Assembly: GCA_902576765.1 (NCBI GenBank)
Contig: CACGWH010000005.1
Location: 1 to 64,000, forward strand
Origin: an uncultured Pelagibacteraceae bacterium
Lineage (GTDB): Bacteria; Pseudomonadota; Alphaproteobacteria; Pelagibacterales; Pelagibacteraceae
Direction of reading: 5' to 3'
Length of the DNA: 64,000 nucleotides
The notes below the pieces were generated by a model. It saw only the letters and a program-made list of their open reading frames with translations, did not search any database and had not been told where the DNA came from. Below, one piece after another: positions 1 through 64,000 of the stretch. The position numbers and the translations under genes were made by a program. Position 1 is the first letter of the stretch. Every line of letters begins with the position of its first letter.

Positions 1-502
1 CCCACTTGTTTACTAAAGAACTTAAATCAAGTGTTGTTTGTGTAACAAAATCTTTATAAATAGTTTTATATGCTGGTCCTAATTTAATTCCACCATAAGT
101 ATTAAAAGATAAAATATTTTTCTTTGATAAACTTATAATTTTTCTTCTTACAGTTTCCCTAGGAAGCTGTAATACTTCTGCAATACTAGCAAAAGTTAAT
201 TTACGTTTATTCAAATAGTTTTTTTCTGTAATTTTTTCCATTTGTTCTTCTAAATCTGAAAAAGATTTTGTTCCTAACTTATTTGTTTCATACAATGAAT
301 GACTTACTACAACTTGTAAAATTACAAATGATTCAAAATCTATATTTAATTTTTCTTTAACTCTCGTATACAACGAAAGTATAAACATTACCCAATGATA
401 TAATCCTTTAGAGAATACAGGTTCTTTAGCACCCCTGTCTTTGACTATTTCCTCTAAAGAAACAATCTTATTAGCACCCATTATAGTTTTTTCATTACTC
501 AT
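1..502 (-). CDS. Helix-turn-helix regulator, partial (C-terminus beyond left edge)
   Basis: An open frame of 167 codons starts at an ATG at 502 and runs off the left edge. Residues about 103-135 read LTFASIAEVLQLPRETVRR followed by a basic helix, which looks like a helix-turn-helix of the Crp or MarR winged-helix kind. The first 100 residues are mostly helical and show no cyclic-nucleotide-type fold that I can recognise. It is divergent from the sulfatase-like gene at 606, and the 103 bases between them carry three palindromes, so autoregulation and control of the neighbour are likely (inference). The ligand and exact family are unknown; the DNA-binding role rests on the motif alone. Confidence 0.7.
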   Translation of the reverse strand, partial: MSNEKTIMGANKIVSLEEIVKDRGAKEPVFSKGLYHWVMFILSLYTRVKEKLNIDFESFVILQVVVSHSLYETNKLGTKSFSDLEEQMEKITEKNYLNKRKLTFASIAEVLQLPRETVRRKIISLSKKNILSFNTYGGIKLGPAYKTIYKDFVTQTTLDLSSLVNKW

Positions 503-518
503 ACTAGTTTATATTTTC

Positions 519-529
519 CCTATCATAGG
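519..529. promoter_or_regulatory. Palindrome CCTAT-C-ATAGG, candidate operator
   Basis: Perfect 5+5 inverted repeat with a one-base centre, 17 bases upstream of the regulator start. It shares the core TATCATA with the palindrome at 576-586, so the two look like copies of one protein-binding site. Function is inferred. Confidence 0.45.
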
Positions 530-538
530 TATATTACA

Positions 539-551
539 ACCTAAAATAGGT
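539..551. promoter_or_regulatory. Palindrome ACCTA-AAA-TAGGT, candidate operator
   Basis: Perfect 5+5 inverted repeat with a three-base AAA centre, lying between the other two palindromes of this divergent promoter region. Its half site TAGGT matches the right half of the first palindrome (ATAGGT). Function is inferred. Confidence 0.4.
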
Positions 552-575
552 ATGATCAATCTTTATCCTTATTTA

Positions 576-586
576 CTTATCATAAG
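576..586. promoter_or_regulatory. Palindrome CTTAT-C-ATAAG, candidate operator
   Basis: Perfect 5+5 inverted repeat with a one-base centre, 20 bases before the ATG of the sulfatase-like gene, so a bound regulator could block its transcription start. Same core as the palindrome at 519-529. Function is inferred. Confidence 0.45.
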
Positions 587-605
587 ATAGTTTATTTAAA
601 TCATT

Positions 606-2057
606 ATGAAACTTTGGCTTAAAAAATATTTAATTAGAGTATTGATAATAAATTTCTTTTCATTATTCTATTTAATTCAAACACCAGTTTTCGATACCGG
701 TTTTTTTTCAATTCAATCAATTTTTTATTCTATTAACATTTATTTATTATACCTTTTTATTTTTCTAGAAGCAAAATCATCTTTTCTTTCAATATACGGT
801 TTAGACTTCGGTTTTTACAAACTTATAATTAATAATTTAGGTAATCTTAACTTTAAATATATATTTTACATTGCCTTTCAAAATATAAATATTTTCTATT
901 TTTTATTTTTCTCTTTAGGTACCTTACTTTTTATTGAAAAAATAAATTATAATTTTGTATTTAAAAAAGATTTATTTAATCCCAGAAAAAAATTTTTCTC
1001 TTCAATCCTTGTTATTATTTTTATCTTAACTTGTTTCAATCCGAGTAATACTCATTTGACTTTGATAGAAAGATATAAACACTTAACTAACTCATGGACT
1101 CCAAATGATTTAATTTTGAATGAAGTCAAATATATTTCACAGTATATTAAAAATGATTTTTTTAGAAACGATAACTGGTTTAATACAATTAAATATACTT
1201 ATTTATATTTTGATAGTCATCCTTCTGGTGAGAGAAAACTTTCACAATTTGATAAAAATTTAGAATTCAAAAGTTTTAGGAATTTTAGTGGAATAATAAC
1301 TAAAAGTGATTATGACAGTATTTATGTAATCATAAATGAGTCTTACCCTAATTTTAGAAATAAAAAACTTAAAGAAAACTTATTAGAAAAAATTAAAATA
1401 GGAAATGATGATTTAATAATTCAAAATTTTAAAAAAAAATGGAATAGATCCTTAACAACTCAAGGAGCTGAAATGGAATTTTTCTGTAACAAAGATGTTA
1501 ATTTTGAAAAATATATTGTCAGTGAATTAAAATATTTTATTGAAAAAAATAATTGTTGGATTAATTCAATGAAAGATAAAAACTTAATTTATATACACAG
1601 CTATGAAGAATCTTTTTTTAACAGATCTAGATATAAAAGTTTTTTTAATAAAACATTTTTCAAAAAAGAATTAAGTGATTTAAATTTTAAAATTTGTAAT
1701 CAAAAGTATAGTGGAATATGTGATCATACAATCTTAGATAATTTAGATAAAATCATTAAAGATAAAAAAAATAATTTTATTATTTTCTTAACAGTAAATA
1801 ATCATATTCCAGTAGAACCCGTTTACAATATTTCATACATAGATTGTAAAAAGAATTTTCCATTAAATATCAGTGAACAATTTTGTAAAATTTATAACAA
1901 CCAAATGTTATTTAATGAGAGTATTTCAAAATTTATTAAAAATATGAATAAAAATGATTTGTTAGTTTTATTTTCAGACACACCACCTATGTTTAATTCT
2001 AAAAGAAGGGTTCATTTCGAAGATTTAATCGATGTTTACTTTTTTTCTAAAAAATAA
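606..2057 (+). CDS. Membrane-anchored sulfatase-fold (alkaline phosphatase superfamily) protein
   Basis: A protein of 483 residues with four N-terminal hydrophobic stretches (about 10-30, 36-55, 85-110, 131-146) followed by an extracytoplasmic domain. The domain resembles LTA-synthase/phosphoglycerol-transferase sulfatases: Glu245 in IYVIINESYPN, a Thr-Thr pair at 284-285 in SLTTQGAE (candidate nucleophile), His400 in TVNNHIPVE and Asp458 in FSDTPP. The family usually has Asp-His in the last motif; here Thr follows the Asp. Several cysteines (294, 317, 364, 372, 414, 427) could form disulfides. Such enzymes modify envelope glycans or lipids with phosphoglycerol or phosphoethanolamine; the substrate here is unknown. 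Divergent from the regulator at 1-502 and probably controlled by it. Confidence 0.7.
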   Translation: MKLWLKKYLIRVLIINFFSLFYLIQTPVFDTGFFSIQSIFYSINIYLLYLFIFLEAKSSFLSIYGLDFGFYKLIINNLGNLNFKYIFYIAFQNINIFYFLFFSLGTLLFIEKINYNFVFKKDLFNPRKKFFSSILVIIFILTCFNPSNTHLTLIERYKHLTNSWTPNDLILNEVKYISQYIKNDFFRNDNWFNTIKYTYLYFDSHPSGERKLSQFDKNLEFKSFRNFSGIITKSDYDSIYVIINESYPNFRNKKLKENLLEKIKIGNDDLIIQNFKKKWNRSLTTQGAEMEFFCNKDVNFEKYIVSELKYFIEKNNCWINSMKDKNLIYIHSYEESFFNRSRYKSFFNKTFFKKELSDLNFKICNQKYSGICDHTILDNLDKIIKDKKNNFIIFLTVNNHIPVEPVYNISYIDCKKNFPLNISEQFCKIYNNQMLFNESISKFIKNMNKNDLLVLFSDTPPMFNSKRRVHFEDLIDVYFFSKK

Positions 2058-2059
2058 AT

Positions 2060-2377
2060 TTAATTTGGATCGCCTCTTATATCCGTATTAAGTTCTTGAT
2101 ATATGAGTACTGAGATGGTTCTTAAGTTGTCAATTACTCTTTCATAGTCCCATTCTAGATAAACATCATTACAATTTAATTCTCTATAAACATAATACTT
2201 TGCATTTCCTAATGAAGGATCAATATTTTCTGTAATAACATTTAACTGCTGGGTTTTCTTTTCTAACGCAAAGTTATACTTACAGACATTTGAAGTGGCC
2301 CAGTAAAGTATTGAACTAATTAATATAGCAAAAAAAATCATTACTTTAGGAACACTCATCATTTTATTTTCCGTCAA
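2060..2377 (-). CDS. Small single-span membrane protein, unknown function
   Basis: A protein of 105 residues with one hydrophobic segment (about 12-28) and an outward-facing soluble tail with two cysteines in the mature part (Cys32 in SNVCKYN and one in ELNCNDVY). It overlaps the end of the phosphatase gene by 14 bases, so the two are almost certainly co-translated. It could be a membrane partner of that phosphatase, but only gene order suggests this. I do not recognise the family. Confidence 0.65.
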   Translation of the reverse strand: MTENKMMSVPKVMIFFAILISSILYWATSNVCKYNFALEKKTQQLNVITENIDPSLGNAKYYVYRELNCNDVYLEWDYERVIDNLRTISVLIYQELNTDIRGDPN

Positions 2378-3644
2378 TTACAACTATTGTCAAATCATCT
2401 TTTTGAATTTTTCCAGACTTTACAATGTCCTCGATGATAACTTTCAACCTATTGTTATTAGGTGTGGATTGGTATTTCTTAATATAATTTTGGAAACCTT
2501 CAGCACCTAACATCTCTCCATCTGGATCTTTAATTTCTGTGACACCATCAGTAAAAATGTACATTGAGCTTTCAGAAAAAGATATTGAACTTTCTTTGTA
2601 GGTAATATTTGGCATGATACCTAATGGCGGACCTGCTTCTGTATGATTTGAAAATTTTCCATCTTTTGAATAAATCAATGGAGGTTCATGTCCAGCATTT
2701 GAAATTAATAATTCTTTTTTATTACTATCATAAATTCCAACCAACATAGTCACAAACATACCTCTAGCTGCAGTTTCACAAATTTCTTTATTTAATAAAT
2801 TTAACAAGTCAGATGCTGAGAACATTGTTTTACTTAGACATCGATAAAGACTTGAGGCTTTTGACATCAACAATGATGACTTAATTCCTTTTCCAGACAC
2901 ATCTGCAACACCAAATCCATATTTGCCATCTCCTAAGTCAGAAAAGTTATAAAAATCTCCCGAGACTACTTTTGCAGGAATATTTATCCCAGCTATTGGA
3001 AAAGGGTCTTCTTTATTTTTAGATAATAAAGTTTTTTGGATCTCTCCAACAATTTCTATTTCCTTCTGCATTCTGTTTTTATCAACAAGCTCTTTAGCCA
3101 TTCGAGCATTTCTAATTGCAAGCGCCGCTGGTGTAGCTAGTGTTTCTAAAAGTTTTCTATCACTCTCTTCAAAGAGCTTATTAGCTGTTTTTTTATTTAA
3201 ACAATGAAGAACACCAATGCATTCATTGGCAGCAATAAGAGGTGCGCATAATACAGAGTATGTTGTAAAATTTGTTTTGTTATCTAAATCAAAATAAAAT
3301 TCTGCAATTTCTCTTACATCTTTTCTTACATCTCCAACTCGAATACATTTTTTTTGTAAAACTGCTTTACCCATCACTCCTTGAGTTAAAGGAATTTCAT
3401 AATCTTCCAAGTATGCTTGGTGTTTTGATGCAATGCATTGGAAAACTTGTTTTTTTTCTTCTATTAAAAAAACATTGGCTGCTTGTGCATTAATTCTTTT
3501 TATAATGACATCAAGCGAATTTTGTAGTGTCTCACTTAGATCAAGAGAAGTAGCAAACTCTTGACTTAGTTTAGTAATAATTTGAAAATCTTCTATTCTC
3601 GAGTCTTCTTTGGCTATTTCGGGTTTTTTTGATTTAAAAAACAT
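2364..3644 (-). CDS. GAF-domain PP2C/SpoIIE-type serine phosphatase (RsbU-like)
   Basis: A protein of 426 residues. An N-terminal GAF domain (about 20-180, with the typical ending CIGVLHCLNKK) is joined by a coiled linker to a SpoIIE/PP2C phosphatase domain (about 215-426). Metal-binding aspartates are visible at Asp230 (VVSGDFYN), Asp248 (GVADVSGKG), in FTDGVTE and in the final KDDLTIVV. Proteins of this type remove phosphate from anti-sigma-factor antagonists in partner-switching systems, with the GAF domain sensing a small ligand. No anti-sigma factor or antagonist lies in this window. There are no membrane spans, so it is cytoplasmic. The gene is followed at a 14-base overlap by a small membrane protein. 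Confidence 0.85.
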   Translation of the reverse strand: MFFKSKKPEIAKEDSRIEDFQIITKLSQEFATSLDLSETLQNSLDVIIKRINAQAANVFLIEEKKQVFQCIASKHQAYLEDYEIPLTQGVMGKAVLQKKCIRVGDVRKDVREIAEFYFDLDNKTNFTTYSVLCAPLIAANECIGVLHCLNKKTANKLFEESDRKLLETLATPAALAIRNARMAKELVDKNRMQKEIEIVGEIQKTLLSKNKEDPFPIAGINIPAKVVSGDFYNFSDLGDGKYGFGVADVSGKGIKSSLLMSKASSLYRCLSKTMFSASDLLNLLNKEICETAARGMFVTMLVGIYDSNKKELLISNAGHEPPLIYSKDGKFSNHTEAGPPLGIMPNITYKESSISFSESSMYIFTDGVTEIKDPDGEMLGAEGFQNYIKKYQSTPNNNRLKVIIEDIVKSGKIQKDDLTIVVIDGK

Positions 3645-3733
3645 ATTTTATATTTTGCATTTTACATCTTTTTTGATAATTTTAACAAGAATGGAAATTG
3701 TTATATACGCACCTAATTTTTACTTACACATTC

Positions 3734-3790
3734 AAGATGCAGTGGTGTTTATACAATACTGTATAAATGGAGTTCTTGAGCTCGCATCTT
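3734..3790. promoter_or_regulatory. Inverted repeat AAGATGC/GCATCTT with inner hairpin before pilD
   Basis: In the 163-base gap between the divergent phosphatase gene and pilD, AAGATGC at 3734-3740 is matched exactly by GCATCTT at 3784-3790. An inner ATACA/TGTAT repeat lies at 3751-3764. The outer repeat sits just ahead of the GTG start of pilD (3808) and could be a leader structure or an operator. Nothing else recognisable lies in this gap. Confidence 0.3.
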
Positions 3791-3807
3791 ACATAAAAAT
3801 ATAATTC

Positions 3808-4572
3808 GTGTTTTATACTCTTGCTTTTATACTTGGAAGTATCTGGGGTAGCTTTTGCAATGTCTGTATTTATCGTCTACCATTGGAGCAAAATGTAATG
3901 AAAGGGAGATCTTTCTGCCCTTCATGCAAAGAACAAATAAGATGGTTTGATAATATCCCTTTTTTTTCTTTTCTATTCTTAAAAGGAAAATGTAGAAAAT
4001 GTAATATTAAAATAAGTATACAATATTTTATAGTAGAATTAATTTCAGCATTAAGTTTTCTTTTAATATTTTACATGTATGGAATTTCGATTACTACATT
4101 ATTACTAATAATCTTAAGTATTTTTTTTATCATAATATTTTTTATTGACTTAAAGCATTATATCATTCCAAATGAATTAACATTTCCTTTAATGTTAATT
4201 GGTTTTGTTAAATCTTTTGATCCAAATTTAAATCAATCTTTATTTCCAAATTATATAAATTCTTTAATTGGAGGATTGTTTGGTTATGCAATTATTTGGT
4301 TAATCATTTTTTTTTATAAAACGTTAAGAAATAAAGAGGGTATGGGACTTGGTGATGCAAAGTTAATTGCTGTTGTTGGTTTTTGGTTTGGCTGGTTTAG
4401 CATACCTTTTACAATTTTTATTTCCTCAGTTGTTGCTTTAGTTTATTCTATTCCGTCATTAATGAATAAAAGCAGAGATTTGTCTACACAAATTCCTTTC
4501 GGGCCTTTTATAATTATTGGCTGTTTAATTTATGTAACATTTGCAAACCAAATAAAAACTCTTTTTCTATAA
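3808..4572 (+). CDS. pilD: Type IV prepilin peptidase / N-methyltransferase PilD
   Basis: A protein of 254 residues starting at GTG. It is the inner-membrane aspartic protease that cuts and N-methylates type IV prepilins. The N-terminal zinc site is visible as CPSC (37-40) and CRKC (62-65). The two catalytic aspartates fit Asp114 (FIDLKHY) and Asp183 (GMGLGDAK), and there are about eight hydrophobic segments. Length is normal. It sits opposite a block of pilin genes (9.6-14.3 kb) whose leaders match its specificity. Its stop codon shares one base with the ATG of the next small gene. Confidence 0.93.
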   Translation: MFYTLAFILGSIWGSFCNVCIYRLPLEQNVMKGRSFCPSCKEQIRWFDNIPFFSFLFLKGKCRKCNIKISIQYFIVELISALSFLLIFYMYGISITTLLLIILSIFFIIIFFIDLKHYIIPNELTFPLMLIGFVKSFDPNLNQSLFPNYINSLIGGLFGYAIIWLIIFFYKTLRNKEGMGLGDAKLIAVVGFWFGWFSIPFTIFISSVVALVYSIPSLMNKSRDLSTQIPFGPFIIIGCLIYVTFANQIKTLFL

Positions 4573-4772
4573 TGGATAAATTTCTTTTTTTTAATATTTC
4601 CCTTCTCGCATTTAATATTTTTATAATTGTTTATGCTTATTCATTAAATTTTTTTCCAAAAAAATGGCGTAAGAAAGTTAATCAAGATACTTTAGTTGGT
4701 CTAGCTCTTATATTTGTAACAATGTTTACAATGTTTGCTTGGATAATTTATTATTATCTAAAAGTTTTCTAA
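4572..4772 (+). CDS. Small membrane protein downstream of pilD, unknown function
   Basis: A protein of 66 residues with two hydrophobic segments (about 4-26 and 43-64) separated by a short basic loop (FPKKWRKK). The start overlaps the pilD stop by one base, so it is translationally coupled to pilD. I do not recognise the family; a role in pilin processing is suggested only by position. It ends four bases before the convergent pilY1 gene ends. Confidence 0.55.
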   Translation: MDKFLFFNISLLAFNIFIIVYAYSLNFFPKKWRKKVNQDTLVGLALIFVTMFTMFAWIIYYYLKVF

Positions 4773-4776
4773 ATAA

Positions 4777-7700
4777 TTAGAAACCAGATTCTCTCCAGTT
4801 ACTTTTGTCTATGGTAACCTCTCCAGCGGCAGCTAAAACTGAATAGAGTGTTTCAGCATCTTCTTTAGGTCCTGCAACGTTTGCGAATAATTTATCTCCA
4901 AAGATTACAAGCTCTGACAAAATACCTTCTCTTACAAATTGGCAAGCTTTTCCATTTGCAGCACTACCTCTGGATAAAAGGTGAGAGTTATTTGATCCGC
5001 ATTCATCATCTGCAACACAAATAAATGCATTACCAATGTTGCATGGATTGGCTCCTTGAGGAGGTTCGTATATTGGAAAGTATACTTGGCCTTTAAATAA
5101 AGTAGGTGCAGCTGATAATTTTCTAAAACTATTATTGCTATTTTCATTTGGACCTTTACCATCCGGTGTATCTAAATGAACTACCCATGCTTGCTGCCCG
5201 CTTGTAGGTCCATCTTCACAACTTATTTTACCCGTAGTATCTTTACAGACAACCGCATTATCAATACTTGCTGCATTATTAGCACCCTTGTGTGCTTGAG
5301 CTAAAAATGTGTCCTCAGATTCTCTTGGGACGTGCGCACCATTTAAATGGTCAAAATACGGATAATCTGGATCTTTAACACCATACAAAATATTATCCAT
5401 AAATCTAGAACCGCCACCTATATCATTAAAGTTTCCTGTACCACCAAATAACCAGAAGTCTCTTGTTGTTTGTCCAATTCCTGCATCCATTGAAAAATAG
5501 CTATATCTTTTATTAATTGTGTTAGCATCCAATCTAAATAAAGTAGTTTGATCAAAAAGTTCTGCTTCATTTTTTGTAGAACTTGTTAAATTTAATTTTG
5601 TGATTTTTCCTTCAAGATCATTAAAATAAACCATTGCGCCTCGCCAAGGAATATTAAATGCTGTATCTGGAGTTATAACGACTGCTGAAGCAGGTAAAGA
5701 ATTTCCAATGTCGCTACCGTTAGGAGTTTGCTCACCAGCCGCTGAAGTTGGAACTGTATCTACAATCGTAATCGGACCTCCATTGGTTGTAGCTCCAAAA
5801 ATAGTTCCAGGTTCAATACCTTCTTGATCATCTCTATCTAAATTAACTAGAAATACTGCTGAACCAGCACACAAATTTGTGGCACCCATACCAGCTCCCA
5901 TCACTGCAACATATCTGTCTTTGCTTGGATTATTTCTATAAGCAATCGTTTCTGATGGAATTCTAAATATTCTTGGAGCTGACCATGTTTCTCCTAATTG
6001 GCTATAATCATATTGCACTGGTATATCAGTAGCTGCAGTACATGATGTTGCGACTGTAAACTGATTGGTCAGTGAAGTTTCAAGAGGACTACCCCCAGCA
6101 TTATAAGTTTTCTCAGTAGGAAACGTTATTACTAAATTGTCATTTTCATATTTTGCACTTGTAAAATCTATTGTTTGTAAAGTTCCATCAACTCTTTCAG
6201 TTACTTTTAATGATGACTTGGGTACAGTTCCATCAGCACTTGCTTGAGGTTTTAAATCAGAAAATCTAAATTCTGTACCTTTGAAGCACGAAGCTGTTCC
6301 TGCTGCATCTGAATGAAATAGACCAGTGGTCGTCATTACATCTGTATCATTAAGTTGACAGACTGCTATAGCATCTTGATTAGTGCAATTTTGTATTACA
6401 TCAGGGTCATCTGCGCTATCACAGTAAGAGGAATGATCTGGGTCTAGAGAGTCATCACCTCCATCTGCTGTAAAAGCTGTGTCCAAATTTTCACCAGCTT
6501 TAATTGCCTCTAGTGAGTCTTGAATACTGACAGAGCCTGATGAGTAAGGGTATGTTGTAATTGTACCTTCGTGGTCAGCCATATAAACAGTACTGTTAAT
6601 CGCGTCATTATAGACACTAAACATATGTATAGGTCCCAAATTATCTTTTAAAATTGGATTGGTAACATCTAAAACAGAAAATCCAGCACCACCTCTTCCA
6701 TATGGAACAAATAAAATAGTATGCCAACTTTTTTGATCTTCTAGTTCTCCCTGTGCATTAATTCCTTTAATTAAAACATCATGTACTACTGGTGATCCAT
6801 CAACACCAAAAATTGCATTAGTTCCACCTTTTTTACTATCAATTTTTCCACTAAGGTCAGCATTCATTAATGAAGGAAGCAATCCAGCAATGAATGGTGG
6901 AATAAAGCCCCACTCCTCTGCACCAGTTTCAGCATTAATAGCATGAAGCACACCACTATTTGCACCTGCATAGATTACATTTCTTCTTGAGGCATGTTTT
7001 TGCATAAAACTTTGATAGTTGTTTGTTGCTCTATAATATGCTTCTTCATTAGCTCCAGTAAAATCTATACTTGCATCAGGTGGGCCTACTTCTATCAATT
7101 GTGAGTGATAAATATCCCCAAGAACATGGCTTCTTACTTCTGTAACATCACAATCTCCGTCATAATCAAAGTAATCCGTTCCTTTCATAAAATTTATCAA
7201 CCCTAAAAGATCATCAGACGTTCCGTTGTCACCCACATATCCATTTGATGCACAGTAGGAAGTTGCATTATGGTAGTCAGCAATATTAAAACCAAATAAT
7301 TCAAATAATTCAGTAATATCATCTGAGTTGTCTGTGTTGAAGTTGTCCCAATTTCCAATGTAAGGCGATCCAGGTATCGCACTCCATAAATTTCTTGTAT
7401 CAGCCGCATCAGCAGGTGTAGCTTGTTTTCTAATTTCTACCGATGCATCCCAGTTCCCGGGTGAATCCATTTCATGAATAACAGTTCCGTCTGCGTTTAA
7501 AGTTTTTCTCAAAATTGTTCCTTGCCATTCTCCGAATTGTTCATAAGCAAACTGTGCTTGATATAAAGAACCCCCTTCTTGGACAGTAGCTGTGATCGAA
7601 GGAGCGGTAAATGATAATCGTTCAGCAAGTATCTGTCTGATTTTTGCTGTCAATTGAGTTTTTAAAGACTCTGGTGTGTCAGCAACTATTGTTGGTTCAC

Positions 7701-9552
7701 AATCAGGGCTGTTTGCGTCTCCCCCTGGACAAGATCCAGCTACAGCCATTGCATCAAAAATTTCCATTCCTCTAGCATTAATACCTCCGCCATAAGCAAC
7801 AAATAAAGTTTTAACTGGATTTGTTTTATCTCTTAAAGCCGCAATTCTAGGAATAGCAGAAGCATTGTTTCTCATCATTCCATCACCAATTACAATAACA
7901 TAATTTAATTGACACTCTGAGTTCTCATCGTAAGCCTCAAAATCATTATTAAAATAATCAAGAGCCATAATAGAGTATGCGTTCGCGTCAGTACCCCAAG
8001 CTAAACCCTGAGGAATTAGATTGTCTAGAATTCTTGTGTACCCTTCAGCACTTATCCCTACATTCAAACATGAGTCTCTGTTACATTGTACCGATTGTCC
8101 GTCTGGATGATCACCATTCCATCCACCATAGTAAGTGCAACCATCATTAAAATGACAGAATCTTCCACCTCTAGGTCCTGTTCTTCGTCCACCTGTTTCT
8201 CCAGCATTCCAGTGTCCATAACCAAAGTGAGCACCACTGGTCAAAGTTGTGTCACTTATAATTGCACTCATTGCTTTTTTAACACCAACCCATCTTGATA
8301 CGACTCCACCACCCATTTGTAGAAGCCAAGAAGTATCTCTATTTTCTGCAGTAAATAAATTTTCATTGAAAACATCTATGGTTCCTCTTGTTGTTCCAAC
8401 TAAAATTCTATCCGATGTTACATGAATACCAATTGGTTGGTTAAATCTAACGTTGTTAGCTGAAAGAGCTCCAGAAGCTTCAATATTTGCTCCATTATTT
8501 CGTCTTCCAGTCCCTGCTCTTGCTAATATTGTATAAGTTGTATTTGTATCAAGCCGAACTTTTTGAATTACATGTCTTCTTGTTGAAGTTATATATAAAA
8601 TATCATCATCATCAGGTGAAACATCGATACCTATTACGTCTGCTAATTGTGTATCTAAATTTCCACGATTTACTCTAGTATAAAGTCTGGTGGCCGCATT
8701 GTTAGTAATTCGATATGCGTCGCCACTTTTTTCCATGGTATACCCGAATATATGAACTCGGCCTAAATATAACATTGAGGCATCACTGTTAACTGCAATT
8801 CTCCAAGTAAGTCTACCCATACGTGCAAATGAATTATTGGCATTCCCTCCAAATACCTGCACACCACTGCTGTTACCTGTATTTAAATTAAATGATACAA
8901 AGGCAGATTGATTTCCAGCTCTACCAGTAACAAATAGAAAATGTTCACCATCAATTAATTGAAGATCCATTCCTTGAATTGTAAGTCCAAGCTCTAAGTA
9001 CATCAGACAATCCTGTCCGTCCTCAGAATATCCAACAATTGCTTGATCATCTCTTAGTTGACGTTCATTAGACCTGAAAAAAATTATGTCTCGATTAGTA
9101 AATACTCCATTGTCAGTACTTAATTCTGTTGCAAATCTAATATCCGCAGTATGTCGAGCAACTGTATTTTTAGTTATTTCACCGTTATAACCCATTCCTG
9201 TAGATGACAGGGTACATGTGTCTGATGCATTACCAGTGTATCTTCCAACATTGTCATTAAATTCCCTGTTTCTAGATCCATCAGAATTAAATTTTACTAT
9301 TCCATTATTTCTAAACTGCGCTGCAAGAATATCTCCATTTGAATCGTAAATTGCGTTAGGAACATATTGAATGGCATCTCTATTACTCATTCTTCGTCTC
9401 ATACTTGCTGAACTATCAATTAATATCAAAATGTTAGCAGGAACATCTCCCTCTCCTGAACCAGGAGGAACTGGTTTTGCATCAACTTTAGATACAAAAG
9501 CAATTTCTAGTAAAATGAATAAGAATAGAAAATATTTTGCAAAATGTTTCAT
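4777..9552 (-). CDS. pilY1: PilY1-like type IV pilus tip adhesin with VWA domain
   Basis: A protein of 1591 residues, the largest gene here. A signal peptide (1-25, ending VDA) leads to the start of a von Willebrand A domain with the metal-site motif Asp46-x-Ser48-x-Ser50 in ILILIDSSASM. About 370 residues resembling NHL-type propeller blades (for example IGIDVSPDDDDILYITS) follow, before the VWA part appears to resume near SRWVGVKKAMSAII. The C-terminal half carries the PilY beta-propeller (NVIYAGANSGVLHAIN, FVPYGRGGAGFSVLDV). PilY1 proteins prime pilus assembly, bind surfaces and regulate retraction through calcium. It ends the operon pilT-pilin-pilV-pilW-pilX-orf-pilY1. The size is at the upper end for the family. 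Confidence 0.88.
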   Translation of the reverse strand: MKHFAKYFLFLFILLEIAFVSKVDAKPVPPGSGEGDVPANILILIDSSASMRRRMSNRDAIQYVPNAIYDSNGDILAAQFRNNGIVKFNSDGSRNREFNDNVGRYTGNASDTCTLSSTGMGYNGEITKNTVARHTADIRFATELSTDNGVFTNRDIIFFRSNERQLRDDQAIVGYSEDGQDCLMYLELGLTIQGMDLQLIDGEHFLFVTGRAGNQSAFVSFNLNTGNSSGVQVFGGNANNSFARMGRLTWRIAVNSDASMLYLGRVHIFGYTMEKSGDAYRITNNAATRLYTRVNRGNLDTQLADVIGIDVSPDDDDILYITSTRRHVIQKVRLDTNTTYTILARAGTGRRNNGANIEASGALSANNVRFNQPIGIHVTSDRILVGTTRGTIDVFNENLFTAENRDTSWLLQMGGGVVSRWVGVKKAMSAIISDTTLTSGAHFGYGHWNAGETGGRRTGPRGGRFCHFNDGCTYYGGWNGDHPDGQSVQCNRDSCLNVGISAEGYTRILDNLIPQGLAWGTDANAYSIMALDYFNNDFEAYDENSECQLNYVIVIGDGMMRNNASAIPRIAALRDKTNPVKTLFVAYGGGINARGMEIFDAMAVAGSCPGGDANSPDCEPTIVADTPESLKTQLTAKIRQILAERLSFTAPSITATVQEGGSLYQAQFAYEQFGEWQGTILRKTLNADGTVIHEMDSPGNWDASVEIRKQATPADAADTRNLWSAIPGSPYIGNWDNFNTDNSDDITELFELFGFNIADYHNATSYCASNGYVGDNGTSDDLLGLINFMKGTDYFDYDGDCDVTEVRSHVLGDIYHSQLIEVGPPDASIDFTGANEEAYYRATNNYQSFMQKHASRRNVIYAGANSGVLHAINAETGAEEWGFIPPFIAGLLPSLMNADLSGKIDSKKGGTNAIFGVDGSPVVHDVLIKGINAQGELEDQKSWHTILFVPYGRGGAGFSVLDVTNPILKDNLGPIHMFSVYNDAINSTVYMADHEGTITTYPYSSGSVSIQDSLEAIKAGENLDTAFTADGGDDSLDPDHSSYCDSADDPDVIQNCTNQDAIAVCQLNDTDVMTTTGLFHSDAAGTASCFKGTEFRFSDLKPQASADGTVPKSSLKVTERVDGTLQTIDFTSAKYENDNLVITFPTEKTYNAGGSPLETSLTNQFTVATSCTAATDIPVQYDYSQLGETWSAPRIFRIPSETIAYRNNPSKDRYVAVMGAGMGATNLCAGSAVFLVNLDRDDQEGIEPGTIFGATTNGGPITIVDTVPTSAAGEQTPNGSDIGNSLPASAVVITPDTAFNIPWRGAMVYFNDLEGKITKLNLTSSTKNEAELFDQTTLFRLDANTINKRYSYFSMDAGIGQTTRDFWLFGGTGNFNDIGGGSRFMDNILYGVKDPDYPYFDHLNGAHVPRESEDTFLAQAHKGANNAASIDNAVVCKDTTGKISCEDGPTSGQQAWVVHLDTPDGKGPNENSNNSFRKLSAAPTLFKGQVYFPIYEPPQGANPCNIGNAFICVADDECGSNNSHLLSRGSAANGKACQFVREGILSELVIFGDKLFANVAGPKEDAETLYSVLAAAGEVTIDKSNWRESGF

Positions 9553-9555
9553 AAT

Positions 9556-10068
9556 TTAATTTACCGCTAAAATAACCTCTTCTCCTATTGTAAAATCTAT
9601 TAATTCCTCTGTCGAAATATCAAGAGTTTCTATCGCGCCGTTAAAATCTTTATTTTTTGCATAAAGTATTTTGTCTTGACCAACACTAATATCTTTATAG
9701 CCAAACCAATTTTTATTCTCAATTTCCTTGCTTAAATTTCCATAGGTAACTTTGGCAAATTTATATATTTCATTTTCATTTATTGCAGCATCCATAGTTT
9801 CTAATCGGATCCCAACAATTTTTGATTGATAAACAAAGACATGGATGTAAGAATTTTCTAAGTTACTTTTTGGACAATAATCTGCGGCATAACCCACGTA
9901 TTGAACAGTATTCCATTCATCAAAATTTTCTTCTGAGTATCCATCAATAATAAAAAAAGTTTTTTTTGCGCTTGAAACCTTAGTGCCTGTTAATTTAAGT
10001 GCATCACAAGCTAAAGAGTTGTTGGTAAATAAAATAAAAACAAAAATTATAATAAAATTTTTATTCAT
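9556..10068 (-). CDS. Secreted protein in the pilus operon, unknown function
   Basis: I place the start at the ATG at 10068 because it gives a clear signal peptide (MNKNFIIIFVFILFTNNSLA, cleavage before Cys21). The longer frame back to 10167 adds 33 residues with no leader character and would overlap pilX. The mature protein of about 150 residues has two cysteines (CDAL and DYCPK) that may pair. It lies between pilX and pilY1 with three bases to the latter, so it probably works in pilus tip assembly, perhaps in the position of PilE-like or accessory proteins. I do not recognise the family. Confidence 0.65.
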   Translation of the reverse strand: MNKNFIIIFVFILFTNNSLACDALKLTGTKVSSAKKTFFIIDGYSEENFDEWNTVQYVGYAADYCPKSNLENSYIHVFVYQSKIVGIRLETMDAAINENEIYKFAKVTYGNLSKEIENKNWFGYKDISVGQDKILYAKNKDFNGAIETLDISTEELIDFTIGEEVILAVN

Positions 10069-10138
10069 AAAAATATTATAAAATTTTGAGTTAATCTTTA
10101 AAAGATTCTTTTTATATAAATTACTTATTTTGAGCATA

Positions 10139-10984
10139 TTAATTTGGCAAAACAACCACAGATTCAAGGGCTACTAGGATATCTGGTGTCTTTCCATCAA
10201 TTTCAGCCCAACCTTCAGCAGTAAAACCCGAGCCAATTTCACTGCTACTTTTTGAGTGGCTTTTATCCATCATATAGCCACAGCCATAAATCTTATACGC
10301 GGTACCTGTTGATTGGGTATTAGTAGTAGTTTTTTTTAAACTAGCTCCTGCACCACGAAAACTTGCACTCCCAATATTAACGATAAAATACTCATACCTG
10401 AATCTATCCATATGGGCCTTTTCTTTTGTAATGGTGTCTGCATCAGTTAAATTATCAAGAGAAGAATCCGTAAAAACTTGTTGTATTAATGATCCAAAGT
10501 TTAAATTTACTGCATGGATCGAAACTGCCAATGTATTTGAATGATTAGTGCCATCTATTTCGACATTACTCTTTACAATATTTCTATAACTATTAAAGCA
10601 AGGAGTTTTTGTAACCACAGTTCTATTAGCAGGCAAATCTCTTTGATCAACATATCTTGACATTCCTTGAACTGCAGTAGTTTTCATTTGATTAACCATC
10701 AACTCCCAACTTGATTTTTCATCTTCAGTCATTCCTGTAGTGTCTTCAGACTCAACTGTTGCTGTTGAAATCCAAGGACCCATATTTTGGTTGATTAAAT
10801 ATTTTTCTCCTTCAAGCAAAGCAGTCTCAGCTACATAAAAAGTTTGCTGGTATTCATCACTTGAATTGTTACTTTGGTGGTCAGTTGATGAAATAACAAT
10901 AAGCGCACCTCCCATCAAAGACATTACAAGTAAAAGTAAAAGTGACAAAACTAATGCAAATCCTTTTTCATTTTTACGTTTCAT
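10139..10984 (-). CDS. pilX: Type IV pilus minor pilin / assembly protein PilX
   Basis: A protein of 281 residues beginning MKRKNEKGFALVLSLLLLLVM, the PilX N-terminal pattern: a short basic leader, Gly-Phe and a long hydrophobic helix, without the Glu5 of major pilins. The helix continues as a Glu-rich amphipathic stretch (YQQTFYVAETALLEGE) typical of PilX. The C-terminal region is a variable periplasmic domain. Minor pilins PilV, W and X form the complex that primes the pilus and displays PilY1. It starts two bases after pilW ends. Confidence 0.85.
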   Translation of the reverse strand: MKRKNEKGFALVLSLLLLLVMSLMGGALIVISSTDHQSNNSSDEYQQTFYVAETALLEGEKYLINQNMGPWISTATVESEDTTGMTEDEKSSWELMVNQMKTTAVQGMSRYVDQRDLPANRTVVTKTPCFNSYRNIVKSNVEIDGTNHSNTLAVSIHAVNLNFGSLIQQVFTDSSLDNLTDADTITKEKAHMDRFRYEYFIVNIGSASFRGAGASLKKTTTNTQSTGTAYKIYGCGYMMDKSHSKSSSEIGSGFTAEGWAEIDGKTPDILVALESVVVLPN

Positions 10985-10986
10985 AA

Positions 10987-11910
10987 TTATATCCCGCCCA
11001 GTATATTTCTCGTATGGATAGTAACAACAACTGAGTCTCTCAATTTAGTATCATCGAAATTTTGTCCTCTATCTCCCAAACCTTTTACGTAACGAGGTTT
11101 GTCTGCTGTCGATTTAAATTTATAGAAATTACTTTTTGATCTAAAAGTAATTATTAGATCGACTGCTCTAATTTTATAAAGATTGTCTCTGGCTGCAATA
11201 TTTTCACCCGGACGAGGCAATGGATTAAGTACTCTGCCTTCAGAATCCAGTGGAACAAATTCCATATCCACTATGTGATCACGAATTTTTTGTCCAACAT
11301 AACATTCTGTACAATCATCTACCCAAGTACCACTGTCAGAGTCTATTGGTTGAGACCAGCTTCTAAGAGATTTATATGCAGCATACCTTTGTCCATCGCC
11401 GTCAGTTATTGGTGCAGCATAATAGGTAATTTTATATCTCTTATATGGTTGGGTTGTATCATTTTGATTAAAATCATCATAAACTATATGTATCCTGTCA
11501 CAACATTTACTACCTTCGTCCGGGTGACCTTGAATTTCTATTTTATTAGTATTTGAACCTTCCGATGGTCCTAAAGCACTATCACCTTTTTCTATAATTA
11601 TTGGATCATGACTTTCTGCAATAGTAGTATTACCACCTACAAACTGTAAATAACTTCTGTTAGGAAAACCAAGTGTGTTATTTCCTAAAATATATCTAAA
11701 ACCAGCCATTCTAATATCTCTCATCATCATTTCCACAATGTCTCTACCAGATCGACTAATTTTTGCCCTCTCCGTTACTTGGCTGTAGCTATTATTAACA
11801 ACTGAATAAGTAGTATAAATTGCTCCCATCATTATCGATGAAATAACAACTCCAATAAGCATCTCTAAAAGAGTTAAACCTGCAATATTTTTAAATCTAT
11901 TTTTTTTCAT
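10987..11910 (-). CDS. pilW: Type IV pilus minor pilin PilW
   Basis: A protein of 307 residues with a class III prepilin leader (FKNIAG/LTLLEMLIGVVIS): cleavage after Gly, Glu at mature position 5, then a 20-residue hydrophobic helix. Length and the SRSGRDIVEMMMRDIRMAGFRY segment after the helix match PilW. Cysteine pairs (KCCDRI and DDCTEC) suggest disulfides in the globular head. Its start overlaps the end of pilV by four bases (ATGA type), showing translational coupling. Confidence 0.87.
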   Translation of the reverse strand: MKKNRFKNIAGLTLLEMLIGVVISSIMMGAIYTTYSVVNNSYSQVTERAKISRSGRDIVEMMMRDIRMAGFRYILGNNTLGFPNRSYLQFVGGNTTIAESHDPIIIEKGDSALGPSEGSNTNKIEIQGHPDEGSKCCDRIHIVYDDFNQNDTTQPYKRYKITYYAAPITDGDGQRYAAYKSLRSWSQPIDSDSGTWVDDCTECYVGQKIRDHIVDMEFVPLDSEGRVLNPLPRPGENIAARDNLYKIRAVDLIITFRSKSNFYKFKSTADKPRYVKGLGDRGQNFDDTKLRDSVVVTIHTRNILGGI

Positions 11911-12617
11911 TTTCTTGTGTTGTAATCAGCTTGAAAGTATAAAAACTTTCTTTTTTTTCCATTATTTAAATTAAATTGAATTCTTCCAATATACATTCCG
12001 TTATCATTAATTCGGGCGTCAGTATAATTTTGACAGGTATCATCCCATCTACAAATTTTATACATTTTTATTTTTTTGATATCTCTATCACCTCTACATT
12101 TTAAATAACGATCCTCACCTAATATTGCCATCCATTTCTGCTCTTTATTTTGTGGACCATCTGAAAATTGTGAGTCGTAAATACTAGTTGGCGCACTTGG
12201 TGAATTTCCTTGCTCTTGTGAATTTTCTTGTTGTTGTGTTGAGCCAGTATCAGCGGTAGCCATATTTGAAGACCCACATGCTCCCGTAAAAAATGCCGTA
12301 TTATCTTTAGCTAAATGATCCGTAAATTTTCTTGCATTATCATTTTCTTCACCATTAACTCTTACAGTCCCATCAATGTCTATAACAACTTTATCTTGGA
12401 ATGGATTTACATTGAAAACAGATTCTCTATGACCAATAATATCCTCAGCAATCATGCTAACCAAATAATTTGCTTTAGTTCTTTCTCCAGATGTATCAAT
12501 TGATTGTACTGAATAATTTACCATTTGAAGTATAGCAATAAAACCAATGCCAACAATTGCTGTTGAAATAAGTCCTTCTAAAATTGTTAAACCTAAAATA
12601 TTTTTTATTTTTTTCAT
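11907..12617 (-). CDS. pilV: Type IV pilus minor pilin PilV
   Basis: A protein of 236 residues with the leader KKIKNILG/LTILEGLISTAIVGIG, giving Glu5 of the mature pilin, followed by the Gly-rich hydrophobic helix usual in PilV. The middle contains a low-complexity Gln/Ser/Pro stretch (about 123-143). Position directly after the pilin gene and before pilW matches the standard fimT/pilV/pilW/pilX order. It overlaps pilW by four bases and lies one base after the upstream pilin gene. Confidence 0.85.
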   Translation of the reverse strand: MKKIKNILGLTILEGLISTAIVGIGFIAILQMVNYSVQSIDTSGERTKANYLVSMIAEDIIGHRESVFNVNPFQDKVVIDIDGTVRVNGEENDNARKFTDHLAKDNTAFFTGACGSSNMATADTGSTQQQENSQEQGNSPSAPTSIYDSQFSDGPQNKEQKWMAILGEDRYLKCRGDRDIKKIKMYKICRWDDTCQNYTDARINDNGMYIGRIQFNLNNGKKRKFLYFQADYNTRK

Positions 12618-12618
12618 A

Positions 12619-13335
12619 TTATTGCATAACCCATTCTAACTTTTTACTGCTCCATTTGTCTAAAGTTATTTCTCCAAATCTAGTCCAATCTAAAGAATAC
12701 ATCAAATTATCTTCTGAGTCAGTAGGTTCACCAGTCGCGCTAAGTTGACATTCATTGTCACCATCTCTTTTACATATTATTAAACTTTCATCGACTGCAG
12801 TATCATTGCCTGCACCACTGAGTAAATCTCCAGCTCCACTAAACCACCGAGCATTTTTTGCAAAGCATACTGCAGAATCAGATTTTAGATTAGTAGTAAT
12901 ATCATTGAATGTTACTGACTGAACTTCGATATCATTTGCCGTTGAACCATCAACATCCCAATAATCTGTTGTAGTCATATCACATCTTGAAGATATAGTC
13001 GTGTTCCAAGCACTATCACCATCATTAATTTTTTGAGCAAGAGTATCCGTTTTCATACCTCTAGTTGTAAGAGTAACATTATCATCATTTACACCAATGA
13101 GAACTTGCACAAATGCAAATTGACCTCTTTGGACCTGAGCATTAATACCCTCAAATATTTTTTTTGCTTTAAGTGCATCAGTTCTTACCTCTCTACTTTG
13201 TTTCCAGCTTGAGAACTTTGGATATGCTGCAGCAGATATGACGCCGATGATTGCTAGAACAACGATCAACTCTAGTATATTAAAACCTTTAATGTTCTTT
13301 TCCTGCACCTGCATCAATTTTTCCTGCTTTAACAA
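12619..13335 (-). CDS. Type IV pilin (PilA/FimT-like)
   Basis: A protein of 238 residues with a processed pilin leader: KNIKG/FNILELIVVLAIIGVIS, with Glu at mature position 5 and the AAAYPKFSSWKQSRE helix continuation. Two starts are possible, ATG at 13335 (leader of 17) or ATG at 13314 (leader of 10, more usual); both lie inside the end of pilT. The variable domain has two or more cysteine pairs. By position it is the FimT/GspH-like first pilin of the operon; whether it is the major subunit cannot be told here. Confidence 0.8.
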   Translation of the reverse strand: MLKQEKLMQVQEKNIKGFNILELIVVLAIIGVISAAAYPKFSSWKQSREVRTDALKAKKIFEGINAQVQRGQFAFVQVLIGVNDDNVTLTTRGMKTDTLAQKINDGDSAWNTTISSRCDMTTTDYWDVDGSTANDIEVQSVTFNDITTNLKSDSAVCFAKNARWFSGAGDLLSGAGNDTAVDESLIICKRDGDNECQLSATGEPTDSEDNLMYSLDWTRFGEITLDKWSSKKLEWVMQ

Positions 13336-14302
13336 GTTCTTCTAATGATTTCTGCATCGTTATCATTCCTTCTTTGACAGCAGTTTGCATGATGCTTGGG
13401 ATTTGATGAATTTTCGACTCTCTTATTAAGTTTTGAATTGGGGCTGTACACTTCATCACCTCAAAAGCACCACAACGACCCTGGCCATCTTTTGTTTTTA
13501 AAAGTCTTTGAGTAACAACCATCTTTAACGACGTTGAAATTTGTGCTCGAATTTGAGCTTGTTGCTCTGGTGGAAACACGTCGATAATCCTGTTGATAGT
13601 ATTTGGTGCACCACTTGTGTGCAATGTTCCAAAAACCAGGTGACCTGTTTCTGCAGCAGTTAAAGCTAATGAAACTGTTTCTAAATCTCTCATCTCACCA
13701 ACTAGAATTACATCTGGATCTTCTCGAAGTGCCGCTTTTAATGCACTTGCAAAAGTTTTGGTTTGTTTACCTACTTCTCTATGAGAGACAATGCTTTTTA
13801 CATCTTTATGAATAAATTCAACTGGGTCTTCAACAGTAATAATGTTTGCAGTTCTGGTTTTATTAATTTCATTTATGATGGCTGCAAGGGTTGTTGATTT
13901 ACCAGATCCTGTTGGACCTGTAACAAGAACAAGACCTTTATGCATATCAATAATATCATATAATACCTGTGGTAAATCGAACTGACCCATTTCAGGAATA
14001 ACACTTTCTACTCTTCTTAGTACTGCAGCAGGACCTGTGATAGTTTTATAAAAGTTAGCTCTAAATCTTAATCCACTAAGAGTAACAGAAGAGTCTAACT
14101 CATGTGTTTCTGTAAACCTTTTCATTTCAACTTCATTACAATTAGTTGATAATAAATCTTGAAGATCTTGAGCTTTAACAATTACTTCTGGGATTTTATG
14201 AATTTCTCCTGTTTGTCTGAATGCTAATGGCCACCCGCTTCTAATATGGAAATCTGAAATTTTCTTATTATTTTTAGCTAGCTCTTCTAATTTTTCAAAC
14301 AT
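13289..14302 (-). CDS. pilT: Type IV pilus retraction ATPase PilT
   Basis: A hexameric secretion-type ATPase of 337 residues that drives pilus disassembly. Visible motifs: Walker A GPTGSGKST (129-137), an Asp-box/Walker B DPDVILVGEMRD (about 192-203), the His-box GTLHTSGA, and a C-terminal segment related to the PilT retraction motif (AFEVMKCTAPIQNLIRE). The first 110 residues match the PilT N-terminal domain. It is the first gene of a minus-strand pilus operon and overlaps the following pilin gene by 47 bases, unusually long even for this packed genome. No pilB or pilC is in the window. Confidence 0.94.
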   Translation of the reverse strand: MFEKLEELAKNNKKISDFHIRSGWPLAFRQTGEIHKIPEVIVKAQDLQDLLSTNCNEVEMKRFTETHELDSSVTLSGLRFRANFYKTITGPAAVLRRVESVIPEMGQFDLPQVLYDIIDMHKGLVLVTGPTGSGKSTTLAAIINEINKTRTANIITVEDPVEFIHKDVKSIVSHREVGKQTKTFASALKAALREDPDVILVGEMRDLETVSLALTAAETGHLVFGTLHTSGAPNTINRIIDVFPPEQQAQIRAQISTSLKMVVTQRLLKTKDGQGRCGAFEVMKCTAPIQNLIRESKIHQIPSIMQTAVKEGMITMQKSLEELVKAGKIDAGAGKEH

Positions 14303-14341
14303 ATTAAATTTTATCTAGAAATTTGTATAAAAAACAAGATT

Positions 14342-14369
14342 ATACCTTTTTCTATAAACACAAAGGTAT
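14342..14369. promoter_or_regulatory. Inverted repeat ATACCTTT/AAAGGTAT between pilT and autotransporter
   Basis: Exact 8-base arms at 14342-14349 and 14362-14369 with a 12-base spacer, in the 163-base divergent promoter region of the pilus operon and the first autotransporter. It could be an operator or a hairpin. Function is inferred. Confidence 0.4.
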
Positions 14370-14373
14370 CAAA

Positions 14374-14423
14374 ATGCCCAATATGGTTGGAAAATCTAAT
14401 AATTTCAGACCAAATTTGGGCAT
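14374..14423. promoter_or_regulatory. Inverted repeat ATGCCCAA/TTGGGCAT
   Basis: Exact 8-base arms at 14374-14381 and 14416-14423. Inside them a further TTGG/CCAA pair could extend a stem. It begins five bases after the preceding repeat. The G+C-richer arms stand out in this AT-rich gap. Candidate binding site or leader structure for the autotransporter gene at 14466. Confidence 0.4.
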
Positions 14424-14465
14424 AATTCTTGATGAATAAAATTTATAATGATTTAAAAAATCTCA

Positions 14466-16256
14466 ATGAATAGAATAAAGATTATTCTAATTAATCTGTT
14501 GTTGTTAACATATATTAGCATCTCATATGCTGCTGATGTAGATGAGGATACAACCTTCTCAACAACTGCAACAGCTCAACAAGTAGTTACTGAAAATGAT
14601 GTTGATATTATCATAACCAATAATGCTTCCATAACTAGAACTGGTCAAAAAGCAATTAAAAATACTGACGATGAAGTAACAGGTACTACCATTACAATAC
14701 ACTCTGGTTCATCTGTAACATCTACAGGTAATAATACTATTTCAACTGAGGGAGGTGAATTAACAATAACTAACTCGGGAACAATTCAAGCTTTAGGTGC
14801 TAGTGGTGCTAACTCAAAAGCAATTAATATTAGCAACTCTGATGGAGGAGTAACAATTACAAACAACAGCGGTGGAATAATCGCATCTCCTGGAAACACT
14901 ATTCTTGGAAATGCAGGCACTGGTGGAGATAACACAACAATTGAAAATAGTGGTCAAATAACATCAACCAATACTTCTTCTTCAAGTAGTGCAATAATTT
15001 ACAAGGACAATGATACTGGTAATACTATTACAAATAATGCAGGGGGAGAAATAACCAGTAAAGGTACTAAATCAACTATAATAGTTGGTGCAAGCTCTAC
15101 AATAACTAACAGTGGAACAATAAAAAATAATAAATCTGTTAGTAAAAATGCGATCCAACTTAAAGGAGATAACAATACAGTAACCTTAAAAGATGAGGGA
15201 ATAGTAGTAGGTATTATTAAAGCTGCAAATGGTACAACAGGAAATACATTAAAAATTAATCACGGAGTTGGAAAAAGTTATTATTATAATACAGGTGGTG
15301 ATTTTACTTTACAGGACTTAGACGGTAATCAAATTGTTAATGGATCTGCAGGTTCTGTTGGTCAAGGTGGGAGTGAAATTCTGGATGATGTACTGGGAAG
15401 AAAATCTTTAAACTTAAGACAATCGTTTGCAAGATACAAAAGCACAAAAGAAGATTTAGGTAAGCCACAAAGTTGGGGTGAAATTAATTTTTCTACATTT
15501 AAAAAAAAACAAAATAGTCAAAATTTATCTCTTGGTTTAAACTCTGCAGATTTATCAATTAATTTAATGTATCCTAATCAAGATAAAGATTTTATCTTAT
15601 CTTTAGGTACTGGAAGTCAAAAATTCACTAAAGATCATAGCATTAATAGATATTCTGTTCATTCAGGATTTCTTTTTAAAGATAACCCAATTTTAAATAT
15701 GTTCGGTGATGAAAGTTTTGTTTTAGGTGGAATTAATTTACAAACTAGTGAAAGAGAAATTTTAACTAACACAAGATCCTCTGGTAAATTAAGTATTGGA
15801 GACAATTATGAAACTTATGATCTTCTTGCTGGTACAAAGATAAATAATGATTTTTTAATTCCCAATATTGGGGCTACAGTTGGTTTATCTTATACACCTA
15901 GTCATAATGAAAGTGATTATTATAGTTGGGATAATAAAGGTGTTAGTAATTTATCTGTATACCTTGATGATAGCTATAAATTAAATTTAGGAAATAATTA
16001 TCAAATTAATTTAGGATGGATTGTCGATGTAAGAAAAATGGTTTTAGGTAAAGATCAAGATTATGAAATTAATGGCACAGCTGCAACTTTTTCACAAGAT
16101 GCTGATACAACACAAGAAGTAACTCTAGCAACCAACCTTGGTTTTGATAAAAAAATAACTGATGACCATTTTTTTAAGTTTAATTTAGATAGCACTATAA
16201 GCACACAAGAACTGACAAGTTTTACCGGAAATTTCGCATACAAATTTGCCTTTTGA
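14466..16256 (+). CDS. Autotransporter with beta-helix passenger
   Basis: A protein of 596 residues. A signal peptide (1-22, ending SYA) is followed by a Thr/Asn/Gly-rich passenger (about 24-300) made of degenerate repeats of the ITNSGTI / ITNNSGGII type, which form beta-helices in autotransporters. The C-terminal 280 residues alternate polar and hydrophobic residues as in an outer-membrane beta-barrel and end in Phe (AYKFAF), the usual barrel signature. It is probably displayed on the cell surface. It is divergent from pilT and followed by a second autotransporter 64 bases later. The ligand is unknown. Confidence 0.82.
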   Translation: MNRIKIILINLLLLTYISISYAADVDEDTTFSTTATAQQVVTENDVDIIITNNASITRTGQKAIKNTDDEVTGTTITIHSGSSVTSTGNNTISTEGGELTITNSGTIQALGASGANSKAINISNSDGGVTITNNSGGIIASPGNTILGNAGTGGDNTTIENSGQITSTNTSSSSSAIIYKDNDTGNTITNNAGGEITSKGTKSTIIVGASSTITNSGTIKNNKSVSKNAIQLKGDNNTVTLKDEGIVVGIIKAANGTTGNTLKINHGVGKSYYYNTGGDFTLQDLDGNQIVNGSAGSVGQGGSEILDDVLGRKSLNLRQSFARYKSTKEDLGKPQSWGEINFSTFKKKQNSQNLSLGLNSADLSINLMYPNQDKDFILSLGTGSQKFTKDHSINRYSVHSGFLFKDNPILNMFGDESFVLGGINLQTSEREILTNTRSSGKLSIGDNYETYDLLAGTKINNDFLIPNIGATVGLSYTPSHNESDYYSWDNKGVSNLSVYLDDSYKLNLGNNYQINLGWIVDVRKMVLGKDQDYEINGTAATFSQDADTTQEVTLATNLGFDKKITDDHFFKFNLDSTISTQELTSFTGNFAYKFAF

Positions 16257-16320
16257 CCAATAACCAATTTTGGGTACATTTGAGGATGAATTAGAAAAAG
16301 ATTCATGTAAAAAAACTCAA

Positions 16321-18648
16321 ATGTCTTTGATAAAAAAAATACTATTAATATTTTTTCTATTATTTCCTATATCCAAATCTTTTGGAGATATATATCGAGT
16401 AACTGAAGTCACTTTTAATCAAAAGCAAACAATTAACACTCAAGGTGATGAAGATGCAGGTACTCTATCTGATAATACTGATTTTGGACTTGCAGCTGGT
16501 ATAGAGTTCAACGCAGATGGAACTAAAATGTTTGTAAGTTTTGCCCAAACTGATCCTGATAGTAAAGATCTTACTCGAGTTATAAATACCTACGATTTAA
16601 GTACCCCATACGATGTTTCAACAGAAACTTTCGCTGGTGATAGTGAAAGGTGTGAATTTGAAGTTGATAGTGGAGATCACAGTCATCAAATATATGACTT
16701 AGAATTAAGTAGTGATGGAATGAAAATACTTTTAGTTACTAGAGTTAGACACTCTAGTGCAGATCACGATAAGGCTTATGTATTAGATTTAACTACTGCT
16801 TATGATATCTCTACTTGTAGTAGAAGTTCAGCAACTACAGATATCGACAGTGATACTTTTACAAGTGGAAGTAATGCTGGGGAACATGACGGTACAACTG
16901 AACATATGCTTCAAGGTATAGAAGTTAATGAAGATGGGAGTAAGGTATTTTTACTTTTTAATAATCGAAATTGTAATAGTGGCGAGGCTGGTGCAAGATT
17001 GTATGAGTATACACTTTCAACCCCATATGACTTAACTACGATGTCTCTTGTACTTAATGCAGGTATAAGATTTGATTGTCTTGAAACAGGTGGTGTAAAA
17101 AATGGTGCTGCAATGAGATTTAGCCCAAACGGGAAAAGACTGTTTATCACAAATCATGATACACAACAGAGAGGTGTTACTCAAATTTCACTAGCAATTG
17201 CTTATGATACATCTTCATTTAAAATGGATGGCAGAGTGGTTCTTGGTGGAGCATTTGATAATATGTCTGATGGTAATGATCAACCAAGAGGAATTGCATT
17301 TAATTCAAATGGCTTAAAAATGTATTTAACCAGTGATCGAACCCAAGGCAGTAAAGATGAGATATACGAATACGATTTGAATTGTCCATTTAATATAATT
17401 GAGGGAAATTGCTCTTTTACAACTAATAATTCTGATCGGACTGCAATAATTGAAGCTCAAATAGAAATTGCTAAAAAAACTATAGATCATTCAACTGATA
17501 CAGCTCTTAATAGACTTAAGTGGATTAGAAGAAATAAAGACAAACAGAATTTAACCAACTTAAATTTGAATATTAATTTTACTAATCAAAAATTAGCTTC
17601 ATTAACTGAAGTTGTTAGAACTTCTGCTGCTAAGAATAAATCAAAAGATAAAGATAAAGAAGAAGACCTTTTTTATTGGAGTGAAGGAAGTTTAGCAGTT
17701 GGAAGAATTGGCGATACCAGTATTTCATCTACAAAAAAAATTGGAACTGATGCTATTACTTTTGGTGTAGATAAATTTGTTAAAAATAATGAAATAAAAG
17801 GTCTAGCATTTAGAGTAGGGAGAAATAATGTTGATGTCGGAAGTGCTGGAAGTAATTTAGACACAGACACTTATAATATTACTTATTATGCTACCTCTCC
17901 TATAAAAGATGATACAAAATTTGTAGATACAATAGTTGGATTTGGAAAAATTCGGTCAAAATATTTAACTATTGCCAATAAAATTAGTCATACAGCAAAT
18001 AGAACTGGTCAACAGATTTATTTCACCCGTAAAATTAAAGATGAAATAAAAAAAAATAATTTTACATTAATTCCATCAGGACAGTTTGATTTTGGTCAAA
18101 CAATATTAAATGGTTATTCAGAAACAGGATTAACAGGAATAACTTTTGAAAAACAACATGTAAGGACGAGAAATTTAAGGGGCGCAATTGCTATAGTTGA
18201 AGATCTATCAAATGAAAATATTTCTTTTAAAAGACATGGAAAACTTGAATACTCTGCTGACCTTTCACGATCCTCAAATTTAGAATATAGATATAATTCT
18301 GGTAGCGATACAATTCATACAACTTTACACTCAGGTTCAATTCACAATTTAAAAGGTGAGATTGGTATTGATATAATTCTACCTAATAACTTTAGTGTAT
18401 TCTTTATTTATGAACGTAATCAAGCCCTAAACGTTGGACACACCGATAAAATTCATATTGCTATTGGATATTTACCTAACAAAGAGACAAATTATGTATT
18501 TTCAATAGATGGGTCTGATGAATTTAAATCAAATTATGTATTAAGTAAAAATATAAATGATTACTTAATTGATTTTAAATTAACAAATGATCTGATGACC
18601 CCGACAGACTATGATGAGGCCTCTTTTAATCTTATTCGAAAGTTTTAA
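16321..18648 (+). CDS. Autotransporter with propeller-like repeats and C-terminal barrel
   Basis: I choose the ATG at 16321 because it gives a signal peptide (MSLIKKILLIFFLLFPISKSFG); a TTG at 16270 would add 17 polar residues. The mature part has five or six degenerate propeller-type blades, each with a pattern like FNADGTKMFVS followed by YDLSTPYD. A Lys-rich helical linker (about 385-455) follows, then a barrel domain starting YWSEGSLAVGRIGDTSIS and ending in Phe. This barrel type is familiar from SAR11 surface proteins. The passenger differs from its neighbour's, so the two are not recent duplicates. It abuts the convergent gene at 18649 with no gap. Confidence 0.8.
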   Translation: MSLIKKILLIFFLLFPISKSFGDIYRVTEVTFNQKQTINTQGDEDAGTLSDNTDFGLAAGIEFNADGTKMFVSFAQTDPDSKDLTRVINTYDLSTPYDVSTETFAGDSERCEFEVDSGDHSHQIYDLELSSDGMKILLVTRVRHSSADHDKAYVLDLTTAYDISTCSRSSATTDIDSDTFTSGSNAGEHDGTTEHMLQGIEVNEDGSKVFLLFNNRNCNSGEAGARLYEYTLSTPYDLTTMSLVLNAGIRFDCLETGGVKNGAAMRFSPNGKRLFITNHDTQQRGVTQISLAIAYDTSSFKMDGRVVLGGAFDNMSDGNDQPRGIAFNSNGLKMYLTSDRTQGSKDEIYEYDLNCPFNIIEGNCSFTTNNSDRTAIIEAQIEIAKKTIDHSTDTALNRLKWIRRNKDKQNLTNLNLNINFTNQKLASLTEVVRTSAAKNKSKDKDKEEDLFYWSEGSLAVGRIGDTSISSTKKIGTDAITFGVDKFVKNNEIKGLAFRVGRNNVDVGSAGSNLDTDTYNITYYATSPIKDDTKFVDTIVGFGKIRSKYLTIANKISHTANRTGQQIYFTRKIKDEIKKNNFTLIPSGQFDFGQTILNGYSETGLTGITFEKQHVRTRNLRGAIAIVEDLSNENISFKRHGKLEYSADLSRSSNLEYRYNSGSDTIHTTLHSGSIHNLKGEIGIDIILPNNFSVFFIYERNQALNVGHTDKIHIAIGYLPNKETNYVFSIDGSDEFKSNYVLSKNINDYLIDFKLTNDLMTPTDYDEASFNLIRKF

Positions 18649-18990
18649 TTAAAAAAAAATATAATAAATCACTAAAGCGAATAGAGAGTACTCAAGTACA
18701 GATTTAGCTAGTAAAAGATTTTTTTCACTGAATTTTGCAGCTAAAAATTTCTTTAAGAGATTAAAACCTATATGAACAAGTATTATTCCAACAACGATAC
18801 CTATAATTGTGTATTGAATTGAAAAGTTTTTATATCCAAAATAACAAGCTGCAATAAATGTCAGCCAAGAAACTTTTGATATTAATACTTTAAATATAAA
18901 ACCAGCTTTTTTACTAAAGACAGATTGTGTTTTAATAATCGAATACGACCAAACAATACCAATTAAAAAACTTAAATATTTTATAATCAT
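18649..18990 (-). CDS. Small polytopic membrane protein, unknown function
   Basis: A protein of 113 residues with about four hydrophobic segments (1-20, 30-50, 58-78, 92-113). It overlaps the upstream gene by four bases, so the two form a coupled pair. No motif I recognise. The last base of the convergent autotransporter gene directly precedes its stop codon. Confidence 0.6.
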   Translation of the reverse strand: MIIKYLSFLIGIVWSYSIIKTQSVFSKKAGFIFKVLISKVSWLTFIAACYFGYKNFSIQYTIIGIVVGIILVHIGFNLLKKFLAAKFSEKNLLLAKSVLEYSLFALVIYYIFF

Positions 18991-19331
18991 TCGATTACTT
19001 CAATTTCTTCTATAATACTTACTATTTTTGAGCCTTTAATGACTGCATTAACTCGAGCACATTCATAATAAGCAAATGAAGTTTCTTCGGCAATTGCTTT
19101 CATTTCTAAACATTTTGATCTGCCTGAAGTAAATAAATGTTCTGTTAGTTCTGGAGGATTACCTAGGTACATCATTAGACCAATTACCTCATCTTCTTTT
19201 TCAAAACCTGCTAATTCCTCTATTTTAGCTACCCTATCTCCAACACCGATCTCAAAATCTCTAAATGCTTCGTAGCCTTTATAAACAGCAAAAATTATTA
19301 TTAAATAAAGAACTATTTTAATCTTACTCAT
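18987..19331 (-). CDS. Small exported or membrane-anchored protein, unknown function
   Basis: A protein of 114 residues with an N-terminal hydrophobic anchor (about 5-20) and a soluble domain ending in an acidic strand (IVSIIEEIEVIE). Two cysteines (RSKCLEM, YECARV) could pair in the periplasm. It follows msrB by ten bases and overlaps the next membrane protein by four, suggesting an operon with msrB. I do not recognise the family. Confidence 0.6.
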   Translation of the reverse strand: MSKIKIVLYLIIIFAVYKGYEAFRDFEIGVGDRVAKIEELAGFEKEDEVIGLMMYLGNPPELTEHLFTSGRSKCLEMKAIAEETSFAYYECARVNAVIKGSKIVSIIEEIEVIE

Positions 19332-19341
19332 ATTTAATTCT

Positions 19342-19713
19342 TTATTTTACCTCTTTAAAAACTAAGCACACACCATTATTGCAATATCTTTTTCCCGTAG
19401 GTTGCGGTCCATCATCAAATATGTGTCCATGATGGGCATTACAATTTTTACAATGATACTCGGTTCTAGCATATCCTAATAGATGATCTGTTTTAGTTTC
19501 AAAAACATCTGGTAAGGATTGAAAAAATGAAGGCCAACCAGATCCACTTTCGTATTTTGTATTAGAGTCGAATAATTTTATATCACAATTGGCACAATGA
19601 TAACTTCCTTCTCTTTTTTCATGATTGAGTTCACTAGTCCCAGGCGGTTCTGTTCCATCCTCAAACATAACTAATTTTTGCTCAGCAGTTAAATTCGGAT
19701 TCTTTTTGCTCAT
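19342..19713 (-). CDS. msrB: Peptide-methionine (R)-S-oxide reductase MsrB
   Basis: A complete MsrB of 123 residues that repairs methionine-R-sulfoxide in oxidised proteins using thioredoxin. The zinc site is intact: Cys40/Cys43 (CANC) and Cys88/Cys91 (CKNC). The catalytic cysteine is Cys111 in GKRYCNNG, and the substrate pocket motif SGSGWPSF is present. An extra cysteine lies five residues after the catalytic one (Cys116), at a position usually Ala or Ser. There is no signal peptide, so it acts in the cytoplasm. It is five bases from the upstream deacetylase-fold gene. Confidence 0.94.
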   Translation of the reverse strand: MSKKNPNLTAEQKLVMFEDGTEPPGTSELNHEKREGSYHCANCDIKLFDSNTKYESGSGWPSFFQSLPDVFETKTDHLLGYARTEYHCKNCNAHHGHIFDDGPQPTGKRYCNNGVCLVFKEVK

Positions 19714-19718
19714 TTTTT

Positions 19719-20612
19719 TTATAATAATTTAGCACATGATTGGTGTAAAAAAGAGTGTAATTCAACTAACTTATCAAAGTCTTTATTATATCCTCCGCCT
19801 AAAACTCCACAAAGAGGAACACCTTTAGAAAAGAAATTTTCTGTAACAATCTCATCTCTTTTTTTTATACCTAGATCTGAAATTTTTAATTTTCCCAAAC
19901 GATCATTAAAATGAATATCGACACCTGCAATATAAAATACATAATCAAAATTTTCTTCGTTTAATTGATTTAAATAGAATTTGAGTAATTTAATATATTG
20001 CTCATCTTCCATATTGTCTTCAAGCTCTACATCTAAATCACTAATAGATTTTTTAGCAGGATAATTTGATTTTGAATGCATACTAAAAGTAAATACATTT
20101 CTATTGTCTTGAAAAATATCAGCACTACCATTACCTTGATGGACATCTAGATCAACGATCAATATCTTTCCAGCTAAACCTCTATCAAGTAAATATTGAG
20201 CAGCTACCGCTACATCATTAAAGACACAATAACCTGCGCCGCCTTCATAATTTGCATGATGACTTCCCCCAGCAGTATTACAGGCAATTCCATTTGTAAT
20301 AGCTAGTTTGGATGCAAGCACTGTGCCACCTGTAGCTACCAAAGATCTTTGTACTACACTATCTACTAATGGAAACCCAATTTTTTTCACGGTGTTTTCA
20401 TCGAGAGTTTTATTTTTTACATTCTTAATATAAATCTCTGAGTGAGCTCTTTTTAAAGTCTCATCAGAACAAGCATATGGTTTATGAAATTTTTTAACTA
20501 TCTTTTTTTTTAATAGATAATTAGCAAGCTCACCAAATTTATTGATTGGGAATTTATGGTCATCACCAATTTTTGCAAAATAATCTTCATGATTTACAAC
20601 AGATAAATCCAT
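19719..20612 (-). CDS. Histone-deacetylase-family amidohydrolase (class IV-like)
   Basis: A zinc amidohydrolase of 297 residues with the arginase/deacetylase fold. The catalytic His pair is His118-His119 in GGSHHANYEGG. Zinc ligands are Asp156 and His158 in VDLDVHQGNG, and the third lies in AGVDIHFNDRLG. The shortness and the NDVAVAA/GNGSADIF pattern resemble HDAC11/class IV-type bacterial members. Bacterial relatives remove acetyl groups from small amines or acetyl-lysine of enzymes; the substrate here is unknown. It lies three bases after a hydroxyacid dehydrogenase gene in an apparent minus-strand operon. Confidence 0.87.
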   Translation of the reverse strand: MDLSVVNHEDYFAKIGDDHKFPINKFGELANYLLKKKIVKKFHKPYACSDETLKRAHSEIYIKNVKNKTLDENTVKKIGFPLVDSVVQRSLVATGGTVLASKLAITNGIACNTAGGSHHANYEGGAGYCVFNDVAVAAQYLLDRGLAGKILIVDLDVHQGNGSADIFQDNRNVFTFSMHSKSNYPAKKSISDLDVELEDNMEDEQYIKLLKFYLNQLNEENFDYVFYIAGVDIHFNDRLGKLKISDLGIKKRDEIVTENFFSKGVPLCGVLGGGYNKDFDKLVELHSFLHQSCAKLL

Positions 20613-20614
20613 AA

Positions 20615-21565
20615 TTACTCAATAACACGAATAGGTTTTCCATTCACGCAGGCTTCAAGGGACTCGATCATTTGATTGTAGAAAATGTTATAGTTTTCTG
20701 CAGTCACATAACCAATGTGAGGAGTTAATAATGCATTAGGTAGAAATCTTAACTTATTATTTTCTGGCAAAGGTTCTTTCTCATAAACATCAAGGCCTGC
20801 ACCAGCAATTTCGTTTGTAGATAATGCAATAATTAGATCATCCTCATTCACAATGGGGCCTCTTGAGGTATTAATTAAGAATGCTGTTTTTTTCATTTTA
20901 TCTAATTCTTTAAGGGTTATACAATCTTTGTAACGCTCACCACCTTGTACATGAATTGATAAAAAATCAGAATTCTTTATTAAATCTTCTTTACTGCAAG
21001 GAAGTACATCAAGTTCTTTACATTTATCTAAATTTAAGTTTTCACTCCAAGCCATCACCTGCATGTCAAATGCCTTTCCAATTTTAGCAACTTGAGAGCC
21101 TACTCTTCCTAATCCAATTAAACCTAATATTTTTCCTTTAAGCTCTACCCCTACTGTTGTTTGCCAGTATCCTTGATACATATTATCAATTTCTTCTTTA
21201 AAATTTCTTGCTAGTCCTAAAATTAATCCCCACGTTAATTCAGGTGTAGGATTAATATTTATTTCAGTACCACTTACTATAATTTTTCTTTTTTTAGCAG
21301 CTTCTAAATCTATTGCTTTATTTCTTGTTCCACTAGTCACTATAAACTTTAATTTATTTAAATTATCAATTAAGTTTTTTGTGATCGGTGTTCTCTCTCT
21401 CATTATTAACAATGCTTCAAAATCAGCTAATTGCTCTATTGCTTCAGCTTCTTCGATAAATGGTTCACTAAAAATTTTTATTTCATATTTTCCTGATAGT
21501 TTCTCTAAATCAACAAATTGTTGAGAAACATTTTGATAGTCATCTAAGATCGCTACTTTAAGCAT
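20615..21565 (-). CDS. D-2-hydroxyacid dehydrogenase family protein
   Basis: A protein of 316 residues with the D-isomer-specific 2-hydroxyacid dehydrogenase layout: NAD-binding motif GLIGLGRVGS (148-157) and the catalytic triad Arg235 (NTSRG), Glu264 (EKEPLP) and His283 (TPHIG). It interconverts a 2-ketoacid and a D-2-hydroxyacid; the substrate cannot be set from sequence. The gene overlaps the end of the DMT transporter gene by eight bases and may belong to a catabolic operon with the transporter and the DadA-like oxidase. Confidence 0.88.
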   Translation of the reverse strand: MLKVAILDDYQNVSQQFVDLEKLSGKYEIKIFSEPFIEEAEAIEQLADFEALLIMRERTPITKNLIDNLNKLKFIVTSGTRNKAIDLEAAKKRKIIVSGTEININPTPELTWGLILGLARNFKEEIDNMYQGYWQTTVGVELKGKILGLIGLGRVGSQVAKIGKAFDMQVMAWSENLNLDKCKELDVLPCSKEDLIKNSDFLSIHVQGGERYKDCITLKELDKMKKTAFLINTSRGPIVNEDDLIIALSTNEIAGAGLDVYEKEPLPENNKLRFLPNALLTPHIGYVTAENYNIFYNQMIESLEACVNGKPIRVIE

Positions 21566-22451
21566 TTTTAGTTTCCTTATTTGATAAAAATAAACCTAAT
21601 ATAATCAAAATTGCTCCAATCAAATGAAAAAATTGAAACACTTCATCATAAATTACTATAGCCATGATTGAGCTAAATAAAGGTATTAAAGATAATGAAA
21701 TTCCAGCCCTGTTAGCACCAATGATAGATACTGCCCCAGCCCAACAGTAATAAGACCCAATGCTAGGAAAAAGAGCCAAAAATATTAAAGTATAAACTAA
21801 ATTTATATCAAAATTTATCGCTTGTCCGCTCGAGAGCTCATATAAAAATTGAGGAAAAACACTAATCAAACCTAATGTACAGATAACATGAACTAAAGTT
21901 AATAACGGAAGAGTAAATTTTTTTTTCTTTAAAAGAGTTGAGTAAATTCCCCAAGTAAGAACACCTCCGATCATTATTAAATCTCCTTTATTGAAATTAA
22001 GTGAGAGTAGAATGTCTAGTTTAAGTTTGGTAACAATTGCTAAAATTCCACCCACTGAAATAATCAGACCTAAAATCTGAAATTTATTTGTTTTTTCAAT
22101 TTTAAATAAGAAACAAAGTAAAATTATAATAGCTGGGATAGCTGCATTAAAAAGAGATGCATTTATAACCTGAGTATGAACTAAAGATAAATATGTGAAA
22201 GAATTAAATAAACCAACACTTGTTAGTCCTAAAAAAAATAATATGGGTAAATTATTTAAAATTGTGTTTTTGTATTTAATGATTTCTTTATAAGTAAAAG
22301 GTAACAGTATAATCCAAACAAGAGACCAACGATAAAATACCAAAGTCAACGGTGGAATTTCAGAAAAAAATGCATACTTTCCTATCATAAAATTTCCAGC
22401 CCAAAATAAGGATGCACATACCAGCATTACATATGCTTTAATGTTTTGCAT
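21558..22451 (-). CDS. DMT/EamA-family transporter
   Basis: A protein of 297 residues with ten hydrophobic segments in two repeated halves of five, the EamA (DMT superfamily) layout, with signature-like stretches such as CASLFWAGNFMIGKYA near the N-terminus and FPSIGSYYCWAGAVSIIG in the second half. Such carriers export or import amino acids and other metabolites; direction and substrate are unknown. It is coupled by overlap to the hydroxyacid dehydrogenase gene and lies three bases after the oxidase gene. Confidence 0.86.
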   Translation of the reverse strand: MQNIKAYVMLVCASLFWAGNFMIGKYAFFSEIPPLTLVFYRWSLVWIILLPFTYKEIIKYKNTILNNLPILFFLGLTSVGLFNSFTYLSLVHTQVINASLFNAAIPAIIILLCFLFKIEKTNKFQILGLIISVGGILAIVTKLKLDILLSLNFNKGDLIMIGGVLTWGIYSTLLKKKKFTLPLLTLVHVICTLGLISVFPQFLYELSSGQAINFDINLVYTLIFLALFPSIGSYYCWAGAVSIIGANRAGISLSLIPLFSSIMAIVIYDEVFQFFHLIGAILIILGLFLSNKETKNA

Positions 22452-22454
22452 GAA

Positions 22455-23696
22455 CTAATTAAATCTTATTGAGCTATAAGGATCTAAATTTAGATTGGTG
22501 TTTTCTTTAGCTATCATTCCAGAAACAATCTTTCCAGAAATTGGTCCCAATGTCCATCCTAAATGATGGTGACCAAAACAATAAAAAACGTTTTTATATT
22601 TCTTAGATGGACCCATAACAGGTAAAAAATCTGGCAGAGTTGGTCTAAAACCTAACCATTCATCTTCATGTTCTGGAAGATCTCCCAACATATATTTAGC
22701 GTTATTAATTAAATTTTTTATTCTAGATTTTGATAAAGGATTTTCTAAACCACCAAACTCAACTGTGCCCACCACTCTTAATCCTTGCTCCATTGGAGTA
22801 ATACCAAAACCTCTATTTGAAAAAATAACTGGTCTGCTTAAAAGATGATCACAATTTTTGAAATGAACATGATAACCTCTTTCAGTATCAAGTGGTATTT
22901 TTTCACCTAAATTATCTGTTAATCTTTTTGAAAAAGCTCCACACGCAATCACAATTCTATCAAAAGTATATTTTTCATTTTCTGATACAAAAACAGGTTT
23001 CTCAGTATCAAATTGAATATTATTAATATTTTCCTTTTTAAACTTGCCACCTTTTTTTAGAAATAACTCAAAAAACTTTAATAAAATCTTTCTAGGATTT
23101 CTTGCATGTCTAGCGTAAGGATAATAAACACCTGCGTGGTAGAATGGTTTGATATTTGGTTCTAAATCATGAATTTCATCTTTAGAAACTAATTGTTGTT
23201 TTACTCCAAGCTCATCTCTTACTCTTATTTCTAAATCTCTACTCTTTAAATCTTTATCATTCCAAATATATAAAATACCCTTATTTTCAACCAAGCCATC
23301 TAACTCAATTTCATCAAACAGTTCATCATAAGCAGGTAAAGCTAGATCTAAGATTTGATGCATATTTTTTGCAGTATGCATCATTTTGTTTTTAGAGGTA
23401 TTTAGGATAAATTTAAAAAACCATGGCAACATCTTTGGTACATAGTTCCATTTCAGTGCCAAAGGTCCTGTGGAGCTTAATAACATTGCAGGCACATCAG
23501 CAAGTACGTCTGTTCTATTTAATGATAATGATGCATAAGGTGAAAAATGACCAGCATTACCATAAGAGGCAGCTGGACTTCCTGGCTCATCTCTATCAAA
23601 TATTGTTACGTCAAAGCCTTTTTTTTGTAGAAATAATGCATTCGAAATTCCTTGAATACCAGCACCAACTATTCCGATGTCTAATTTTTTACTCAT
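22455..23696 (-). CDS. FAD-dependent D-amino-acid dehydrogenase-like oxidoreductase (DadA family)
   Basis: A protein of 413 residues with the FAD dinucleotide motif GIVGAGIQGIS near the N-terminus, a DAO-family fold, and the C-terminal FCFGHHHLGWTLGPISG segment typical of D-amino-acid dehydrogenases. It would oxidise an amino acid to its ketoacid and pass electrons to the respiratory chain. SAR11 genomes carry several such oxidases with different amine substrates, so I leave the symbol empty. It is first in the apparent operon with the transporter and the ketoacid/hydroxyacid dehydrogenase, which fits uptake and breakdown of one compound. Confidence 0.85.
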   Translation of the reverse strand: MSKKLDIGIVGAGIQGISNALFLQKKGFDVTIFDRDEPGSPAASYGNAGHFSPYASLSLNRTDVLADVPAMLLSSTGPLALKWNYVPKMLPWFFKFILNTSKNKMMHTAKNMHQILDLALPAYDELFDEIELDGLVENKGILYIWNDKDLKSRDLEIRVRDELGVKQQLVSKDEIHDLEPNIKPFYHAGVYYPYARHARNPRKILLKFFELFLKKGGKFKKENINNIQFDTEKPVFVSENEKYTFDRIVIACGAFSKRLTDNLGEKIPLDTERGYHVHFKNCDHLLSRPVIFSNRGFGITPMEQGLRVVGTVEFGGLENPLSKSRIKNLINNAKYMLGDLPEHEDEWLGFRPTLPDFLPVMGPSKKYKNVFYCFGHHHLGWTLGPISGKIVSGMIAKENTNLNLDPYSSIRFN

Positions 23697-23747
23697 AGGA
23701 AAATTTATACAATTTATCTTTAAATAAAGTTAAGCGACAAATTATAC

Positions 23748-24875
23748 TTAAGCAATCAATTGTTGATTATGAACTCTAGCGCTCATAACTATTCCAAAAC
23801 CAATCATAGTTGCAAGCATTGAGGATCCACCATAAGACATAATAGGAAGGGGAGAACCAACTATAGGTAGTAAACCTAAAACCATGCTCATATTAATTGT
23901 AATGAAAACGAAGATTGCAGCTCCAAAACTGTAACAAAAAATCTTTGCGAAATAACTTCTGCAATTGGCACCAATAGCAACAATTCTGTAAATAATTATC
24001 ACATAGATGACCAAAAGGAGAGCTGAGCCAACAAAACCAAACTCTTCAGAAAAAAGTGTAAAAATAAAGTCAGTATGCTTTTCAGGTAAAAATTCTAAAT
24101 AACTTTGTGTTCCTTTTAAAAAGCCTTTACCAAATATTCCACCAGATCCCACAGCAATTTTTGATTGGATTATTTGGTATCCCGCACCTAAAGGATCTCT
24201 ATCGGGGTTTAAAAAAGTTAAAACTCTTAATTTTTGATATGGTTTCAAAAACGCAATAATAAATGGTAATGAAATTACAAAACCTAACATAGTATAAATA
24301 AAATATTTATGATTAATACCAGCAAACCATAAGACAGCTATACCACTTATAGCAATAAGAAGAGATGTTCCTAAATCTGGTTGTACAATTACTAAACCCA
24401 TTGGTAACATAATTATGATTAAAGATGTTAATATTGTGTAAATTGAATTTACATTTTCTAATTTCATTCTATGAAAATATTTTGCTAGACATAAAATTAT
24501 AACAATCTTCATAAGCTCTGAAGGCTGTAGATTAATAAAATAAAGATTAATCCATCTTTGAGAACCAGATGAGGTTATGCCAAATAAATAAGTAGCAACT
24601 AACAAACCAATAACTGCTAAATAAGAAAGGTAGCCTATTGAAAACCAGTATTTGATATTAATAAATGACATTATTAACATCATAATTGTAAAGACAACTA
24701 ATTTTGTAAAATGACTTTTGGTATGAAATAAAATTTCCCCACCATCAGTTGAGTACATTGTTGCTAAACTGATGAAACCTAATAATAAGATACAAAATAA
24801 TAAGATATAATCATAATTTCTAAATTTTTGAAAAAAATTTAGTCTATTTGTCGTTAATCTTGTGTGTTGATACAT
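23748..24875 (-). CDS. rodA: Rod-shape peptidoglycan glycosyltransferase RodA (MrdB)
   Basis: A SEDS-family protein of 375 residues with about ten membrane spans that polymerises lipid II for lateral wall growth together with PBP2. Family signatures are present: QPDLGTSLL, the loop LPEKHTDFIFTLFSEEFGFVGS and the C-terminal PLPIMSYGGSSML. It is one base after mrdA and ends the mreBCD-mrdA-rodA operon. Length is normal. Confidence 0.95.
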   Translation of the reverse strand: MYQHTRLTTNRLNFFQKFRNYDYILLFCILLLGFISLATMYSTDGGEILFHTKSHFTKLVVFTIMMLIMSFINIKYWFSIGYLSYLAVIGLLVATYLFGITSSGSQRWINLYFINLQPSELMKIVIILCLAKYFHRMKLENVNSIYTILTSLIIIMLPMGLVIVQPDLGTSLLIAISGIAVLWFAGINHKYFIYTMLGFVISLPFIIAFLKPYQKLRVLTFLNPDRDPLGAGYQIIQSKIAVGSGGIFGKGFLKGTQSYLEFLPEKHTDFIFTLFSEEFGFVGSALLLVIYVIIIYRIVAIGANCRSYFAKIFCYSFGAAIFVFITINMSMVLGLLPIVGSPLPIMSYGGSSMLATMIGFGIVMSARVHNQQLIA

Positions 24876-26759
24876 TTATATCTCCAAATATTTTTTATCA
24901 TTGATTGATTGTCTCATTTTGTGTCGATCAATTACTAATTTAAATAATTTTGTTGCCATTGGTGCTGCGGTAGCACTTCCGCTACCTCCATGTTCAACAA
25001 TTACACTAAGAGCATATCTTGGATTTTTATATGGACCATATGCTACGTAAAGAGCATGATCTCTTTCTTCGTAAGGAATTTCAAAAGTCTTTAAATCCAA
25101 TTCACGATCTCTTGCAGTAATCTTTTTTACTTGCGCCGTTCCAGTTTTTCCAGCAAATTGATATTTTAAATCATCAATTCTAGATTTGTAAGATGTTCCC
25201 CTTACTTCATTCGTTGAAGCAAACATTGCATCTTGAACAATTTTGATATTTTTTGAGTTCGTATAAAGTGGAGAAAATTTATCCATAGGAGCTACCTTAT
25301 TTTCATCATTGATCACTATTCTTGGATAAATCTTATGACCTCCATTACCAATTTGAGCACTCATTAAGCATAATTGTATAGGAGTTGTTTGAATATAACC
25401 TTGGCCAATTCCAGTTATTATTGTTTCTCCTAATAACCATCCTTGTCCTAATGCATTTTTTTTCCATTGTGTATTTGGAACTAAACCACTCTTTTCAATA
25501 CTGAATAGATCTCCGAAAACTTCTTTTCCTAATCCAAATTTTTTGGCTGTTTCACTTAATTTATCAACCCCAAGTTTACGAGCTATTTCGTAAAAATATA
25601 TGTCACAAGATTGTTTCATGGCATTCCTTAAATTCATAAATCCATGTCCCTCTTTTTTCCAACAATGATAAGATTGACCATATAATTCTAAAGGATGTTT
25701 GTGTCCTCTACATTGAACCGTAAAATTAGTATTAATAATTCCATTCTCTAAGGCTGATAAAGCAACGATGGGTTTAATTGTTGAACCAGGAGAGTAGTTT
25801 CCTTGTAAAGTCTTGTTTACTAAAGGCTTCATAGGATCATTACGGATTAATTGCCAGTCATCTTTACTAATACCAAATACAAACAAATTAGGATCAAATG
25901 ATGGAGATGAATGCATGGCTATCACATCTCCTGTATAAATATCCATCACACAAATAGAGCCAGCTTGATCTTTAAGGAGTTCGTTTGCTAATTTTTGTAC
26001 TTCTGTATCAATAGTTAGTCTTAAATTTTTTCCTTTTTCACCTTTCTGAAATTCTAATTGACTGATTCTTCTTCCGTAAGCATTAACCTCATATCTTTCA
26101 ATATCATTACTACCAATCAATTTTTTTTCAAAAGATTTTTCCAAACCAACTTTTCCTACCTTAAGCCCTGGAACGAAATTTTTCTTTATCACCTCTGTAT
26201 TTTCAATGTCATTTTGATTGGCTTGGCTGACATAGCCAATTAAATGTGTAAAATTTTCTTTAAATGGATAATTTCTTGAAATTGAAATAACAGGTTTAAC
26301 ACCATTCAAATCATATAAATGATTATTGATTTTAGAAAATTTTTGCCAACTCAAGTTATCTGAAACAATTAGGGTTTCCCATGGTTTTATTTGACTTTTC
26401 TTTTTTAGTACTTTTTTAAATTCTTTGTCAGATAACTCTAACAAGTCTTTTATTCGATAAATTACATATCTAAAATCATCAACTTGCTCAGGAATAATAT
26501 GAAGCTGATAAGCTTCAAAATTTCCAGCAATAACATTGCCAAAATAATCATGAAATTCACCTCTGACTGGAGCTAATTTCCATTCTCTAATTCTGTTTTT
26601 GTCTGAGAGTGTTAAATATTTTTTATTTTCTTTTACTTGTAAAAAAAATAGCCTGCTTATAATTCCCATCATGATAAAAAATTTTAAAGAGCCAGTGATA
26701 AACATTCTTCTATTAATAGAATTAAGTTTTTTTACACTGTCACTTGAAGAATTAATCAT
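24876..26759 (-). CDS. mrdA: Penicillin-binding protein 2 (peptidoglycan transpeptidase MrdA)
   Basis: A class B PBP of 627 residues with one N-terminal span (about 22-41), a pedestal domain and a transpeptidase domain. Active-site motifs are complete: Ser326-x-x-Lys329 in SPGSTIKP, SCD for the SxN/D motif near 387, and KTGTAQ near 541. It crosslinks peptidoglycan in the elongasome with RodA, MreC and MreD. It overlaps mreD by eight bases and is followed by rodA at one base. Confidence 0.95.
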   Translation of the reverse strand: MINSSSDSVKKLNSINRRMFITGSLKFFIMMGIISRLFFLQVKENKKYLTLSDKNRIREWKLAPVRGEFHDYFGNVIAGNFEAYQLHIIPEQVDDFRYVIYRIKDLLELSDKEFKKVLKKKSQIKPWETLIVSDNLSWQKFSKINNHLYDLNGVKPVISISRNYPFKENFTHLIGYVSQANQNDIENTEVIKKNFVPGLKVGKVGLEKSFEKKLIGSNDIERYEVNAYGRRISQLEFQKGEKGKNLRLTIDTEVQKLANELLKDQAGSICVMDIYTGDVIAMHSSPSFDPNLFVFGISKDDWQLIRNDPMKPLVNKTLQGNYSPGSTIKPIVALSALENGIINTNFTVQCRGHKHPLELYGQSYHCWKKEGHGFMNLRNAMKQSCDIYFYEIARKLGVDKLSETAKKFGLGKEVFGDLFSIEKSGLVPNTQWKKNALGQGWLLGETIITGIGQGYIQTTPIQLCLMSAQIGNGGHKIYPRIVINDENKVAPMDKFSPLYTNSKNIKIVQDAMFASTNEVRGTSYKSRIDDLKYQFAGKTGTAQVKKITARDRELDLKTFEIPYEERDHALYVAYGPYKNPRYALSVIVEHGGSGSATAAPMATKLFKLVIDRHKMRQSINDKKYLEI

Positions 26760-27258
26760 TTAAACCTCTTAGGTAGTATTTAAACAAGGATGTAAAGACA
26801 ATATAAAATGAGAAAGTAAAAAAAGTATTAACTAAATAATTCATTAAAATTAAATCTAATGAAAAAAACAAAGTTAAAATTGAATAATTAAGAGAATTGA
26901 TTAAACTTATGATCAATAAAAAATAAAACCAATCTTTCATAGGATTTGGTCTAATTGTGATATTTCTTAAATAAGCCGTAGATATACATATTAAGGTGTA
27001 TGATAAGCTACTTATTCCCAAAGGTAGGCCAACTACAGTGTCATTAAATAAACCTGCGATGAATACAAGAATGTAATCAAAATGTTTGAAATCTTTTAAA
27101 GTAAAGAAAAAAATTAAAATAAATGGAAAATTGAAAGAAAAGTATTCTAGATTTAGATAATTTAAATCAAATTCATTCAACACAGATATATATAAAATGA
27201 GTATAGGTAACCAACCATAAAGCTTTAAAAAAGATCCTTTTGTTCTTAAACTAACCAT
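26752..27258 (-). CDS. mreD: Rod-shape-determining membrane protein MreD
   Basis: A polytopic membrane protein of 168 residues with five or six spans and the MreD-type stretch AGLFNDTVVGLPLGISSLSY. It links MreC and the wall synthases in the elongasome. Position between mreC (eight-base overlap) and mrdA (eight-base overlap) is the standard order. The sequence is weakly conserved in this family, so gene order carries much of the assignment. Confidence 0.9.
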   Translation of the reverse strand: MVSLRTKGSFLKLYGWLPILILYISVLNEFDLNYLNLEYFSFNFPFILIFFFTLKDFKHFDYILVFIAGLFNDTVVGLPLGISSLSYTLICISTAYLRNITIRPNPMKDWFYFLLIISLINSLNYSILTLFFSLDLILMNYLVNTFFTFSFYIVFTSLFKYYLRGLND

Positions 27259-28477
27259 CGATTTTTCCTTTGCTCAAAACACAATTCTTATATCCCGCAG
27301 TTCCCACAGTAAAACCTTTATTATTAAATAAAGATTTTCTACACTTATGACCATATTCTAAATTAAGTTTTAAAAATTTTAATTCTTCTGTATCCAAATT
27401 AAATTGGCTTATTGTTCTTTTTTGAGATGAAATTTCATTATTTAAATTTAAGACTTTATAATTAAGATTATTTATTTCGCTTTTCAAATTTTCATTTTCT
27501 TTTTGGAATTTTTTATTTGACTCTTCAATGATGCTTAATTCATCCTCTAAAATCTTTAATTTAGCATCTAATGGATTGTTTTCCTCAATGTTGTTATCGG
27601 TATCTGTTACATTTTTTGGAATTTCAGTTTCAGTAATTATTTCTGCAAAAACATACTTTAATTGAGAAAAATCACTGTAAAATTCAACTTGGTATTCATT
27701 TACTGAGCTTTCTCCAAAAGATTGAAGCTTTCCTATTGGAACACCACTTTTAAAAATAGCTCCAGTACCTGATGTGTATACGATGCTGTCATCTACTAAT
27801 TGATCTGAAAAACCTGACTTAATATACTTTATTTGACCATTATCTAATCCACTACCTGTTACGATGGCCTGGATATTTTGAGGAGCAATAGTCACTGGAA
27901 CATTTGAGTTTAAGTCAGACAATAATAACACTCTTGATGTTTTATAATTTACCTCGATCACTCTCCCAACTAGATAAGATTGATCATAAATATTTGTTCC
28001 AATTTTAATATTATCTTTACTACCTTTGTTAATAATTATACTTTTTAAAAAAGGGCTATCGTGATCAACAATAATTTTAGCTAATATTTTATCAGAGCTT
28101 GATACATAATCATTTATTAATTCTTTTAATTCTCTATTTTCATATTCAGTGATTTCATTTGATACATAACTTGATTTAAGACTTTCCAATTCATCGACAT
28201 TTTTTTTATATTTGTTAAAAAAAGTTGTATAGTCTTTTACTTGTATAAAGGTATCTTTAATCAAATTTTCTGGCACTGAAACGATAAATGATGATCTGTA
28301 TACCAATTCATTTATTACTGCTTTTGAGTATTTAATTACTTTAAAATCTAAACTTGAAAGAACGACTATAAATAATGAAAAAAATACTAAAGTAAGTAAT
28401 GAAAATTTTTGTTGAGTACTCTTTTTTAAAAAAGCAGATCTAATTGCAATTATAAAATCATCTCTGCTTGATGCCAT
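27251..28477 (-). CDS. mreC: Rod-shape-determining protein MreC with extended C-terminal coiled coil
   Basis: A protein of 408 residues. It has a cytoplasmic N-terminus, one span (about 24-45), a periplasmic coiled coil, and the MreC beta-domain (for example IINKGSKDNIKIGTNIYDQSYLVGRV and YTSGTGAIFKSGVPIG). MreC proteins are usually near 280-300 residues. Here an extra tail of about 120 residues starts near 288, with a strongly predicted second coiled coil (about 305-370) and a Cys-containing end (HKCRKSL, YKNCVLS). The extension is likely periplasmic. The gene lies five bases after mreB. Confidence 0.93.
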   Translation of the reverse strand: MASSRDDFIIAIRSAFLKKSTQQKFSLLTLVFFSLFIVVLSSLDFKVIKYSKAVINELVYRSSFIVSVPENLIKDTFIQVKDYTTFFNKYKKNVDELESLKSSYVSNEITEYENRELKELINDYVSSSDKILAKIIVDHDSPFLKSIIINKGSKDNIKIGTNIYDQSYLVGRVIEVNYKTSRVLLLSDLNSNVPVTIAPQNIQAIVTGSGLDNGQIKYIKSGFSDQLVDDSIVYTSGTGAIFKSGVPIGKLQSFGESSVNEYQVEFYSDFSQLKYVFAEIITETEIPKNVTDTDNNIEENNPLDAKLKILEDELSIIEESNKKFQKENENLKSEINNLNYKVLNLNNEISSQKRTISQFNLDTEELKFLKLNLEYGHKCRKSLFNNKGFTVGTAGYKNCVLSKGKIDG

Positions 28478-28482
28478 CGCTT

Positions 28483-29517
<1,035 letters not shown>

Positions 29518-31092
29518 TTAAATACCTCTCATTTTTTCTTCTTGTTGCTCCATCATTGGCGCAGTTTTTTCTCTTTTTAAAATCATTTTGTTCAAAGCAG
29601 CAATATAAGCATTTGCTGAAGCGACCAATGTATCCGTATCTGCTGCTTGACCAACAGTTGTTTTACCATTTTCCTCAATACGAACACTTACAGTGGCTTG
29701 AGCGTCAGTTCCTTCTGTCACAGCATGAACTTGATATAATTGAAGATTAACATCATGAGGATATAAGCTCTTTATACATTTAAAGATAGCATCCACTGGA
29801 CCATCACCTGTCTCTGTAGCTGATTTAATTTGTCCATTAACATCTAATGTCATATCTGCTTTTTGAGGCTCACCTGTGCCCGCAAACACCTTTAACGATT
29901 TTAATACTAAATTGTTAGCTTTGTTATCTAATACTAAGCTGTCATCAACTAAAGCTATAATATCCTCATCATAGATATGTTTTTTCTTATCAGCTAATAC
30001 TTTAAATTTTCCAAAGGCATTTTCTATTACATCATCTGTTAGGTCAGCATAGCCAAGGCTTATCAATTTATCTTTAAAAGCATGTCTACCAGAATGTTTT
30101 CCCATAACTAATGAAGTCTGTTTAACTCCAACACTTTCTGGTGTCATAATTTCATAAGTATTTCTATTTTTTAACATACCATCTTGATGAATTCCTGACT
30201 CGTGAGCAAAAGCATTTTTACCAACTATTGCTTTATTAAATTGAACTGGAAAACCAGTTACATTTGAGACTAATTTTGAGGCTTTACTCAATAATGTTGT
30301 GTTGATACCTGTTTCATATGGCATTAAATCGTTTCTTGTTCTAATTGCCATCACAACTTCTTCTAAAGCAGCATTACCTGCCCTTTCACCTATCCCATTA
30401 ATAGTACACTCTATTTGTCTAGCACCAGCCTGAATACCTGCCAAAGAGTTTGCAACTGCTAAACCTAAATCGTTATGGCAATGTGTTGATAAAATTGCTT
30501 TATCTATATTTGGTACTTTATTTAACAAAGTTTCAATAATTTTTGTAAACTCTGAAGGAACGGTATATCCAACAGTATCTGGAATATTAATTGTTTTTGC
30601 TCCTGATTTAATAGCAAGCTCAACAGTTTTGCACATATAATCCATGTCAGTTCTTGTTCCATCTTCACAAGACCACTCCACATCATCAGTTAAATTTCTT
30701 GCATATGTAACATGTTCTTTAATTGAATCATAAACTTGCTCTGGCGTTTTATTAAGTTTATGTTTCATATGAAGCGGACTAGTAGAAATAAAAGTATGAA
30801 TTCTAAATCTTGGTGCATGTTTTAATGCTTCATAACATCTATCAATATCTTTTTTTGAGTGTCTAGCTAATCCACAAGGAATAGATTTTTTTAAAACTTT
30901 ACTAATTGCTGATACCGCCTCAAAATCCCCTGGAGAAGCAATTGGAAATCCTGCTTCAATAATATCAATACCTAATTCATCGAAGACTCTTGAAATTTGA
31001 ATTTTTTCTTCAAGACTCATAGATGCACCTGGTGACTGCTCACCATCACGCATCGTAGTATCAAATATAAAAACTTTATCTTTATCGGCCAT
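29518..31092 (-). CDS. leuA: 2-isopropylmalate synthase LeuA
   Basis: A protein of 524 residues catalysing the first step of leucine synthesis (acetyl-CoA plus 2-oxoisovalerate). It has the HMGL-like barrel with FDTTMRDGEQSPG at the N-terminus, the metal-binding HCHNDLGLAVANS, and a C-terminal LeuA regulatory domain (about 390-505) that binds leucine for feedback inhibition. Together with ilvB, ilvH and ilvC on the same strand it forms the branched-chain block. The 77 bases to ilvC show no leader peptide that I can see. Confidence 0.96.
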   Translation of the reverse strand: MADKDKVFIFDTTMRDGEQSPGASMSLEEKIQISRVFDELGIDIIEAGFPIASPGDFEAVSAISKVLKKSIPCGLARHSKKDIDRCYEALKHAPRFRIHTFISTSPLHMKHKLNKTPEQVYDSIKEHVTYARNLTDDVEWSCEDGTRTDMDYMCKTVELAIKSGAKTINIPDTVGYTVPSEFTKIIETLLNKVPNIDKAILSTHCHNDLGLAVANSLAGIQAGARQIECTINGIGERAGNAALEEVVMAIRTRNDLMPYETGINTTLLSKASKLVSNVTGFPVQFNKAIVGKNAFAHESGIHQDGMLKNRNTYEIMTPESVGVKQTSLVMGKHSGRHAFKDKLISLGYADLTDDVIENAFGKFKVLADKKKHIYDEDIIALVDDSLVLDNKANNLVLKSLKVFAGTGEPQKADMTLDVNGQIKSATETGDGPVDAIFKCIKSLYPHDVNLQLYQVHAVTEGTDAQATVSVRIEENGKTTVGQAADTDTLVASANAYIAALNKMILKREKTAPMMEQQEEKMRGI

Positions 31093-31169
31093 AACTAATA
31101 AAATTTGGAAGATCTATAATACAATCTCTATTAGAAATTGCAAAATATTTATGAATTTAAAACTTAAAT

Positions 31170-32201
<1,032 letters not shown>

Positions 32202-32205
32202 CTAA

Positions 32206-32754
32206 TTAATTAAATACTTTATCTCCCCTCGTCATAGCAACAGCACCTGTTCTAGATATGCTTACTAGTCCAAATTTTTTTAAATTTTTTGCCATTTTAT
32301 CAATTTCTCTTCTAAGTGCAGTAATTTGAATAACATTAGATTTTTTTGTTTTATCCAATATTACAGCATTATATTTTTTACAAGCATTAATAGCTTTTTT
32401 TATTTTTGATGTATTGCCTACAACTTTAAATAAGGCCATTTCTTTAAAAATCACACCCCTATCATCTCTTTTAAAATCAGCAACTTTATGAACTGGTACA
32501 AGTTTCTTTAGCTGAAGTTTGATTTGATCAATTACTTGTGGCGTACCAGTAGTTACAATCGTAATTCTAGATATATTTTTTTTTGCATCAACTTCAGCAA
32601 CAGCCAATGATTCAATATTGTAACCTCTTCCAGAAAATAAACCAACTACTCTTGCTAATACTCCTGCTTCATTGTCAACCCACACCACAATTATATGTGT
32701 ATCCGATTTTTCTTTTTTTGTTGAGACACTATAAGCTGATTTTGGATTTGCCAT
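32206..32754 (-). CDS. ilvH: Acetolactate synthase small (regulatory) subunit
   Basis: A protein of 182 residues with an N-terminal ACT domain (VWVDNEAGVLARVVGLFSGRGYN) and a C-terminal ALS small-subunit domain. It gives the large subunit full activity and valine feedback. It lies two bases after ilvB on the same strand. Slightly longer at the N-terminus than many IlvH proteins, with a basic Ser/Lys-rich lead. Confidence 0.95.
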   Translation of the reverse strand: MANPKSAYSVSTKKEKSDTHIIVVWVDNEAGVLARVVGLFSGRGYNIESLAVAEVDAKKNISRITIVTTGTPQVIDQIKLQLKKLVPVHKVADFKRDDRGVIFKEMALFKVVGNTSKIKKAINACKKYNAVILDKTKKSNVIQITALRREIDKMAKNLKKFGLVSISRTGAVAMTRGDKVFN

Positions 32755-32756
32755 GA

Positions 32757-34523
32757 TTAAACTAATGCTTTGCCTTTTCCAGTAATTTTATTTTCCTCTT
32801 TATCAGTTGGACCTAATATCATTTGATTATGAGGTTTTCCTGATGGTATCATTGGAAAACAATTTTCATTTGGATCTACACGACAATCGAAAATGACAGG
32901 ACCATCAAACTGAACCATTTCCTTAATTTTTTCATCAAGTTCATTTGGATTATCAGCTTTAATACCTTTACATCCGTAAGCTTCCGCAAGTTTTATAAAA
33001 TCAGGTAATGCCTCAGAATAACTCTCTGAGTAATTTTTTTCATGTAATAATTCCTGCCATTGTCTTACCATTCCCATATATTGATTATTTAGAATAAAAA
33101 TCTTAATTGGTAAGTTGTATTGAACGGCAGTTGACATTTCTTGCATAGTCATCAAAACAGATGCTTCACCAGCTATATCAATAACTAATTTTTTGGGATG
33201 AGCTATTTGAACACCCACTGCAGCTGGTAGCCCATAACCCATTGTGCCTAATCCACCAGAGGTCATCCAACGATTAGGTTTATTAAATTTATAGTGTTGA
33301 GCTGCCCACATTTGATGCTGACCAACCTCAGTAGTAATGAATGTATCTTTATCTTTTGTCAACTCATAAAGCCTTTGAACAGCATGTTGTGGTTTTATTG
33401 TTTCATCGCTGTTATTAAAGTGTAAAGAGTTCTTTGTTCTCCATTTTTGAATTTGCTCCCACCATTTAGATATTTTTTGTTTATTTGATTTTTTAAAATC
33501 ACTATTTTTCTTTTTAAATGTTTTATTGATACCTTTTAAAACATCTTTAACATCTCCAACTAAAGCTAAATCTACTTTTATAATTTTGTTTATCGACGAA
33601 GGATCAATATCAATATGAACTTTTTTTGATTTAGGTGAAAACTCATCAATCTTTCCAGTTATCCTATCATCAAATCTTGCCCCAATATTGATTAAAAGAT
33701 CACAATCATGCATAGCATTATTTGCCTCGTAAGTTCCATGCATTCCTAACATTCCTAAAAATTGATTATCATCACCAGGATAAGCTCCAAGACCTTGTAG
33801 GGTGGATGTTATCGGAAAACCAGTTAATTGAACAAGCTCTCTTAAGACTTCACTGGCTTCAGGACCAGAATTTATAACACCTCCACCAGAATAAATGATC
33901 GGTTTTTTTGATTTGTTCATCAAATCAATTAATTTATCTACATCTTTCTGAGAAAAATAATTTAATGACTTGCCGTTCAATTTTTTTATAGGTTTTGGTT
34001 TTGAATACCCTATTTTTGCAAACTGAATATCTTTTGGTATATCAACCAACACTGGGCCTGGCCTTCCAGTTGTTGCAACTTTAAAAGCCTCATGAATTAT
34101 GTTTGATAAATCTTTAATATCTTTTACTAACCAATTATGTTTGGTGCATGGTCTAGTAATCCCGGTGGTGTCGCATTCTTGAAAAGCATCAGTACCAATT
34201 AAATGAGTTGGTACTTGTCCAGAAATACAAACTAAAGGAACAGAGTCCATATACGCATCTGTTAAAGCTGTGACAACATTGGTTGCTCCGGGACCAGAGG
34301 TCACTAAAACTACTCCAGGTTTGCCAGATGACCTGGCATAGCCTTCTGCAGCATGTCCCGCTCCTTGTTCATGTCTAACTAAAATATGTTTTATTGAAGA
34401 ATGATTTTTTAATTCATCATAAATTGGAAGTACAGCTCCTCCAGGATATCCAAAAATAAATTCAACATCTTGATCCTCAAGACATTTGAATACAATTTCA
34501 GCTCCTGTATATAATTTAGACAT
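32757..34523 (-). CDS. ilvB: Acetolactate synthase large (catalytic) subunit
   Basis: A thiamine-diphosphate enzyme of 588 residues that joins two pyruvates or pyruvate and 2-oxobutyrate. The catalytic Glu lies in ILVRHEQGAGHAAEGYARSS, the FAD-type middle domain is present, and the C-terminal ThDP-binding region runs DIAGEASVLMTMQEM to LNNQYMGMVRQWQE. The GEAS form in place of GDGS is, as I recall, usual in alphaproteobacteria. First gene of the ilvB-ilvH-ilvC-leuA block; 53 bases separate it from miaA upstream. Confidence 0.96.
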   Translation of the reverse strand: MSKLYTGAEIVFKCLEDQDVEFIFGYPGGAVLPIYDELKNHSSIKHILVRHEQGAGHAAEGYARSSGKPGVVLVTSGPGATNVVTALTDAYMDSVPLVCISGQVPTHLIGTDAFQECDTTGITRPCTKHNWLVKDIKDLSNIIHEAFKVATTGRPGPVLVDIPKDIQFAKIGYSKPKPIKKLNGKSLNYFSQKDVDKLIDLMNKSKKPIIYSGGGVINSGPEASEVLRELVQLTGFPITSTLQGLGAYPGDDNQFLGMLGMHGTYEANNAMHDCDLLINIGARFDDRITGKIDEFSPKSKKVHIDIDPSSINKIIKVDLALVGDVKDVLKGINKTFKKKNSDFKKSNKQKISKWWEQIQKWRTKNSLHFNNSDETIKPQHAVQRLYELTKDKDTFITTEVGQHQMWAAQHYKFNKPNRWMTSGGLGTMGYGLPAAVGVQIAHPKKLVIDIAGEASVLMTMQEMSTAVQYNLPIKIFILNNQYMGMVRQWQELLHEKNYSESYSEALPDFIKLAEAYGCKGIKADNPNELDEKIKEMVQFDGPVIFDCRVDPNENCFPMIPSGKPHNQMILGPTDKEENKITGKGKALV

Positions 34524-34576
34524 TCATCCAATCTAGCTGAAGTTGTGCTAATTGGTCAAGAACTACTCTAAAATTT

Positions 34577-35486
34577 CTAAATTTTTTTTAAAAACTGATT
34601 TAGGCTTTTTGACTTTATTTTGTTCCAATCTGACATGTGACCTCTACCCCATGTCGTCTGTCTTTTGGCATATTGTCTAGTCTTTATTGATATTTTTTCA
34701 ATTAACTCTGAAATTTGAATTTTTTTGTTAAGAAATTCACTTATCTCATTTAGACCAATAGCTTTTGATGCAGTCTTGTTTTTTGGAACTTTGAGCTTGA
34801 GAAATCTTTTAGCCTCTAAAATTGCTCCCTCACCAATCATTTGACTAGTTCTAAAACTAATTTGTTTAATTAACTCATCCCTTGGATAATCAATATAAAT
34901 TTTATAAAAGTCCTTTTTTTCATAATTTGATTTTGTATTTTTAAACCATTCATACATAGATCTTTTTGTGAATAATTTAATTTCAAAAGCTCGCATTACT
35001 CTTTGTGAGTCTGTGAGATTTAATTTTTTTTTGATTAGGGGATCTAGTTTAATTAATTTTGAATAAAACTTTCTTGGTCCAATTTTTTTTATGCAAAGAT
35101 CTTACTTGATTTCTATATTCATTGGGAATATTAGGAATTTTTACTAAGCCCTCTGTCAAAGCCTTGAAATATAAGCCAGTTCCTCCAACCAGAATAGGTA
35201 TTTTTTTTCTTTTTCTAATCTCTAAAATTTTCTTGTTTGCAAGTTTCAACCAATGACCAGTTGAAAATTTTTTTTTTACATTTTGAAATCCATATAAATG
35301 ATGTCGTATTTTTTTATAATCTTTTTGATATGGTCTTGCTGATAGAATCTTTAGTTCCTTATATACTTGCATACTATCTGCATTAATAATTTCGCCATTG
35401 ATCTTTTTAGCAAGATTTAATGCAAATTTAGATTTACCAGATGCTGTTGGACCATAAATTAAAATAATTTTGGATTTTAAATCCAT
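34577..35486 (-). pseudogene. miaA: tRNA dimethylallyltransferase MiaA, one-base frameshift
   Basis: Two frames together make one full MiaA. 35049-35486 gives the N-terminal part with the P-loop YGPTASGKSKFA and the DSMQVYKEL and VGGTGLYFKALTEG motifs. 34577-34996 gives the C-terminal part (MRAFEIK, KTASKAIGL, TRQYAKRQTTW). On the coding strand the switch falls in a run of eight A at 35083-35090; with seven A the frame reads on as KIGPRKFYSKL through LTDSQRVMRAFE, giving 302 residues, the normal length. MiaA prenylates A37 of tRNAs reading UNN codons. The break is either a sequencing error, a real mutation or a slippery site; I favour error. Confidence 0.88.
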
Positions 35487-35489
35487 GAA

Positions 35490-36896
35490 TCAGTCTAATT
35501 TAACACCAATATATCTTCTTTGATTTTGGCTGTTATAAATTACTAATAGAATAGTCTTTTGATTGCTTTTTAAAACTTGTTCAACCATTTGATTTAAATC
35601 ATTTGAATTTCTTATTTTTTTCTTTTGCGCCTCTAAAATTATACTATTTAACTCAATTGTATTATTTAAAGGACTATCGCTATCTATTTGAGTTATAACT
35701 AAACCAGAAGTTTGATTTGGTAGATTTCTGGTCTTAATATCTTCTTTAGACAGTTGCTTAACTGTTATTTTGAGTTTTTCAATTCTTTCTTCTTTTAATG
35801 GGGTATTTTTTTCAGCAACTTTGAAATCCTCTGAAGTTTCAAGTCTTCCAAGTGTAATTGTCTTAATTATTTCTTTTTTATTTCTCCAAATTTTAACTTT
35901 TACTTTTTTTCCAACTTCAGTTCTTGCAACTATTATTGGAAGCTCTTTCATCTCTTGAATTTTCTCTCCATTAAATTCTAGAATTATATCGCCCGCTTTT
36001 ACGCCTGCTTTTTCTGATGGACTATTAGGCGCTACACTAGCTACAAGTGCTCCTCTAGGTTCATCCAGATTTTCAACTTCAGCAATCTCTTTTGTTACAT
36101 CTTGTATTCTAACACCAAGCCATCCTCTTTTAGTTTCACCAAATTCAATTAACTGATCAATAACAATTTTTGCGCTGTTAGATGGTATTGAAAAACCAAT
36201 TCCAATAGAGCCGCTTCGACCTAAAATAGCAGTATTAATTCCTATTACATCTCCGTTCATATCAAACAAAGGTCCACCTGAATTTCCAGAATTTATTGAA
36301 GCATCAGTTTGAATATAATCCTCATATCTTGATAATCCAATTGAACGATTTCGTGCAGAAATAATTCCTGAAGTCACTGTTCCTCCTAATCCAAATGGAT
36401 TTCCTATTGCTATAACCCAATCACCAATTCGAGCCTTGTCTGAGTCACCAAATTTTACTGGCACAAACTTTTCTGTTGTCTCTAATTGTAGAACAGCAAT
36501 ATCAGAAAGAGGATCTGCACCTATAACTTTTGCTTTAAACTCTTTGTCGCCATTTACTCGAACAATAATATCTTCTGCATCTGTAATGACATGATTATTA
36601 GTAACAACCACACCTTTTTCATCAATAATAAATCCTGAACCAAGAGCAGACGATTGTCTTTCTTGTGGTACACCAAACTCTCTAAACATATCTTCAAATG
36701 GTGATCCTGGAGGAAATTGAAAAGGAAAAGGATTTGAACGAGTAGTAATGGTAGTAGTTGTTGAGATATTAACTACTGAAGGCATTAATCTTTCAGCTAA
36801 ATCAGCAAATGATGCTGGAACACTCTGAGAGTTAGAACTATTGGATAAACTTAGAGTAAAAATAAAAAATAATAATAATGACTTAACTTTTCTCAT
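35490..36896 (-). CDS. degQ: Periplasmic serine protease of the DegP/DegQ (HtrA) family
   Basis: A protein of 468 residues with a signal peptide (about 1-24), a trypsin-like domain with catalytic triad His102 (TNNHVI), Asp132 (DPLSDIAVL) and Ser206 (NSGNSGGPL), and two PDZ domains (about 260-350 and 375-465). It degrades and refolds damaged envelope proteins. Members of this family are named DegP, DegQ, Do or MucD interchangeably, so the exact symbol is uncertain. It follows DUF2065 and hflCK, a common alphaproteobacterial order for envelope quality control. Confidence 0.94.
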   Translation of the reverse strand: MRKVKSLLLFFIFTLSLSNSSNSQSVPASFADLAERLMPSVVNISTTTTITTRSNPFPFQFPPGSPFEDMFREFGVPQERQSSALGSGFIIDEKGVVVTNNHVITDAEDIIVRVNGDKEFKAKVIGADPLSDIAVLQLETTEKFVPVKFGDSDKARIGDWVIAIGNPFGLGGTVTSGIISARNRSIGLSRYEDYIQTDASINSGNSGGPLFDMNGDVIGINTAILGRSGSIGIGFSIPSNSAKIVIDQLIEFGETKRGWLGVRIQDVTKEIAEVENLDEPRGALVASVAPNSPSEKAGVKAGDIILEFNGEKIQEMKELPIIVARTEVGKKVKVKIWRNKKEIIKTITLGRLETSEDFKVAEKNTPLKEERIEKLKITVKQLSKEDIKTRNLPNQTSGLVITQIDSDSPLNNTIELNSIILEAQKKKIRNSNDLNQMVEQVLKSNQKTILLVIYNSQNQRRYIGVKLD

Positions 36897-36897
36897 A

Positions 36898-37083
36898 TTA
36901 ATTCATTTTAAAATATATAATTACAAATCCTATAATCATAAAAATTAATCCACCAATTCTTAGCTGACCATCGCTTATTAATTCAAGTTTTTTTAACATA
37001 CTTTTCATTTTTGCTGGAAATATGGCATACAAAATACCCTCAATAAATAAGAATAGACCAAATGCAATGATCAATTCTTTCAT
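36898..37083 (-). CDS. DUF2065 small membrane protein
   Basis: A protein of 61 residues with two hydrophobic segments (about 3-22 and 43-59) and the motif LFLFIEGILYAIFP, which I recognise as DUF2065. The family usually lies next to hflC, as here (six bases from it), and its function is unknown. One base separates it from the protease gene downstream. Confidence 0.85.
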   Translation of the reverse strand: MKELIIAFGLFLFIEGILYAIFPAKMKSMLKKLELISDGQLRIGGLIFMIIGFVIIYFKMN

Positions 37084-37089
37084 GAAAGT

Positions 37090-37959
37090 TTACTCTGTTT
37101 GAGGTTTTATATTTCCAAAGAATTTAAAGAATTCACTGTCAGGTGATAATATAAGAGATGTTTCTCCTCCGATTAATGCTTTTTCATAAGCTTGCATGGC
37201 TCTATAGAATGCAAAAAATTCAGGATCTTGACCAAAAGCATCAGCAAAAATTTTATTTCTTTGACCATCTCCTTCACCTTTCATAATTTCTGATTTCTTT
37301 TGAGCATCTGCTAAAATTACTGTCACTTCTTTATCTGCTGTTGAAGTAATAGTAACTGCCATCTCTGCACCACGTGCTCTAAACTCTTTGGCTTCTCTTT
37401 CCCTTTCGGTCTGCATTCTTCTAAAAATAGCATCACTGTTTGCCTGAGGAAGATCAGCTCTTTTAATTCTTACATCAACAATCTTAATTCCAAAATTTTC
37501 TGCTTCAGTATTTACACCTTCTTGTATTAAAGCCATTTGCTTTGTTCTATCCTCTGAAAGAAGAGTTTGTAATTCTTGTTGACCTAAAACATTTCTGATT
37601 CTTGAATTTATAATTGTTGCTAATCTTGATCTTGCTACTCTTTCATTTCCAACTGATATATAAAATTTAAGAGGATCTACAATTTGAAATCTTGCAAAAG
37701 CATCCACAATTAATCTTTTTTGATCTGATGCAATAACTTCCTCTGGTGGTGTATCTAAATTTAAAATTCTTTTATCCAAATAAACTACATTTTGAATGAA
37801 AGGGATTTTAAAATTTAATCCTGGTTTTAAAATTATTCTTTTTGGGTCACCAAATTGAAGTACAATTGCTTGATTAACTTCTTTTACGATAAATATTGAA
37901 AAAAAAACCGTCGCAGCTATCGCAACAATTATTCCAGCTATAATTTTTCCTGCATTCAT
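37090..37959 (-). CDS. hflC: FtsH modulator HflC (SPFH/prohibitin family)
   Basis: A protein of 289 residues with an N-terminal membrane anchor (about 5-25) and a band-7/SPFH domain, ending in a helical region. HflC and HflK form a large periplasmic cage that encloses the FtsH membrane protease and controls its access to substrates. Motifs such as VVYLDKRILNLDTPPEEVIASDQKRLIVDAF match HflC. It lies one base after hflK. Confidence 0.95.
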   Translation of the reverse strand: MNAGKIIAGIIVAIAATVFFSIFIVKEVNQAIVLQFGDPKRIILKPGLNFKIPFIQNVVYLDKRILNLDTPPEEVIASDQKRLIVDAFARFQIVDPLKFYISVGNERVARSRLATIINSRIRNVLGQQELQTLLSEDRTKQMALIQEGVNTEAENFGIKIVDVRIKRADLPQANSDAIFRRMQTEREREAKEFRARGAEMAVTITSTADKEVTVILADAQKKSEIMKGEGDGQRNKIFADAFGQDPEFFAFYRAMQAYEKALIGGETSLILSPDSEFFKFFGNIKPQTE

Positions 37960-37960
37960 T

Positions 37961-39067
37961 TTAGTTAATCGCTTTCTTTTTTTGTAATTCAGGTAATGGT
38001 AGATATGGAACTACTCCTGAACCCGCATTTTTCTCTATTATGACTTTATCAATATCTGCAAGAACTTTTTCCATTGTTTCTAGATACATTCTTTCTTGAG
38101 TTACAGATTTTGCATTTTTATATTCATTATAAATTGCTAAAAATCTACTAGCTTCACCCTCTGCTTTGGCTACAACTTCTTTTTTATAAGCTTCAGCTGC
38201 TTGCAAAATTTTTGCAGCTTCTCCTCGAGCTCTTGGTATTACGTCATTTGCATAAGCTTCAGCTTCATTTTTTGATCTTTCCATATCAGCTCTTGCTGCT
38301 TGAACATCTCTAAATGCGTCAATAACTTGATCTGGTGGATCTGCTTTCTGAGTTTGTACTTGTGTAATTTGAATACCACTAGTGTACTCATCTAAAATTT
38401 TTTGAATAATTTCTTGTGTGTCAGTTTCAATTACTGATCTACCTTCTGTTAAAATTGGTTGAATATCTGATCTTGCTATTACCTCTCTCATTGCTGTTTC
38501 TGCTGCAGCTTTTACGGTTCCTTCAGGATCTTGAATTTTAAATAAAAAATTTCCCGCATCTTTAATTACCCAAAAAACAGAAAAATCGATGTTCACAATG
38601 TTTTCGTCACCAGTAAGCATTAAACTTTCTTGCGGTACATCTGCGACTCCACCTGAAGAGGAAAATCCACTATCTCTCTCAGACCTAAAACCAATATCTA
38701 TTCTATTAACTTTTGTAACCTTGGGTGTTAGCACTGACTCAACAGGGAAAGGAATGTGATAATTCAATCCTGGTTGAGTAGTTTTCACAAATTTTCCAAA
38801 TCTTAAAACTACACCTTGTTCATCTGGTAAAACTCTGTAAAGACCACTTGCAAGCCATACAAAACCTAAAATTATTAAAACTAAAATAGCTTGTTTACCT
38901 CCTGATGAACTACCACCAGGTAGAAATTTTTTAATCTTTTCTTGAAACTCTTTTATAATTTTATCGACATCCGGGGGTGTTGGTCCTCTTCCAGATCCAT
39001 TGCCACTGCCACCTCCTGGGGGTGATCCCCAAGGGCTTCCTCCTCTTTGTTGAAAATCGTCAGACAT
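37961..39067 (-). CDS. hflK: FtsH modulator HflK
   Basis: A protein of 368 residues. A Gly/Pro-rich cytoplasmic head (about 5-33) and a single span (about 60-82) precede the SPFH domain (VLPDEQGVVLRFGKFVKTTQPGLNYHIPFP) and a long helical tail. It works with HflC. The start at 39067 directly abuts an 18-base inverted repeat in the divergent promoter region shared with mrp. Confidence 0.95.
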   Translation of the reverse strand: MSDDFQQRGGSPWGSPPGGGSGNGSGRGPTPPDVDKIIKEFQEKIKKFLPGGSSSGGKQAILVLIILGFVWLASGLYRVLPDEQGVVLRFGKFVKTTQPGLNYHIPFPVESVLTPKVTKVNRIDIGFRSERDSGFSSSGGVADVPQESLMLTGDENIVNIDFSVFWVIKDAGNFLFKIQDPEGTVKAAAETAMREVIARSDIQPILTEGRSVIETDTQEIIQKILDEYTSGIQITQVQTQKADPPDQVIDAFRDVQAARADMERSKNEAEAYANDVIPRARGEAAKILQAAEAYKKEVVAKAEGEASRFLAIYNEYKNAKSVTQERMYLETMEKVLADIDKVIIEKNAGSGVVPYLPLPELQKKKAIN

Positions 39068-39085
39068 ACACTATCTATATAGTGT
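39068..39085. promoter_or_regulatory. Inverted repeat ACACTAT-CTAT-ATAGTGT abutting hflK start
   Basis: Exact 7-base arms with a 4-base centre, in the 50-base divergent gap between hflK and mrp and touching the hflK start codon. In the message it would place a hairpin over the ribosome site of hflK; as DNA it could be an operator. No other signal is clear in the gap. Confidence 0.4.
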
Positions 39086-39117
39086 CTAATTCTTTAAAAA
39101 CAAGTTAAGATCAATTT

Positions 39118-39945
39118 ATGACAGATAAAAAGCCTGAACTTAGTGCCGCAATGAAAAAGAGGGTTGAACCAAAGGTTTTTAAAAAGAATCCAATTCTCGG
39201 AACAAGGTATACCATTGCTATTTCAAGTGCAAAAGGTGGGGTTGGAAAATCGACTTTTGCAACTAACCTTGCTTTAGCTTTAAAACAAACTGGTTGTAAA
39301 GTTGGATTATTGGATGCTGACATTTATGGTCCATCAATACCTAAAATGTTTGGGATTGAGGAAAAGCCAAAAAGTGATGGTCAAAAATTAGATCCCATAA
39401 TTAAGTACGATATTCAATGTATGTCTATTGGTTTTTTAACTGATCAACAAACGCCCATGATTTGGCGTGGACCTATGGTAACAAGTGCAATTAAAACTTT
39501 CACTCAAAAAGTAAATTGGAAAGATTTAGACTTCATTATAGTTGACATGCCACCAGGAACAGGAGATACCCAGCTCACGTTTTCACAGGAAATCAAAATG
39601 GATGGAGCAATAATAGTATCAACCCCTCAAGAAGTTGCTCTATTAGATGTTAAAAGAGGTATCAAGATGTTTGATAAACTTGGTGTAAAAATTTTAGGTT
39701 TAATTGATAACATGAGTTTTTTTATTGGTGATGATGGAAAAAAATATTCTATTTTTGGAGAAGGTGGAGTGAAGAAAACAGCTGATGAATTTAATAAAGA
39801 ATTTTTAGGCGAAATACCAATTGATCCTGAAGTTGGAAAATTAGGTGACAAAGGAAAACCTATAGTCGAAAGTAATCCAGAAAATCAAATTTCAAAAATT
39901 TATCTAAATATCGCTAACAAAATTAAAAAAGATTTTTCTAATTAA
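39118..39945 (+). CDS. mrp: Mrp/NBP35-family P-loop iron-sulfur carrier ATPase
   Basis: A protein of 275 residues with the deviant Walker A motif SSAKGGVGKST (36-46), MPPGTGDTQL and the C-terminal GEIPIDPEV stretch of the Mrp/ApbC family, which carries Fe-S clusters to apoproteins. The usual CxxC after NMSFF is missing (IGDDGKKYSIFG follows); I recall that several alphaproteobacterial members lack it too. The N-terminal MIP18/DUF59 domain is also absent, leaving a short version. Divergent from hflK. Confidence 0.9.
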   Translation: MTDKKPELSAAMKKRVEPKVFKKNPILGTRYTIAISSAKGGVGKSTFATNLALALKQTGCKVGLLDADIYGPSIPKMFGIEEKPKSDGQKLDPIIKYDIQCMSIGFLTDQQTPMIWRGPMVTSAIKTFTQKVNWKDLDFIIVDMPPGTGDTQLTFSQEIKMDGAIIVSTPQEVALLDVKRGIKMFDKLGVKILGLIDNMSFFIGDDGKKYSIFGEGGVKKTADEFNKEFLGEIPIDPEVGKLGDKGKPIVESNPENQISKIYLNIANKIKKDFSN

Positions 39946-39948
39946 AAA

Positions 39949-41168
39949 TTATTTTAAAAATAAAAATAATCCATTATTGAGTTTATCAAATATTGAACCT
40001 TTATTTCCAACAATATGAGCAGGTGGTAAATAAAATAATATAAAATATGATATAATAAAAAATGAATATTTAAATTTATCAATTAAAGTTGATTTAGATA
40101 TCTTGTAATTTTCATGAGGTAAAAATAAATAAAATCCAATCATGTGAATAAGAAATATATGAAATAATCTTCCATAATCAAAAGACAAAATAATAAAGAA
40201 GATTAAAATGAAAAAAGAAAAAACATTTAATAAAATAATTAAACCTTTGCGATAATTGTCAATAAATGCATTCTTTTTTATAAGGGTAAAAAATACCAAT
40301 AAATAAATAGGAATAGAAAAAATAAATATAAATAACAATTGAAATAATTGAGAAAAATTGGAATTTTTAAATAATACCAAAGTCTGGCCTAATTGTAAAT
40401 TGATGTTTCCAGTAAGTATTGTTACAGGTGTATACTTTTCACTTATTCCAGGTAAAAATTTTTCCAAAGAATAATTGATTTTATCTATAGTTCCTAGTGA
40501 TTCAGGAAATAAAAAAAATAAAAATATTAGGAATAATATAAAATATGATAAAAAAAATTTTTTATTATCTTTATATCTTAAAATAAATAAATTTATAAAT
40601 ATATGAAAAAAAATTAAAAAAAATTGAAATTCATGTATTAACAAACTAATTATCAAACCTGGCAATATAATAAATAAAAATTGTTTTTTATAAAAATTTA
40701 CTGATTTTTTTTTTGAATAGTTTGCTGCGCAATACAAACATGATAAAAAAAAACTATAAAAAAAAATATTTCTTTCCTAAAAAGAGCATTAAAATCAAAT
40801 AGTGGAAAGAAAAGAGTACTTGGACTTATAAAAATAAATAAAAATAAATATGGATTTATCGCCCAAATCTTTTCTAGAATTTTATAAAATAAAATTATGA
40901 ATAGAAAATATGCGCTTAAATAAATACAAATAATTATCTTAATATGATTTACTCCAGTGTAGTAATTAAGCTTAAATATTATATCTCCTAGCAAACCTCT
41001 TCTTACAAAACCACCTTGATAATTAATCAAATTTTCTATTAAAACATATTCTGCTAAGGATATTTTAAATTCCAAAACTGATAATATGTATAAAATTAAT
41101 ATTAAAAATAAAGATGCTATAGGAACTAGATTAATTAATTTTAAATCTCTTTTTATTAAATATTCCAT
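39949..41168 (-). pseudogene. Polytopic membrane protein (GT-C-like?), one-base frameshift
   Basis: Two overlapping frames (40698-41168 and about 39949-40737) form one hydrophobic protein of about 406 residues if one base is added. The N-terminal half has ENLINYQGGFVRRGLLGD, a motif I have seen in uncharacterised bacterial membrane proteins possibly related to GT-C glycosyltransferases. The second half continues with six or more spans. The break lies near either T9 or A10 of the coding strand (plus-strand 40745-40753 or 40705-40714); both restore the frame if lengthened by one. Function unknown; likely cell-surface polysaccharide. It ends three bases after mrp. Confidence 0.7.
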
Positions 41169-41215
41169 TGAGATAATTACTATTAATAAAAAATTTTCTT
41201 ATATCTTTTGAGTTA

Positions 41216-42163
41216 TTAAATAATTTTACTTTTTAATTCAAAAGCTGTCATGAGTTCATTCCATTCTCTTTTTGATAATCCAGAATTTTCTAATGATATT
41301 TCCTCACCTTTAATAAGTTTTTGAAGAACTACTTTACCTTTTGCAGAAACTTCTGTTCCACCTACTCTGTAATCCATAAACGCATCATAAGTAATTGGAA
41401 CCCACTTTTTTAATGTATCTAACATTATATCTGCATAAACTCTTATTTCATATTGAGCATGACTATCTGCTCTTAATCTTAAAAAATTCATTAAATTTAA
41501 AAGATCAGTTTTCCAATACCACTGTGTATAAGTATTTAAAGTTAAATTCATTCTAGCCAATTCCCTTGCTAAGCCTTTTTTATTTTCATCAATAGTTGAG
41601 CCATCATATTTTTCATTTAGCATTGTTTCATAATTTGCATAAGTTCTTTCAGCGTCACTTTTTAACAGTTCTAAAACTTCTTGCGCTTGTTTTCCCTCCA
41701 ATACATCTCCTCTGCCTTGTCTATTGGTCTGAGATTGAGCAGCTAAATTTTCAGTTTTTGGCAAATAAAATTCTTTATCCAAAATTGAATATCTTGCAGA
41801 ATATTCATTTACGTTCGCTGTTCTATGTCTAATCCATTGTCTAGCAATAAATATTGGTAATTTGATATGATATTTGATCTCACACATTTCAAATGGAGTG
41901 CTGTGCCAATGACGCATCAAATATTTTATTAGTCCCGAATCCGTAGAAACCTGTTTAGTACCTTTTCCATATGAAACTCTTGCAGCTTGAACTATTGAGG
42001 TGTCATCACCCATATAATCGACTACTCTGACAAAACCGTGATCTAAAGCAGGTATTGCTTCATATAAAACTTTTTCTAACTCAGGGGATACAACTCTTTT
42101 AGTATTACTGATCTGTGATTGTTGAAATTTGATTTCTTCTTGTTGTTCTTTAGTTAATTTCAT
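41216..42163 (-). CDS. thyX: FAD-dependent thymidylate synthase ThyX
   Basis: A flavin-dependent thymidylate synthase making dTMP from dUMP without DHFR. The ThyX signature is present as [13 protein letters not shown], with the substrate-binding [27 protein letters not shown] place the start at the ATG at 42163 (MKLTKEQQ), giving 315 residues. The longer frame back to 42286 would read antisense through the tmRNA acceptor piece and adds 41 unlike residues. The first 25 residues before the core are polar and rich in Gln. It is divergent from the tmRNA. Confidence 0.94.
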
Positions 42164-42171
42164 GATTGTTA

Positions 42172-42199
42172 TTGAATCTTTAGTAATTACTTTTATATT
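42172..42199 (+). promoter_or_regulatory. Candidate sigma-70-type promoter of the tmRNA
   Basis: TTGAAT at 42172-42177 and TATATT at 42194-42199 are separated by 16 bases, close to the TTGACA/TATAAT consensus and seven bases before the first tmRNA hairpin (42206). The region lies between the thyX start and the tmRNA. This is inference from match and position. Confidence 0.5.
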
Positions 42200-42205
42200 A
42201 ATAAA

Positions 42206-42470
42206 GTTGGTTTTCCAACTATGACGATAAACGAATTTCGTAATAACCATTGCGGACGTGGGGGCAGTACCCACCACCTCCACCATTTACAACTTATGGG
42301 GGTGAACTAGATTCGACGGGTGACTAAAGGCTATTCTTTCGTTCGGAATTGTTCCTCCGTAAAGGGCTAATTTATAATTGCTAACGAAAGTTACGCACTT
42401 GCTGCTTAATTAACTTCGTTAATTAAGTAAACGGGGTTTGGGGCACCTGGCAACAGAACGCCCCTAAAAA
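42206..42470 (+). ncRNA. ssrA: Two-piece (circularly permuted) tmRNA
   Basis: The acceptor piece comes first: a GTTGG/CCAAC hairpin (42206-42219), a P2 strand AACGAA...AATAACC (42230-42248), a T-arm with stem GTGGG/CCCAC (42258-42262 and 42270-42274), the acceptor strand CACCTCC (42275-42281) and ACCA to 42285. A 12-base spacer follows. The coding piece starts GGGGGTG (42298-42304), which pairs with the acceptor strand and puts a G-U at the third pair, the alanyl-tRNA synthetase identity mark. TAGATTCGACGGG and the P2 partner TTCGTT follow, then the tag, a 9-bp hairpin (42406-42426) and a GGGGC/GCCCC stem (42440-42464). tmRNA rescues stalled ribosomes with SmpB. Ends are approximate. Confidence 0.93.
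42380..42409 (+). other. tmRNA tag reading frame (ANESYALAA, stop)
   Basis: Nine codons from a GCT resume codon read Ala-Asn-Glu-Ser-Tyr-Ala-Leu-Ala-Ala then TAA. The AlaAla end and the YALAA tail match degradation tags read by ClpXP. The preceding ATAATT is like the bases before the resume codon in other tmRNAs. The stop lies at the foot of a perfect 9-bp hairpin. Confidence 0.9.
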
Positions 42471-42478
42471 TAAAAATT

Positions 42479-43108
42479 ATGTTTAAATATAAAATCATAG
42501 ATAACTTTTTAAATGAGGATGATTTTATTAAATTAAATTCTATTAAACTCGACGAAATTTCACAAAATTCGATAAAAATTTACCACAATGAGATAGACAG
42601 AGATAATAAGATTATAACAAACTCTTTAGACCAAGAAATAATAAAAGGTTTACATAAAAATTATCATGCGAAAGCATTCAAGATTTTAGAGGAATTGAAT
42701 TATGAAAAATCCCAACTTTATGAGTATTCTGATTTTACAATTATCAAAACAGGTAAAAATTATAGATTTCCAATCCATGATGATACCCCGAACAAAATAT
42801 TGAGTGGAGTAATTTATTTAAGTCCTAAGATAAACACTGGCACAATTTTATATGATGATAAACAAGGTAATAATAAACATACCATCGAGTGGAAACGAAA
42901 TCGTTCATTATTTTTTTCAAGAAGAGAAAGGGAGAGTTGGCATTCATATGAAGGTAATAATATTTCAGATAGAATTGCTTTAGTTTACAATTTGATGACT
43001 ACACAAATTAAAAAAGTTTACGAAATAGAGAAAAAAAGCTACATTCTAGGTAATTTAAGATGGAGGTTAAACCCTCACTTATATAATTATTTTAAACTAT
43101 ACTTTTGA
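42479..43108 (+). CDS. 2OG-Fe(II) oxygenase-like protein
   Basis: A protein of 209 residues with a probable double-stranded beta-helix. Candidate iron ligands are the His-x-Asp-type stretch PIHDDTP and a distal His in ERESWHSYEG, with Arg in ISDRIALVYN as the likely 2-oxoglutarate ligand. This resembles prolyl-4-hydroxylase-type enzymes found near surface-polysaccharide genes. The substrate is unknown. Its ATG lies about nine bases after the end of the tmRNA, with little room for its own promoter, and it overlaps the methyltransferase gene by four bases. Confidence 0.7.
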   Translation: MFKYKIIDNFLNEDDFIKLNSIKLDEISQNSIKIYHNEIDRDNKIITNSLDQEIIKGLHKNYHAKAFKILEELNYEKSQLYEYSDFTIIKTGKNYRFPIHDDTPNKILSGVIYLSPKINTGTILYDDKQGNNKHTIEWKRNRSLFFSRRERESWHSYEGNNISDRIALVYNLMTTQIKKVYEIEKKSYILGNLRWRLNPHLYNYFKLYF

Positions 43109-43968
43109 TTAAAAAATTTTCATTTATAATATTTAAATTAATAGAATTTATTGATTTTATTTTAAAAAAAACAATCAATAAAACATTTATTGTTTATTTA
43201 AATGGACTCCTGATCAGGAAAACTTATAAAAGTAAAAATATATTGGGAAAAAAAATAAACTTTTTTACTCCTAATGAACTCACATATTCAAGAGTAGTTA
43301 ATTTTTTTAACTCTGAGCCAGAAACATTAGAGTGGATTGATAGTTTTGATAAAGATGAAAAAATAATCTTTTGGGATATTGGTGCAAATATAGGACTTTA
43401 CTCTATCTATAATACTCTAAAGAATAAACATTCTGAGACGATATCTTTTGAACCATCAAGTTCAAATTTAAGAATATTTACTAGGAATATCTCAATTAAT
43501 AATTTAGAAAATAATATTAAACTATTCCCCATACCTCTTACTAATAAACAGAACTCGTTTCAAATTATGAACGAGGGTGACTTCATTGAAGGAGGAGCAC
43601 TTAACTCTTTTGGAGAAAGATTTAATTTTGAAGGAAAAAAATTTGAAAGTAAGATGAAGTATAATTTATATGGAACATCAATTAATTATTTAATTAATAA
43701 TAAAATTCTTAAGGTTCCTAACTATATTAAAATCGATGTTGATGGAATTGAACATTTAATTCTTGAGGGTGCAGATCAATATTTGAGTGATAGTAGAATA
43801 AAAAGCTTATCAATAGAAATAAATGAAAATTTTAATGATCAATTAAATAAAGTATTAGATATCATGAAAAAAAATAAATTTAAAATACTTCATAAAAAAC
43901 AAAATAAAGAACTTTCTTTAGATGATGGAAAATTTAGTAAAACATTTAATTATATTTTCATTAGATAG
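43105..43968 (+). CDS. FkbM-family methyltransferase
   Basis: A protein of 287 residues starting at TTG, overlapping the previous stop by four bases. The S-adenosylmethionine motif FWDIGANIGLYSIY and the later YIKIDVDGIEHLILEGA are typical of FkbM methyltransferases, which O-methylate sugars or small molecules. An N-terminal hydrophobic helix precedes them. Coupling to the oxygenase-like gene suggests that both act on one product. It ends 20 bases before the convergent ppdK stop. The start could also be a few codons later. Confidence 0.82.
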   Translation: MIKKFSFIIFKLIEFIDFILKKTINKTFIVYLNGLLIRKTYKSKNILGKKINFFTPNELTYSRVVNFFNSEPETLEWIDSFDKDEKIIFWDIGANIGLYSIYNTLKNKHSETISFEPSSSNLRIFTRNISINNLENNIKLFPIPLTNKQNSFQIMNEGDFIEGGALNSFGERFNFEGKKFESKMKYNLYGTSINYLINNKILKVPNYIKIDVDGIEHLILEGADQYLSDSRIKSLSIEINENFNDQLNKVLDIMKKNKFKILHKKQNKELSLDDGKFSKTFNYIFIR

Positions 43969-43988
43969 GTAATAAAAAACCTTTGCAC

Positions 43989-46649
43989 CTAATCTTTGTA
44001 TAATTCAGCTTGTGCGGCTGCTAATCTTGCAATCGGAACTCTATAAGGTGAACAAGAAACATAATTTAAACCTACCTTTGAACAAAATTTTATACTTTTT
44101 GGATCACCTCCGTGTTCACCACAAATACCCAGTTTTATTTCCTTGTTTTGTTTTTTTCCTTTATAAACTGCGATTTCAATTAAGTCCTCAACTCCTTCAT
44201 CAATTGATACGAAAGGATCAATAGAAAAAATCTTGTTATCAATATAATCATTTAAAAACTTTCCACTATCATCACGACTAATTCCGAAAGTTGTTTGAGT
44301 TAAATCATTTGTTCCGAAACTAAAAAATTCAGCATGTTTTGCTATTTCTTTTGCTTTGATTGCTGCTCTAGGTAGCTCAATCATTGTGCCTACAAGATAA
44401 TCTACTTTTACTTTATTTTCTTTTTCTACTTGCCCTGCTACTCTAATGACTAAATTTTTCATAATCTTTATCTCTGCCTCAGTAGAGACAAGTGGAATCA
44501 TAATTTCTGGAAATGCAAATTTTTGTTTATTTTTTTTTAACTCAGATAATGCTTCAAAAATTGCACGACATTGCATTTCATAAATTTCAGGAAATGAAAT
44601 ACCTAATCTACATCCTCTATGACCTAACATGGGATTTTGTTCATGGAGTTCGTCAATTCTGCTTTTTACATCATTTAAGTCTGTTTCAACTACTTTTGAA
44701 ACTTCAAAAATTTCTTTTTCTGATCTTGGTAAAAATTCATGTAAAGGTGGATCAAGTAATCTAACTGTGACAGGCAGACCATGCATGATCTTAAATATTT
44801 CCATAAAATCTTTTTTTTGATGTGGTAAAAGTTTCCTAAGTGCCTTAGCTCTATCTTCTTGAGTTTTTGATAAAATCATTTCTCTAACTGATAAAATTCT
44901 CTCTTCATCAAAAAACATATGTTCTGTTCTACAAAGACCAATTCCCTCCGCGCCAAAATCCCTTGCTATTTTTGTATCTATAGGAGTTTCAGAGTTCGTT
45001 CTAACTTTTAATTTTCTAATATTATCTGCCCAACTCATTAATTTTGAGAAATCACCTGAAATTTCTGGTTTTACAGTAGGTACTTCACCTAAAATTATTC
45101 TTCCAGTAGATCCATCAATAGTAATTACATCTCCTTCTCTAACTTCAACTGATGGAGTTTTGAAAGTTTTTTTTTCATAATTAATATCAATTTCACTCGA
45201 ACCCGAAACACAAGGCCTTCCCATTCCTCTTGCCACTACAGCAGCATGACTAGTCATTCCACCTCTTGCAGTCAAAATTCCTTTTGCTGCGTGCATCCCT
45301 TGAATATCTTCAGGTGATGTCTCTACTCGCACTAAGATTGTATCTTGCATCATATCATTCAATCTCTCAGCTTCTTCAGAAGTAAAAACTACTTTACCAC
45401 TGGCCGCTCCCGGAGATGCTGGAAGCCCAGTTGCTATTACCTCAATTTTACTTTTTTCGTCTAGCGTTGGGTGTAATAATGTGTCTAGAGAATTGGGATC
45501 AATTCTTAAAATTGCATCTTTTTTTGAAATCAAATTTTCTTTAACCATATCAACTGCAATTTTTACAGCTGATTTTGAGGTTCTTTTGCCTGACCGAGTT
45601 TGTAATATCCAAAGATTATTATTTTCAACTGTAAACTCTACGTCTTGCATATCTTTATAATGTTTTTCTAATTTCTTTAGAATTTTATACAACTCTTTAA
45701 AAACTTTAGGCATCGACTGTTCCATTGATGCTTCTTTAACTTTTGCATCTTTTTTTGCTTTGTTAGTTATGTATTGTGGTGTTCTAGTTCCTGCTACAAC
45801 ATCTTCACCTTGAGCATTAATTAGGTATTCACCATAAATTTCATTTGATCCATCTGAGGGATTTCTTGTAAATACAACACCTGTTGCACAATCATTTCCC
45901 ATATTTCCAAAAACCATAGATTGAACATTTACTGCTGTTCCCCATTCAGAAGGTATCTGGTTTATTTTTCTATAAATTTTTGCACGATTGCTTTCCCAAG
46001 ATAAAAACACTGCGCTTATAGCACCCAATAATTGCTGGAAAACATCTTGAGGAAAATCTTTTTTAGATTTTTCTTTAACAACATTTTTAAAATCTTTTAT
46101 TAATCCATCCCAATCATCTTCATCTAAATCTGTATCTAAAAGAACTCCTTTAGTTAATTTATAATTTTCAATCAATTCCTCAAAATGATAGCTTTCAACA
46201 CCCATAACTACATTTCCGTACATTTGAATAAATCTTCTATAGCTATCTTTAGCAAATCTTCCATTTGATGTTTTTTTTGCTAGAGCATTGACTGTTTTAT
46301 CATTTAAACCAAGATTCAAAATTGTATCCATCATACCTGGCATTGATACTCTAGCTCCTGATCTAACTGATAAAAGGAGTGGATTCTTTAAATCACCAAA
46401 TTTTTTAAAAACATCTTTTTCTATTACTTTTAGTTCTTTCTTTATTTGATGAATTAATCTTGAATTTAACTTTTTTTTATTCTTAAAAAATATTTCACAA
46501 ACTTTCGTGGATATGGTAAATCCTGGTGGCACGGGTAGACCCATTCTACCCATTTCAGATAAATTAGCACCTTTGCCGCCTAAAAAGTTTTTTGGATTTT
46601 TTATTTTTTTGGAATCTTTAGACTTAAAGTTTAAAATTAACTTATTCAT
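43989..46649 (-). CDS. ppdK: Pyruvate phosphate dikinase PpdK
   Basis: A protein of 886 residues that interconverts pyruvate, ATP and phosphate with phosphoenolpyruvate, AMP and diphosphate. The N-terminal nucleotide-binding domain has GGKGANLSEM; the swivelling domain carries the phospho-His in GGMTSHAAVVARGMGRPCVSG; the C-terminal PEP-binding barrel ends with FSFGTNDLTQTTFG and GICGEHGGDP. Length is normal. It supports gluconeogenic PEP supply. It overlaps glyS by eight bases, giving the order glyQ-glyS-ppdK. Confidence 0.97.
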   Translation of the reverse strand: MNKLILNFKSKDSKKIKNPKNFLGGKGANLSEMGRMGLPVPPGFTISTKVCEIFFKNKKKLNSRLIHQIKKELKVIEKDVFKKFGDLKNPLLLSVRSGARVSMPGMMDTILNLGLNDKTVNALAKKTSNGRFAKDSYRRFIQMYGNVVMGVESYHFEELIENYKLTKGVLLDTDLDEDDWDGLIKDFKNVVKEKSKKDFPQDVFQQLLGAISAVFLSWESNRAKIYRKINQIPSEWGTAVNVQSMVFGNMGNDCATGVVFTRNPSDGSNEIYGEYLINAQGEDVVAGTRTPQYITNKAKKDAKVKEASMEQSMPKVFKELYKILKKLEKHYKDMQDVEFTVENNNLWILQTRSGKRTSKSAVKIAVDMVKENLISKKDAILRIDPNSLDTLLHPTLDEKSKIEVIATGLPASPGAASGKVVFTSEEAERLNDMMQDTILVRVETSPEDIQGMHAAKGILTARGGMTSHAAVVARGMGRPCVSGSSEIDINYEKKTFKTPSVEVREGDVITIDGSTGRIILGEVPTVKPEISGDFSKLMSWADNIRKLKVRTNSETPIDTKIARDFGAEGIGLCRTEHMFFDEERILSVREMILSKTQEDRAKALRKLLPHQKKDFMEIFKIMHGLPVTVRLLDPPLHEFLPRSEKEIFEVSKVVETDLNDVKSRIDELHEQNPMLGHRGCRLGISFPEIYEMQCRAIFEALSELKKNKQKFAFPEIMIPLVSTEAEIKIMKNLVIRVAGQVEKENKVKVDYLVGTMIELPRAAIKAKEIAKHAEFFSFGTNDLTQTTFGISRDDSGKFLNDYIDNKIFSIDPFVSIDEGVEDLIEIAVYKGKKQNKEIKLGICGEHGGDPKSIKFCSKVGLNYVSCSPYRVPIARLAAAQAELYKD

Positions 46650-48714
46650 TATTGGCTTTTAAAAATTGAAAATTTATATAATTCTGAAACGTTTTACATA
46701 ACATATTAATAAGTTCCAAACGGTTTTTTCGTAAAATTTCGTTATCTTCATTAACTTTTACGTTATCAAAAAATTCAAAAACTTCTTTTTTAGTTTCAGA
46801 AAGGATTAATAATGATTTCTCATAGTTTTCATTGCTGTGAACATTAGAAAAATATTTCTTAATATCATTAATCTTTTTGTATAAATTTTTTTCAAAATCA
46901 CTTTTAAAAATTCCAGGATCAGTTTCATCATTTATTTCAATTTCATTATTCCTCATCTCATGATCTAAAATGTTGGAAGCTCTCTTATAACTCGAATTAA
47001 TGTCCATACCAATTTGACTATTAATTACTTTGTTAAGACATTTTGCTTTTTCAAAAGATGAAAATAATTTATTTAATGAAAATGATGATAAAGTAGCATC
47101 AATTATATCGTAACGTATTTCTTTCTCTTTAAGATAGTATCTAAATCTATCTTTTAAAAAATTGTTTAATTCTTTTAGTAAATCTTTGTTATCAAGATTG
47201 TAACCTTGATCTTCGAACAAACGTGAGGAATAATTCAAGAGATCATCTATTTTTAAATTTTTTTTGTTTTCTATTGTAGTTCTTATAATACCTAGAGCTA
47301 TTCTCCTTAATGCTAATGGATCTTTTGAACTTGTGGGTTTTTCATTTATACCAAAAAAACCAACTAAGGTATCAATTTTGTCTGTAATTGATAACGCAAT
47401 ACTGAATGGTTTTTTTGGGACCATCGAATTGAGGCCAATCGGTAAATATTGCTCAGAAATGGCCACAGAAATATCTTTATCAAATCCTTGATATTTAGAA
47501 AAATACCCTCCCATAAGTCCTTGGAGTTCAGGAAATTCACCTACAAGATCTGAAGTAAGATCAGTCTTACAAATTGATGCTGTCAATTCTATTTTTTCTT
47601 TACTAATTAACAATTCATCTGATATCAATCCTCCAATTTTTCTCATTCGCTGAACTTTATCGAAATAAGATCCTAGACCTTTAAAAAAATTCATTGATTT
47701 TAATTCTGATACCTTTTTAACTAAATTTTGAGTTTTATCTTTATTCCAAAAGAATTCAGCATCACTTAATCTTGCATCAACCACTCTTTCATTGCCAATT
47801 TTAATAAGTCCTTTTTGGTCTTTTTTATTTGTTACAATCAAAAACTCATTCGTTATTTCATTTTTATCATTAAATGTTGGAAAATATTTTTGATGAAACT
47901 CCATTGTTAAGGTTAAAATCTCTTTAGGAACTGATAAAAATTTCTTATCAAACTTACATAATAAAACATTTGGGCTATCTACTAAATTAATCACCTCATC
48001 CATTAATTTAGGATTTTCATTAATTTTTAATCCTTTTTTTTCTAGTATTTTTGAAAAAGATTTATTTATTATTTTTAATCTTTTATTTTGATTAATAATA
48101 ATTCCATTATTTTCAAAAAATTTTTCATATTTCTTAAAATTTTCAAAAGATTTTTTTTTATCTTCAAAATCTTTATCTAAAAAAGTCAGATTAGAGGAAA
48201 CTAAATGATGAAATTTGAAACTTATAATTTTTTTATCAAATATTGATAAAATTGATTTTAATGGTCTTCCCCAATTTAAATCAAATTCGCCCCATTTCAT
48301 TGACTTTTTCCATTGGTAATTGCTTAAAATTTTTGGAATAAATTCAGTGAGTAAATCATGTGTTTTTAGTGATGTTGCCAAAGTTTTGTAAAAATAAAAT
48401 TCATCCTTTTCAGTTTTTTTTTTAAATACATCCTTTTTGTCAATTTTATTTGATCTCAAAAATCCTTCCAATGCTTGTTCTGGAGCGCTAGTTTTAGGAC
48501 CTCTTATCTCTTTAGATTTAATTTTGATTTTTTTATCTAAACCTTCAAAGACTAAAACTAATCTGTTTGGAGTTGAAAAAGAAAAACTTTTTTTTGATTT
48601 AATTGATTTTTCATCAAATAAATTTTTAAAATCCTCAAAAATTTTTTCTCTTAAATGTTTCTGGAGCCCAGCAGGAATTTCCTCACTAAATAACTCTAAA
48701 AAAAATTCTGACAT
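46642..48714 (-). CDS. glyS: Glycyl-tRNA synthetase beta subunit
   Basis: A protein of 690 residues beginning FLELFSEEIPAGLQ, the hallmark of GlyS, with GEFPELQGLMGGYF in the middle (HD-like region) and a C-terminal anticodon-binding domain. With GlyQ it forms the tetrameric glycyl-tRNA synthetase. One base separates it from glyQ. The second half is highly Lys/Asn-rich, following base composition. Confidence 0.97.
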   Translation of the reverse strand: MSEFFLELFSEEIPAGLQKHLREKIFEDFKNLFDEKSIKSKKSFSFSTPNRLVLVFEGLDKKIKIKSKEIRGPKTSAPEQALEGFLRSNKIDKKDVFKKKTEKDEFYFYKTLATSLKTHDLLTEFIPKILSNYQWKKSMKWGEFDLNWGRPLKSILSIFDKKIISFKFHHLVSSNLTFLDKDFEDKKKSFENFKKYEKFFENNGIIINQNKRLKIINKSFSKILEKKGLKINENPKLMDEVINLVDSPNVLLCKFDKKFLSVPKEILTLTMEFHQKYFPTFNDKNEITNEFLIVTNKKDQKGLIKIGNERVVDARLSDAEFFWNKDKTQNLVKKVSELKSMNFFKGLGSYFDKVQRMRKIGGLISDELLISKEKIELTASICKTDLTSDLVGEFPELQGLMGGYFSKYQGFDKDISVAISEQYLPIGLNSMVPKKPFSIALSITDKIDTLVGFFGINEKPTSSKDPLALRRIALGIIRTTIENKKNLKIDDLLNYSSRLFEDQGYNLDNKDLLKELNNFLKDRFRYYLKEKEIRYDIIDATLSSFSLNKLFSSFEKAKCLNKVINSQIGMDINSSYKRASNILDHEMRNNEIEINDETDPGIFKSDFEKNLYKKINDIKKYFSNVHSNENYEKSLLILSETKKEVFEFFDNVKVNEDNEILRKNRLELINMLCKTFQNYINFQFLKANNE

Positions 48715-48715
48715 T

Positions 48716-49597
48716 TTATGTTTGTGTCTCTACCCAAATTGCAGCAGCTTGTTTTGTGATTTCTCTTATTCGACCTATATATTCAGCTCTTTGAGCAACA
48801 CTGATAGCTCCACGAGCATCTAATACATTAAATATGTGGCTTGCTTTCAAACATTGGTCATATGCAGGTAAAGATACTCCTTTTTCAACTAATGATTTTG
48901 CCTCATCTTCATGCATATCAAATATCTTAAATAAATTTTCTGTATTAGCATGCTCGAAGTTATAAGCTGAAAACTCTTTTTCTGATTGATGAAAAACTTT
49001 TCTATATTCAATACCTTCATTATTCCAAACTAAATCATAAACGTTTTTTTTCTGTTGGGTAAACATACAAATTCTTTCAAGACCGTAAGTTATTTCTACT
49101 GAAACAGGTTTGCATTCAAAACCTGCCATTTGTTGAAAATATGTAAATTGAGATATTTCCATTCCATCACACCATACTTCCCAACCAAGACCTGCGGCTC
49201 CTAGTGTTGGACTTTCCCAATCATCTTCAACAAATCTAATATCATGGTCTTTATGATTAATTCCTATTACCGACAAACTATTTAAATAAAGTTTTTTAAT
49301 ATTTAATGGAGAAGGTTTAATTATAACTTGAAATTGATAATAATGCTGAAGTCTGTTTGGGTTATCTCCATATCTTCCATCTGTGGGTCTTCGTGAAGGT
49401 TGGACATAGGCTGCTTTCCATGGCTTAGGCCCAAGTGATCTTAAAGTAGTAGCTGGATGAAATGTTCCAGCTCCAACTTCCATATCATAAGGTTGTAAAA
49501 TTACACACCCATTTTTACTCCAAAACTTTTGTAAATTAATAATTGTATCTTGGAAAGTTTGAAATTTTGGTTTTTTTTTATTTCTATTAGAGGCCAT
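48716..49597 (-). CDS. glyQ: Glycyl-tRNA synthetase alpha subunit
   Basis: A protein of 293 residues with the class II synthetase core of Gly[35 protein letters not shown] and [17 protein letters not shown]. It activates glycine and charges tRNA-Gly with GlyS. It overlaps the preceding S49 peptidase gene by 11 bases. No glycine riboswitch is visible upstream. Confidence 0.97.
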
Positions 49598-50393
49598 ATT
49601 TTTGCCAAACTGATTTTTCCTCTAATATATTTGCTAATTGATCAACATGGTCATTTGAAGACGCTAATTTTTTACTAAGCCAACTTTTTGACTTTTCAAA
49701 TTTTTTAATAATGATATCTTCTCCAAATCTTTCTCTTAATATCTGATTTGCATTTCCAATCTCATCTATCAAACCAAGATCTTTAGCTTTTCTTCCTGAC
49801 CAAAACTCGCCTGAAAATAATTCTACATCAGATTTTTTCAGTTTTGATGACCTACTTTTTTCGACCACTTCTATAAAATCTTTGTGTAAATCTAATTGGA
49901 TATTTTTTAATCTTTCGATGTCCTCTTTTTTTTCATCTAGAAATGGGTCTAATGTACTTTTATTTTTCCCAGCAGTATGCACTCTTCTCTCGACACCTAT
50001 CTTTTTTATCAACTCTGTAAAACCAAAAGAAGAGTAGATAACTCCTATCGAGCCTATTATTGAGCTTGAGTTTGCATAAATTTCATCACCAGCACATGCA
50101 ATCAGATATCCACCTGAAGCCGCTACATCCTCAGCAAAAACTATCACTTTTTTTTTATTTTTTTTTGCCTGATGTCTAATTAGACTATAAATTAGATGAG
50201 ATTGAACAGGAGAACCTCCAGGAGAGTTTATTGTAATAGCCACACATGGTGCTTTTTTAACTGAAAAAGCTTTTGAAATAATCTCCTCTTGACCAGAAAA
50301 ATCTATACCTTGTTTAAATTTACCAACATTTCCAATCACACCACTTAGCTTTATATGTGGAATAATTTTTTTCTTTTTAAATAAAGAGAACAT
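49587..50393 (-). CDS. S49-family serine peptidase (SppA/SohB-like)
   Basis: A protein of 268 residues with the ClpP-crotonase fold of S49 peptidases. The oxyanion motif is ITINSPGGS, the nucleophile is Ser93 in [11 protein letters not shown], and the general base is probably Lys145 in [10 protein letters not shown]. It has no clear signal peptide or membrane segment, unlike full SppA, so it is the short cytoplasmic form or peripherally bound. It degrades cleaved signal peptides or membrane protein remnants. It overlaps glyQ by 11 bases. Confidence 0.88.
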
Positions 50394-50460
50394 TTTTAAT
50401 ATTTATAGAATTTTTTTATGAATATAAAGACACCTTATAATTGAAGATTCAGGTGCGTCA

Positions 50461-50476
50461 ATTGATAAGTATCAAT
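50461..50476. promoter_or_regulatory. Palindrome ATTGATA-AG-TATCAAT in ispB promoter
   Basis: A perfect 7+7 inverted repeat with a two-base centre in the 113-base divergent gap between the S49 peptidase and the prenyl synthase, 30 bases before the latter's ATG. It looks like a transcription factor operator. The bound protein is unknown. Confidence 0.45.
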
Positions 50477-50506
50477 AGAAACCTATTGTACTAATTTGCT
50501 CGATAA

Positions 50507-51520
50507 ATGGGAAGTGTAATACAATTAAAAAACAAAATTAATAATTCATATTTTCAACTAAAAAATTCAGTTGAGGACAAATTGATGTTAGTTGAAGAAA
50601 AAATTAAGTCTAAATTAGAGAGCAATGTAGACTTAGTTGAGAAAATGACAAACTATCATCTAGATACGGGTGGAAAAAGATTAAGGGCCTTACTAACTCT
50701 AGGTTCTGCAAAATTATGTGGATATGGAAAAGGGACTAGGGATATAAATTTAGCTGCTTGTGTAGAACTTATTCACTCAGCAACTTTAATGCACGATGAT
50801 GTAATAGATAATGGATTTATTAGAAGAGGCAGAAAAACTTTAAACAAAGTTTGGGATAACCATTCTTCTGTTTTAGTTGGAGATTATTTACTTAGTAGGT
50901 GTTTTGAAATGATGGTAGATGATGGAAATATTGAAGTTTTAAAATTATTATCTTCAACTTCTTCTAAAATTGCTCAAGGTGAAGTTCTACAGTTACAACA
51001 TAGAGGTGAGGTGGATATGTTAGAGGAAACTTATTTAAGAATAATTTCTGCAAAAACTGCTGAATTATTTGCTGCAGCTACCAAAGTTGGTGCAATTCTG
51101 TCAGATGTGACATCAAAAGAAAAAGAGGCTTTAGAATTTTATGGAAAGAATTTGGGATTAACTTTTCAAATAGCTGATGATACTTTAGATTACAATTCAG
51201 AGTCAAAATTATTTGGAAAAAAAATTGGCAAAGATTTTTATGAAGGAAAAATTACTCTGCCAATAATCTTGTTATTTCAAAGAGCAAATCTTCATGAAAA
51301 GGAAAGTCTTAAAGGTATTTTTTTAAAAGATAGTAGAGATGAAAATGATTTTAATTATACATTATCTTTAATTAAGCAATATGAAATTATTAAAAAATGT
51401 TATCAAAAAGCAAATCATTATATAAATTTAGCGTCAAACTCATTATCAATATTTAAAGACTGTAATGAAAAAAATATTTTTGAAAATTTGACTTCATTTA
51501 GTTTGTCAAGAGATTTTTAG
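50507..51520 (+). CDS. ispB: Long-chain polyprenyl diphosphate synthase (IspB-like)
   Basis: A protein of 337 residues with the first aspartate-rich motif DDVID (97-101), preceded by the long-chain determinant region and KRLRALLTL, and the second motif QIADDTLDY. It elongates farnesyl diphosphate to the side chain of ubiquinone. Product length (octaprenyl or decaprenyl) cannot be read from sequence. It ends overlapping the convergent pdxH by four bases. Confidence 0.92.
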   Translation: MGSVIQLKNKINNSYFQLKNSVEDKLMLVEEKIKSKLESNVDLVEKMTNYHLDTGGKRLRALLTLGSAKLCGYGKGTRDINLAACVELIHSATLMHDDVIDNGFIRRGRKTLNKVWDNHSSVLVGDYLLSRCFEMMVDDGNIEVLKLLSSTSSKIAQGEVLQLQHRGEVDMLEETYLRIISAKTAELFAAATKVGAILSDVTSKEKEALEFYGKNLGLTFQIADDTLDYNSESKLFGKKIGKDFYEGKITLPIILLFQRANLHEKESLKGIFLKDSRDENDFNYTLSLIKQYEIIKKCYQKANHYINLASNSLSIFKDCNEKNIFENLTSFSLSRDF

Positions 51521-52143
51521 GGACTTAAAAGATTTTTTGTCCAACTACCATTTTTATCTAAAGAATACTTTAATCTTTCATGTATTCTATTATCTCCATC
51601 TAACCAAAATTCAATTGTGGAAGGTGTTAAATTCCAACCAGACCAATGGCTTGGTCTAGGTACATTATCTTTATCATTATATTTTTTTTTATAATTCTCT
51701 AAAGCATCTAAAAGTTCATCTCTAGTTTGGAGAATACTGCTTTGTTTTGAGGCCCAAGCACCTATTCTGCTATCATATGCTCTAGAGTTATAGTACTCAT
51801 CGGCAGTTTGATCATCTACTTGTTTCAACGTTCCAACTATCCTTATTTGTCTTAGTAGACTTTTCCAATGAAAGCACATTGTAGCATTTGGGTTTTCTTT
51901 AATTTCATTTCCTTTCTGACTGTTTAAATTTGTATAAAAAACAAATCCTTTTTCACTATGACCTTTGAGTAGAACCATTCTTACTGAGGGAATTCCCTCT
52001 TTATTTGCGGTACCAAGTGCTAAAGCATTTGGATCATTAATTTCTTTTTTTTTAGCTTCCTCGAACCATCTTTGAAATAGTTCAAATGGATTATCTAGAT
52101 CTAAGAAGCATTTATTAAGCCCAAGTGAGTTTTTTTGATTCAT
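51517..52143 (-). CDS. pdxH: Pyridoxamine 5'-phosphate oxidase PdxH
   Basis: A FMN enzyme of 208 residues that oxidises PNP or PMP to pyridoxal phosphate. Family motifs are present: SVRMVLLKGHSEKGFVFYTN, MCFHWKSLLRQIRI and the C-terminal WSGWNLTPSTIEFW...IHERLKY. It is complete. It is divergent from aroC by 33 bases and overlaps the end of ispB. Confidence 0.96.
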   Translation of the reverse strand: MNQKNSLGLNKCFLDLDNPFELFQRWFEEAKKKEINDPNALALGTANKEGIPSVRMVLLKGHSEKGFVFYTNLNSQKGNEIKENPNATMCFHWKSLLRQIRIVGTLKQVDDQTADEYYNSRAYDSRIGAWASKQSSILQTRDELLDALENYKKKYNDKDNVPRPSHWSGWNLTPSTIEFWLDGDNRIHERLKYSLDKNGSWTKNLLSP

Positions 52144-52176
52144 AATTTTAACAAAATAATCTATACAATATAAATA

Positions 52177-53260
52177 ATGTCATTTAATACTTTTGGAAAG
52201 TCTTTTCGTTTTACAACTTGGGGAGAATCCCATGGTCCAGCTATTGGGTGTATTATAGATGGGTGTCCACCACTAATACCATTAAAAGAAGCTGATATTC
52301 AAAAAGAATTAAATAAACGAAAACCAGGGCAATCTAAATTTACTACTCAAAGAAAGGAAAGTGACAGAGTTCAAATTCTTTCAGGAGTTTTCGAAGGAAA
52401 AACGACTGGAACTCCAATATCATTAATAATTTACAATGAGGATATGCGTACAAAGGATTATAATGATATTAAAGATAAATTTAGACCAGGACACGCTGAT
52501 TTTACATATTTTAAGAAATATGGAATAAGAGACTACAGAGGTGGTGGTAGATCATCTGCTAGAGAAACAGCTACAAGAGTTGCAGCGGGTGCTGTGGCAA
52601 AAAAAGTTTTAGAAAATAAATTAGGAAAAAAATTTAAAATTACCGGAGCTGTAACCCAACTTGGAATATTAGGGTGTGATACCAATAAATGGGATAATAA
52701 AATAATTTCTAAAAACCCATTTTTTTGCCCAGATAAATCAATGTTAAAAATTTGGGAAAAATATCTATTAAACATTAGAAAAGCTGGCTCATCATGTGGG
52801 GCAATAATTGAAGTAAGAGCAAATGGTATTCCTGCTGGATTAGGTGCACCTATATACTCAAAATTAGACTCAGACATTGCATCAGCTATGATGAGTATAA
52901 ATGCTGTAAAAGGAGTTAATATTGGTTCAGGTATGAACTCAGCACAATTGTCGGGTGAGGAAAATTCAGATGAAATTTCTCAAAATAGAAAAAAAACAAA
53001 GTTTAAATCTAATAATGCTGGAGGTATTCTGGGGGGGCATTTCCTCAGGTCAAGAAATAATTGTTTCTTTTGCTGTAAAGCCAACCTCCTCAATTTTAAA
53101 AAGTAGAAAAACAATTAACAAGTTTGGAAAGAATACAAATATATCAGTAAAAGGTAGACATGATCCGTGTGTGGGTATTAGAGCTGTGCCTGTAGGTGAA
53201 GCAATGTTATCGTGTGTTCTATTAGATCATTATCTTCTACATAAAGCTCAGTGTGGTTAA
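52177..53260 (+). pseudogene. aroC: Chorismate synthase AroC, one-base frameshift
   Basis: The first frame (52177-53106) has [20 protein letters not shown], the FMN site [30 protein letters not shown] and reads to [11 protein letters not shown]. The true end continues in the second frame ([33 protein letters not shown]) to 53260. The switch is at a run of seven G at 53031-53037; with six G the protein reads LGGISSGQ and has 360 residues, the normal length. AroC makes chorismate for all aromatic amino acids and is expected to be essential, so a base-calling error is the likeliest cause. Confidence 0.92.
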
Positions 53261-53263
53261 TTT

Positions 53264-55177
53264 TTAATTTTGTTTTTTCAAAACTATATTAGAGTTTAGT
53301 AAATCTAAAACTTTCTCCTCAATTGAAACTGAGTCAAGATTTGCAACTTTATACATTTTCTCTGGAGTATCTTGATCAATAAAAATATCTGGTAAAGTTA
53401 ATGATCTAAATTTTAAATTAGAGTCCATTAACCCTTTTTTTGTCAAAAAATTTACCACATGAGATCCAAATCCACCGATTGAACCCTCCTCAATAGTCAT
53501 AATCGCTTCATGAGTTGTAGCTAATTGCCAAATGAGATTTTCATCTAAAGGTTTTGCAAATCTAGCATCAACAACTGTTATTGGCACACCTTTTTTTGAT
53601 AAACTTTCAGCAGCCTTCAAAGTCTCATTCAATCTTGCTCCAAAATTTAGGATAGCTAATTTTTTTCCCTCTTTGATAATTTTAGATTTTCCTATCTCAA
53701 TTTTTTCGTTTATTGAGGGCAAAATTGAACCTAATCCTGTGCCTCTTGGATATCTGAATGCGCAGGGTCTATCATTAATCTCTGTTGATGTATTTATCAT
53801 TCTTACAAGCTCAGCTTCATCACTTGCTGCCATAACAATAAAATTTGGTAAAGTAGTTAAATATGTTGTATCAAAACTTCCAGCATGTGTTGGTCCATCA
53901 GCCCCAACAAGTCCTGCTCTGTCTATTGCAAACCTAACAGGTAAACTTTGAATTGCTACATCATGGACTACTTGATCATAAGCTCTTTGAAGAAAAGTAG
54001 AATAAATAGCTGCATAGGGTTTAAAGTTTTCGGTAGCTAAACCTGCTGCAAATGTAACTGCATGTTGCTCTGCAATCCCAACATCAAAAGTTCTATCTGG
54101 GAACTCTTTACGAAAAATATCAAGACCGGTACCATCAGGCATTGCAGCTGTAATAGCTACAATTTTACTGTCTTTTTTTGCATGTTGAATTAAAGTATTT
54201 GCGAAAACCTTTGTATATGATGGTAATTTACTTGTACTTTTTAGTTGTTCACCAGTTTTGACATTAAATTTTGATACTCCATGATAATGGTCCTTTGCTT
54301 CCTCAGCAAAAGTGTAACCTTTTCCTTTTTTTGTTTTAATATGTATTAAAATTGGTCCCTCATGCTTAGAATCTTTAGCATTCTTTAAAATAGGAATTAG
54401 TGAATTTAAATCATGACCATCTATGGGGCCAATATAATAAAATCCTAGTGAACTAAACAAAGTTCCACCTGTAACAGCTGATCTAAGTAAATCCTCTGCT
54501 TTACCTGCCTTTGCACTAAATCTTTTTGAAAAGGCTGACATAATTAATTTGATTGTCTCTCTTAAACTAAAATAAATCTTACCTGAAAAGATTTTTGCTA
54601 AATAAGTGCTCATTGCTCCTACCGGCCGAGCAATTGACATATCATTATCATTTAAAATTACGATCATCTTAGTTTTTGAAGCACCGGCATTATTCATTGC
54701 TTCATATGCCATTCCTGCACTGATTGCACCGTCACCAATTACTGCAATTACATTGTCTGATTTATTAGATAGTTTATTTGCCTCTGCTATACCTAGTGCT
54801 GATGAAATAGATGTTGAGCTATGTGCAGCACCAAAAGGATCATATTCACTTTCTGACCTTTTTGTGAAACCAGAAAGACCATTTCCTTGTCTTAGGGTTC
54901 TTATTCTATCTTTTCTACCAGTTAAAATTTTATGTGGATAACACTGATGACCCACATCCCAGATTAACTTATCATTAGGTGTATTAAAAATATAATGTAA
55001 AGCAACAGTTAATTCTACAACACCAAGACTTGCTCCCAAATGACCACCAGTCACTGATACAGCATCAATCATTTCCTCTCTTAATTCATCAGCAACTTTT
55101 TTTAGTTTTGATTCAGGTATCTTTTTTAAATCTGATGGAAAATTTATCTCATCTAACAGTTCATATTTTTTTTTCAT
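53264..55177 (-). CDS. dxs: 1-deoxy-D-xylulose-5-phosphate synthase Dxs
   Basis: A thiamine-diphosphate transketolase-like protein of 637 residues that makes DXP from pyruvate and glyceraldehyde-3-phosphate, the entry to the MEP isoprenoid pathway. Motifs: [19 protein letters not shown] near the N-terminus, the ThDP motif [18 protein letters not shown], and [15 protein letters not shown] with the catalytic Glu. Length is normal. It overlaps ispA by four bases. It ends three bases from the aroC stop. Confidence 0.97.
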
Positions 55178-56049
55178 TTGTTTCTATTCAAAATATAGTT
55201 TAATGTTTCAGACAAATTTCTCGATCTAGACCCATAATTTTTTAATTTGCCATTAATTTTTAAAATTAAGTTATTAGCATATTTAATAGTATTTTTATAT
55301 CCTAGTAAACTAATTAAAGTTGCTTTTCCTTTTTTTTTATCCTTACCAGTTTTTTTTCCTGCAACTATTAAACTTCCTTTATAATCAATCAAATCATCTG
55401 CAACCTGAAATAATAAACCTATGTCAGCACCAATATTTTCAAATTTCTTAATGTCATTTTTGTTTTTTTTCTTAATTATTAATGGTGCTGCACAACAAAA
55501 ACTAAAAAGTCTTCCAGTTTTTTTTATTTCCATCTCTTCAATCTTTCTTTGAGAAATTTTCTTTCTTTCATAATTTAAATCTAGATATTGTCCTCCCGCA
55601 ATTCCAAGATGACCTGAGCTTTCAGAAATTTTATTAATTAAATCAATCTTAGTTTTTTCATTAATTCCTAGGTCTTTATGACTTAAAATTTCAAAAGCCA
55701 TTGTTAAAAGTGAATTTCCAGCTAAAACTGCAGTTGCCTCTCCAAATTTTACATGTGTTGATGGTTTGCCTCTTCTTATAGTGTCGTCATCCATACAAGG
55801 TAAATCATCATGTATTAATGAATACGCATGAATACATTCGACTGCCGCACCAATAATAATAAGTGTTTTATAATCTAACTTAAATAGAGATCCAACATCA
55901 ATTAAAATTTTTGATCTTATTTTTTTTCCTCCAGAAAACAGACCATATTTCATTGCAATTATCAAATTTGTTTTTTTTTGTTTGGAAATAAATCTTTTTA
56001 AAAATAAATTTGTGTCTTTTGCAATTTTATTCAATTTTTTTTGTATCAT
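55174..56049 (-). CDS. ispA: Short-chain prenyl diphosphate synthase (IspA, farnesyl diphosphate synthase)
   Basis: A protein of 291 residues with the first aspartate-rich motif DDLPCMD (81-87) and the second motif [10 protein letters not shown]. The six-residue form of the first motif, with two residues more than in IspB, marks the bacterial type II FPP synthases. Whether it stops at FPP or goes to GGPP is not set by sequence. It is coupled to dxs (four-base overlap) and to xseB (four-base overlap), the usual xseB-ispA-dxs order. Confidence 0.93.
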
Positions 56050-56282
56050 TTTTTTTTAATAATTTTGGATATCTTTACTTTTGTTTTTTCATTTATATCT
56101 TTAATGTTTTTTTGAAATTTTTTTTCAATTATATTATTGAGTTTAATTAAATTTTGATAATTGTCTAAAGAGTTTCCTAAATCCTTTTTATTTTCTAATT
56201 CTTCAATCATTTTATTTGCCTCAGTGGTTAATTCCTCAAGAGATAATGAATTATAATCATTTGGTAAATTTTTATCTTTCAT
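56046..56282 (-). CDS. xseB: Exodeoxyribonuclease VII small subunit XseB
   Basis: A helical protein of 78 residues with the XseB pattern SLEELTTEANKMIEELENKKDLGNSLDNYQ. The later residues are a basic coiled tail ([13 protein letters not shown]). With XseA it forms exonuclease VII, which degrades single-stranded DNA; xseA is not in this window. First gene of the xseB-ispA-dxs operon, divergent from tsaC by 20 bases. Confidence 0.88.
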   Translation of the reverse strand: MKDKNLPNDYNSLSLEELTTEANKMIEELENKKDLGNSLDNYQNLIKLNNIIEKKFQKNIKDINEKTKVKISKIIKKK

Positions 56283-56302
56283 ATAATACTCTCAAATAAT
56301 AC

Positions 56303-57235
56303 ATGAAAATTAATCTTGCAAATATTAAAAAAGCGAAGAATCTCTTAAATAAATCAGAGTGTGTTGCTATACCCACTGAAACTGTTTACGGTATTGCGGG
56401 GAATGCATATTCTGATTCAGCATGTAAAAAAATATTTAAATTAAAAAAAAGACCAACAAATAATCCTCTAATTATTCATTATTATAATTTGAAAAAGTTA
56501 AAGGGCGATTGTGATTTAAATGGTGATTTTCTAAAATTATATAAAAGATTTTGCCCTGGCCCAATAACATTTATTTTAAATCAAAAAAAAACATCAAAAA
56601 TTTCGAAAATTGCAACAAATAAAAAAAGTACTCTTGCTGTGAGATTTCCAAAACATCCTGTAGTAAGAAGTTTGTTAAAATATTTAAGATTTCCTATTGC
56701 AGCACCTAGTGCAAATATTTCCTCAAGAGTTAGTGCAGTAACTTCTTCAGATGTAAAAGATGATTTTGGAAAAAAAATTAAGTATATACTTGAAGGTGGG
56801 AGATCATCGGTTGGAGTTGAGTCTACAATTATAGATCTCAGAAAAAAACCAAAAATTTTAAGATTGGGTGGTTTAGAAGTTAAAGTTATCCAAAAAATAT
56901 TAAAGAAAAAAATTTCTATAAAGATAAATCCTTCCAACATTTCAGCTCCTGGGCAATTAAGAATTCATTATTCACCTGGAATTCCAATAAGACTCAATGC
57001 TAAAGAAATTAAAAAAGATGAAGCTTTATTGTTAATTAAAAAAAGTAAAATTAACAAACCAAATTATTATTTTTTATCAAAAAAAGGCAATTTAAAAGAA
57101 GCTACAAAAAATCTTTACACTATTTTAAGAAAAATAAAGAAAGATAATTATAAATCAATAGCTGTAGGCAAAATCCCAAATAAAGGATTTGGCAAAACTA
57201 TAAATGATAGATTAATGAGGGCTTCAAAATTTTAA
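56303..57235 (+). CDS. tsaC: Threonylcarbamoyl-AMP synthase (TsaC/Sua5)
   Basis: A protein of 310 residues. The YrdC domain (about 1-200) has CVAIPTETVYGIAGNAYSD, the phosphate loop RPTNNPL and LAVRFPKHPVVRSLL. A C-terminal Sua5 domain (about 215-310, from SAPGQLRIHYSPG) follows, so it is the long Sua5 form. It makes threonylcarbamoyl-AMP for the t6A37 base of ANN-reading tRNAs. Its stop shares a base with the start of the ABC ATPase. Confidence 0.93.
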   Translation: MKINLANIKKAKNLLNKSECVAIPTETVYGIAGNAYSDSACKKIFKLKKRPTNNPLIIHYYNLKKLKGDCDLNGDFLKLYKRFCPGPITFILNQKKTSKISKIATNKKSTLAVRFPKHPVVRSLLKYLRFPIAAPSANISSRVSAVTSSDVKDDFGKKIKYILEGGRSSVGVESTIIDLRKKPKILRLGGLEVKVIQKILKKKISIKINPSNISAPGQLRIHYSPGIPIRLNAKEIKKDEALLLIKKSKINKPNYYFLSKKGNLKEATKNLYTILRKIKKDNYKSIAVGKIPNKGFGKTINDRLMRASKF

Positions 57236-57963
57236 TGACTATTCCTCTTGAAATAATCAACTTATCAAAATCATATGACTTAAAAGAAGCAGTTCGAAAT
57301 ATTTCTTTTAAAGTAAATGAAAATGAAATCATTGGAATTCTTGGACCTAATGGATGCGGTAAAACTACAACAATAGGTATGATCCTTGGTTTGCTTAAGC
57401 CTTCTAAAGGAAGGGTTCTAATAAATGGCATTGAAATAGAAAAACAAAGAGTTGACTTGTTAAATGAATTAAATTTTATTTCACCATATATTGAGCTACC
57501 AAAAAAATTAACTGTAAAGCAAAATCTAGAAGTTTATGGAAGACTTTACGATGTAAAAGAACTTGAAAATAAAATAGATTATCTTAGTGAAAAATTAAGA
57601 CTTAATGAATTTATTAATAAAATAACAGGTGATCTTTCCTCTGGTCAAAAAAATAGAGTTAGTCTGGCTAAATCTATTATTAATGATCCCTCAGTTCTTC
57701 TTCTTGATGAACCAACTGCGTCTCTAGATCCTGAAACAGGAGATTTTGTTAGAAGTTTTTTGGAAGAGTATCAAAAAGAAAAGAAAACTTCTATTCTTCT
57801 TGCTTCACACAACATGGCGGAAGTTGAAAGATTATGTTCATCGGTTCTTATGATGAACAAAGGATCTATTATTGACCAAGGAACCCCCGAGGAATTAATA
57901 AAAAAACATGGACGGAGAAATATGGAGGAAGTTTTTTTAAAACTTACAAGAGATTTAATATGA
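57235..57963 (+). CDS. ABC transporter ATP-binding protein
   Basis: A protein of 242 residues with Walker A GPNGCGKTTT (37-46), signature LSSGQKNR, Walker B VLLLDEPTA and the switch His in LLASHNMAEV. With the following permease it forms an ABC-2-type exporter of the DrrA/NodI class. The substrate is unknown. It is coupled to tsaC by a one-base overlap and to the permease by a four-base overlap. Confidence 0.93.
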   Translation: MTIPLEIINLSKSYDLKEAVRNISFKVNENEIIGILGPNGCGKTTTIGMILGLLKPSKGRVLINGIEIEKQRVDLLNELNFISPYIELPKKLTVKQNLEVYGRLYDVKELENKIDYLSEKLRLNEFINKITGDLSSGQKNRVSLAKSIINDPSVLLLDEPTASLDPETGDFVRSFLEEYQKEKKTSILLASHNMAEVERLCSSVLMMNKGSIIDQGTPEELIKKHGRRNMEEVFLKLTRDLI

Positions 57964-58751
57964 ACCTAAATAAAATGTATGGTCTTTTTTTAAGGCATTT
58001 TTATCTGATAAAAAGTTCTTTGCCAAGAGTTTTGGATTTGATTTATTGGCCAACAATACAAATTATTCTTTGGGGTTTTATTTCCAAATTTTTTTCAATC
58101 TATAGTGATTATTACAATAATACACTTGGAATAATTCTTACATGCGCAATTCTTTACGATATTCTTTTTAGATCAAGTATTAGTTTTAATATGCTTTTTT
58201 TAGAGGAAATCTGGAGTAGAAATTTTACAAATTTATTTATTGCTCCTTTAAAGCTTAAAGAAATAATATTATCTTTAATTTTTACTGCTTTGATTAGGAC
58301 ATTAATTGGTCTGGTGCCTGCAATTATTTTAACATCTCCATTGTTTGGAGTTTCAATTTTAAAATTAGGTTTTCCGTTACTAATATTATTTTTAAGTTTA
58401 TATATATTTGGTATTACATTAGGTTTATTTGTGAGCTCAGGTTTAATGAGATTCGGACCATCCTTTGAAAATATAGCTTGGTCATCATTGTTTTTACTTG
58501 CTCCATTAGGTTGTATCTACTATCCAATAGAAATTCTTCCTGAATTTTTTCAGTTAATTGCAAAGGGTTTGCCATTGGTTTACATTTTTGATGAAACAAG
58601 AAATATTTTAATAAATGGTTTAGTAAATTATGAAAATATAAAACAAGCTTATTTATTAAATTTAGTTTATTTAATTTTTGGAATAGGATTGTTTTATCTA
58701 TCTTTTTTGAGAGCAAGAATAAAAGGAACATTAATAAATATGGGTGAATAA
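57960..58751 (+). CDS. ABC-2-type transporter permease
   Basis: A protein of 263 residues with six hydrophobic segments and the ABC-2 motif region LLAPLGCIYYPIEILPEFFQLIAKGLPLVYIFDETRN, typical of NodJ/DrrB-like exporters. It partners the ATPase it overlaps by four bases. It ends one base before the tRNA gene on the other strand. Confidence 0.9.
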   Translation: MNLNKMYGLFLRHFYLIKSSLPRVLDLIYWPTIQIILWGFISKFFSIYSDYYNNTLGIILTCAILYDILFRSSISFNMLFLEEIWSRNFTNLFIAPLKLKEIILSLIFTALIRTLIGLVPAIILTSPLFGVSILKLGFPLLILFLSLYIFGITLGLFVSSGLMRFGPSFENIAWSSLFLLAPLGCIYYPIEILPEFFQLIAKGLPLVYIFDETRNILINGLVNYENIKQAYLLNLVYLIFGIGLFYLSFLRARIKGTLINMGE

Positions 58752-58752
58752 A

Positions 58753-58829
58753 TGGTGCGCCTGCTAGGAGTCGAACCCAGAACCTCCTGATCCGAAGTCA
58801 GGCGCTCTATCCAGTTGAGCTACAAGCGC
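58753..58829 (-). tRNA. tRNA-Arg (anticodon TCG)
   Basis: A 77-base cloverleaf on the minus strand. The acceptor GCGCTTG pairs with CAGGCGC (one G-U). The D-arm is GCTC...GAGC, the anticodon stem CCTGA/TCAGG has loop CTTCGGA giving anticodon TCG for CGA codons, and the T-arm has GGTTCGACTCC-type loop. CCA is encoded after discriminator A. It lies antisense between the permease and rluD. Confidence 0.97.
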
Positions 58830-58852
58830 ATATCATATTAATATATCATTTT

Positions 58853-59833
58853 ATGGAAAAAAAAATAAATTTGACAGTTGATAAGACCGAAAATGAACTC
58901 CGTGTTGATATTTTCATTAAAAAGAGAGAAGATATTATTAGTCGAACACGAATTAAAAGTCTTATTCTAGATAATAAATTAAAAATAAATAATAAGGTAA
59001 TAAATGATCCATCTAAAAAAATTTTTTTTAATGATGAAATAAAATTGATTATACCTGAACCAAAAAAGGCTTCCTTAAAACCTTACAAGTTTAATTTGGA
59101 TATAGTATTTGAAGATAAAGATTTAATTGTTTTAAACAAACCTTCTGGAATAGTAATGCATCCTGGTGCAGGTAATTTTGATAATACAATTGTAAATGCA
59201 CTTATGAATTATAGTAAAAATTCTTTTTCTAATATTGGAGGTGAGCTAAGACCTGGAATAGTACATAGAATTGATAAAAATACATCTGGATTAATTGTTA
59301 TTGCAAAAAATAATCAAACTCACGAACATCTCTCTAATCAATTTAATAAACATACAATCCAAAGAGTTTACCAATTACTAATCTGGGGTAAGGTTAGACC
59401 ATCTCAAGGTAAAATAGAAACTTACATTAAAAGAAGTTCAAAGAATAGACAAATGATGGAAGTAAGCAACAGTAGTGGGAAAAAAGCAATTACAAATTAC
59501 AAAACTGTAGAAATTTTTGAAAATAAAAATATACCAACTTTTAGTTTGTTGGAGTGTAAACTAGAAACTGGTCGAACTCATCAAATAAGAGTTCATATGA
59601 ATTATTTAGGTAATAGTATAGTTGGTGATGATAAATATAAAAAAATATTTAAAAAATTCAAAGATATAGATCCATCATTAGAAAGAATTTTGACCAAATT
59701 AAATAGACAATTTCTGCACGCTAAAACGTTGGGCTTTATACATCCAAAGAAAAATAAACAGATGATTTTTGACTCAATTTTACCTAATGAACTTGAAATA
59801 ATTCTAAAAACACTCAGAAATATAGGTAAATAA
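58853..59833 (+). CDS. rluD: Ribosomal large subunit pseudouridine synthase RluD
   Basis: A RluA-family protein of 326 residues with an N-terminal S4 RNA-binding domain (about 15-75) and a catalytic domain with Asp141 in GIVHRIDKNTSGL. Later motifs VYQLLIWGKVRPSQGKI and LETGRTHQIRVHM fit RluD, which modifies helix 69 of 23S rRNA (positions 1911, 1915, 1917). RluC is the main alternative. It stands between the tRNA and rpoH. Confidence 0.9.
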   Translation: MEKKINLTVDKTENELRVDIFIKKREDIISRTRIKSLILDNKLKINNKVINDPSKKIFFNDEIKLIIPEPKKASLKPYKFNLDIVFEDKDLIVLNKPSGIVMHPGAGNFDNTIVNALMNYSKNSFSNIGGELRPGIVHRIDKNTSGLIVIAKNNQTHEHLSNQFNKHTIQRVYQLLIWGKVRPSQGKIETYIKRSSKNRQMMEVSNSSGKKAITNYKTVEIFENKNIPTFSLLECKLETGRTHQIRVHMNYLGNSIVGDDKYKKIFKKFKDIDPSLERILTKLNRQFLHAKTLGFIHPKKNKQMIFDSILPNELEIILKTLRNIGK

Positions 59834-59873
59834 AACATTGAAAAATTTTTAATATTAATTAGATAAACTGTTT

Positions 59874-62868
<2,995 letters not shown>

Positions 62869-62869
62869 A

Positions 62870-64000
62870 TTATTTTATTTTTTTTTGAATAATATTTATA
62901 CATTTCGTTAAAAGTTTTTTGTTCTCACTTTCACCCATTATTCTTATTTTTGACTCTGTCCCAGACTTTCTTACTAAAATTCTTCCTTGACCTTTAATAA
63001 ATTTAGTTGCTAATTTAATCGACTTTTTAATTTCTAGTCTGTTTATTATATTTTTGTCCTTTACTTCAATATTTTTTAAAATCTGAGGTATTTTTTCATA
63101 TTTATAAAAAAATTTACTAGCTTTTTTTCCTTTTCTTAACGCAAATAAACACTCTAGTGCAACAAGTAAACCATCTCCTGTAGTTGCAAATTTACCCAAA
63201 ATAATATGGCCCGACTGTTCACCACCTAAATTAAATTTATTTTTTTGCATTTTTTCTTTAACATACCTGTCACCGACATTAGCTCGTATAAATTTAATAT
63301 TCTCTTTTTTTAAATAATTTTCTAACCCATAATTAGACATCAATGTTCCAACAACACCTCCTCTTAACATTTTTTTATTTTTCCATCTTGTAGCTAATGC
63401 AGCAATTATTTGATCACCATCTATAATGTTACTTTTTTCATCACACATTATTATCCGGTCAGCGTCTCCATCTAAAGAAATGCCCAAATGTGCTTTATAT
63501 TTTTTTACTGCAGACTTAATTTTTTCAGGATACATCGAACCACAATTTTTGTTGATATTTAGTCCATTTGGGTTGACACCTATTGCAATGACTTTTGCAC
63601 CCAAAGATTTTAATAATTCAGGTCCAGCTTTATATCCTGCTCCATTTGCACAGTCGATTACAATTCTTAGTCCCCTTAAATTAAATTCTTTTGTAAAATT
63701 TCTTTTTAAAATTTTAATGTAATTTTTTGTTCCAGTTTCTAACCTTTTTACTCTTCCTAATTTTTCTGGTTCTGATAAATTTTTTGTAATTTTTTTGTCA
63801 ATCAAGCTTTCAATTTTTTTTTCTATCTTATCCGATAATTTCATTCCATCAGGACCAAACAATTTTAATCCATTATCATCGTGTGGATTGTGAGAGGCAG
63901 TGATCATTATACCCATATTTGCCTTCATGACTTTTGTAAGCATCGCTAATCCGTTTGTTGGCAAAGGTCCTAAAGTATATACATGCATTCCAGCCGACGC
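62870..64000 (-). CDS. glmM: Phosphoglucosamine mutase GlmM, partial (N-terminus beyond right edge)
   Basis: The frame continues through the edge at 64000 (Ala-Ser-Ala-Gly before Met at 63988), so the first 70 or so residues are missing. The active-site Ser lies in IMITASHNPHDDNG, the metal loop is SLDGDADRI, the sugar-binding loop GGEQSGHI and the phosphate loop RKSGTESKIRIM. It converts glucosamine-6-phosphate to glucosamine-1-phosphate for peptidoglycan and lipid A. The stop lies one base before thiD begins. Confidence 0.95.
   Translation of the reverse strand, partial: ASAGMHVYTLGPLPTNGLAMLTKVMKANMGIMITASHNPHDDNGLKLFGPDGMKLSDKIEKKIESLIDKKITKNLSEPEKLGRVKRLETGTKNYIKILKRNFTKEFNLRGLRIVIDCANGAGYKAGPELLKSLGAKVIAIGVNPNGLNINKNCGSMYPEKIKSAVKKYKAHLGISLDGDADRIIMCDEKSNIIDGDQIIAALATRWKNKKMLRGGVVGTLMSNYGLENYLKKENIKFIRANVGDRYVKEKMQKNKFNLGGEQSGHIILGKFATTGDGLLVALECLFALRKGKKASKFFYKYEKIPQILKNIEVKDKNIINRLEIKKSIKLATKFIKGQGRILVRKSGTESKIRIMGESENKKLLTKCINIIQKKIK

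Follow-up and report, generated by a model that had tools for sequence, protein, structure and literature searches.

The intergenic gap and its palindromes

The stretch of DNA analyzed here (the window) comprises 64,000 nucleotides of a contig from an uncultured Pelagibacteraceae bacterium, and the contig starts at window position 1. A minus-strand gene for a putative winged-helix regulator runs from position 502 to the contig edge, and a gene for a membrane-anchored enzyme begins on the opposite strand at position 606. Three palindromes lie in the gap between them, at the positions reported for them in an earlier note on this sequence.

2-502, minus strand: regulator gene (winged-helix), 167 codons visible
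503-605: gap of 103 bp
519-529: palindrome 1, CCTATCATAGG
539-551: palindrome 2, ACCTAAAATAGGT
576-586, plus strand: palindrome 3, CTTATCATAAG; outside the system described below, chance-level count, unconserved in relatives
606-2057, plus strand: membrane-anchored sulfatase-like/phosphoglycerol-transferase-like gene, 483 aa; exchangeable neighbor

The regulator is ~181 aa long in relatives, and the window copy is cut by the contig edge. Searches against Pfam and NCBIfam returned no family model at its curated cut-off, with helix-turn-helix models matching weakly. An AlphaFold model placed a winged helix at residues 104-155, in a block with pLDDT mostly 73-87 within a model of low overall confidence (mean pLDDT 57). 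The best sequence match among solved structures was the winged helix of TtgV (E = 5e-4, residues 101-172). A fold search using the same low-confidence model also ranked TtgV first, without significance and with no match below E = 0.001. Chains carrying two copies of the regulator domain were observed in many SAR11 genomes (region matches L022-L031, ORFs of 322-349 aa, for example in G101 and G146). A viral link was rejected because no relatives were found in viral contigs.

The motif CCTANNNTAGG is present in two copies in the 64-kb window, both within the gap, compared with 0.40 expected, and at least two copies were obtained in 3 of 100 shuffles. The single copy of CTTATNATAAG (0.17 expected) was matched by 17 of 100 shuffles, and the third palindrome is therefore unremarkable. 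This third palindrome is also gone in a sibling with 96% identity, which carries CTTATATTGAT, and in all other aligned relatives. Its left arm, common to the gaps on the sulfatase side, is perhaps the -10 region of that gene.

Operator array and putative promoter of the regulator gene

Orthologues of the regulator were gathered by whole-genome searches and from named SAR11 single-cell genomes (uncultured Pelagibacteraceae). An alignment at the start codon of 19 SAR11 orthologues with ~64-96% protein identity, which are kin and hence non-independent sequences, showed the block between -62 and the start codon to be conserved (1.51 bits), next to an unconserved stretch from -100 to -63 (0.71 bits). 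Four copies of ACCTANNNTAGGT were identified in these orthologues with an exact period of 21 bp, at -49, -28, -7, and +14 relative to the start codon. We refer to these sites as O1 to O4, listed here together with the promoter elements.

554-559, minus strand: -35 hexamer TTGATC of the putative promoter; TTGAT invariant in the 19 orthologues
539-551, minus strand: O1, ACCTATTTTAGGT; within the 17-bp promoter spacer, at -49 in the 19 orthologues, mean matrix score 15.8
531-536, minus strand: -10 hexamer TAATAT, 17 bp from the -35; T-A-N-N-N-T invariant in the 19 orthologues
518-530, minus strand: O2, ACCTATGATAGGG; adjoins the -10 and covers the expected transcription start, conserved at -28
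497-509, minus strand: O3 (degenerate), AACTAGTATGAGT; contains the regulator start codon, on the exact 21-bp period
476-488, minus strand: O4, AACTATAATGGGT; codons 5-9 of the regulator, mean score 8.3, on the exact 21-bp period

The palindromes at 519-529 and 539-551 are the strongest half of this array. O1 is nearly invariant across the 19 orthologues, and O2, which reads ACCTANNNTAGGG in the alignment, keeps its arms and leaves its center free (1.65 bits in the arms versus 0.40 bits in the central three bases). With O1 and O2 alone as training sites, a symmetric matrix was built and scanned over the 19 orthologues from -200 to +280 (~480 positions). Beyond the training positions, a positive mean score was found only at -77 and at two positions that fit the 21-bp grid, -7 and +14. 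O3 was thus picked up by a matrix that had not been trained on it, and its arms reach 2.00 bits; the codons that make up O4 fall in a tail left disordered by the AlphaFold model.

Footprinting of the gap in SAR11 relatives thus bears out the earlier suggestion of regulatory sites for the first two palindromes, which are kept at fixed distances from the start codon, and withdraws it for the one at 576-586, which is lost. The earlier list of sites also lacked O3 and O4, the weaker copies in the same period. In addition, the note had singled out the 57 bp between two TATCATA centers (524 and 581) as a distance that may allow looping or cooperative binding. The meaningful spacing is instead the 21 bp between the first two palindromes, and looping loses its second site in the 96% sibling and in every other aligned relative.

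The putative promoter consists of TTGAT(T/C) at -57 to -52 and TANNNT at -34 to -29, separated by 17 bp and invariant or nearly so in the alignment. The window hexamers show a modest 8 of 12 match to a sigma-70-like consensus and stayed below the threshold of a promoter scanner, which did not pick them, and we therefore infer the promoter from its conservation. O1 lies wholly in the spacer and O2 begins one base past the -10, so that the sites overlap both the regulator's own putative promoter and the expected transcription start. Given this promoter, the layout of O1 and O2 is that of a presumptive autorepressor acting by occlusion. In MerR-type promoters, the operator is located in an over-long spacer of 19-20 bp; a MerR-type activator was rejected here because the 17-bp spacer is too short.

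Orthologues with 45-50% identity retain arrays at 20-21 bp, and the spacing is 20-22 bp in more distant relatives. Two operons from another genus, in which the regulator is joined to an MFS gene (L006 and L007), contain three copies at 20 bp. In one locus (L089, -91 to +14), the 21-bp unit AACTATAATGAGTGAAAAGAA has expanded to six units in register, and this unit contains a start codon, resulting in MSEKKTI codons repeated in frame. In a more distant group (L074 and L075), the start codon seems to be located in the following unit of the array.

The pilus operon as a second candidate target

The regulator gene sits within a type IV pilus locus. On one side are pilD, a PilY1-like gene (a name inferred for it), a gene for a GAF/SpoIIE phosphatase, and a small gene; on the other side are pilMN-O-P and the secretin gene. 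A single site matching the array motif, with variants such as ACCTATAATGAGC, ACCTAATTTGAGC, and ACCCATTTTAGGT, was found ~100 bp before pilMNOPQ in each of an initial 16 loci with the regulator and also in the genome of the window, amounting to 17 distinct genomes. In the window's genome (G000, contig C19), the site reads ACCTATAATGAGC and is placed at -98 of pilMN. The pilMN site is weaker in most genomes, with 8.5-11.5 bits versus 15-17. In one sample of pilus genomes, a score of at least 8.5, a threshold set after seeing the data, was reached in all 5 that carry the regulator and in 2 of the 11 that lack it (Fisher p = 0.005; G149, whose contig ends just upstream, was left out and loci of the shorter pilMN class were uncounted). 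The site is degraded in most pilus-bearing genomes without the regulator. Two regulator-less loci (L138 and L145, from G185 and G187) harbor a variant palindrome, GACCTAAAATGGTC, at about -102 of pilMN, which may be used by another protein. The pilMN site and the -35 region of a promoter overlap; as the -10 of this promoter is good and its -35 poor, the site could serve in activation of pilMN.

A second, different array of TGTGTTAGA(G) repeats at 21-22 bp on both strands occupies the ~500-bp gap before pilMN (L098 9930-10264; L036 13431-13777; G000 contig C19, L131). Each of the 15 pilus genomes tested that carry the regulator contains pairs of TGTGTTAGA, as does the regulator-less G051; among the other 12 genomes tested, only G026 had them, as a single pair.

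Together, the fixed sites at -49 and -28, the 21-bp grid, their near-exclusive occurrence, and the association of the regulator with the pilMN site suggest that the regulator gene has its own promoter and operator in the gap. We consider it probable, at roughly three in four, that a winged-helix autorepressor binds this array in its own promoter and controls the pilMNOPQ operon. The small protein would bind as a dimer to the ACCTANNNTAGGT palindromes. Since 21 bp corresponds to two helical turns, dimers on the four sites would be positioned side by side on one face of the DNA. Filling of O1 in the spacer and O2 at the transcription start would shut off the regulator's own promoter, and the weaker O3 and O4, over the start codon and the coding sequence, would extend the complex. 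The same protein would occupy the single site ~100 bp upstream of pilMNOPQ, and expression of the pilus operon, like that of the downstream cargo gene cotranscribed with the regulator, would thereby depend on the state of the regulator. Binding, dimerization, and self-repression by this regulator, the sign of its effect on pilMN, and any inducer are what we infer here. The earlier idea that the adjacent regulator binds the sites is likely to be right.

A bolder extension, which we hold to be possible though unlikely, is an uncharacterized SAR11 winged-helix family that forms cooperative filaments on a 21-bp array, from the promoter across the start codon into the first codons of its own gene, and that switches type IV pili, exchangeable cargo genes, and, where present, a divergent adhesin between two states.

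Binding of the sites by a different, global SAR11 regulator, with the adjacent protein having another job, is conceivable, the adjacent protein being a presumed binder. However, among 397 genomes of the order, the double site was found in 12, eight times at the regulator promoter and four times elsewhere, and a reversed control pattern also matched four genomes, the same number as the double sites elsewhere; the paired site is essentially confined to the front of this regulator gene. In addition, several distant paralogues of the regulator have single copies of the motif close to their start codons, and in G051, which has a pilus locus and no regulator, both regulator-type sites before pilMN are degraded and the neighboring TGTGTTAGA repeats are kept. 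A global regulator is thus improbable. A regulon of the adjacent regulator outside the pilus locus was rejected, as all other single CCTANNNTAGG sites inspected in the window genome (G000), G083, and G040 lie inside genes.

Exchangeable neighbors and related systems

The divergent enzyme matched a profile of the phosphoglycerol transferase GacH weakly (residues 318-461, E = 0.0028) and had no match in Pfam, including the alkaline-phosphatase-like catalytic domain, and its AlphaFold model (pLDDT 41) was unusable; a sulfatase fold is weakly suggested. This gene is one of several neighbors that the regulator can have. The divergent gene is sulfatase-like in the window and in L097, L098, L099, and L105, and an autotransporter gene in L036 and L101-L104; L107, L127, and L128 have no divergent gene. 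Behind the regulator, most loci contain an ATG22-type MFS gene, and others have a pirin gene or, as in the nearest relative of the window and three further relatives, a 79-aa ORF with a methyltransferase gene. An MFS transporter as the fixed partner was rejected on the basis of these replacements. Exchange resembling a cargo slot is seen directly behind the regulator in L097 (8550-9432), L120, L122, L123, L124, and L125.

Traces of exchange are visible on the divergent side as well. L104 and L105, whose sulfatase-like genes are ~98% identical, differ by an autotransporter cassette (region 7900-7960), the junction of which coincides with the outer edge of the conserved operator block. In L063 (1309-1397), only a 26-codon autotransporter remnant is left before the sulfatase-like gene. 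The position at -77 corresponds to an extra operator, O0, which is found in autotransporter loci and also in L067 and L070, two loci that lack a divergent gene. These two loci weaken O0 as a marker of autotransporter loci, and O0, found in 0 of 5 sulfatase loci, is better described as lost in the latter.

The operator array and the surrounding type IV pilus genes are constant across relatives while the divergent and downstream genes are swapped, which points to a regulator tied to the pilus locus and not to the enzyme next door. The sulfatase-like gene is an exchangeable passenger beside the regulator operator. The earlier note had proposed a self-contained regulator/sulfatase switch, in which looping between the two TATCATA palindromes controls the enzyme gene. 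The two genes do diverge across 103 bp with O1 and O2 upstream of the enzyme gene, and some effect on it is possible. However, the third palindrome is unconserved even in the 96% sibling, the regulator and its array persist where the sulfatase-like gene is replaced or missing, and it is exactly in the sulfatase loci that O0 is lacking. Moreover, most regulator loci do not contain the enzyme gene, which was found in only 4 of 147 family genomes, one of which (G134) carries it elsewhere, without a regulator orthologue. Such a switch is very unlikely.

Least credible of all is a coding or RNA constraint, in which the conserved bases would encode an N-terminal extension (frame LIVPILGC.LPTIGRIKT) or fold into an RNA hairpin. 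In many orthologues, no stop interrupts the reading frame between an upstream TTG and the ATG, and seven codons span 21 bp. A coding constraint was nevertheless rejected because in-frame stops occur in the window, L062, and L087 with O1 and O2 intact and because other relatives show periods of 20 or 22 bp. An RNA element was rejected because an Rfam search gave no match; O1 is in addition located upstream of the putative transcription start.

The putative autorepressor was compared with known regulator families. IclR-family proteins have an N-terminal winged helix and a C-terminal IclR effector domain in ~250 aa; the SAR11 regulator, in contrast, has ~181 aa with a C-terminal winged helix (104-155) and no Pfam IclR match, although the best sequence match of its winged helix is to a member of that family, TtgV. 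IclR-type regulators such as TtgV commonly bind tandem palindromes with centers 18-22 nt apart, about two turns, fitting binding by a tetramer (PMC8222616), and the exact 21-bp period of O1-O4 falls within this range. However, ACCTANNNTAGGT fits neither site consensus given for the family, GKTYCRYW3-4RYGRAMC or TGRAACAN1-2TGTTYCA (PMC8222616), and the SAR11 array differs in having four units that run over the start codon into the gene. With the effector domain and the site consensus both absent, the SAR11 regulator is not a member of the IclR family, although it would work like one.

MarR-type autorepressors such as MexR and MepR respond to small molecules and control transporter operons. The SAR11 regulator resembles them as a small winged-helix protein with sites over its own promoter and, often, a cotranscribed MFS transporter. 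It differs in having no MarR family match and a weak fold similarity (matches above E = 0.001 only, from a low-confidence model), and in that a methyltransferase or pirin gene can take the place of the transporter gene in its locus.

Tandem palindromes spaced by two turns thus have precedents among IclR-type regulators; new are the family of the protein, the continuation of the array into coding sequence, and the link to SAR11 pili. SAR11 bacteria rank with the most common bacteria of the ocean, and to our knowledge very few of their local regulators have been characterized. The first two palindromes of the gap, as the core of a putative four-unit autoregulatory operator of a pilus-locus regulator, provide a concrete candidate regulator, operator, and target (pilMNOPQ) for SAR11 type IV pili, and the regulator represents a family without a curated domain. 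The neighboring adhesin is a further candidate target.

A coast-associated autotransporter adhesin of SAR11 has been described as always located beside genes for type IV pili and/or type II secretion (PMC12636525). The autotransporter that several relatives encode divergently from the regulator probably corresponds to this adhesin, which the available portion of that report describes without mention of a regulator or operator. Unlike the adhesin locus, the window has the sulfatase-like gene at that place. Two further large, repeat-rich genes resembling surface-protein genes follow pilus-type genes at 14466-18648 of the window, and the first of them has a homologue inside the pilus loci of L120 and L122.
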